Part shown: positions 1 to 44,376 of the stretch, in pieces
How the letters are laid out: the number at the start of each line of letters is the position of its first letter
Numbering within the stretch: the first letter of the stretch is position 1
Source: an uncultured Pelagibacteraceae bacterium
Lineage (GTDB): Bacteria; Pseudomonadota; Alphaproteobacteria; Pelagibacterales; Pelagibacteraceae
Length of the DNA stretch: 44,376 bases
Reading direction: 5' to 3'
Assembly: GCA_902590755.1 (NCBI GenBank)
Contig: CACIYA010000003.1
Location: forward strand, 1-44,376
The notes under the pieces: generated by a model
Databases searched by the model: none
What the model saw: only the letters and a program-made list of their open reading frames with translations
What the model was told of the DNA's origin: nothing
Program-made: the position numbers and the translations under genes

Positions 1-1363
1 AAGATCCTAAGCCAAGGAAAGAAAGAAACCCTATAACATCTGTAATTGTTGTTACAAAAACACTTGAAGCTAAAGCAGGATCAATATTTAATTTTTTTAA
101 TGATACTGGTACTAAAATACCAAATAATCCAGCAACAATCATATTTAAGACCATTGAAATACCAATCAGAAGCGAAAGATTTAATTCTTTAAACCATAAT
201 TGAACTATAATTGCAGTAATTATTGCAAAAATTATGCCATTTAAAATACCTATCAAAAATTCTTTACCGACTACTTTATTGAAGTTACTTTTTGATAATT
301 CTTTGGTAGCTATTGCTCGTATAGTAACTGCTAAAGTTTGCATCCCAGCATTTCCCCCCATTGAAGCAACTATTGGCATAAGAAAAGCTAAAGCTACCAT
401 TTGTTCAATTGAAGCTCCAAAGAAACTTATAACCCAAGTAGCAAGTAAAGCAGTAAATAGATTTAATAATAGCCAATTAAATCTTCTTTTTGTTTTTAGC
501 ATAACGCTATCGGTAATTTCTTCATCACCAACACCCGCTAAACGTAAAGCATCTTCTTCTGCTTCTTCTTGAACAACAGTTACAACATCATCAGCAGTAA
601 TCATACCAACTAATTTATTCTCTTTATTAACTACTCCTGCGGAAACTAAGTTATAATTTTCAAAAGTAAGACCAACTTCTTCTTTATCCATATTAACTGA
701 AATTAAAACTGGCATTTCTCTCATTATAGAGTTCATTTTTAAATCTCTAGATGTTCTTAATACTCTTGATGAAGGAACAGTTCCAATTGGTTTAAAGTCA
801 TTATCTACAATAAATATCTCTAAAAATTCTTCAGGTAATTCTTTGTCTTCTCTTAAATAATCTATTGTTTGTCCTACAGTCCAATTGCTTGGTACTGCTG
901 TAAATTCTCTTTGCATAATTCTTGCTGCAGAGTCTTCTGGGTAACTTAAACCCTCTTGAAGTAAAAATTTATCTTTTGGAGGTAGTTTTTCTAAAACTTT
1001 TTCTTTTACCTCTTTTGATAAGTTTTCGAGAATTTTAATAGCATTATCAGACTCTAATCGTTTTATTATTTTAGTAAGAGAGTCTATAGAAAGTAATTGT
1101 AAAACTTCACTTTGAATTGATTCATTTAATTCTATAAAAATTTCTGGATCAATATTAAACGACTCAATTTCAATTAATTTATTTCTTGTATCAGGGTTTA
1201 AATTTTCAATTAAATTAGCAACATCAGCTTCATGTAAATCTTTTAATGTTTGATTGATAAATTCAACGTTTCTATTTTCAATATTTTGAGTAAAAGTATT
1301 GATAAATTCTTTATTAAAATCTAAATTGACTTTTTTTGCCTCACCTGATTTTACTAAAGCCAT
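1..1363 (-). CDS. mgtE: Magnesium transporter MgtE, C-terminus truncated by window edge
   Basis: Reverse-strand reading from ATG at 1363 gives MALVKSGEAKKVNLDFNKEF..., then a MgtE N domain, CBS-like region (VGMITADDVVTVVQEEAEEDALRLAGVGDEE) and membrane segments (FLMPIVASMGGNAGMQTLTVTIRAIA). Open to position 1, so absent from the ORF track. Confidence 0.93.
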   Translation of the reverse strand, partial: MALVKSGEAKKVNLDFNKEFINTFTQNIENRNVEFINQTLKDLHEADVANLIENLNPDTRNKLIEIESFNIDPEIFIELNESIQSEVLQLLSIDSLTKIIKRLESDNAIKILENLSKEVKEKVLEKLPPKDKFLLQEGLSYPEDSAARIMQREFTAVPSNWTVGQTIDYLREDKELPEEFLEIFIVDNDFKPIGTVPSSRVLRTSRDLKMNSIMREMPVLISVNMDKEEVGLTFENYNLVSAGVVNKENKLVGMITADDVVTVVQEEAEEDALRLAGVGDEEITDSVMLKTKRRFNWLLLNLFTALLATWVISFFGASIEQMVALAFLMPIVASMGGNAGMQTLAVTIRAIATKELSKSNFNKVVGKEFLIGILNGIIFAIITAIIVQLWFKELNLSLLIGISMVLNMIVAGLFGILVPVSLKKLNIDPALASSVFVTTITDVIGFLSFLGLGS

Positions 1364-1423
1364 AAATACCTCTTTAAGTTTTTTTGAGACTATTAATCTA
1401 TATAATGATAAAATTCAAATTAA

Positions 1424-2035
1424 ATGAGTATAGAAATTAAAATTAGCAAAAAACGTATACCCTATACAGTGGCAATGCTTTATCTCAATAAAAGAGTTGA
1501 GGAAGTAAAAAATGGTACAAAAAGAGAATTATTGTGGATTCTGGAACATCCGACTACTTACACAGCTGGGGTAAGTTTCAACAAAAAAGAAATAATAGAT
1601 AAAAAAATTAAAATAATTAAATCAAATAGAGGAGGCAAAATTACTTTGCATAACCCCGGGCAAAAAATTATTTATTTTGTAATCGATTTAAATAAAAGAA
1701 AGAAGGACATAAGAAAGTTAATAAACTCAATAGAAAAAAGTATAATACAATTTTTAAAGAGTTATAGAATCCAATCCAAAAGTGATAAGAAAAATATTGG
1801 TATATGGGTTAAAGATAAAAAAATTGCAGCAATAGGTATTAGAGTATCTAGATGGGTAGCCTATCATGGTTGTTCAATAAATATTTCAAATAATTTAAAT
1901 CAATATTTGAAAATTATTCCTTGTGGCCTAGATAATAAAAAGGTTACTTCTATATTTGAAATAATTTCATCTAAACCAAAAAAATTTGAAAATAGTTTAG
2001 CAAAAATTTTTATTAAAAATATTAATGATATTTAA
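1424..2035 (+). CDS. lipB: Octanoyl-ACP:protein N-octanoyltransferase LipB
   Basis: ORF with LipB motifs: EHPTTYTAG, RGGKITLHNPGQ, KIAAIGIRVSRWVAYHG, PCGLDNKKVTS. Confidence 0.93.
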   Translation: MSIEIKISKKRIPYTVAMLYLNKRVEEVKNGTKRELLWILEHPTTYTAGVSFNKKEIIDKKIKIIKSNRGGKITLHNPGQKIIYFVIDLNKRKKDIRKLINSIEKSIIQFLKSYRIQSKSDKKNIGIWVKDKKIAAIGIRVSRWVAYHGCSINISNNLNQYLKIIPCGLDNKKVTSIFEIISSKPKKFENSLAKIFIKNINDI

Positions 2036-2931
2036 ATATTCTTTTTAAGAAAATCTTCAAATACACTGTTGTATTTTGCTTTAAAGTTATATTGAATATT
2101 GTTTATCATAAATTTTATTTTATGCGCATGTAACATAAGGTTTTTTATTTTTATTCTTTTTCTATCATTTAAAAAATATTTATCATCTCCTACTATTGGA
2201 CATCCAATTTTAAGTAATTGTTTTCTTAATTGATGCTTTCTTCCAGTGATTGGGTTTAATTCTAAAAATGAATAAGCTTCGTTCGACTTAATAATTTTAA
2301 GATTTGATACAGCTTTTTGTGAAATTTTTTTATTATTTTCGTAGTAAATTAAATTATCTTTCATCATTTTTATAGACTTATTAACTTTTCCATATACTAT
2401 TGCTAAATAGGTTTTATGAATTTTTCTTATCCTAAAAAGTGAAGTAAATAATTGAGCAAATTTTCGATTTTTAGAAATTATAAGGACTCCAGATGTTTCT
2501 TTATCTAATCTGTGAACAATAAAAGGTTTTGAATTTTCAAAGTATTTTGAATTCTTTAATATATCTATTAGATTTTTAAAAGATTTTGTACCTGATTGAA
2601 CTGGGATGCCAATTGGTTTGTTTAATACTATAAAATTTTCATTATCTTCTATTATGTAATCATCATAAAAACCAATTTCTTTTTTCTTGGGTAAATATTT
2701 AATCTTTTTCTTTTTATCTACCGGTTTTAATTTTGAAATATCATAAATTTCAATTAAATCACCTGTCTGAAGTCTATAGGATGATTTAGTTCTTTTTTTA
2801 TTAACTTTAATTTTATTTTGTCTCAGTAATTTTTCTAATAAAGAGTGTGGTAAGTTTATTATTTCATTTTTAAACCATTTATCTAGACGTGAGTGATGAT
2901 AATCATCGTCTACAGTATATGATTTAGGCAT
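2032..2931 (-). CDS. RluC/RluD-family 23S rRNA pseudouridine synthase
   Basis: S4-like N-terminus plus catalytic HRLDKETSGVLI and GRKHQLRKQL motifs. Confidence 0.92.
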   Translation of the reverse strand: MPKSYTVDDDYHHSRLDKWFKNEIINLPHSLLEKLLRQNKIKVNKKRTKSSYRLQTGDLIEIYDISKLKPVDKKKKIKYLPKKKEIGFYDDYIIEDNENFIVLNKPIGIPVQSGTKSFKNLIDILKNSKYFENSKPFIVHRLDKETSGVLIISKNRKFAQLFTSLFRIRKIHKTYLAIVYGKVNKSIKMMKDNLIYYENNKKISQKAVSNLKIIKSNEAYSFLELNPITGRKHQLRKQLLKIGCPIVGDDKYFLNDRKRIKIKNLMLHAHKIKFMINNIQYNFKAKYNSVFEDFLKKNI

Positions 2932-2942
2932 GGAAGCTTAAT

Positions 2943-3392
2943 TTATTTAGTAGCTACTTTAGGCTCTGGTTGAACTTCTTTCTTCTTATCTTTTGTTTCA
3001 GTTTTTTTTGGCTTGTCAACTTTTTTGGCCTCAGGATTTCGATCAACTAACTCAATCACAGCCATTGGTGCATCGTCACCTGTTCTAAAACCAGCTTTAA
3101 GCACTCTTGAATATCCACCTTTTCTTGAGCTGTATCTCTTGGATAATTCTTCAAATACTTTAGTTACAGATTTTTTATCTTGAAGTTTTGAAAATAATCT
3201 TTTTTTATTACTTAAATTATTATCTTTTCCAATTGTAATAACTTTATCTATTTGAGGCTTTAGTTCCTTAGCCTTTGGAAGTGTAGTAATGATCTGTTCA
3301 TACTTAATAAGAGAATTAAGCATATTTTTAAATAAAGCTTTTCTGTGCTCGCTTGTTTTATTTAATTTTCTATAACCTAATCCGTGTCTCAT
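2943..3392 (-). CDS. rplQ: 50S ribosomal protein L17
   Basis: [24 protein letters not shown]; position after rpoA. Confidence 0.97.
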
Positions 3393-4426
3393 TAATAATT
3401 ATTTTCCTCTAATTTCTTGGATAATTCTGCGATATTATCTGGTGGCCAATTAGGTATTTCCATTCCAAGATATAAAGACATTGTGTTTAAAACCTCCTTA
3501 ATCTCATTGAGAGATTTTCTACCAAAGTTTGGGGTTCTTAACATTTCTGGCTCTGTTTTTTGAACCAAGTCACCAATATAAATAATATTGTCATTTTTGA
3601 GACAATTCATAGATCTAACTGATAATTCCAATTCTTCAACTCTTTTAAGTAAATTTCTATTAAATTCTGGCTCTGTCGATTTAACTTCTTTTACTACTTC
3701 TTGAGGATCCTCAAAATTTACAAACATAGACAGTTGGTCTTGAAAAATTCTAGCAGAGTAAGCGATCGCATCTTCAGCATCTACAGTGCCATTGGTTTCA
3801 ACTGTCATTATTAACTTATCATAATCTAATGCACTACCTGCTCTGGTATTTTCAACAGAAAATGAAACTTTTTTAACTGGACTAAATAAAGAGTCAATTG
3901 AAATTAAACCTAGTGGACTTTCTTCAGACTTATTTTTTGGTGCTTGGACGTACCCTTTGCCTGTACTTACCATTAATTCCATATGAAAATTAGTTTTTTC
4001 ATCTAAATTGCAAATAGTTTGTTCTGGATTAAGTATTTCTATGTCTGGAACTAATGTAATATCTTTTGCTTTAACCTCTTTTGGACCTTTAATATCTAAG
4101 ATAACTTTTTTTGTACTTGAAGATGAAGATTTGATTGCTAAGTTTTTAACATTTAATACAATATCTGTTACGTCTTCTCTTACTCCTTTAATAGAGGAAA
4201 ACTCGTGTAAAACTCCATCTATCTGTATTGCTGTAACGGCTGCTCCTTGAATTGAAGATAAAAGAATTCTTCTCAGTGAATTTCCTATAGTTTGACCAAA
4301 ACCTTTTTCTAAAGGTTCTGCTATTACTTTTGCTATAGTTTTATCTTCATTGCTGGTAATTTCTAACTTGTTTGGTTTAATTAAAGCTTTCCAATTTTTA
4401 TCAATAATATTTGATGTTGTTTGCAT
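3392..4426 (-). CDS. rpoA: RNA polymerase subunit alpha
   Basis: [32 protein letters not shown]-terminal domain [14 protein letters not shown]. Confidence 0.98.
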
Positions 4427-4872
4427 TAAACTCTCCTTCTTTTTGGTGGTCTTGCCCCATTATGTGGCATTGGTGTTGTATCTTTAATAGACATAATTTT
4501 AAATCCTCTTGATTGTAAAGATCTTAAAGCTGTCTCTCGTCCTGAGCCTGGGCCTTTAACTTGAACTGTCAAAGTTCTCAGTCCCTGCTCAAAAGCTTTT
4601 GCGCCAGCATCATCAGCTGCTACTTGCGCTGCATAAGGAGTCGATTTTCTTGAACCTTTAAATCCTTTAGAGCCAGCAGATGACCAAGAAACTACATTTC
4701 CACTTTCATCTGCAATTGAAATTATAGTATTATTAAATGTCGAATAAACGTATGCAATTCCAGATGTGATATTTTTTTTAATTTTTTTCTTTTTCTTGAA
4801 GGAACTTGATCTTTTTGCTTCAGATTTAGCTGGTTCAGTTTTTTTTTCTACTTTTTCGTTTTTTTTATTCAT
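4426..4872 (-). CDS. rpsK: 30S ribosomal protein S11
   Basis: [46 protein letters not shown]. Confidence 0.98.
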
Positions 4873-4879
4873 TTACTTT

Positions 4880-5263
4880 TTATTTTTTAAGTGGTGTCAA
4901 TTTTTTACCTGCAATAGCAATTGCTTTACCTTTTCTAGTACGCGCATTACATTGTGTTCTTTGCCCCCTAACAGGTAATTTTTTTTTATGTCTTGAGCCT
5001 CTATAACATGCCAAATCAACTAATCTTTTAATATTAACTGATACCTCTCTTCTTAAATCTCCCTCAACTTTATAATTTCCATCAATAAATTCTCTAATTT
5101 TCAGCACTTGCTCTTCGGTAAGTTCATTTACTCTTTTAGATGATGGGATGCTAAGCTTTTCACAAATTTTTTTTGATGAGTGTAACCCTATTCCATGAAT
5201 ATATGTTAAAGCAATACTAACAACTTTGTTCTGTGGAATGTTTATTCCTGCTATACGAGCCAT
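4880..5263 (-). CDS. rpsM: 30S ribosomal protein S13 (start trimmed from ORF-track 5335)
   Basis: [26 protein letters not shown] starts at the ATG at 5263; the longer ORF start lies inside adk. Confidence 0.96.
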
Positions 5264-5315
5264 AATTAAATGAATTCTAATATCTTGCGTATTTATATTG
5301 AGTAATCTCTTAAAG

Positions 5316-5888
5316 TCAACCCTTGATACCTTCAATTATGCCGCTAATTTCAGTGTTAATTTCAGATATGCTTACCTCTCCATTTATTACTCTTAGTAAT
5401 TTGGATTTCTGATAATAGTCAATAACTGGTTTTGAGGATTTTTCATAAGTTTGATATCTTTTAATAGCTATTTTCTCGTTATCATCTGCTCTATTTTCTT
5501 GAGATTGTCTTTCAAAAATTCTTTTTTTTACAGTTTCTAAACTTACAGACAGTTTTAAAACTATATCAATTTTCTGATTATATTTTTCAAGCACATTATC
5601 GAGATTTTTAGCTTGTAAAATAGTTCTTGGATATCCATCAAATATAATTTTATTTTTAAAAATATCGTTAGAAATAAATTGTTCAATTAATTTTCCTACA
5701 ATCTTATCTGAGACTAGTTCTCCTGAATTCATAATTGAAGATATTTCATTTCCAAGCGCAGTTTTGTTTTTTATCTCATTTCGTAAAAGATCACCTGTAG
5801 ACAACTGGTGTAAGTTATATTTTTGTACAATGAATTTTGACTGAGTTCCTTTTCCTGCTCCAGGAGGTCCAAAAATTACTATATTCAT
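5316..5888 (-). CDS. adk: Adenylate kinase
   Basis: [31 protein letters not shown]; secY-adk-rpsM context. Confidence 0.97.
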
Positions 5889-5894
5889 TTATTT

Positions 5895-7199
5895 TTACTT
5901 GCCGAACTTAGTTTTTTTAATCAAAGACTCATATTGAGAACTCATTAATCTTGTTTGAACTTGAGTAACAGTATCCATAGCTACAACAACTACAATTAAA
6001 ATTGATGTTCCACCTAAATAAAAAGGTATTGGATATTTTGATATTAAAAATTCCGGCATCAAACATACAAATGTTAAATACATTGAGCCAATTGTTGTTA
6101 GTCTCATCAAGATAGTCTCTATATATTCCGCAGTCCTTTCCCCTGGTCTTATACCAGGAACATAGCCACCATATTTTCTTAAATTTTCTGCAGTTTCCTT
6201 TGGATTGAAAACAATAGACGTGTAAAAAAAAGAAAAAAAGATTATACCTGAGGCATACAACAACATGTATAAGGGCTGTCCTTGTGTGAACATTGAGGAT
6301 ATTTTTAAAAAAGTATCTGACTCTGCAAAACCAAAATTTGAAATTGTAACTGGTAACAATAGCAACGCTGATGCAAAAATTGCAGGTATAACTCCAGCAG
6401 TATTTATTTTTAAAGGTAAATGAGAGGACTCGCCTCCGTACATTTTATTTCCAACTTGTCTTTTAGGATAATTTATTAAAATTTTTCTCATTGCTCTCTC
6501 AAAAAATACGATAAATAAAACAGTTAAAATTACCAAAATAAAAATCCCAACAATCATTAAAGCAGAAAGGGCTCCAGTTCTTCCCAATTCAAAAGTTGAA
6601 GCCAATGCTCTTGGGATTTCAGCCACAATTCCAGAGAAAATTATTAATGAAATACCGTTTCCAACTCCTCTTAAAGTTATTTGTTCTCCTAGCCACATTA
6701 AGAATGTAGTTCCTGCTACTAAAGAGATAGTTGTAATCACTCTAAATGACATACCAGGATCTGTAACTAAATTACCAGCATTCTCCAAGCCAACAGATAC
6801 TCCATAACCCTGCAAACAAGCAATCAAAACTGTTCCGTAACGCGTGATTTGAGTAATTTTTTTTCTACCAATTTCGCCCTGTTCTTTCAAATTTTTAAAG
6901 TAATCTGAAACTCCCGTTAATAATTGAACAATAATAGATGAAGAAATATAAGGCATAATACCAAGTGCAAAAATTGCCATTCTAGTAACAGCTCCACCTG
7001 AAAACATATTAAACATTCCAAGTAAACCTTTTTGACTAGAAGCCATAATTTCTTTTAATGCATCTGGATCAATTCCTGCTAAAGGAACATAAGTTCCTAA
7101 TCGGTAAATAACTAATATTAGTATTGTAAAAAAAATTCTATTTTTTAAATCTTTAGCCTGACTAAAAGCACCAGGTGTATTGAGTGTTTCACTTGACAT
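5895..7199 (-). CDS. secY: Protein translocase subunit SecY
   Basis: RLGTYVPLAGID, FALGIMPYISSSIIVQLL, YGGYVPGIRPGERTAEYIE. Confidence 0.98.
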   Translation of the reverse strand: MSSETLNTPGAFSQAKDLKNRIFFTILILVIYRLGTYVPLAGIDPDALKEIMASSQKGLLGMFNMFSGGAVTRMAIFALGIMPYISSSIIVQLLTGVSDYFKNLKEQGEIGRKKITQITRYGTVLIACLQGYGVSVGLENAGNLVTDPGMSFRVITTISLVAGTTFLMWLGEQITLRGVGNGISLIIFSGIVAEIPRALASTFELGRTGALSALMIVGIFILVILTVLFIVFFERAMRKILINYPKRQVGNKMYGGESSHLPLKINTAGVIPAIFASALLLLPVTISNFGFAESDTFLKISSMFTQGQPLYMLLYASGIIFFSFFYTSIVFNPKETAENLRKYGGYVPGIRPGERTAEYIETILMRLTTIGSMYLTFVCLMPEFLISKYPIPFYLGGTSILIVVVVAMDTVTQVQTRLMSSQYESLIKKTKFGK

Positions 7200-7204
7200 A
7201 AAAA

Positions 7205-7657
7205 TTATTTTTTAATTATATTTAATTTTCCACCTGCTTTTTTTATTTTTTCTAATGCCTGCTTTGATACATAATGAGCTGTAATCTCTATATTGTTTTT
7301 TATTTCTCCTGTACCTAAAATTTTTAATTTTGAGTATTTTTTACTTATAAGTTTTTTATCTTTTAAAGTTTGTAAATCAAATTTATCTTTTACTTCATCA
7401 AGATATTTGTCTAAAAAACTTTGAATTTTTGAAAGGTTTAAAATAGCTATTTTGTCCTGTCTTAAAGTTTTAAATCCTCTTTTAGGTAATCTTCTGTATA
7501 AAGGCATTTGACCACCCTCAAAACTTTTTATAGCCACACCTGATCTTGATTTTTGACCTTTGTGTCCTCGTGAGGAAGTTTTTCCACGTCCTGATCCTAT
7601 GCCTCTACCCACTCTAATTTTCTTTTTATTTGTTTTTACTAAATTATTGAGCTGCAT
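7205..7657 (-). CDS. rplO: 50S ribosomal protein L15
   Basis: RVGRGIGSGRGKTSSRGHKGQKSRSG. Confidence 0.97.
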   Translation of the reverse strand: MQLNNLVKTNKKKIRVGRGIGSGRGKTSSRGHKGQKSRSGVAIKSFEGGQMPLYRRLPKRGFKTLRQDKIAILNLSKIQSFLDKYLDEVKDKFDLQTLKDKKLISKKYSKLKILGTGEIKNNIEITAHYVSKQALEKIKKAGGKLNIIKK

Positions 7658-8175
7658 TATTTTGTCTCCCTTTTTAAAACGATATCAGAAATTTTTTTTC
7701 CTCTAATTACTGATAGAACTTTTGGAGAATTTTGAGACTTAAGACCATTTACACAAGCTTTTAATACATTATGAGGATTTGCGGAACCTAGGGACTTTGC
7801 AACAACATCTTGAATTCCTAAAACTTCACACACCGATCTTATTGCACCTCCCGCAATTATCCCAGTACCCGCAGGTGCAGCTCTTAAAAATACTTTCCCT
7901 GATCCGTTTTTTCCTTTCACATCATGGTGAAGTGTTCTTCCCTCTTTTAAAGGAATTTTTATCAAACTTCTTTTTGCTACCTCTGTGGCTTTTTTAATTG
8001 CATCAGGAACTTGTTTAGATTTACCTTGTCCAATACCTATTGATCCTTTCTGATTGCCTACAACAACTAAAGCGGCAAATCCAAATCTACGTCCACCTTT
8101 CACAACTTTGGTAATCCTATTAATTGCAACTAACTTTTCTTTTATATCGCTCTCAATTTTTTTATTTTCCACCAT
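7657..8175 (-). CDS. rpsE: 30S ribosomal protein S5
   Basis: [48 protein letters not shown]. Confidence 0.98.
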
Positions 8176-8177
8176 AA

Positions 8178-8531
8178 TTAAAATTTTAATCCATTTTTTC
8201 TTAATGTTTCCGCAAATAATTTAATCCTCCCATGATATTTATAAGCTCCTCGATCAAAATAAACATTGTTGATATTCTTTTCTTTAGCTCTTTTAGCTAA
8301 AATCTCTGCTATTAAAGAAGATTTATCAATTTTCTTTGTTTTTTTAGATTTTATTTCTTTTTCAATTGATGAAGCAGAAACAAGTGTTTTATTTTTTTTA
8401 TCATCAATAATTTGAGCTGATAAATTTTTTAAAGATTTTGAAACAGAAATTCTTAATTTGTTTATATTAACATCTTTTAGTTTTTTTCTATTTCTTATTT
8501 TTCTTTTAATTTTTGTATCAATTCTAGCCAT
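8178..8531 (-). CDS. rplR: 50S ribosomal protein L18
   Basis: [18 protein letters not shown]...[28 protein letters not shown]. Confidence 0.95.
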
Positions 8532-9073
8532 TACTTCTTTTTTCCTTCTTTTCTTAGAACATATTGTCCTTTTTCTTTAATACCTTTTGCTTTATAAGGC
8601 TCGACAGGTTTTAAATTTTTAATATCAGCTGCAATTTTAGTTACTAACTCTTTATCAACTCCGTTGATCTTGATTATAGTTTGCTTTTCAACTGTAATTT
8701 TTATTTCTTTTGGAATTCTAAAATTTATATCGTGACTAAAGCCAAGTTGGAGATTTAAATTTTCACCTTTTAAATTTGCTCTAAAACCCACACCACTGAG
8801 CTCTAATATTTTTTCATGTCCACTTGTTACTCCCGTAACTGCATTATTAATTAAACTTCTATAAGTGCCCCACATAATAGAAGTTTTTTTATCTACATCT
8901 TTTTTAAGAGGTTTAAGCTCAAAGGAGTTTTCAACTAATTTTGATGAGAAAATTTTATCATTAATATTAAGTTTTTTCGTACCTTTTGGACCTGAAATTG
9001 TTAAATTACTGCCCTCAATCTTAATTGATGAGTCTTTCGGAACAGTAATATTTTTTTTTCCAATTTTAGACAT
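8531..9073 (-). CDS. rplF: 50S ribosomal protein L6
   Basis: [12 protein letters not shown]...[25 protein letters not shown]...PYKAKGIK. Confidence 0.97.
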
Positions 9074-9471
9074 TAAAATACCCTACAAATTATTTCGCCA
9101 CCTACATTATTTTTTCTAGCTTCAGTATCGCTCATAACACCTTTAGGTGTCGACAAAATTGCTAATCCAAGTCCATTCATCACTTTAGGTATACTATTTG
9201 CTCTTGAGTAAACTCTTCTACCTGGTTTTGATACTCTTTTAATTTCTTTTATAACTGGGTCTCCTTCATAGTATTTTAGCTTTATTTTTAAACTAGTTTT
9301 ATTATTTTCATTTTTTTCAATAAAGTAATCAATTATATATCCCTCGTTTTTCAAAATTTCTAAAATATTTTTTCTGAATTTCGAGGATGGTATATATACA
9401 GAATTTAATGATCTCATTTGTCCATTTCTAATTCGTGAAAACATATCTCCTATCGGATCTGTAAAACTCAT
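9073..9471 (-). CDS. rpsH: 30S ribosomal protein S8
   Basis: [14 protein letters not shown]...[28 protein letters not shown]. Confidence 0.97.
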
Positions 9472-9478
9472 ATTCCTC

Positions 9479-9784
9479 CTACCAACTTGATTTTGTTATT
9501 CCTGGGATTTTGCCTGAAGAAGCCATATCTCTCAGTGCTATCCTAGATATTTTTAATTTTCTATAAACGCCGTGAGGCCGACCTGAAACTTCACATCTAT
9601 TTCGTATTCTTATTTTAGATGAGTTTTTTGGTAATTTATTCAACTTAAGTTGAGCTTCAAATCTCTCAGATAATTCTAATTTTTTATTTTTAATTATTTT
9701 TTTTAAAGCCTCTCTCTTTTTTGCAAATTTCTTTACTAACTTTATTCTTCTATTATTTTTTTCTATTGAGCTTTTTTTTGCCAT
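9479..9784 (-). CDS. rpsN: 30S ribosomal protein S14
   Basis: [13 protein letters not shown]...[41 protein letters not shown]. Confidence 0.97.
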
Positions 9785-9791
9785 ATAATCC

Positions 9792-10343
9792 TCAGTTGTT
9801 TTTATTTGTTAAAGGAAAATTAAATTCTTTTAACAATTCTAAAGTTCCTTCTTTATTTTTACTTGTTGTTACTATTGTTATGTCTAGTCCTCTAATTTTA
9901 TCAACTTTATCAAAGTTCACTTCTGGAAAAATAATATGTTCTTTTATCCCAAATGAAAAATTATTAGAACTATCTATTCCTTTTGATGATAAACCTCTAA
10001 AATCTTTTATTCTAGGCAATGCTATATTCACTAGTCTGTCTACAAACTCGTACATCTTACTTGATCTTAATGTGACTTTTACTCCAGCATTTGATCCTTT
10101 TCTTGTCTTAAAATTTGAAATTGATTTCTTAAACTTCGTTGTTATAGGTTTTTGTCCAGAAATTAAAGCCATATCGTCAATACATATCTTTAATTTTTTT
10201 CCATCAGAGGCGTCTTCTCCGAGCCCCATATTTAAAATTATCTTTTTTATTTTGGGAACGTCATGTTTATTCTTTAGAGAAAGTTTACTCATTAATTTAG
10301 TTATTATCTCTTTTTCATATGTAACTTTTAATCTTGCGCTCAT
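9792..10343 (-). CDS. rplE: 50S ribosomal protein L5
   Basis: [19 protein letters not shown]...TGQKP-like [15 protein letters not shown]. Confidence 0.97.
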
Positions 10344-10591
10344 TTTTTACTCTTTTCTTTTTTTATTTTTTTTTCTACATCAATATTTTTAATATTCGAC
10401 TGATGTATAAAACTTTCTTTAGTTATAATTCCACCTTTGTTCTCTTTAGTTGGCTTTAAATGTTTTTTTATTAAATTAATTGATTTTATTTTAACTTTTT
10501 GTAAGCTTCTATTTATTTCTAGTATTTCACCTGTTTTCCCTTTGTCCTTTCCAGAAATTATTTTTACTTGAATACCTTTTTTTAATATCAT
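10340..10591 (-). CDS. rplX: 50S ribosomal protein L24
   Basis: KKGIQVKIISGKDKGKTGEIL (KOW-type). Confidence 0.95.
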   Translation of the reverse strand: MILKKGIQVKIISGKDKGKTGEILEINRSLQKVKIKSINLIKKHLKPTKENKGGIITKESFIHQSNIKNIDVEKKIKKEKSKK

Positions 10592-10592
10592 T

Positions 10593-10961
10593 TTAAAGAA
10601 CCTCCGGTGCTAAAGAAATTATTTTAGTATGGCCTCTAGATCTTAATTCTCTTGTAACAGGACCAAAAATTCTTGTTCCTATAGGTTCACCTTTATCATC
10701 AGTTAATACTACTGCATTATTATCAAATTGAACTTTTGATCCATCGTTTCTGTAGATCTCTTTTCTCGTGCGCACAACTACGGCTTTGTGTACTGCGCCT
10801 TTTTTAACTTTTCCTTTTGGAATTGCATCTTTAACACTAATCACAATTATATCTCCAACAGAGGCATATCTTCTTTTTGAGCCACCTAAAACTTTTATGC
10901 ACTCTACGATTTTAGCTCCTGTGTTGTCTGCTACAGCTAATTCTGTTTGAATTTGTATCAT
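10593..10961 (-). CDS. rplN: 50S ribosomal protein L14
   Basis: [55 protein letters not shown]. Confidence 0.98.
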
Positions 10962-11188
10962 TTTTCAATAACCTGCCATGTTTTCTTTTTTGAAATTGGT
11001 TTACATTCAATTATAGAAACCTTTTCTCCTTCTTTAACATTGTTCTTTTCGTCGTGAGCGTGGTACTTCTTAGATCTTTTAATGACTTTCTCATAAAAAG
11101 GGTGTTTAAATTTTCTTGTTACCTCTACAACGATAGTTTTATTATTTTTAGCACTTACAACTGTTCCTTTAAGTATTTTTTTTGTCAT
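10958..11188 (-). CDS. rpsQ: 30S ribosomal protein S17
   Basis: [42 protein letters not shown]. Confidence 0.96.
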
Positions 11189-11372
11189 TTTTTCCTTTAA
11201 TTAATGTATATAATCTTGCAACATTTTTTTTAATTTCATTAAATTGTGCAGGATTATTAATTTGATTATTTATCTTTTTAAATCTTAAATTGAATAAGTC
11301 TTTTTTAAGCATTAGTATTTTTTTCTCCGCTTGGTCTTTGGTTAATTGTTTATCTTCTTTTTTTTTTACCAT
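11169..11372 (-). CDS. rpmC: 50S ribosomal protein L29
   Basis: Short ORF ending [11 protein letters not shown]; located between rpsQ and rplP. Confidence 0.9.
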
Positions 11373-11777
11373 TTATCTTTTTACAAATTTAGTTTTAATC
11401 GGTAATTTTGCAGATGCTTTATATAAAGCTTCTCTTGCAATTTCTTCACTTACTCCATCTACTTCAAAAATTATTCTCCCAGGTTTTACTCTACACGCAT
11501 AATATTCAGGAGATCCTTTCCCTTTTCCCATTCTTACTTCAGTTGGTTTCTTAGATACTGGAATATTGGGAAATATCCTTGTCCAGACTTTTCCAGTCCT
11601 TTTCATATACCTTGTTAATGCAACCCTTGCTGCCTCTATTTGTTTCCCAATTATTCTCTCTGGTTGAATGGCTTTTAATCCAAATTGACCATAATTTAAT
11701 TTAACCGCTCTTGCAGCGTTTCCATGTATTCTTCCTTTGAATGCTTTTCTGAATTTAGTTCTGACTGGTTGAAGCAT
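11373..11777 (-). CDS. rplP: 50S ribosomal protein L16
   Basis: [21 protein letters not shown]...[36 protein letters not shown]. Confidence 0.97.
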
Positions 11778-12441
11778 TTTTTACCCTTTCTTTTTTTTCT
11801 TTTTCAACATCTTTTGCCATAAGCTCACCTTTAAAAATCCATACTTTAACACCTATGATACCGTAAGTAGTTAAAGCTTCTGCAAAACCATAGTCTATGT
11901 CTGCTCTAAGCGTATGTGATGGTATACTGCCCTCTCTTAACCATTCAGTTCTAGCTATTTCGTTACCAGCTAGTCTGCCACTAAGCATAACTTTTATTCC
12001 TTTTGCGTTGAGTCTCATTGCAGACTGCATAGCTCTTTTCATAGCTCTTCTATAAGCCACTCTTTTTACAAGCTGTTGTGCAATATTTTCAGCAACAAGG
12101 TTGGAGTTTAACTCAGGTTTTTTTATTTCTTTGATGTTCACATTTACATCACCGTTTGTAATTTTCATTATATTTTTTTTAATTTTCTCAATGTCTGCAC
12201 CTTTTTTACCGATTACAAATCCTGGCCTTGATGTGTGAATAGAAATAGTACATTTTTTTGATGATCTCTCAATTATTATTTCAGATACTCCAGAATTTGT
12301 AATATTTTTTTTAATATATTTTCTAATTTTGAAATCCTCTATTAGATATCTTCCAAAATCTTTTTTCTTTGCAAACCAAGTTGAGTCCCAACCTCTGTTA
12401 ATACCTAAACGTAAACCTATAGGGTTAATTTTTTGTCCCAT
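11755..12441 (-). CDS. rpsC: 30S ribosomal protein S3
   Basis: [24 protein letters not shown]...[14 protein letters not shown]. Confidence 0.98.
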
Positions 12442-12821
12442 TACTTATTTACCTTTTTCTGTTTTATTGGCTCTTTTTTTTCTTCGAGAATTACCGTAAC
12501 TCTACTAAATGGTTTTTTTATAGGACTAGCTCTACCTTTAGCTCTAGGCCTATACCTCTTCATTACTAATGATTTTCCAACGTAAGCTTCTTTTACAAAC
12601 AAGTTGTCTATGTCGAATTGGTAATTGTTTTCTGCATTTGAAATAGCTGATTTTACAGTTTTGCTTACATCTTTAGCAATTCTTTTTCTTGTGAATTCTA
12701 AATCCCTTAAGACAACATCAACTTTTTTACCTTTAATAAAGTTACAAATTAATGAGAGTTTTCTAGGGCTTGATCTAATATTTTTATTAATTGCTTTGAC
12801 TAATGTATTGTTTTTTTCCAT
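12441..12821 (-). CDS. rplV: 50S ribosomal protein L22
   Basis: [23 protein letters not shown]...[24 protein letters not shown]. Confidence 0.96.
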
Positions 12822-13132
12822 TATTTTTTGTCTCCGCTAGCAGGTTTTTCCGCTGTTGCTGCAGCTTTTTTGTCTGCAGGTGTATGGCCTTTAAAAGTTC
12901 TAGTTGGAGCAAATTCTCCCAACTTATGCCCAACCATTTCCTCTGAAACTGTTATTGGAATAAATGTTTTTCCGTTATGAATCATAAAACTATGGCCTAC
13001 AAAATCTGGAATTATTGTAGAATCTCTAGACCAAGTTTTTATTGGTTTTTTATTTTGTGCACCTTTAAGTTTATCAATTTTTTTTAATAAACTAGGATGA
13101 ACAAAAGGACCTTTCCAAACTGATCTTGTCAT
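12821..13132 (-). CDS. rpsS: 30S ribosomal protein S19
   Basis: [19 protein letters not shown]...[26 protein letters not shown]. Confidence 0.98.
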
Positions 13133-13965
13133 TATTTATTCCTCTTCTTTCTTCTAGAAATTATAAATTTATCACTTCTTTTAGGTTTTCTAGTTTTTAA
13201 CCCTTTTGCTGATTGTCCCCAGGGAGAAACCGGACTTCTACCGCCAGAAGTTTTTCCCTCACCTCCACCGTGTGGGTGGTCTACTGGATTCATCGCAACT
13301 CCTCTAGTTTGAGGTCTTTTTCCTCTCCATCTGTTCCTTCCTGCTTTGCCAATTTTAATATTTTTTTGATCTGGATTAGAAACTATTCCAATTGTTGCAT
13401 TGCAATTATTGCTTACTTTTCTCATCTCACCTGATGAAAGTTTTAAAATAGCATAATCACCGTCAAATCCTGACAAAGTTACTGAGGAACCTGCTGAGCG
13501 AGCCAATTTAGCTCCATTTCCTGGAATTAGTTCAACGTTATGTAGTGAGGTACCAGGTGGAATATCTTTTAATTTAAGAGAATTTCCAATTTTAATCTCC
13601 ACGTTTTGACCTGATACAATAGAGTCTCCTTTTTTTAGACCTTGAGGGCAAATAATATATTTTTTTTCTTTGTCTTTATAATCTATTAAAGCTATATAAG
13701 CAGTCCTATTTGGATCGTATTCTATCCTCTCTACAGTTCCCACAACATCTCTTTTATTTCTATAAAAATCTATCACTCTATACTTATGTTTTGATCCTCC
13801 GCCTATATGTCTAGATGTAATTCTCCCATTATTATTTCTACCGCCTGTAAAATTTTGACCTTTCGTTAAAGGTTTGTATGGTGACCCTTTCCATAAAGTT
13901 TTTTTATCAATAACAACGGTTCCTCTGGTTGATTTTGTATAAGGTTTAAAAGTCTTCAATGCCAT
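13132..13965 (-). CDS. rplB: 50S ribosomal protein L2
   Basis: [15 protein letters not shown]...[26 protein letters not shown]...[23 protein letters not shown]. Confidence 0.98.
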
Positions 13966-13968
13966 TTT

Positions 13969-14262
13969 TTAAATTCCCGTTGTAAGGTCAATACTCTGAC
14001 CTTTTTTTAATGTTATAATTGCTTTTTTATAACCACTTTTGAAAGATTTTCTTCCTTGTTTCATTTTCACTTTTGTTTTTTGATTTATAATATTAATTTT
14101 TACAACATTAACCTTAAAAAGTTTTTCAATATTTTTTTTTATAATTGTTTTGCTAGCTTTGTTGTGAACTTTAAAAACTGTTTTATTTTGATCAGACATA
14201 ACTGTAGCTTTTTCAGTAATTATTGGACTTTTAATTGAGTCTATAAAATTAATTTTTTTCAT
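13969..14262 (-). CDS. rplW: 50S ribosomal protein L23
   Basis: SPIITEKATVMSDQNKTVFKVHNKASKTIIKKNIEKLFKVNVVKINI. Confidence 0.95.
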   Translation of the reverse strand: MKKINFIDSIKSPIITEKATVMSDQNKTVFKVHNKASKTIIKKNIEKLFKVNVVKINIINQKTKVKMKQGRKSFKSGYKKAIITLKKGQSIDLTTGI

Positions 14263-14884
14263 TTAATATTCTACCTTGAATTTTTTTAGCCGATGATGAT
14301 GTTATAATTACATTTTTGTATTTGAATAGATCATAAACATTTGCTCCATCATCTTTTATTATTTTAATATTTTTAATATTTCTAGCTGATCTATTTATGT
14401 TCTTTAAAGAGTCTTTATCTGATATTATTAAAGCGTTACTTAATTTATTTTTTTCTAAGAAATTATTAAAATCTTTTGTTTTTTTTATTTCTTTTTTTAC
14501 ATCGGCTAAAATGTGTAAATTTTTGTCTATATTTTTTTTAGATAACGTTTGAGCTAATGCAATTTTTCTTACTTTTTTATTTATTTTTTTTTCTTTATAG
14601 AAAGCACCTTTTGGTCCATGGGCTACTCCCCCACCAACAAAAATTGGAGCTTTCTTACTAGCATGACGAGCTCCACCACTTCCTTTTTGAGCTACTATTT
14701 TTTTTGTTGATCCTTTGATTTGGTTTCTTTGTTTTGTTTTAGCAACTCTTGGTTTTGAGTGATTAAGTTGCCAGTCTATAACAAATTTAATAAGCTTATG
14801 ATTTACTTTTAGATTTATAAGTTTATCTGATATCTCTATAGAGCTTGATTTTGATCCATCAATATTTAGCAGAGGCAGTTTCAT
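14249..14884 (-). CDS. rplD: 50S ribosomal protein L4
   Basis: TKQRNQIKGSTKKIVAQKGSGGARHASKKAPIFVGGGVAHGPK. Confidence 0.96.
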   Translation of the reverse strand: MKLPLLNIDGSKSSSIEISDKLINLKVNHKLIKFVIDWQLNHSKPRVAKTKQRNQIKGSTKKIVAQKGSGGARHASKKAPIFVGGGVAHGPKGAFYKEKKINKKVRKIALAQTLSKKNIDKNLHILADVKKEIKKTKDFNNFLEKNKLSNALIISDKDSLKNINRSARNIKNIKIIKDDGANVYDLFKYKNVIITSSSAKKIQGRILNEKN

Positions 14885-15589
14885 TTATTTTTTCCCCTTC
14901 TTTGCAGCTGATGCCTTGACTTTTGCTTCATGCTTCTCTTTGATTGTTTTTTTTCTAACGTTTTTTACAGATTCTCTTAAAAATACTTGAGTGTTTTTCG
15001 AACCTGGAATTGAACCTTTTAAATAGATTAAATTATTTTCTATATCAGATTTTATAACTTCTAAATTTAACATCGTCCTAATTTTATCACCCATATGTCC
15101 AGCCATTTTTTTTCCCTTAAATACTTTGCCAGGATCCTGCCTTTGACCTGTGGATCCATGAGATCTATGTGATACTGAAACACCATGTGATGCTCTTAGT
15201 CCGCCGAAATTCCATCTTTTCATAACTCCAGCAAAACCTTTACCAATTGTTTTAGATCTAACATCTAAAAATTTTTTGTCCTTAAATATTTCTAAACCTA
15301 GTTCATTACCTTCTTTATAAACATCAGTTTTTTGAACTCTAAATTCTTTTAATATTTTTTTTGGTTCTGTATTTTTTTTTGTAAAATAACCTTTCATTTG
15401 TTTTGTAAGTTTTGAGTTTTTTAGTTTGAAAAAACCTACTTTGATTGCTGAATAACCTCTTTTATCCTCGTTAATAATATCCAGCACTCTACCTTTTTCG
15501 ACTTTAATTACCGTTACAGGAACTGATTGACCTGTATCCATAAACTCTCTTGTCATTCCAATTTTTGTGCCTATTAATCCTATGCTCAT
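14885..15589 (-). CDS. rplC: 50S ribosomal protein L3
   Basis: MSIGLIGTKIGMTREF...GLRASHGVSVSHRSHGSTGQRQDPGKVFKGKKMAGHMG. Confidence 0.97.
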   Translation of the reverse strand: MSIGLIGTKIGMTREFMDTGQSVPVTVIKVEKGRVLDIINEDKRGYSAIKVGFFKLKNSKLTKQMKGYFTKKNTEPKKILKEFRVQKTDVYKEGNELGLEIFKDKKFLDVRSKTIGKGFAGVMKRWNFGGLRASHGVSVSHRSHGSTGQRQDPGKVFKGKKMAGHMGDKIRTMLNLEVIKSDIENNLIYLKGSIPGSKNTQVFLRESVKNVRKKTIKEKHEAKVKASAAKKGKK

Positions 15590-15592
15590 AAA

Positions 15593-15901
15593 TTAAATCT
15601 TTATTTCTATATCTACTCCAGACGCTAAATCTAACTTCATTAATGCCTCAACTGTCTGAGGAGTAGGTTCAATTATATCAATTAATCTTTTGTGTGTTCT
15701 TGACTCAAACTGCTCTCTGCTTTTTTTATCAATGTGTGGAGATCTTAAAACTGTATATCTCTCAATCCGAGTAGGTAAAGGTATAGGCCCTTTGACTTGT
15801 GCTCCAGTCCTTTTAGCAGTATTTACGATCTCCTCTGTAGAAAGATCTAAAATCTTATTATCGTATGCTTTTAAGTGTATTCTTATATTTTGATTTTCCA
15901 T
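15593..15901 (-). CDS. rpsJ: 30S ribosomal protein S10
   Basis: [60 protein letters not shown]. Confidence 0.98.
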
Positions 15902-15904
15902 AAT

Positions 15905-17977
15905 TTAAGCTAGTTTTTTTGTCACCTCATCTTGAACATTTTGTGGCACTTTATCATAATGACTGAATTGCATTGTGTATTGTGCTCTTCCTTGAGTTGA
16001 TGATCTTAGGTTATTGATATATCCAAACATATTTGCTAAAGGCACAACCGCATTAATTGCTGTAGCATTACCCCTAGGCTCTGTAGAACCAACTTGACCT
16101 CTTCTGCTGTTTAAATCTCCTATAACATCACCCATAAATTCTTCAGGAGTTACAACTTCAACCTTCATCATTGGTTCTAGTAATTTTAATGTTGCTTTTT
16201 GACAAGCTTCTCTGAAACAAGATCTGCTTGCAATTTCAAAGGCTAAAACACTTGAGTCTACGTCGTGATGAAGACCATCTAATATTTTTACTTTATAATC
16301 TATGATTGGAAAACCTGCTAAAATTCCACTATCTGAAACACTTTCTACACCTTTCTCTACTCCTGGAATAAACTCTTTCGGAATAGATCCTCCTTTAATT
16401 AGATTTTCAACTTCTCTCCCCTTACCTGCTTCTAAAGGCTCTACACTTAGTTTGACTTTAGCAAATTGACCAGCACCGCCACTTTGTTTTTTGTGAATAT
16501 ACTCCATTTCTGCAGAACCTAATATAGTTTCTCTGTAAGCCACTTGTGGGGCACCTATATTTGCTTCTACTTTAAATTCTCTTTTCATTCTATCTACTAT
16601 GATATCCAAATGTAGCTCACCCATACCTTTAATAATGGTTTGACCTGACTCTTCATCTGAAGAGACTCTAAATGAAGGATCTTCTTTAGCTAACCTTGCT
16701 AATGCCTCACCCATTTTTTCTTGGTCACCTTTTGTTTTTGGTTCTACAGCAATTTCTATAACTGGGTCTGGAAATTCCATAGGTTCAAGTAAAATTGGAT
16801 TTTTTGAGTCACATAAAGTATGTCCAGTAATAGTATGTTTAAGCCCAGCCAAAGCTACTATATCTCCTGCTGTAGCAGACTTAATATCTTCCCTGCTATT
16901 AGCATGCATAAGCAACATTCTGCCAATTCTCTCATCTTTATCTTTTGATGAATTTAATATAGATGTACCTGCATTAAGTGTACCAGAATAAATTCTGATA
17001 AATGTTAAAGATCCAACAAATGGATCGTTTGCAACTTTAAATGCTAAAGCAGAAAAGCTTTCTTTTTCATCAAATTTCATCGTAACTTTTTCCTCTGAAC
17101 CAACTTTTGTTCCTTCTATTGATTTAAGATCCTGCGGACTTGGTAAGTAATCAATTACAGCATCAAGCAGAGGCTGAACTCCTTTATTTTTAAAGGCAGA
17201 GCCTGTTAGGATTGGAACAAAGCTAAACGACAAAGTTCCTTTTCTTATACATTTTATCAAATCTGTTTCTGATGGCTCTTTTCCGTCTAAGTAAGCCTCC
17301 ATTAATTTTTCATCTTGTTCTACTGCAGTCTCTACAAGATCTTTTCTATACTTTTCTGCCTTATCTTTTATATCTTGTGGAATATCTACATAATCAAATT
17401 TTGCTCCAAGGTCCTCATTTTGCCAAACAACACCTTTCATTTTAACAAGGTCTACTATACCTTTGAGATCAGCTTCAGAACCAATTGGCAATTGTAAAGG
17501 CAAAGGTTTGCAACCTAATCTATCTTTTATCATTTCAACACAACGATAAAAATCAGCACCAGTTCTATCTAGTTTATTGACAAAACATATTCTTGGTACT
17601 TTATACTTATCTGCCTGTCTCCATACAGTTTCAGATTGAGGTTCAACTCCGGCTACTCCATCAAAAACTGCTACTGCACCGTCTAAAACTTTTAAAGATC
17701 TTTCAACTTCAATCGTGAAATCTACGTGTCCTGGTGTATCAATAATGTTAATTCTATGGTCCCTCCAGAAACATGTTGTAGCGGCAGAAGTAATAGTAAT
17801 ACCTCTCTCTTGTTCCTGTTCCATCCAGTCCATAGTTGCTGCACCATCATGAACCTCTCCTATTTTATGACTTTTTCCAGTGTAATATAAAATTCTCTCA
17901 GTAGTAGTAGTTTTACCAGCATCTATATGCGCCATAATTCCGATGTTTCTATATTTATCTAAATTGTATTTAGCCAT
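15905..17977 (-). CDS. fusA: Elongation factor G
   Basis: [52 protein letters not shown]. Confidence 0.98.
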
Positions 17978-17983
17978 AAATCC

Positions 17984-18454
17984 TTACCATCTAAAATGTG
18001 CAAAAGCTTTGTTTGCTTCGGCCATTTTATGAGTATCTTCTCTTTTCTTTATCGCTGATCCTTTATTTTGAGAGGCATCCATTATCTCAGCATAAAGTTT
18101 TTCAGCCATAGTTTTATTTTTTCTCTTTCTTGTTGCGTCCATTATCCATCTTAATGCTAAAGCTTGAGCTCTTTTTGACTTAACCTCTACAGGTACTTGA
18201 TATGTAGCACCTCCAACTCTTCTAGATCTACACTCTAAATTTGGCTTTACATTACTTATTGCCGAGTTAAAAATTTTAAGAGGATCTTCATTGTTTTTTG
18301 TTTTAATTCTATCTAATGCGTCATATAAGATTTTTTCTGCTCTAGATCTTTTTCCATCATACATTATTGAATTGATAAACTTTGAGACTACTTCAGAATG
18401 AAATTTTGGGTCCGGATAAACTTTTCTAATTGGGGCTTTTCTTTTTCTAGACAT
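17984..18454 (-). CDS. rpsG: 30S ribosomal protein S7
   Basis: [18 protein letters not shown]...[25 protein letters not shown]. Confidence 0.98.
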
Positions 18455-18457
18455 AAA

Positions 18458-18829
18458 TTATTTTGGTTTTTTAGCTCCGTAAAGGGATCTTCTCTTTTTT
18501 CGATTTGCTACGCCTTGGGTGTCTAAATTTCCTCTTAATATATGATACCTTACTCCGGGCAAATCTTTTACTCTTCCTCCACGTAGCAACACGACAGAGT
18601 GTTCTTGTAAATTATGACCTTCTCCAGGAATATAAGCAGTAACTTCAAAACCATTTGATAATCTTACTCTAGCTACTTTCCTTAATGCAGAATTTGGTTT
18701 TTTAGGTGTAGTAGTATAAACTTTTACACATACACCTCTTTTCAAAGGTTGTCTTTCAAGTGCAGGAACTTTGTTACGAGTGATAGGTTTTATTCTGCTC
18801 TTTTTTATTAACTGGTTAATCGTAGGCAT
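18458..18829 (-). CDS. rpsL: 30S ribosomal protein S12
   Basis: [12 protein letters not shown]...[59 protein letters not shown]. Confidence 0.99.
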
Positions 18830-18888
18830 ATAGTTTATTTTGAAGTAAAAGAAGGTTAACCAGGGTAAATCTTGTTAGTGTTTAAGGT

Positions 18889-18916
18889 TATGTAACACCT
18901 TACTTCTAACATTCAA
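18889..18916 (-). promoter_or_regulatory. Candidate promoter for the str operon in the rpoC-rpsL gap
   Basis: On the minus strand TTGAAT (18916-18911), 16-nt spacer, TACATA (18894-18889), inside the ~150-bp gap 18830-18978, the largest in the cluster. Confidence 0.35.
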
Positions 18917-18978
18917 AATGTGCCGTAAACTAACACCGAATAAATAAATGTCAATATTAAATAGGATGGTTTTAAAAT

Positions 18979-27259
<8,281 letters not shown>

Positions 27260-27273
27260 CAAATAACAAAAAC

Positions 27274-27301
27274 TTTATTGCAAGTTTAAACTAGCAATAA
27301 A
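27274..27301 (-). terminator. Attenuator/processing hairpin candidate in the rplL-rpoB intergenic region
   Basis: TTTATTGC-A-AGTTT|AAACT-A-GCAATAAA: 8-bp arms plus 5-bp inner arms with one A:A mismatch. On the transcribed sense the hairpin is followed by GTTTTTG. Confidence 0.5.
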
Positions 27302-27320
27302 ATTTGGTCTTAAATTTTGT

Positions 27321-27692
27321 TTACTTTAATTCTACTTTAGCCCCTGCTGCTTCAAGTTTCTTCTTAAATTCCTCAGCATCTTTTTTAGCTACACCACCTT
27401 TAACCTCTTTTGGTGCTGCCTCTACTAAATCTTTAGCCTCTTTTAAACCTAAACCAGTTATTGCTCTTACTTCTTTTATTACATTAATTTTTTTATCTCC
27501 TGCTGAAGCAAGGAAAATTGAAAACTCAGATTTTTCCTCTCCTGCTGGAGCTGCTGCTCCACCTGCTGGTGCTGCTGCAACTGGAGCTGCCGCTGTGACG
27601 CCCCATTTTTCTTCAAGTTGTTTAGACAACTCTGCTGCTTCAACAACAGTTAAAGTAGAAAGCTCATCTATAATTTTATTTAAGTCTGCCAT
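27321..27692 (-). CDS. rplL: 50S ribosomal protein L7/L12
   Basis: [32 protein letters not shown]...; C-terminal [28 protein letters not shown]. Confidence 0.98.
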
Positions 27693-27707
27693 TTTTAATC
27701 CTGTGAT

Positions 27708-28220
27708 TTAATTTTTTAAACTCTTTGCGCGCGCTAAATTAGCAATTTTTGAGCCAGGTGCAAGTAAAATACTTACCAATTTTTGCGCAGGAGTAGCCAA
27801 TATTCCCACTATTTTAGCTCTAGCTTCGTCTAAAGAAGGTAGTGTGGCAATAACAGACACCTCTTTTTCATCCAAAACCTTACCATCCATGAATCCAGCT
27901 ATTATTTTAAGTTTATCATTTGATTTTGAAAATTTAGTTAAAATTTTTGCAGTCGAAATCGGGTCAGAGGAAATTGCTGCAGCTGTTGGTCCTGTGAAGT
28001 ATTTTTCAAGATCTTTTTTTGGAGTTTCTTTTAAAGCTAATTTTGTAATTCTATTTTTTGTAATTTTAAATAAAATACCTTTTTCTCTTAATTCCTTTCT
28101 TAAAGCATCTAACTCATTTACATTAAGACCTTGGTATTGAGCAATCATTACTGACTCATTATCAGTAAAGTTTTTTTTCATTTCCTCTACATAGTTTCTC
28201 TTAGCATCTTTAGACATCAT
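27708..28220 (-). CDS. rplJ: 50S ribosomal protein L10
   Basis: AQYQGLNVNELDALRKELREKGILFKITKNRITKLAL; between rplA and rplL. Confidence 0.96.
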   Translation of the reverse strand: MMSKDAKRNYVEEMKKNFTDNESVMIAQYQGLNVNELDALRKELREKGILFKITKNRITKLALKETPKKDLEKYFTGPTAAAISSDPISTAKILTKFSKSNDKLKIIAGFMDGKVLDEKEVSVIATLPSLDEARAKIVGILATPAQKLVSILLAPGSKIANLARAKSLKN

Positions 28221-28224
28221 AACT

Positions 28225-28911
28225 TTATTTAGCTCCTACTTTATAAGAAATACCCATCGTAGAGGTTAAAAAAGTGCTTTTAATAAATTCACCTTTTATT
28301 GTTTCGGGTTTTTCTTTTTTAATACTTTCTATAAAGAAATTGTAATTTTCAAATAACTTTTCAGTAGAAAAACTTTTTCTTCCTATTGTTGAAGCTAGGT
28401 TGCCATCTTTATCATTTCTAATTTCAACCATTCCAGTTTTAAAATCTTTTATAGCTTTCTTAATATCCATTGTAACAGTACCTAACTTAGGGTTTGGCAT
28501 TAAACCTTTTGGTCCTAAAACTTTTCCATGTTTACCTATTTTGCTCATCATAGATGGTGTGCAAATTAGTTTAGTAAAATCAAATTTACCCGCTGCAATT
28601 TTTTCTATAAGATCTTCAGAACCTACTACGTCTGCTCCGGCCTTTTTAGCTTCATCGATTTTGTCTGGTTCACATAAAACGGCTACTTTGCTTTTCTTTC
28701 CTGAGCCGTTTGGTAAATTTACAACTGTTCTTAAACTAAAATCTCCACCTTTAGATTGTTTTAAATTTATTTTCAAAGACACATCTATTGACTCATCAAA
28801 TTTTGTGTTAGAATTTTTTTTAACAAGATCTAATGCTTCTTTAACATTAACTTTTTTATCTTTTATAGCATTTTTTAAAATTTCTTTATATCTCTTAGAA
28901 TTTTTTTTCAT
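28225..28911 (-). CDS. rplA: 50S ribosomal protein L1
   Basis: KGGDFSLRTVVNLPNGSGKKSKVAVL...GKVLGPKGLMPNPKLGTVT. Confidence 0.97.
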   Translation of the reverse strand: MKKNSKRYKEILKNAIKDKKVNVKEALDLVKKNSNTKFDESIDVSLKINLKQSKGGDFSLRTVVNLPNGSGKKSKVAVLCEPDKIDEAKKAGADVVGSEDLIEKIAAGKFDFTKLICTPSMMSKIGKHGKVLGPKGLMPNPKLGTVTMDIKKAIKDFKTGMVEIRNDKDGNLASTIGRKSFSTEKLFENYNFFIESIKKEKPETIKGEFIKSTFLTSTMGISYKVGAK

Positions 28912-28913
28912 TA

Positions 28914-29339
28914 CTAATCCTTAACTTCAATACCCATTGATCTTGCTGAACCGCATATAATTTTTGTAGCCTCTTTTATATCAAACGCATTCAGATCTTT
29001 CATTTTTTCTTTTGCTATTGCCTCTGCTTGTTTCATTGTGATTGAACCCGCTACTACCCTACCTGGTTCACTTGAACCACTTTTTAATTTTGCAGCCTCT
29101 CTAATAAAATGTGATGCTGGAGGAGATTTAATTATGAAATCAAATTTTTTATCCTTGTAAACCGTAATAACTACTGGAACAGGTTTCCCCATGAATGCTT
29201 TTGTCTTCTCATTAAAAGCTTTACAGAATTCCATAATATTAATCCCTCTTTGCCCTAATGCCGGACCAACAGGTGGCGCAGGATTTGCCTGACCGCCTTT
29301 AATTTGTAATTTTACGTAACCTACAATTTCTTTTGCCAT
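28914..29339 (-). CDS. rplK: 50S ribosomal protein L11
   Basis: [38 protein letters not shown]. Confidence 0.98.
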
Positions 29340-29864
29340 TTAATTTTTCTCCACTTGATTAAATTCTAAATCCACAGGAGTAGCCCTACCAAATATAGAA
29401 ACTGAGACTTTAAGTCTAGATTTTTCTTCATCAATTTCTTCGATTAATCCATTAAATGAGGCAAAAGGGCCATCACAAACTTTAACTTTTTCACCAATCT
29501 CGAAAGTAATCCCAGATTTTTGAGAAACTGCACTCTCGTTTACTTGACCTAGTATACGTTTTATTTCACCATCTGAAATTGGTGTTGGTTTATCAGATGA
29601 TCCAAGGAAACCACTCACTTTTTGAAGATTCTTTATTAAATGGTAAATTTGTTTCGTTAGTTCAATCTTAATTAAAACATAACCAGGAAAAAATTTTTTC
29701 TCTTTTTTTGTCCTTTTTCCTTTTTTAACTTCTGTGACTTGATGAGTTGGAACCAAAATTTCTTGAAGATTGTCAGATAATTTATGTTTTTTTAACTCGT
29801 CTTTAATAGACTCTACTACCTTCTTTTCAAATCCAGAATAAGCTTGAACGATATACCAGTTCAT
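29340..29864 (-). CDS. nusG: Transcription termination/antitermination protein NusG
   Basis: MNWYIVQAYSGFEKKVVESI...FPGYVLIKIEL...KVCDGPFASFNGLIEEID. Confidence 0.97.
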   Translation of the reverse strand: MNWYIVQAYSGFEKKVVESIKDELKKHKLSDNLQEILVPTHQVTEVKKGKRTKKEKKFFPGYVLIKIELTKQIYHLIKNLQKVSGFLGSSDKPTPISDGEIKRILGQVNESAVSQKSGITFEIGEKVKVCDGPFASFNGLIEEIDEEKSRLKVSVSIFGRATPVDLEFNQVEKN

Positions 29865-29867
29865 AGT

Positions 29868-30059
29868 TTAAAAATTAATTGTAAGAATTAGATTTAATAA
29901 GAATCTTAAAATTTGATCTAAAATCAAAAAAAATATTGCAGCAATTGATGCTAATGCAAACACCATTATAGCACCCATCATAGTGTCTTTTTTAGTAGGC
30001 CAAGTAATCCTAAAAGCCTCTTGCTTTACTTCCTGAAAAAATCTAAGTGGATTTTTCAT
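29868..30059 (-). CDS. secE: Preprotein translocase subunit SecE (start trimmed)
   Basis: MKNPLRFFQEVKQEAFRITWPTKKDTMMGAIMVFALASIAAIFFLILDQILRFL; upstream part of the listed ORF overlaps tRNA-Trp. Confidence 0.94.
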   Translation of the reverse strand: MKNPLRFFQEVKQEAFRITWPTKKDTMMGAIMVFALASIAAIFFLILDQILRFLLNLILTINF

Positions 30060-30074
30060 AATATTTTCGTAATT

Positions 30075-30150
30075 TGGCAGGAGCGGAGGGACTCGAACCC
30101 ACAACCTCCGGTTTTGGAGACCGGCGCTCTACCAATTGAACTACGCTCCT
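30075..30150 (-). tRNA. tRNA-Trp (anticodon CCA), CCA tail encoded
   Basis: Reverse complement AGGAGCGTAGTTCAATTGGTAGAGCGCCGGTCTCCAAAACCGGAGGTTGTGGGTTCGAGTCCCTCCGCTCCTGCCA folds as a cloverleaf. Confidence 0.96.
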
Positions 30151-30156
30151 AAGCGT

Positions 30157-31356
30157 TTATTTTACAATCTTAGTAACTACTCCAGCTCCAACTGTTTTCC
30201 CACCTTCTCTTATTGCAAAATTTAAATTTTCACTCATTGCAATTGGCGTGATCAACTTAACAGAAAATTTTCCATCATCACCTGGCATAACCATTTCTGT
30301 TCCAGATGGCAAAGTAACTTCACCTGTTACGTCGGTAGTTCTAAAATAAAATTGAGGTCTATATTTTGTAAAGAAAGGAGTATGTCTTCCACCCTCTTCT
30401 TTTTTCAAAATATAAGCCTGACACTCAAATTCTGTATGAGGAGTAATTGATCCTGGTTTACATAGAACCTGACCTCTTTCAACATCGTCACGTTCAACAC
30501 CTCTTAATAAAGCTCCAATGTTGTCTCCTGCCTCCCCGCTGTCTAAAAGTTTTCTAAACATTTCAACACCAGTGCAAACAGATTTTTTTGTGTCTCTTAT
30601 CCCTACGATTTCAATTTCTTCACCAACTTTAATAATTCCTGACTCTACTCTTCCAGTCACTACAGTTCCTCTACCAGAAATAGAGAAAACATCTTCTACT
30701 GGCATTAAGAAAGGTTTATCTTTTGGTCTATCAGGTTGAGGAATTGTTTCGTCAACCGCTTTCATTAATTCCATGATTGCGTTTTTACCTGTCGCTTCAT
30801 CTTTTCCTTCTACAGCATTTAATGCAGAACCTTTAATTATTGGAATTTTATCTCCAGGAAATTTATATGATGTAAGAAGTTCTCTAATTTCCTCTTCAAC
30901 TAAATCGACTAGTTCCTTATCTTTAACTGTATCTATTTTATTGAGAAATACCACTATAGCTGGAACACCAACTTGTCTTGCCAACAAAATATGTTCTCTA
31001 GTTTGTGGCATTGGGCCATCTGCAGCGTTTACTACAAGAATAGCTCCGTCCATTTGGGCCGCTCCGGTAATCATATTTTTTACATAGTCAGCGTGACCTG
31101 GGCAATCAACATGAGCATAATGTCTTTTTTCAGTTTCGTATTCAACGTGAGCAGTTGAAATAGTAATTCCTCTCTCTTTTTCTTCTGGTGCTTTATCTAT
31201 TTGATCATAAGCCACAAAGTTTGCACTACTTGAACCCCCAGCCTCAGACAAAACTTTTGTTATTGCTGCTGTTAAAGTTGTTTTTCCATGATCTACGTGA
31301 CCAATAGTACCAATATTACAATGTGGTTTGTTTCGGTTAAACTTTTCTTTAGACAT
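30157..31356 (-). CDS. tuf: Elongation factor Tu
   Basis: [23 protein letters not shown]...[26 protein letters not shown]. Confidence 0.99.
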
Positions 31357-31394
31357 CTAATTTTTCCTCACTTTATATTTTAATTTTTTATTTT

Positions 31395-31468
31395 TGGAGC
31401 GGGTAAAGGGAATCGAACCCTTACATCCAGCTTGGAAGGCTAGCGTTCTACCATTGAACTACACCCGC
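31395..31468 (-). tRNA. tRNA-Gly (anticodon TCC)
   Basis: Reverse complement GCGGGTGTAGTTCAATGGTAGAACGCTAGCCTTCCAAGCTGGATGTAAGGGTTCGATTCCCTTTACCCGCTCCA. Confidence 0.95.
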
Positions 31469-31513
31469 AATATCCAAACTTATCGCGCCCTTCATTGCTA
31501 AAATATTTAAGTT

Positions 31514-31599
31514 TGGTGGAGGGGGAAAGATTCGAACTTTCGAAGACCGAAGTCAACGGGTTTACAGCCCGCCCCATTTGACCGCTTTGGTACCCCTCC
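31514..31599 (-). tRNA. tRNA-Tyr (anticodon GTA), long variable arm
   Basis: Reverse complement GGAGGGGTACCAAAGCGGTCAAATGGGGCGGGCTGTAAACCCGTTGACTTCGGTCTTCGAAAGTTCGAATCTTTCCCCCTCCACCA. Confidence 0.95.
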
Positions 31600-31728
31600 T
31601 TACTTCTTATTGTTGGGATACCCACTAACTTAAATAGCATTTAACAACAAGCGTTTTATAAGCATTTATGAAATAATTGCAATAAATCATTTTGCCTTAA
31701 AATATGCTATTAAATTGACTAAATAGCT

Positions 31729-32481
31729 TTGAAAATCATGAAAAAAACAACCTTTTTAATTGTTGGAAAACATGCTGTTTTAGAAGCTTTAAAAAACCCT
31801 TCTAGGAAAATTGAAAGAGTATTTGTTACCGAAGATGCTAAAAAAAAGATCAATCGGGAAAATCAAAATTTAAATTTGTTTAAAAAAGTTAATTTTTTTT
31901 ATAAATCCAAAAAGGAACTTGATAATCTTTGTGGTAGAGATGAAACTGCACATCAAGGTTTAGTAGCTGAGGTTGAACAATTAGAGGAAATTACACTTAA
32001 AGAATTTATATTAGTTAATAAAAAAAAAAACTTAAATTTAATCGCTCTCGAAGAAGTCACTGATCCAAGAAATATTGGATCTATAATTAGAAGTGCAGTT
32101 GCATTTAAAATGGATGGAATAATTGTTAAAGAAAGATCTTTTCCTTCTAAAAGTAAACTCCTTTACAAAAGCGCAAGTGGTGGAACAGAACATATCAAAA
32201 TATTCAAAGTTTCAAATCTGAATACATCTTTGAAATATTTAAAATCTAAAGAATTCTGGGTAAGTGCATTTGATGTATCAGGTACAAAAGATTTTACGAA
32301 AAATAATTGGAATGGAAAAAATGTATTACTTTTTGGATCTGAGGGTTATGGTATTAAAGCAAAAACTCTTGAAAATTCAGATTTTAAATTTAAGGTCAAT
32401 ATAGATAATAAAATTGAAAGTCTTAATATTTCTAATACCGTCTCTATAGTATGTCATCATATTTCTCAAACATTAAAATAA
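31729..32481 (+). CDS. rlmB: SpoU/TrmH-family 2'-O-methyltransferase, RlmB-like
   Basis: GKHAVLEALKNPSRKIERVFV; ALEEVTDPRNIGSIIRSAVAF; LLFGSEGYGIKAKTLENSDFKFKVNI...SLNISNTVSIVCHH. Confidence 0.9.
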   Translation: MKIMKKTTFLIVGKHAVLEALKNPSRKIERVFVTEDAKKKINRENQNLNLFKKVNFFYKSKKELDNLCGRDETAHQGLVAEVEQLEEITLKEFILVNKKKNLNLIALEEVTDPRNIGSIIRSAVAFKMDGIIVKERSFPSKSKLLYKSASGGTEHIKIFKVSNLNTSLKYLKSKEFWVSAFDVSGTKDFTKNNWNGKNVLLFGSEGYGIKAKTLENSDFKFKVNIDNKIESLNISNTVSIVCHHISQTLK

Positions 32482-32532
32482 TACTTAATTTTTATTGTTT
32501 TTTTAGTTAATATATTTTAAAGAGATCTACTT

Positions 32533-32608
32533 GCCCTCATAGCTCAATTGGTAGAGCAATTGATTTGTAATCAATAGGTTCGCGGTTCGAGTCCGTGTGA
32601 GGGCACCA
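32533..32608 (+). tRNA. tRNA-Thr (anticodon TGT), integration target
   Basis: GCCCTCATAGCTCAATTGGTAGAGCAATTGATTTGTAATCAATAGGTTCGCGGTTCGAGTCCGTGTGAGGGCACCA, complete cloverleaf with encoded CCA. Confidence 0.97.
32561..32608 (+). repeat. att-like 48-bp direct repeat, copy 1 (within intact tRNA-Thr)
   Basis: TGATTTGTAATCAATAGGTTCGCGGTTCGAGTCCGTGTGAGGGCACCA, identical to 38826-38873. Confidence 0.97.
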
Positions 32609-32695
32609 CTAATCACAAATAATAACACTTTTTTAAAACATTTCTTAAATTAAATTTAGAACATAGTTAATACAAAACACTAACATAGAAATGAC

Positions 32696-32720
32696 TGTAC
32701 TGTTCCTGTACTGTTCAAGA
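32696..32720 (+). repeat. 25-bp end-proximal direct repeat with internal tandem iterons, copy 1
   Basis: TGTACTGTTC-C-TGTACTGTTC-AAGA; identical to 38727-38751; two decamers at 11-bp spacing. Confidence 0.95.
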
Positions 32721-32769
32721 ATTATTCGTTCAATTATCGTTATTTAAATTAATATTAATAATACACAAT

Positions 32770-35700
32770 CTATGCTGTCCATTTTTCAGAAAACGCTTCT
32801 GCTTGTTGTAGCACTGTTTGAATGGCCTCTAATTCAAGATTAGGTGGATATCCATATTTTTTTAAAATTCTTTTCACCGCTACACGAATTTTAGCTCGTG
32901 CCATTTCACTGTGATGCCAGTCAATTGTTGCATTAGTATGAATTGATTTAAAAAGTTCTTTTGCAATAAGTTTAAGTTTTTCATTACCCATCACTTCAAC
33001 TGCACTTTCGTTTTCTGATAACGCCTCATAAAAAGCTACTTCGTCATCTGTTAGACCACTTTTTCCTCTTTCCTCAATTTCAGATCGAATTTGTTTTGCA
33101 AGTGCAATTAACTCTTCGATAACCTGTGCTGTTGTTAAAGCATTATTATGATAACGATTAATTGATTCAGCTAACCTTTTTGAAAAAGCTTTTGTTTTAA
33201 CAACACGTGAGCTTAACTTAGACTTAATTTCACCATTGATTAGTTTTTTTAGGGCCTCAATAGCTAGATTTTTTTTCTCAATACCTTTCATTTCATTTAG
33301 AAAATCATCAGATAGAATAGATATATCTTGAGACTCAACTCCTGCTGCTTTTAAAATATCAACAATATCAGTTGAAATTACAGCATTACTAATAAGTTGC
33401 TGAACAGCAAATTCATCTTCTTTAATCTTTTTCTTTTTACCATCGCTCTTTGCCAAAGCAGCTCTTATTGCTTGGAAAAAACCAACTTCATCACGTATTT
33501 TTTTGGCATCATCACTTGATGCTGCAAGTGCGAATGCTTGACTTAGGTTTAATACAGCATCTGAATATCTTCTATGAATTTGTTTTTTTTCCTCTTCAGA
33601 TTCAGTTTTTTCTGAGGCTTTTCTTTGTGCCTCTAATATCCATTCCATAGCACCTGCAATTATTGACAAACGATCTTTTGCTTCACCTTTTAAACCAGCG
33701 ACGTAATCAAAACCAAAGAACATATCTTTAACAATTTGATATTTTTCTAACATTACGGCTACAACCTCTTCTTGGCTAATACCTGTTTCTTGTTTATCTC
33801 TATCTGAATAGTCACCCAAAGCATTCTTAAGATTTTGAGCTATACCAATGTAATCAACTATCAATCCACCGGGTTTATCTTTGAAAACTCTATTTACTCT
33901 AGCTATTGCTTGCATCAAACCATGACCTTTCATAGGTTTATCTATGTACATGGTGTGCATCGATGGAGCATCAAAACCTGTAAGCCACATATCTCTTACA
34001 AGAACTATTTTTAATTCATCATCAGCTTTCTTAGCTCGTTTAGCTAAAAGATCACGTCGTGCCTTATTGCCAATATGTTGTTGCCAATTCTTAGGATCTG
34101 AAGCAGAACCTGTCATTACAACTTTTATTTTACCTTTGTCATCATCATCACTATGCCAATCAGGTCGTATAGCAATGATAGCATCATAAAGTGCAATACA
34201 AATACGGCGGCTCATGCACACAACCATTGCCTTACCATCCATAGCTTCAACACGAGATTCGAAATGTTTAATTAAATCATCTGCAACTTTTTTTAATCTA
34301 TCTTCTGCACCAACTAGTGCTTCAACACGAGACCATCTTCCCTTCTTCTTCTCAGCTTCATCAATATCACTATCTTCGACAAGTTCTTCGATCTCTGCAT
34401 CTACTTTTGCAATTTCTTTTTCGTCTAATTCAATTCGAGCAAGTCTGCTTTCATAATAAATAGGAACTGTTGCTCCATCTTCTACACCTCGCTGGATGTC
34501 ATAAACATCAATGTAATCCCCAAATACTGCAGGTGTATTAACATCTGTTTTTTCAATTGGTGTACCAGTAAAACCAATAAAAGAAGCATTTGGAATAGCA
34601 TCACGGAGATGTTTCGCAAAACCATACGAGACTTCACCACTATCACTTGCTACTTTTGTCTTAAATCCATATTGGCTACGATGCGCTTCATCGGCTATAA
34701 CAACAACATTTCGTCTGTCTGTAAGTTTTGGGTATTCGCTTTCACCTTGATTAGGAGAAAACTTTTGAATTGTAGTAAAAATCACACCACCTGATGGAAC
34801 AGAGAGTAATTTTTTTAAATGCTCTCTATCGTTAGCTTGAACAGGAGTTTGTCTTATAAGATCTTTACAGCCAGCAAAAGTAGTAAATAACTGATCATCC
34901 AAATCATTACGATCTGTCAAGACAATTAGAGTTGGGTTTGCCATTTGTGGGTGTGAAATAATTTCACCAGCATAAAATGCCATTAATAAACTTTTACCTG
35001 ACCCTTGAGTGTGCCAAATAACTCCTACACGATTATCCCCACTTTCATCTGTCGCTTTAATTGTGCATTGAACAGCTTTATGAACAGCGTGAAATTGATG
35101 ATAACCAGCTAATTTTTTAATGATACCACTTCCGGTATTTTCAAATACAATAAAACCACGTAACAAAGATAATAGTCTTGACTTATCAAACACTCCATTA
35201 ATCAAAGTTTCTAATTCAGGAATACCTTTTGATACAATATTCTCACCATCAACAGTTCGCCATGCCATAAAACGTTCTTCATTTGCAGTAAGTGACCCAA
35301 TCCGTGCCTGCAAACCATCCGATGTAACTAGGAATCCATTTGTTCTAAACAATCCTTCAATTTCATCTTTATAAGTTTGAAGTTGGTTATAAGCATCATC
35401 TATAGTAGCGTTTTCATCAGTTGGATTTTTAAGTTCAATAACAGAAATAGGTAGACCATTAATAAATATCACCACATCCGGTCTTCGGTTTTGCCCACCT
35501 TCTATTACTGTATATTGATTAACTGCCAACCAATCATTGTTTTCAAGGTTTTCAAAATCAATTAGCTTTGCTTTATCTGTGCCAATACTGCCATCCTCAC
35601 GTTTAATATCGATATCAACACCATCAATGATTAATTGATATATTCTTCTGTTTTCTTCAACAAGAGTTGGTAATTCAGATTGATTAAGTTTTCTTAAAGC

Positions 35701-35910
35701 ATACTCACATGCATCGACACTAAGATGTGGATTGATTTTTTTAAAAGAATTTTTGAAACGATCAATAAGAATTGATACATCGTATGCTGCTCGCTCTGGA
35801 GTATCGCCATCAGGTGAAATATCAGGCCCATGTAAAATAGAATAACCAAGTTCCTCTAACCACTCTAAACAAGCTTGTTCAACATGGTCTTCTGTAAACC
35901 TGTTGCTCAT
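32770..35910 (-). CDS. hsdR: Type I restriction enzyme R subunit
   Basis: PD-(D/E)XK-like [22 protein letters not shown]; Walker [26 protein letters not shown]; helicase motif [10 protein letters not shown]. Confidence 0.97.
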
Positions 35911-37148
35911 AGAGCTGCCTCAACTTCATGTTCAGCATCTCTCAAACTGATTTCACCAGACATTAATTTTGGTAGTAAGGTGTCACGTAGTTTAGCAAGA
36001 GTTTGGTTTTCTTGTTCATTAGCGCTAATTTTTTCGTAAAAATCTCCAACAATTTTTTCAAAAGAAATTGCTTCACCATTTGCTGGTACAATTATTTTTT
36101 GACTTCTAGCATCACCTTGTGAAATAAATGGCTGTGCTGAACCTCTAATTGGCCAAAAGTTATTTCCCTTCGTAGCATGATATAAAAATATAGTTGGCGT
36201 CAGATCATATTTAGACCAGAACCTTATTGTATTTTTAATACATGACCATTTTCCTCTTGCTAGCCAGGTATTTCCACAATTAGCTCCAATTGCACTAAGT
36301 ACTATTCCTAGTTTTTCAAAATCAAAATATGGAAGCTTTCCATCTTTACCACTGGCACTGTAAGCATCAAACCCCGTCTCAACATATGATTTTTTTGTTG
36401 TTTTTAGATCTCCCCAACTTAGGTCTGAAATATCTTCAAGTTTTTTGTACTGCCATCCAACTGGTAAACCATCTTCACCAAATGAATTTGGAAATAGGTT
36501 TGAGGTTTTAATATCCATATGTGATGGTGCTTTACCAGCAACCTTTGCATGTACAGGATCAAACTCAACAAACCAACTTTTATATATGGTATAAGCCATC
36601 TCTTCCAACGTCTCATTCATTCGGTTGTTATTTTCAATTTTATCGTCTAGAGCACCTAATACAGAAGTGATGGATTTTTGCTCTGCGTAAGATGGAAGAT
36701 CAACTTTTACGTTTCCTAAGAGTGACTGGCTTAAGTTAAAAATGGCTGTTCCAGAGGCAATTCTAACAAATTTCTCTTTATACTTTGGTGAGCGCAGCAA
36801 GTAGTTCAAATAATGACAATCCACAACTGATTTGTCTTTTATGCGATATCTAATAATAAAACCGCTAAAAATCATCTTTTCTTTTACATCCCAAACCATT
36901 GCCACCTGACCAGCACCTGCCGCTTTAACAGAAGATCTTGCAAACATTATATCTCCGTTTATTAGAAACAGCTTTTCAGGTGACCTTAATACGTTTTTTT
37001 TTAATCTTTCTAAATTAAAAAGCGAAACATAGCGACCAGAGTATAATTGTTTATTATTGATAATTGGATATCCTTCACCATAATCCTCTAGTGAAAAATT
37101 TGCACCATTTTTAAATTCACCTATTTCACTTAATGTAAATTCAGTCAT
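35907..37148 (-). CDS. hsdS: Type I restriction enzyme specificity subunit
   Basis: Two target-recognition-domain halves, conserved-region helices ([66 protein letters not shown]). Confidence 0.96.
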
Positions 37149-38700
37149 TATTAAAATCAGAGATGTGCTTTAAAATTTTTTTTTTAATTTTCTCACTTTT
37201 TTTAAACTGATCAGTTAGTTTTGCTTTTAACGCATCTAACTTCTGCTTAAATGGAATACCGTCATCCAACTCATCTTCTGCACCAACATAAATACCTGGT
37301 GATAGAACATAGTTATTTGATTTGAGGTCTGACAAATTGGCAGAATGGCAGAAACCAGAAATATCTTGGTAGGCACCACGCCTTTCAATTGCATCTGACT
37401 GACCACGCCATGCATGATAGGTATCAGAAATTTTTGCTACATCTTCATTGCTGAAATCGCGTCTTACGCGGTCTACCAAAGTTCCTAATTTCCTTCCGTC
37501 AATAAATAAGATTTTACCCTTTCGATTATTCAATCCTTTTGGATTTTTGTTTTTTGTTAAAAACCATAAACAACATGGAATGGTAACACCATAAAACAAA
37601 TTTCCTGGTAAATTAACTATACAATCAACTAAATCATTTTCAATTAGGCTCTGGCGTATCTCACCATCACCTGTACTATTTGAAGACATAGAACCATTAG
37701 CAAGAACTACACCTGCAGTACCATTTGGAGCTAAGTGATGAACAATATGTTGAAGCCAAGCATAGTTAGCATTACCGACAGGAGGTACTCCATATTTCCA
37801 ACGGACATCCTCACGTAATCTGTCACCACCCCAGTCACTAACATTAAAAGGTGGATTGGCTAATATAAAGTCAGCTTTTAGATCAGGTAGCTCGTCTTTA
37901 TGGAAACTACCTTCATTATTCCACTTAATATCTGCATCAATACCACGAACAGCCATATTCATTTTTGCTAGACGCCAAGTGGTATTATTCATTTCTTGTC
38001 CATAAACACGGATATCACCAATTCTTCCACCATGTTCTCTTACAAATTTTTCGGATTGAACAAACATTCCACCTGAACCACAGCAAGGATCATATACTCG
38101 ACCTTTATAGGGTTCTAACATTTCAGTTAAAACTCTTACAATTGAACGAGGGGTAAAATATTCACCTCCACGTTTTCCTTCAGCACCAGCAAAACCACCT
38201 AAAAAATATTCATAAACACGGCCTAATATATCTTTTGATTTATCATCCTCTTCATTCATACCGATGGTACTAATAAGATCTATCAGTTCACCTAACATGG
38301 TTTTATTTAGGGCTTCTCGTGCGTAGTTTATTGGAAGCACACCTTTTAAACTTGCGTTTGATTTCTCAATTGCAAGCATGGCATCATCTACCAATTTGCC
38401 TATTGTTGGTTTTTTTGCATTATCCTGTAAATGAGACCAACGTGCTTCTTTAGGCACCCAAAAAGTTCGTTCTGCTAGATATTCATCAGCATCTTCTTCG
38501 TCTGCATCTTTGTCTGCTTTTAATTTTTCATAAACTGAAATGAAAGCATCAGAAATATATTTTAAGAAAATAAGCCCAAGTGCAACGTGTTTATACTCAC
38601 TGGCATCCATGCTGCCACGTAGCTTATCAGCAGCTAAAAATAGTTTTGCTTCAAATCCTAAATTAGCAGCTTGTTGTTTAGTAGAATTGTTTTTAACCAT
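37141..38700 (-). CDS. hsdM: Type I restriction enzyme M subunit (N6-adenine methyltransferase)
   Basis: [46 protein letters not shown]. Confidence 0.97.
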
Positions 38701-38719
38701 ATGTTAATTATTAAAAACA

Positions 38720-38749
38720 ATTATATTGTACTGTTCCTGTACTGTTCAA
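38720..38749 (-). promoter_or_regulatory. Candidate sigma70-type promoter of hsdMSR overlapping the iteron repeat
   Basis: Minus strand TTGAAC (38749-38744), 18-bp spacer AGTACAGGAACAGTACAA, TATAAT (38725-38720), about 20 bp upstream of the hsdM ATG at 38700. Confidence 0.7.
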
Positions 38750-38751
38750 GA
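38727..38751 (+). repeat. 25-bp end-proximal direct repeat with internal tandem iterons, copy 2
   Basis: TGTACTGTTCCTGTACTGTTCAAGA, identical to 32696-32720. Confidence 0.95.
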
Positions 38752-38825
38752 TTATAATAATTAAAGGTGTGCTTTACTATTGTTTATAATCAATACTAAT
38801 TAGTAAGTAATAAGAATGTCTTTGC

Positions 38826-38873
38826 TGATTTGTAATCAATAGGTTCGCGGTTCGAGTCCGTGTGAGGGCACCA
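38826..38873 (+). repeat. att-like 48-bp direct repeat, copy 2 (tRNA-Thr 3' fragment without 5' half)
   Basis: Same 48 bp as tRNA-Thr 32561-32608; sequence upstream (TTTGC) is not tRNA. Confidence 0.96.
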
Positions 38874-38876
38874 AAT

Positions 38877-39647
38877 TTAATAAGTTTCTTTTCTTATTTG
38901 CTCAATTTTAATTTTTTTTTGTAAACTGTTACTCTTATCATATAGCAAATTAAATCTTATTTTATTCTGAACTTTTATTACAATCTTTTTTGCATTCCTT
39001 ATTTCCACATTATCAGCAACTGCACTAACTGGCCTTTTAATAGAATTTAAATTGATTATGGTAATTTTTGATTTATCGCTAACGACCTTACCTGTCCATC
39101 TTCTTGGTCTGAAAGCGCTGATTGGAGCAATAGAGATTTTTTTTGAATTTAAATTTAAAATTGGCCCATGTACTGATAAGTTATAAGCTGTACTACCAGC
39201 CGGTGTTGACACTAAAACTCCATCTGAGACTAATTTTTTCATGATATATTTTGAATTATTTTTAATTACCAAGTTTGCAGCTTGACGACTTTGTCTTAAA
39301 ATAGATACCTCGTTGATAGCTAAACACTTTCTACTACCATTTCTCTTTGATACAGACATTTCAAGTGGCGAGATACTTATCATTTTTGATTTTTCAAGAT
39401 TATTAATTAATAAATTTTTTGAGAATTTATTCATCAGAAAACCATAATTACCTGAATTAATTCCATAAAAAAATTTTTTACTCTTTTTATTTTTTTTCAA
39501 AGTTTGCAACATAAATCCGTCGCCGCCGATAACAATTACAACATTAGATTTTTTGACACTCTTATTTTTAAAAATTTTTAAAACTTGTTTTTTAATCTTT
39601 AAAGATTGTGAATTTTTATCAGAAATAATTAATGGTTTGTTCATCAT
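38877..39647 (-). CDS. nadK: NAD kinase (start trimmed; listed ORF start lies inside tRNA-Leu)
   Basis: VVIVIGGDGFMLQTL, YGINSGNYGFLMN, NEVSILRQ, SDGVLVSTPAGSTAYNLSVHGPIL. Confidence 0.93.
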   Translation of the reverse strand: MMNKPLIISDKNSQSLKIKKQVLKIFKNKSVKKSNVVIVIGGDGFMLQTLKKNKKSKKFFYGINSGNYGFLMNKFSKNLLINNLEKSKMISISPLEMSVSKRNGSRKCLAINEVSILRQSRQAANLVIKNNSKYIMKKLVSDGVLVSTPAGSTAYNLSVHGPILNLNSKKISIAPISAFRPRRWTGKVVSDKSKITIINLNSIKRPVSAVADNVEIRNAKKIVIKVQNKIRFNLLYDKSNSLQKKIKIEQIRKETY

Positions 39648-39651
39648 TTTG

Positions 39652-39737
39652 TGGTGCCCTCGGCCAGACTCGAACTGGCACTCCCAAAAGGGCAAGGATT
39701 TTAAGTCCTTTGTGTCTACCAATTTCACCACGAGGGC
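39652..39737 (-). tRNA. tRNA-Leu (anticodon TAA)
   Basis: Reverse complement GCCCTCGTGGTGAAATTGGTAGACACAAAGGACTTAAAATCCTTGCCCTTTTGGGAGTGCCAGTTCGAGTCTGGCCGAGGGCACCA; class II cloverleaf. Confidence 0.95.
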
Positions 39738-39753
39738 AATCTATCATTTGTTG

Positions 39754-40857
39754 TTACTGTATCTTAAAGATTTTTTCAAGATCATCCTTGGCTATTTCGA
39801 TAGGATTATTTTTTAATCTTTGACTATTAATGCCAGAAAAGAATTTTTCTTTGTCTGAAATCAAATTTATATTTAGTTTTTTGTGGTCTTGTTCTAAACC
39901 TAGGTCTTGTTTTAATTTGATAAAGTAACTATTTAAACCTTCAATATTATTAGTTTTTGTTAAGTTAAACAGAATTTCGTATTTCAACTTAAGATCAGTT
40001 GGATTTTTAGATCTATTCATATTCAGAAAATTAAAATTTAATATTTCATTAAATGTTAATGAAACAGCATGTCCATGTGGAATACCGTATAGTGTTGTAA
40101 ATGGATAAGATAAAGCATGTGGGGCAATTGTTTTTGAAATATTAATTGCTTTACCAGAAAAGTTAGCTCCGATTAACATTTTATAAGAATTTTGGATGCT
40201 TTTGTTTTTAAAATAATCTTTAAAATTTCCAAATAAAATTTCTAATCCTTTTTTAGCAAACATAATACTTTCATCATTTGAGTTTATTGAAAATAGTGAC
40301 TCTACAGATTGACTTATTGCATCAAAGCAAGCAGTGGCGTCTAAATAAAAATTAGATGATAATATTAGTTCTGGTTTAAGAAAAAAATAGTCTGGCCTTA
40401 CACTTGGACCTTCAACCGAGTATTTTATTTTATTCAAATAAATTACTGCATTTGACGTTACTTCCGCACCAGATCCAGCAGTTGTTGGAATAGCTAAGAC
40501 TTTTATTTTATTTTCAATAAAGTTTGAATTAATAACATCTTCCTTAATATTTTTGGAATTAGTTATCACAGAGCTTATTTTGGCTAAATCCATAACACAC
40601 CCTCCGCCAATGGCTATTATTAAATCTGGTCTAAAATTACCTACTGTTTCAATAATTTTTTCTAATTCATCAATCTCGGGTAATTTCTTTTTTTTAAGGA
40701 ATATTTTAAACTCATTTTTTTTTAAATATTCTTTAAAGATTTTTTTTGCACCAGTTTTATTAAATGAATTCTCTCCAGATAATAATAAAATTTTTTTTAG
40801 GGGTTTTTCACTAATAAATTTCTTTATATCTTCATCAGATTTAAATTCTTTAGACAT
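39754..40857 (-). CDS. Fe-ADH-family dehydrogenase, phosphonoacetaldehyde reductase-like
   Basis: IIAIGGGCVMDLAK, IPTTAGSGAEVTSNAVIY, APHALSYPFTTLYGIPHGHAVSL; follows a Ppd-like gene. Confidence 0.8.
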   Translation of the reverse strand: MSKEFKSDEDIKKFISEKPLKKILLLSGENSFNKTGAKKIFKEYLKKNEFKIFLKKKKLPEIDELEKIIETVGNFRPDLIIAIGGGCVMDLAKISSVITNSKNIKEDVINSNFIENKIKVLAIPTTAGSGAEVTSNAVIYLNKIKYSVEGPSVRPDYFFLKPELILSSNFYLDATACFDAISQSVESLFSINSNDESIMFAKKGLEILFGNFKDYFKNKSIQNSYKMLIGANFSGKAINISKTIAPHALSYPFTTLYGIPHGHAVSLTFNEILNFNFLNMNRSKNPTDLKLKYEILFNLTKTNNIEGLNSYFIKLKQDLGLEQDHKKLNINLISDKEKFFSGINSQRLKNNPIEIAKDDLEKIFKIQ

Positions 40858-41299
40858 TTTTGATTTTCTTTTTTAATAGTGATGAAGATATTTTTTTTGT
40901 GTAAGGTAAATCAATTACTTTTCCATTCCAAAGCTTCATTGTTTGAATTAATTTTTTTCTACTTAAGGCTTGTGGGCCTTTTTTCCAATCATCTCCATGA
41001 ACCACATATTCAAATTTATATTTTTTTGCAATTTTTGAAAAAAATTTTGGACCTTGAATAGGTAAAATATAACTAATATCCTTTAACATTGAAGCAATTT
41101 TTTTTCTTTCATTAAATGAAGAGGTTGGAAATTTTTTTTTATAAGACTTTATGCCTTTGTCAGAGACTAAGCCTAAAATTATGTTTCCATATTTTTTAGA
41201 TTTTCTCAATATGTTAACATGTCCATGATGGAGAAAGTCTAAACACATAGGAACAAATACATATGGTCTCTTTACTTTAAAATAATTTTTTTTCTTCAT
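40850..41299 (-). CDS. HxGH nucleotidyltransferase (cytidylyltransferase-like)
   Basis: VFVPMCLDFLHHGHVNILRKSKKYG (HxGH) and C-terminal YTKKISSSLLKKKI resembling the RTxGISTT signature. Confidence 0.83.
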   Translation of the reverse strand: MKKKNYFKVKRPYVFVPMCLDFLHHGHVNILRKSKKYGNIILGLVSDKGIKSYKKKFPTSSFNERKKIASMLKDISYILPIQGPKFFSKIAKKYKFEYVVHGDDWKKGPQALSRKKLIQTMKLWNGKVIDLPYTKKISSSLLKKKIKNV

Positions 41300-41302
41300 A
41301 AA

Positions 41303-42412
41303 TTAGAAACTATTAACAAAATTTTTCTTTATCTTAATTAAATTTTTGGGTCTTGATAAATCTTTCATTGAACCCATTTTTATTCTTACCTCTAGTAATG
41401 ATGGACCTGGTTTTTTTAAAAAAATTTTTAATTTATTTTTAATTTCTCGCTTCTTTTTTAATAAAAAATAATACTTATAACCCACTGATTTAATCAATTT
41501 TTCGATATTTACTTTATCAATATTTGTAGATTGCCCTCCAACAGATTCATGTGAAAAATTATTAAAAAGTAAGTGTTTAAAGTTTTTCCTACTTTTTTTT
41601 CCAATACTTACAATTGAACCTAAGTGCATTAAAAATGAACCATCGCCATCAAGACAAATTACATCATGCTTTGTTTTAGTGGAAACACCTAATGAAAGCA
41701 CTGAACTATGACCCATCCCACCTACCATATAAAAATCATTTCCTTTATTACTTTTTTTTTTTGCCCTAATCTGGTTTAACTCTCTTGAGGTAAAGCCTGT
41801 AGTAGCAATTAATTTAGTATTCTTTTTTATAATTTTTAATAATATTTCTATTACATCACATCTTTGAATTTTATTAGAAATACTTATTTTTTTTTGAAAT
41901 TTAGAATTATTATTAATAAGAATATTTCTTTTCAATAATATTGCTACTGGAACACTATTAATTTTTGAAAATTTAATTAATTTTTTTAATTTTTTTAAAT
42001 CTTTATCATTATTCAAAATAACATATTTGATATTTAGTAATTTTAAAATACTCTTAGTTATTTTACCTTTAACATTATGTTGTGGCTCATCTTTAATTCC
42101 AGGAGCTCCTCTCCAACCAATAATCATTAACATTGGTATTGAATAAACTTTTTTATGACTAATTGAAATTAAAGGGTTAATTGCATTCCCTAGACCAGAA
42201 TTTTGCATGTACACACAAGGAATTTTTTTAGTTGCTAAATAATAACCAATAGCCATAGCAATTGATGATCCTTCATTTGTAGTTATAAAATGTTTTTCTT
42301 TTTTTGACTCTAAAAAGGAGGAAGCTGTTTTTAAAACACTATCAGGTACTCCAGTAAAAAAATCAATTTTTTCTTTTTTTAAAAATTTAAATAATTTTTT
42401 AGTTTCAATCAT
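41303..42412 (-). CDS. Phosphonopyruvate decarboxylase-like TPP enzyme (start trimmed to MIETKK)
   Basis: FFTGVPDSVLK, TTNEGSSIAMAIGYYLATKKIPCVYMQNSGLGNAINPL, GWRGAPGIKDEPQHNVKGKIT, C-terminal TPP-binding CLDGDGSFLMHLGS. Confidence 0.88.
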   Translation of the reverse strand: MIETKKLFKFLKKEKIDFFTGVPDSVLKTASSFLESKKEKHFITTNEGSSIAMAIGYYLATKKIPCVYMQNSGLGNAINPLISISHKKVYSIPMLMIIGWRGAPGIKDEPQHNVKGKITKSILKLLNIKYVILNNDKDLKKLKKLIKFSKINSVPVAILLKRNILINNNSKFQKKISISNKIQRCDVIEILLKIIKKNTKLIATTGFTSRELNQIRAKKKSNKGNDFYMVGGMGHSSVLSLGVSTKTKHDVICLDGDGSFLMHLGSIVSIGKKSRKNFKHLLFNNFSHESVGGQSTNIDKVNIEKLIKSVGYKYYFLLKKKREIKNKLKIFLKKPGPSLLEVRIKMGSMKDLSRPKNLIKIKKNFVNSF

Positions 42413-43247
42413 TTTTAAAAATATATCCTTTGTTTGAGACGTAATAAAAACTTGCCGCAAAAATAATTAAATTTTTTATTAAAATTAAAAAATATAAATA
42501 TTTTAAAAAATCAGAAGAATAAAAAAAAGTGTCAATTAAAATTAACAAACAAACAAAATCTACAGACCTTGATCTTTCATCTAAAAAACCTTGAATAAAA
42601 ATTTTAGCTTTTTGAACTAGAGATTTTTTCCTAGAATTTGTCTTTTTTAAATGAATTTCAAAATTTAATTTTTTAAGAACATTTTTTTTATTTTTTTCTT
42701 TAAACAAAGCATGCATTGCTAATAAATAACCATAATTTCTTATATCCAAAGCTTTCAGAAAAAGAATAAAAACACCTGTAACCAAAAAAATTATTTCACT
42801 ATCTTTGTTATAAATGTAAATACTTAATCCTAATAAATAAGAGTATGAACTTATTAATGATGCCCAGTTATCTAACAAAAAACCTAGATTTGAAGTTTTA
42901 TTTTTAATTCTTGCTAGTAAACCATCTGACCAATCTAAAACACCTTTAGTAAATAATATTATGATTGATGTCAGAATTAAAATTTCATTGTTACTTGATA
43001 AAAGAAACAAAACACTAAAACTTAAAACAATATAAATTGAAGTAATAAAATTAGGAGAAATTTTTGAAAATTGTAAAAAAAAAACTAAAAATGATGAAAC
43101 TTCAATGTAGTATCTAGACTTAAAAAAAGTATACGGATTACTAAAAAAATTATTAATATCAGTTCCTAATGACCCCAATTTCTTTATTTGCTCTTTATAA
43201 TGAATTTTTCTTATTTTTCTTAAAGAAAATTTAGTATCCATTTTCAA
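42405..43247 (-). CDS. CDP-alcohol phosphatidyltransferase-family membrane protein, last Asp of motif substituted
   Basis: DWSDGLLARIKNKTSNLGFLLDNWAS matches Dx2DGx2ARx8Gx3Dx3(D) with Ser at the last position; multiple hydrophobic segments. Confidence 0.78.
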   Translation of the reverse strand: MKMDTKFSLRKIRKIHYKEQIKKLGSLGTDINNFFSNPYTFFKSRYYIEVSSFLVFFLQFSKISPNFITSIYIVLSFSVLFLLSSNNEILILTSIIILFTKGVLDWSDGLLARIKNKTSNLGFLLDNWASLISSYSYLLGLSIYIYNKDSEIIFLVTGVFILFLKALDIRNYGYLLAMHALFKEKNKKNVLKKLNFEIHLKKTNSRKKSLVQKAKIFIQGFLDERSRSVDFVCLLILIDTFFYSSDFLKYLYFLILIKNLIIFAASFYYVSNKGYIFKND

Positions 43248-43340
43248 ATATATATATTAATTTTAATAAAACCGCATATAAATTTCTTATTTGTTTTTAA
43301 TGAATATGTTATTTTAAGACAGATTGAGTAAAATTTTTTA

Positions 43341-44300
43341 ATGAAAAATATACTAATATATAACTCTGGGGGTGGATTAGGTGACTCAATCCAATTAATT
43401 CCATTAATTTTAAGCCTTCAAAATTTTTTTAAGGACACATCATTTTATTATTTAGGCGCTCATGCAAATCATTTTGATAATGAGCTTAAGGAATTCAATA
43501 TAAAGTTAAAAACTTTAAAATTAGATATAAAGTATTTTGGTTTCAGGTGGTGGCATCTTTTAAATGTTAAAAAAAATTTTTTAAATGCTAATTATGAAAA
43601 GTTTAATTTAATTATAGATTTACAATCAAAATTTCGTAATTCTTTAATTTTAAAAAAAATTCCGCACGAACATTTTTATTCACTAACATTTAACAACATC
43701 TTTAGTTCAAAAAAAATTAAATATGCTAGTAAAAACCATTTAGAAAATCTAAGTTTATTTTTAAATGAAAAAATTAATAAAATAGAATTTACAGAAAATA
43801 AATTACCGGATGTGCTTCGATCAGAAGCTAAAAGGTTATTGCCTGAAAATAATTATATAGGGCTTTCTATTACACAAGGAAATGAATATAGACCTAAAAG
43901 TTGGTCTATTTCAAAATTTATTGAATTAGCTAATAAAATTTCTTCAAAAGGTAAAATCCCAGTTTTTTTTGTCAAAAAAAATGACATTAATGTTGTAAAG
44001 ATGATTCAAGAAAATGTTCCAAATGCCATTTTTCCAGAACATAAATCAAGTAACCCATGCCCAGCATTAGTTACAGCTTTATCAAAAAGATGTGAGCTAG
44101 GAATTACCATAGACAATGGCATAATGCATATGATGAGTTTAGCTAAGATACCTCTGATAATTTTATTTGGACCAACCGATTCAAAGAAGTTTGCTCCTAA
44201 TTATCAAGATGTAAAAATTTTAGACTCCAAAAAAATGTACGATACTCAAAGTCTAGAAAGAATTACTGTTGATGACGTTTTAAAATGTCTTAATTTTTAA
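43341..44300 (+). CDS. GT9 (heptosyltransferase-like) glycosyltransferase
   Basis: GGGLGDSIQLIPLILSL at N-terminus; C-terminal LGITIDNGIMHMMSLAKIPLIILFGPTDSKKFAP. Confidence 0.82.
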   Translation: MKNILIYNSGGGLGDSIQLIPLILSLQNFFKDTSFYYLGAHANHFDNELKEFNIKLKTLKLDIKYFGFRWWHLLNVKKNFLNANYEKFNLIIDLQSKFRNSLILKKIPHEHFYSLTFNNIFSSKKIKYASKNHLENLSLFLNEKINKIEFTENKLPDVLRSEAKRLLPENNYIGLSITQGNEYRPKSWSISKFIELANKISSKGKIPVFFVKKNDINVVKMIQENVPNAIFPEHKSSNPCPALVTALSKRCELGITIDNGIMHMMSLAKIPLIILFGPTDSKKFAPNYQDVKILDSKKMYDTQSLERITVDDVLKCLNF

Positions 44301-44376
44301 AATTTGCTCTAATTTATTAAGAATATTATCTTTTAAATTTGTTTTATCAGATATAATACGATTGAAATATCTGAGT
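44280..44376 (-). other. Possible C-terminal end of a minus-strand gene running off the window
   Basis: Open frame LRYFNRIISDKTNLKDNILNKLEQILKIKTF*, only ~31 codons; convergent overlap with the GT9 gene. Confidence 0.25.

What the first reader, a model, noticed from the sequence alone, without database searches (positions are those of the whole stretch)
39754..43247. Putative operon to build a CMP-activated phosphonate and attach it to an alcohol acceptor
Seen directly: four same-strand genes with 8-bp overlaps at two junctions: CDP-alcohol phosphatidyltransferase-like, Ppd-like TPP enzyme, HxGH cytidylyltransferase, Fe-ADH. Established knowledge: in fosfomycin biosynthesis phosphonopyruvate is decarboxylated (Fom2), reduced to 2-hydroxyethylphosphonate by an Fe-ADH (FomC), and cytidylylated by the Fom1 cytidylyltransferase domain. 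CDP-alcohol transferases move a phospho-group from a CMP donor to an alcohol. Inference: a phosphonate head group is activated here and grafted onto lipid or glycan.
Basis: partly seen in the sequence, partly recalled or inferred. Interest (0 to 1): 0.7.

Follow-up and report, generated by a model that had tools for sequence, protein, structure and literature searches.

The report
SAR11 phosphonate-activating gene cassette lacking pepM
A marine SAR11-type bacterium carries a compact four-gene cassette that looks built to turn phosphonopyruvate into an activated carbon-phosphorus head group and attach it to a surface molecule, but the gene for the first step, which makes the carbon-phosphorus bond, is not beside it, and the presumed attaching enzyme belongs to a group that has lost its textbook catalytic residue.

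Summary
In detail: four intact minus-strand genes with 8-bp overlaps at two junctions (39754-43247). The chemistry is largely supported. The TPP enzyme passes the curated phosphonopyruvate-decarboxylase cut-off and groups with pepM-linked homologues. The stand-alone cytidylyltransferase is closest to the solved PEP-mutase-labelled cytidylyltransferase domain (Fom1). The same four genes, in the same order, occur in two same-genus genomes, followed directly by a cytidylyltransferase-PepM fusion gene. In the window, pepM is missing from that spot. The four genes are the entire insert between tRNA-Leu and a conserved flanking glycosyltransferase gene, and no pepM is found in the 66%-complete genome. 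All 26 other genomes of the genus with this decarboxylase show PepM or a fragment of its fusion gene, so pepM most likely lies in the missing third. The CDP-alcohol transferase belongs to a phosphonate-cluster-linked subfamily in which the fourth signature aspartate (the catalytic base) is always Ser/Gly/Ala, while this genome's ordinary CDP-alcohol transferase keeps it. So the last step, transfer to an acceptor, is the least secure and the most interesting. Best reading: a 2-hydroxyethylphosphonate activation-and-transfer module, a new variant of known phosphonate-tailoring clusters. Lipid versus glycan acceptor is undecided.

The parts
42405..43247 (-). CDP-alcohol phosphotransferase-like membrane protein (280 aa from TTG; 278 aa from ATG 43241); proposed phosphonyl transferase; belongs to the D4-less subfamily
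   Evidence: PF01066 43.9 bits, cut-off 22; motif DWSDGLLARIKNKTSNLGFLLDNWAS with Ser at D4; AF2 model matches CDP-alcohol phosphotransferases
41303..42412 (-). Phosphonopyruvate decarboxylase (Ppd/AepY), 369 aa
   Evidence: TIGR03297 376.9 bits, cut-off 312.5; tree with pepM-linked Ppds
40850..41299 (-). Stand-alone Fom1-type cytidylyltransferase, 149 aa, HHGH motif; proposed CTP:2-hydroxyethylphosphonate cytidylyltransferase
   Evidence: best solved relative 5x3d, E 1.2e-29; 61-65% identical orthologues only in G231 and G201 within the genus
39754..40857 (-). Iron-containing alcohol dehydrogenase, 367 aa; proposed phosphonoacetaldehyde reductase
   Evidence: PF00465 103.2 bits; adjacent to Ppd in most relatives' clusters; metal-ligand His replaced by Gln across the subfamily
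39652..39737 (-). tRNA-Leu(UAA), left flank of the insert (the Fe-ADH gene ends 16 bp away)
   Evidence: conserved next to NAD kinase in relatives
38877..39647 (-). NAD kinase, conserved flank
   Evidence: PRK04761 299 bits, cut-off 211; synteny
43341..44300 (+). Glycosyltransferase family 9 gene, conserved right flank and not part of the cassette
   Evidence: PF01075; 65% identical gene beyond tRNA-Leu in L103, L104 and L109

Best explanation
The four genes form a mobile, translationally coupled phosphonate-tailoring module. Phosphonopyruvate is decarboxylated by Ppd to phosphonoacetaldehyde, reduced by the Fe-ADH to 2-hydroxyethylphosphonate (HEP), activated by the stand-alone Fom1-type cytidylyltransferase to CMP-HEP, and transferred by the CDP-alcohol-transferase-like membrane protein to a hydroxyl of a surface molecule, more likely a polyol or sugar than diacylglycerol. 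Phosphonopyruvate comes from a PepM encoded elsewhere, most likely in the unassembled third of this genome. Shown here: gene identities by profile, conserved cassette order, pepM adjacency in relatives, clean insertion between tRNA-Leu and the GT9 gene. Inferred: every catalytic step, HEP as the head group, the transfer step and its acceptor, and the existence of pepM in this cell.
For: Ppd above its curated cut-off and in a supported set with G201, G231 and G122 homologues. Cytidylyltransferase best match 5x3d (106 bits, against 50 for ethanolamine-phosphate and about 31-33 for glycerol-3-phosphate cytidylyltransferases), with HxGH, VHGDDW and ISS(S/T) motifs kept. Same cassette followed by a CYT-PepM fusion with the EDKxxxxxNS motif in L058 and L059, then LicD, epimerase and nucleotidyltransferase genes. 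Usual family arrangement is CYT-PepM, Ppd, Fe-ADH. Within the genus 27 of 169 genomes have Ppd; all 26 others show PepM or a piece of its fusion gene. D4-less CDP-alcohol transferases concentrate in genomes with Ppd or PepM: at least 13 of 15 outside the window against a Ppd base rate of 20/146. Frames intact; second codon positions change less than third. HEP and methylphosphonate esters of polysaccharide are known in marine dissolved matter (PMC9381506).
Against: No PepM in the window, in the insert, or anywhere in the 711-kb assembly, and no LicD. The insert ends cleanly in conserved flanks on both sides, so pepM cannot simply be the next gene. The transferase lacks D4, and D4-to-Asn nearly abolishes activity in a mycobacterial homologue (PMC4634129). 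The Fe-ADH fails the TIGR03405 cut-off and has Gln for one metal ligand. G231 and G201 also carry LicD and a second, PepM-fused cytidylyltransferase, which could be the actual transfer and activation route there.
Confidence: 0.6

Rival explanations
1. The cassette is a true orphan: pepM is absent from the cell, and the genes are either decaying after transfer or fed by a scavenged phosphonate that yields phosphonopyruvate or phosphonoacetaldehyde.
For: No PepM, PEP-mutase-fold protein or LicD found in the available genome; the insert holds only the four genes between conserved flanks.
Against: Genome only 65.7% complete; the 302-aa PEP-mutase-fold paralogue seen in most relatives is missing here too, consistent with plain incompleteness. 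All four frames intact and constrained. All 26 other genus genomes with Ppd show PepM or a piece of its fusion gene.
Confidence: 0.17
2. The first three enzymes make CMP-HEP, but the D4-less CDP-alcohol transferase is not the phosphonyl transferase: it binds CDP-type ligands or has another role, and a LicD-type protein encoded elsewhere does the transfer.
For: D4 replaced by Ser/Gly/Ala in all members while D4 is catalytic in studied enzymes; LicD genes lie next to PepM or near the CDP-alcohol transferase in L057, L058, L059, L060 and L063.
Against: No LicD in this genome as assembled; the rest of the nucleotide-binding signature, D1, D2, G, A, D3 and PNxxT, is kept, with an added invariant Asp (D230) and a nearly invariant Arg (R225) in the C-terminal half; tight coupling to Ppd in three genomes.
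Confidence: 0.2
3. The module activates a different head group: 2-aminoethylphosphonate, or a sulfonate (sulfopyruvate decarboxylase plus sulfoacetaldehyde reductase).
For: Ppd, ComDE and SarD-type Fe-ADH families are related; the window proteins score weakly on sulfopyruvate and sulfoacetaldehyde models.
Against: No aminotransferase in the cassette. Phosphonopyruvate model 377 bits against 94-106 for the sulfopyruvate subunits; SarD 68 bits against a cut-off of 700. PepM adjoins the cassette in relatives. A sulfonate could not be cytidylylated and transferred in the same way.
Confidence: 0.05

Closest known systems
Fosfomycin early pathway of Streptomyces wedmorensis (Fom1 CyTase-PepM fusion, Fom2 decarboxylase, FomC Fe-ADH)
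   Same: Same inferred order of reactions through HEP to CMP-HEP; cytidylyltransferase closest to 5x3d; Ppd and Fe-ADH present.
   Different: Cytidylyltransferase is a separate 149-aa protein; no PepM in the locus; Fe-ADH below the TIGR03405 cut-off; no fosfomycin tailoring genes; ends in a membrane CDP-alcohol-type transferase.
Pnt phosphonyl-tailoring clusters (Rice et al. 2019, PMC6697681)
   Same: Cytidylyl activation of a phosphonate for surface tailoring; PF01467 or PF12804 nucleotidyltransferases with Ppm.
   Different: The PntCs characterised there prefer AEP and are LicC/MobA-like; here a Fom1-like PF01467 protein, no AEP transaminase, and the nucleotidyltransferase separated from Ppm.
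SAR11 and Prochlorococcus phosphonate clusters (PMC8931226, PMC9381506)
   Same: pepM, ppd (aepY) and phpC-like Fe-ADH occur together in Pelagibacterales, in glycan-building regions.
   Different: The window places ppd, ADH, CYT and CDP-alcohol transferase at a separate tRNA-Leu site without pepM or glycan genes. The passages of these papers read here do not mention CDP-alcohol transferases or stand-alone cytidylyltransferases.
Predicted phosphonolipid clusters with a CDP-alcohol phosphatidyltransferase (lichen Nostoc PMC5987646; Pantoea pgb PMC9933511)
   Same: A CDP-alcohol phosphatidyltransferase beside phosphonate genes, proposed terminal transfer.
   Different: Those use AEP-type genes (transaminase, NTP transferase); whether their transferases keep D4 was not tested.

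Membership tests
Phosphonopyruvate decarboxylase (TIGR03297) | Score above the curated equivalog cut-off | tested here: met
   376.9 bits, cut-off 312.5
Phosphonopyruvate decarboxylase (TIGR03297) | Groups with Ppds encoded beside pepM rather than other TPP decarboxylases | tested here: met
   Within Pelagibacteraceae Ppds, in a supported set (97/87) with G201, G231 and G122 homologues; no non-Ppd outgroup in that tree, but other TPP models score far lower
Fom1-type HEP cytidylyltransferase | HxGH and ISSxx nucleotidyltransferase motifs, closest to the Fom1 CyTase domain | tested here: met
   HHGH; best solved relative 5x3d at E 1.2e-29; alignment. That 5x3d is the Fom1 CyTase domain is from memory; the tool names it phosphoenolpyruvate phosphomutase, 160 aa
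Fom1-type HEP cytidylyltransferase | Fused to PepM | tested here: not met
   149-aa separate gene; fused forms are usual in relatives
Fom1-type HEP cytidylyltransferase | Converts HEP and CTP to CMP-HEP | not testable with these tools
   Needs an enzyme assay
Phosphonate Fe-ADH (TIGR03405) | Score above cut-off | tested here: not met
   104.1 bits, cut-off 423.7
Iron-containing alcohol dehydrogenase (PF00465) | Family score and the four metal ligands D, H, H, H | tested here: inconclusive
   PF00465 103.2 bits; D, H, H kept, the second ligand is Gln in all phosphonate-linked relatives aligned
CDP-alcohol phosphotransferase | PF01066 score and overall fold | tested here: met
   43.9 bits, cut-off 22; the 27 best structure matches are CDP-alcohol phosphotransferases or related synthases, though E is only 2e-3
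CDP-alcohol phosphotransferase | Signature D1xxD2GxxAR...GxxxD3 and P(D/N)xx(T/S) | tested here: met
   DWSDGLLAR, GFLLD, PNFIT; motif definition PMC4634129
CDP-alcohol phosphotransferase | D4, the catalytic base | tested here: not met
   Ser130 here; Ser/Gly/Ala in every other subfamily member; Asp in this genome's own second CDP-alcohol transferase (L130) and in L023, L119, L120 proteins
Phosphonate biosynthetic gene cluster | pepM present | tested here: inconclusive
   Absent from the locus and from the 65.7%-complete assembly; present beside the same cassette in G231 and G201

The most novel reading that the evidence does not exclude
A subfamily of CDP-alcohol phosphotransferases that has dispensed with the catalytic aspartate D4 is the unidentified phosphonyl transferase of many SAR11 phosphonate clusters, using CMP-2-hydroxyethylphosphonate as donor and a different base (candidate: the invariant Asp230 near Arg225), and it travels with its activating enzymes as a four-gene module separable from pepM.
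Probability: 0.35. Interest if true: 0.65.

Novelty: new variant of a known kind. Interest (0 to 1): 0.47.

Why it matters
SAR11 has been estimated to make a large share of ocean phosphonate (PMC8931226), a methane and phosphorus source, yet how the phosphonate is joined to macromolecules is unknown. This cassette isolates four genes covering decarboxylation to transfer, with a small separate cytidylyltransferase and one candidate transferase, which makes the attachment step testable in a laboratory host. It also shows that pepM alone may miss or misplace producers, because the tailoring genes can sit at a different site.

Tried and rejected
Viral contigs hold no relative of the CDP-alcohol transferase; phage records hold only two distant Ppd-like matches from faecal samples; plasmid records hold none of the transferase and only distant cytidylyltransferases, one annotated as part of a PEP mutase: nothing suggests phage or plasmid carriage. 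Considered and rejected: the GT9 gene as part of the cassette (it is a conserved flank); an amplification chimera as the cause of the missing pepM (both flanks belong to one conserved site, empty in L103, so two matching false joins would be needed); sulfonate chemistry (scores); the Tyr in place of a second Fe-ADH histidine as a special trait (solved relatives have Tyr there too). The contig end at 44376 was compared with cinA, which follows GT9 in relatives: only weakly supported (11 of 1000 shuffles as good for one relative, not supported for the other).

Full report
Observation. The four genes are present as described: minus strand, CDP-alcohol transferase (42405-43247), Ppd (41303-42412), cytidylyltransferase (40850-41299), Fe-ADH (39754-40857), with 8-bp overlaps at the first and last junctions and a 3-bp gap between Ppd and cytidylyltransferase. 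All frames are intact.

Gene identities. Ppd scores 376.9 bits on the phosphonopyruvate decarboxylase model (cut-off 312.5), against 94-106 bits for the sulfopyruvate decarboxylase subunits. In a tree of 31 Ppds from the family it sits in a supported set of four with homologues from G201, G231 and G122; that tree has no non-Ppd outgroup. The cytidylyltransferase matches PDB 5x3d (PEP phosphomutase, 160 aa; from memory the Fom1 CyTase domain) at E 1.2e-29, well ahead of ethanolamine-phosphate and glycerol-3-phosphate cytidylyltransferases. The Fe-ADH is a clear PF00465 member but falls short of the curated phosphonate Fe-ADH model. It and all phosphonate-linked relatives aligned have Gln where solved relatives have the His after the Asp ligand.

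Genome context. No PEP-mutase-fold protein is found in it by two family models or by a CYT-PepM fusion query, nor LicD. The window's contig ends at 44376.

Comparison with relatives. In the sampled family, 20 of 146 genomes have Ppd and the 19 others all have PepM, typically a 430-445-aa CYT-PepM fusion next to Ppd, with Fe-ADH following. Two genomes of the same genus, G231 (L058) and G201 (L059), carry the window's own arrangement, CDP-alcohol transferase, Ppd, stand-alone cytidylyltransferase (64% and 61% identical), Fe-ADH, then directly a CYT-PepM fusion with the EDKxxxxxNS motif, LicD, an epimerase and a nucleotidyltransferase. In the genus, 27 of 169 genomes have Ppd. For the 26 others, PepM was found by the family model in 4 and as a long, mostly fused frame in 20; in G255 the fusion gene runs off a contig end and in G355 only its C-terminal tail is readable beside Ppd. 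The window's genome is the only one with none.

The insertion site. In L103 (G088) the GT9 gene is directly followed by tRNA-Leu and NAD kinase, and in L104 and L109 GT9 lies beyond tRNA-Leu in the same orientation (65% identity). The window has the same flanks, so the insert consists of exactly the four genes. pepM is therefore not the next gene lost at a contig edge; it is elsewhere in this genome or absent. Given the missing third of the genome and the rule in relatives, elsewhere is more likely. In G365 pepM and ppd are about 18 kb apart, so separation does occur.

The transferase. The CDP-alcohol phosphotransferase signature ends in two aspartates, D3 and D4; D4 is the presumed catalytic base and D-to-N nearly abolishes activity (PMC4634129; PMC6506517). 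In the window protein D4 is Ser130, and every other subfamily member has Gly, Ser or Ala there, including one SUP05 protein, whereas this genome's other CDP-alcohol transferase and three unrelated ones keep Asp. The remaining signature and the PNxxT motif are kept, and the subfamily has an invariant Asp230 and a nearly invariant Arg225. The AF2 model (mean pLDDT 76) finds CDP-alcohol phosphotransferases first (E 2e-3). Of 15 other genomes with this subfamily, at least 13 carry Ppd or PepM; at the family rate of Ppd (20/146) chance gives p about 5e-10, uncorrected for kinship. PMC4634129 links six transmembrane helices to soluble acceptors and extra helices to lipid acceptors; the 280-aa length and helix pattern here favour a sugar or polyol acceptor, an inference only.

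Mechanism and limits. The best reading is decarboxylation, reduction to HEP, cytidylylation, and transfer of HEP to a surface hydroxyl. The first three steps follow from family membership; the transfer is inferred from coupling and co-occurrence and is weakened by the missing D4. Second codon positions change less than third in all four genes, so the genes have been under constraint.

Known context. Nucleotidyl activation in phosphonate clusters and Ppm-PF01467 fusions are published (PMC6697681); pepM, aepY and phpC together in Pelagibacterales are published (PMC9381506); phosphonate genes amid glycan genes in SAR11 are published (PMC8931226); CDP-alcohol transferases beside phosphonate genes are published for Nostoc and Pantoea. 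No paper found in the searches made here describes a D4-less subfamily or a pepM-free module, but the paper library is partial. Filed as a new variant of a known kind.

Noticed in passing
window 32770-38700 (-): A type I restriction-modification set (hsdR, hsdS, hsdM) with GC 35% against about 26% for its neighbours, between tRNA-Thr and NAD kinase; absent at that place in L103 and L104.
   Followed up: partly
window 18979-23165 (-): rpoC is split over three open frames (18979-21072, 21137-21934, 21906-23165), which suggests indel errors in the assembly or a real disruption.
   Followed up: no
L113 7935-8810: A D4-less CDP-alcohol transferase (38% identical) in a SUP05-cluster genome with no Ppd or PepM in the 15 kb seen, so the subfamily may also work outside phosphonate clusters.
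   Followed up: partly
L023 9045-9431, L024 7394-7792, L063 5540-5935, L068 7245-7616, L062 11954-12370: A second type of small separate cytidylyltransferase (123-138 aa) near Ppd, PepM or D4-less transferases, missing the VHGDDW segment of the Fom1 type; its substrate may differ.
   Followed up: no
L058 2276-2953, L059 2526-3203: LicD-family gene directly next to the CYT-PepM fusion in both genomes that share the cassette, suggesting a second transfer route.
   Followed up: partly
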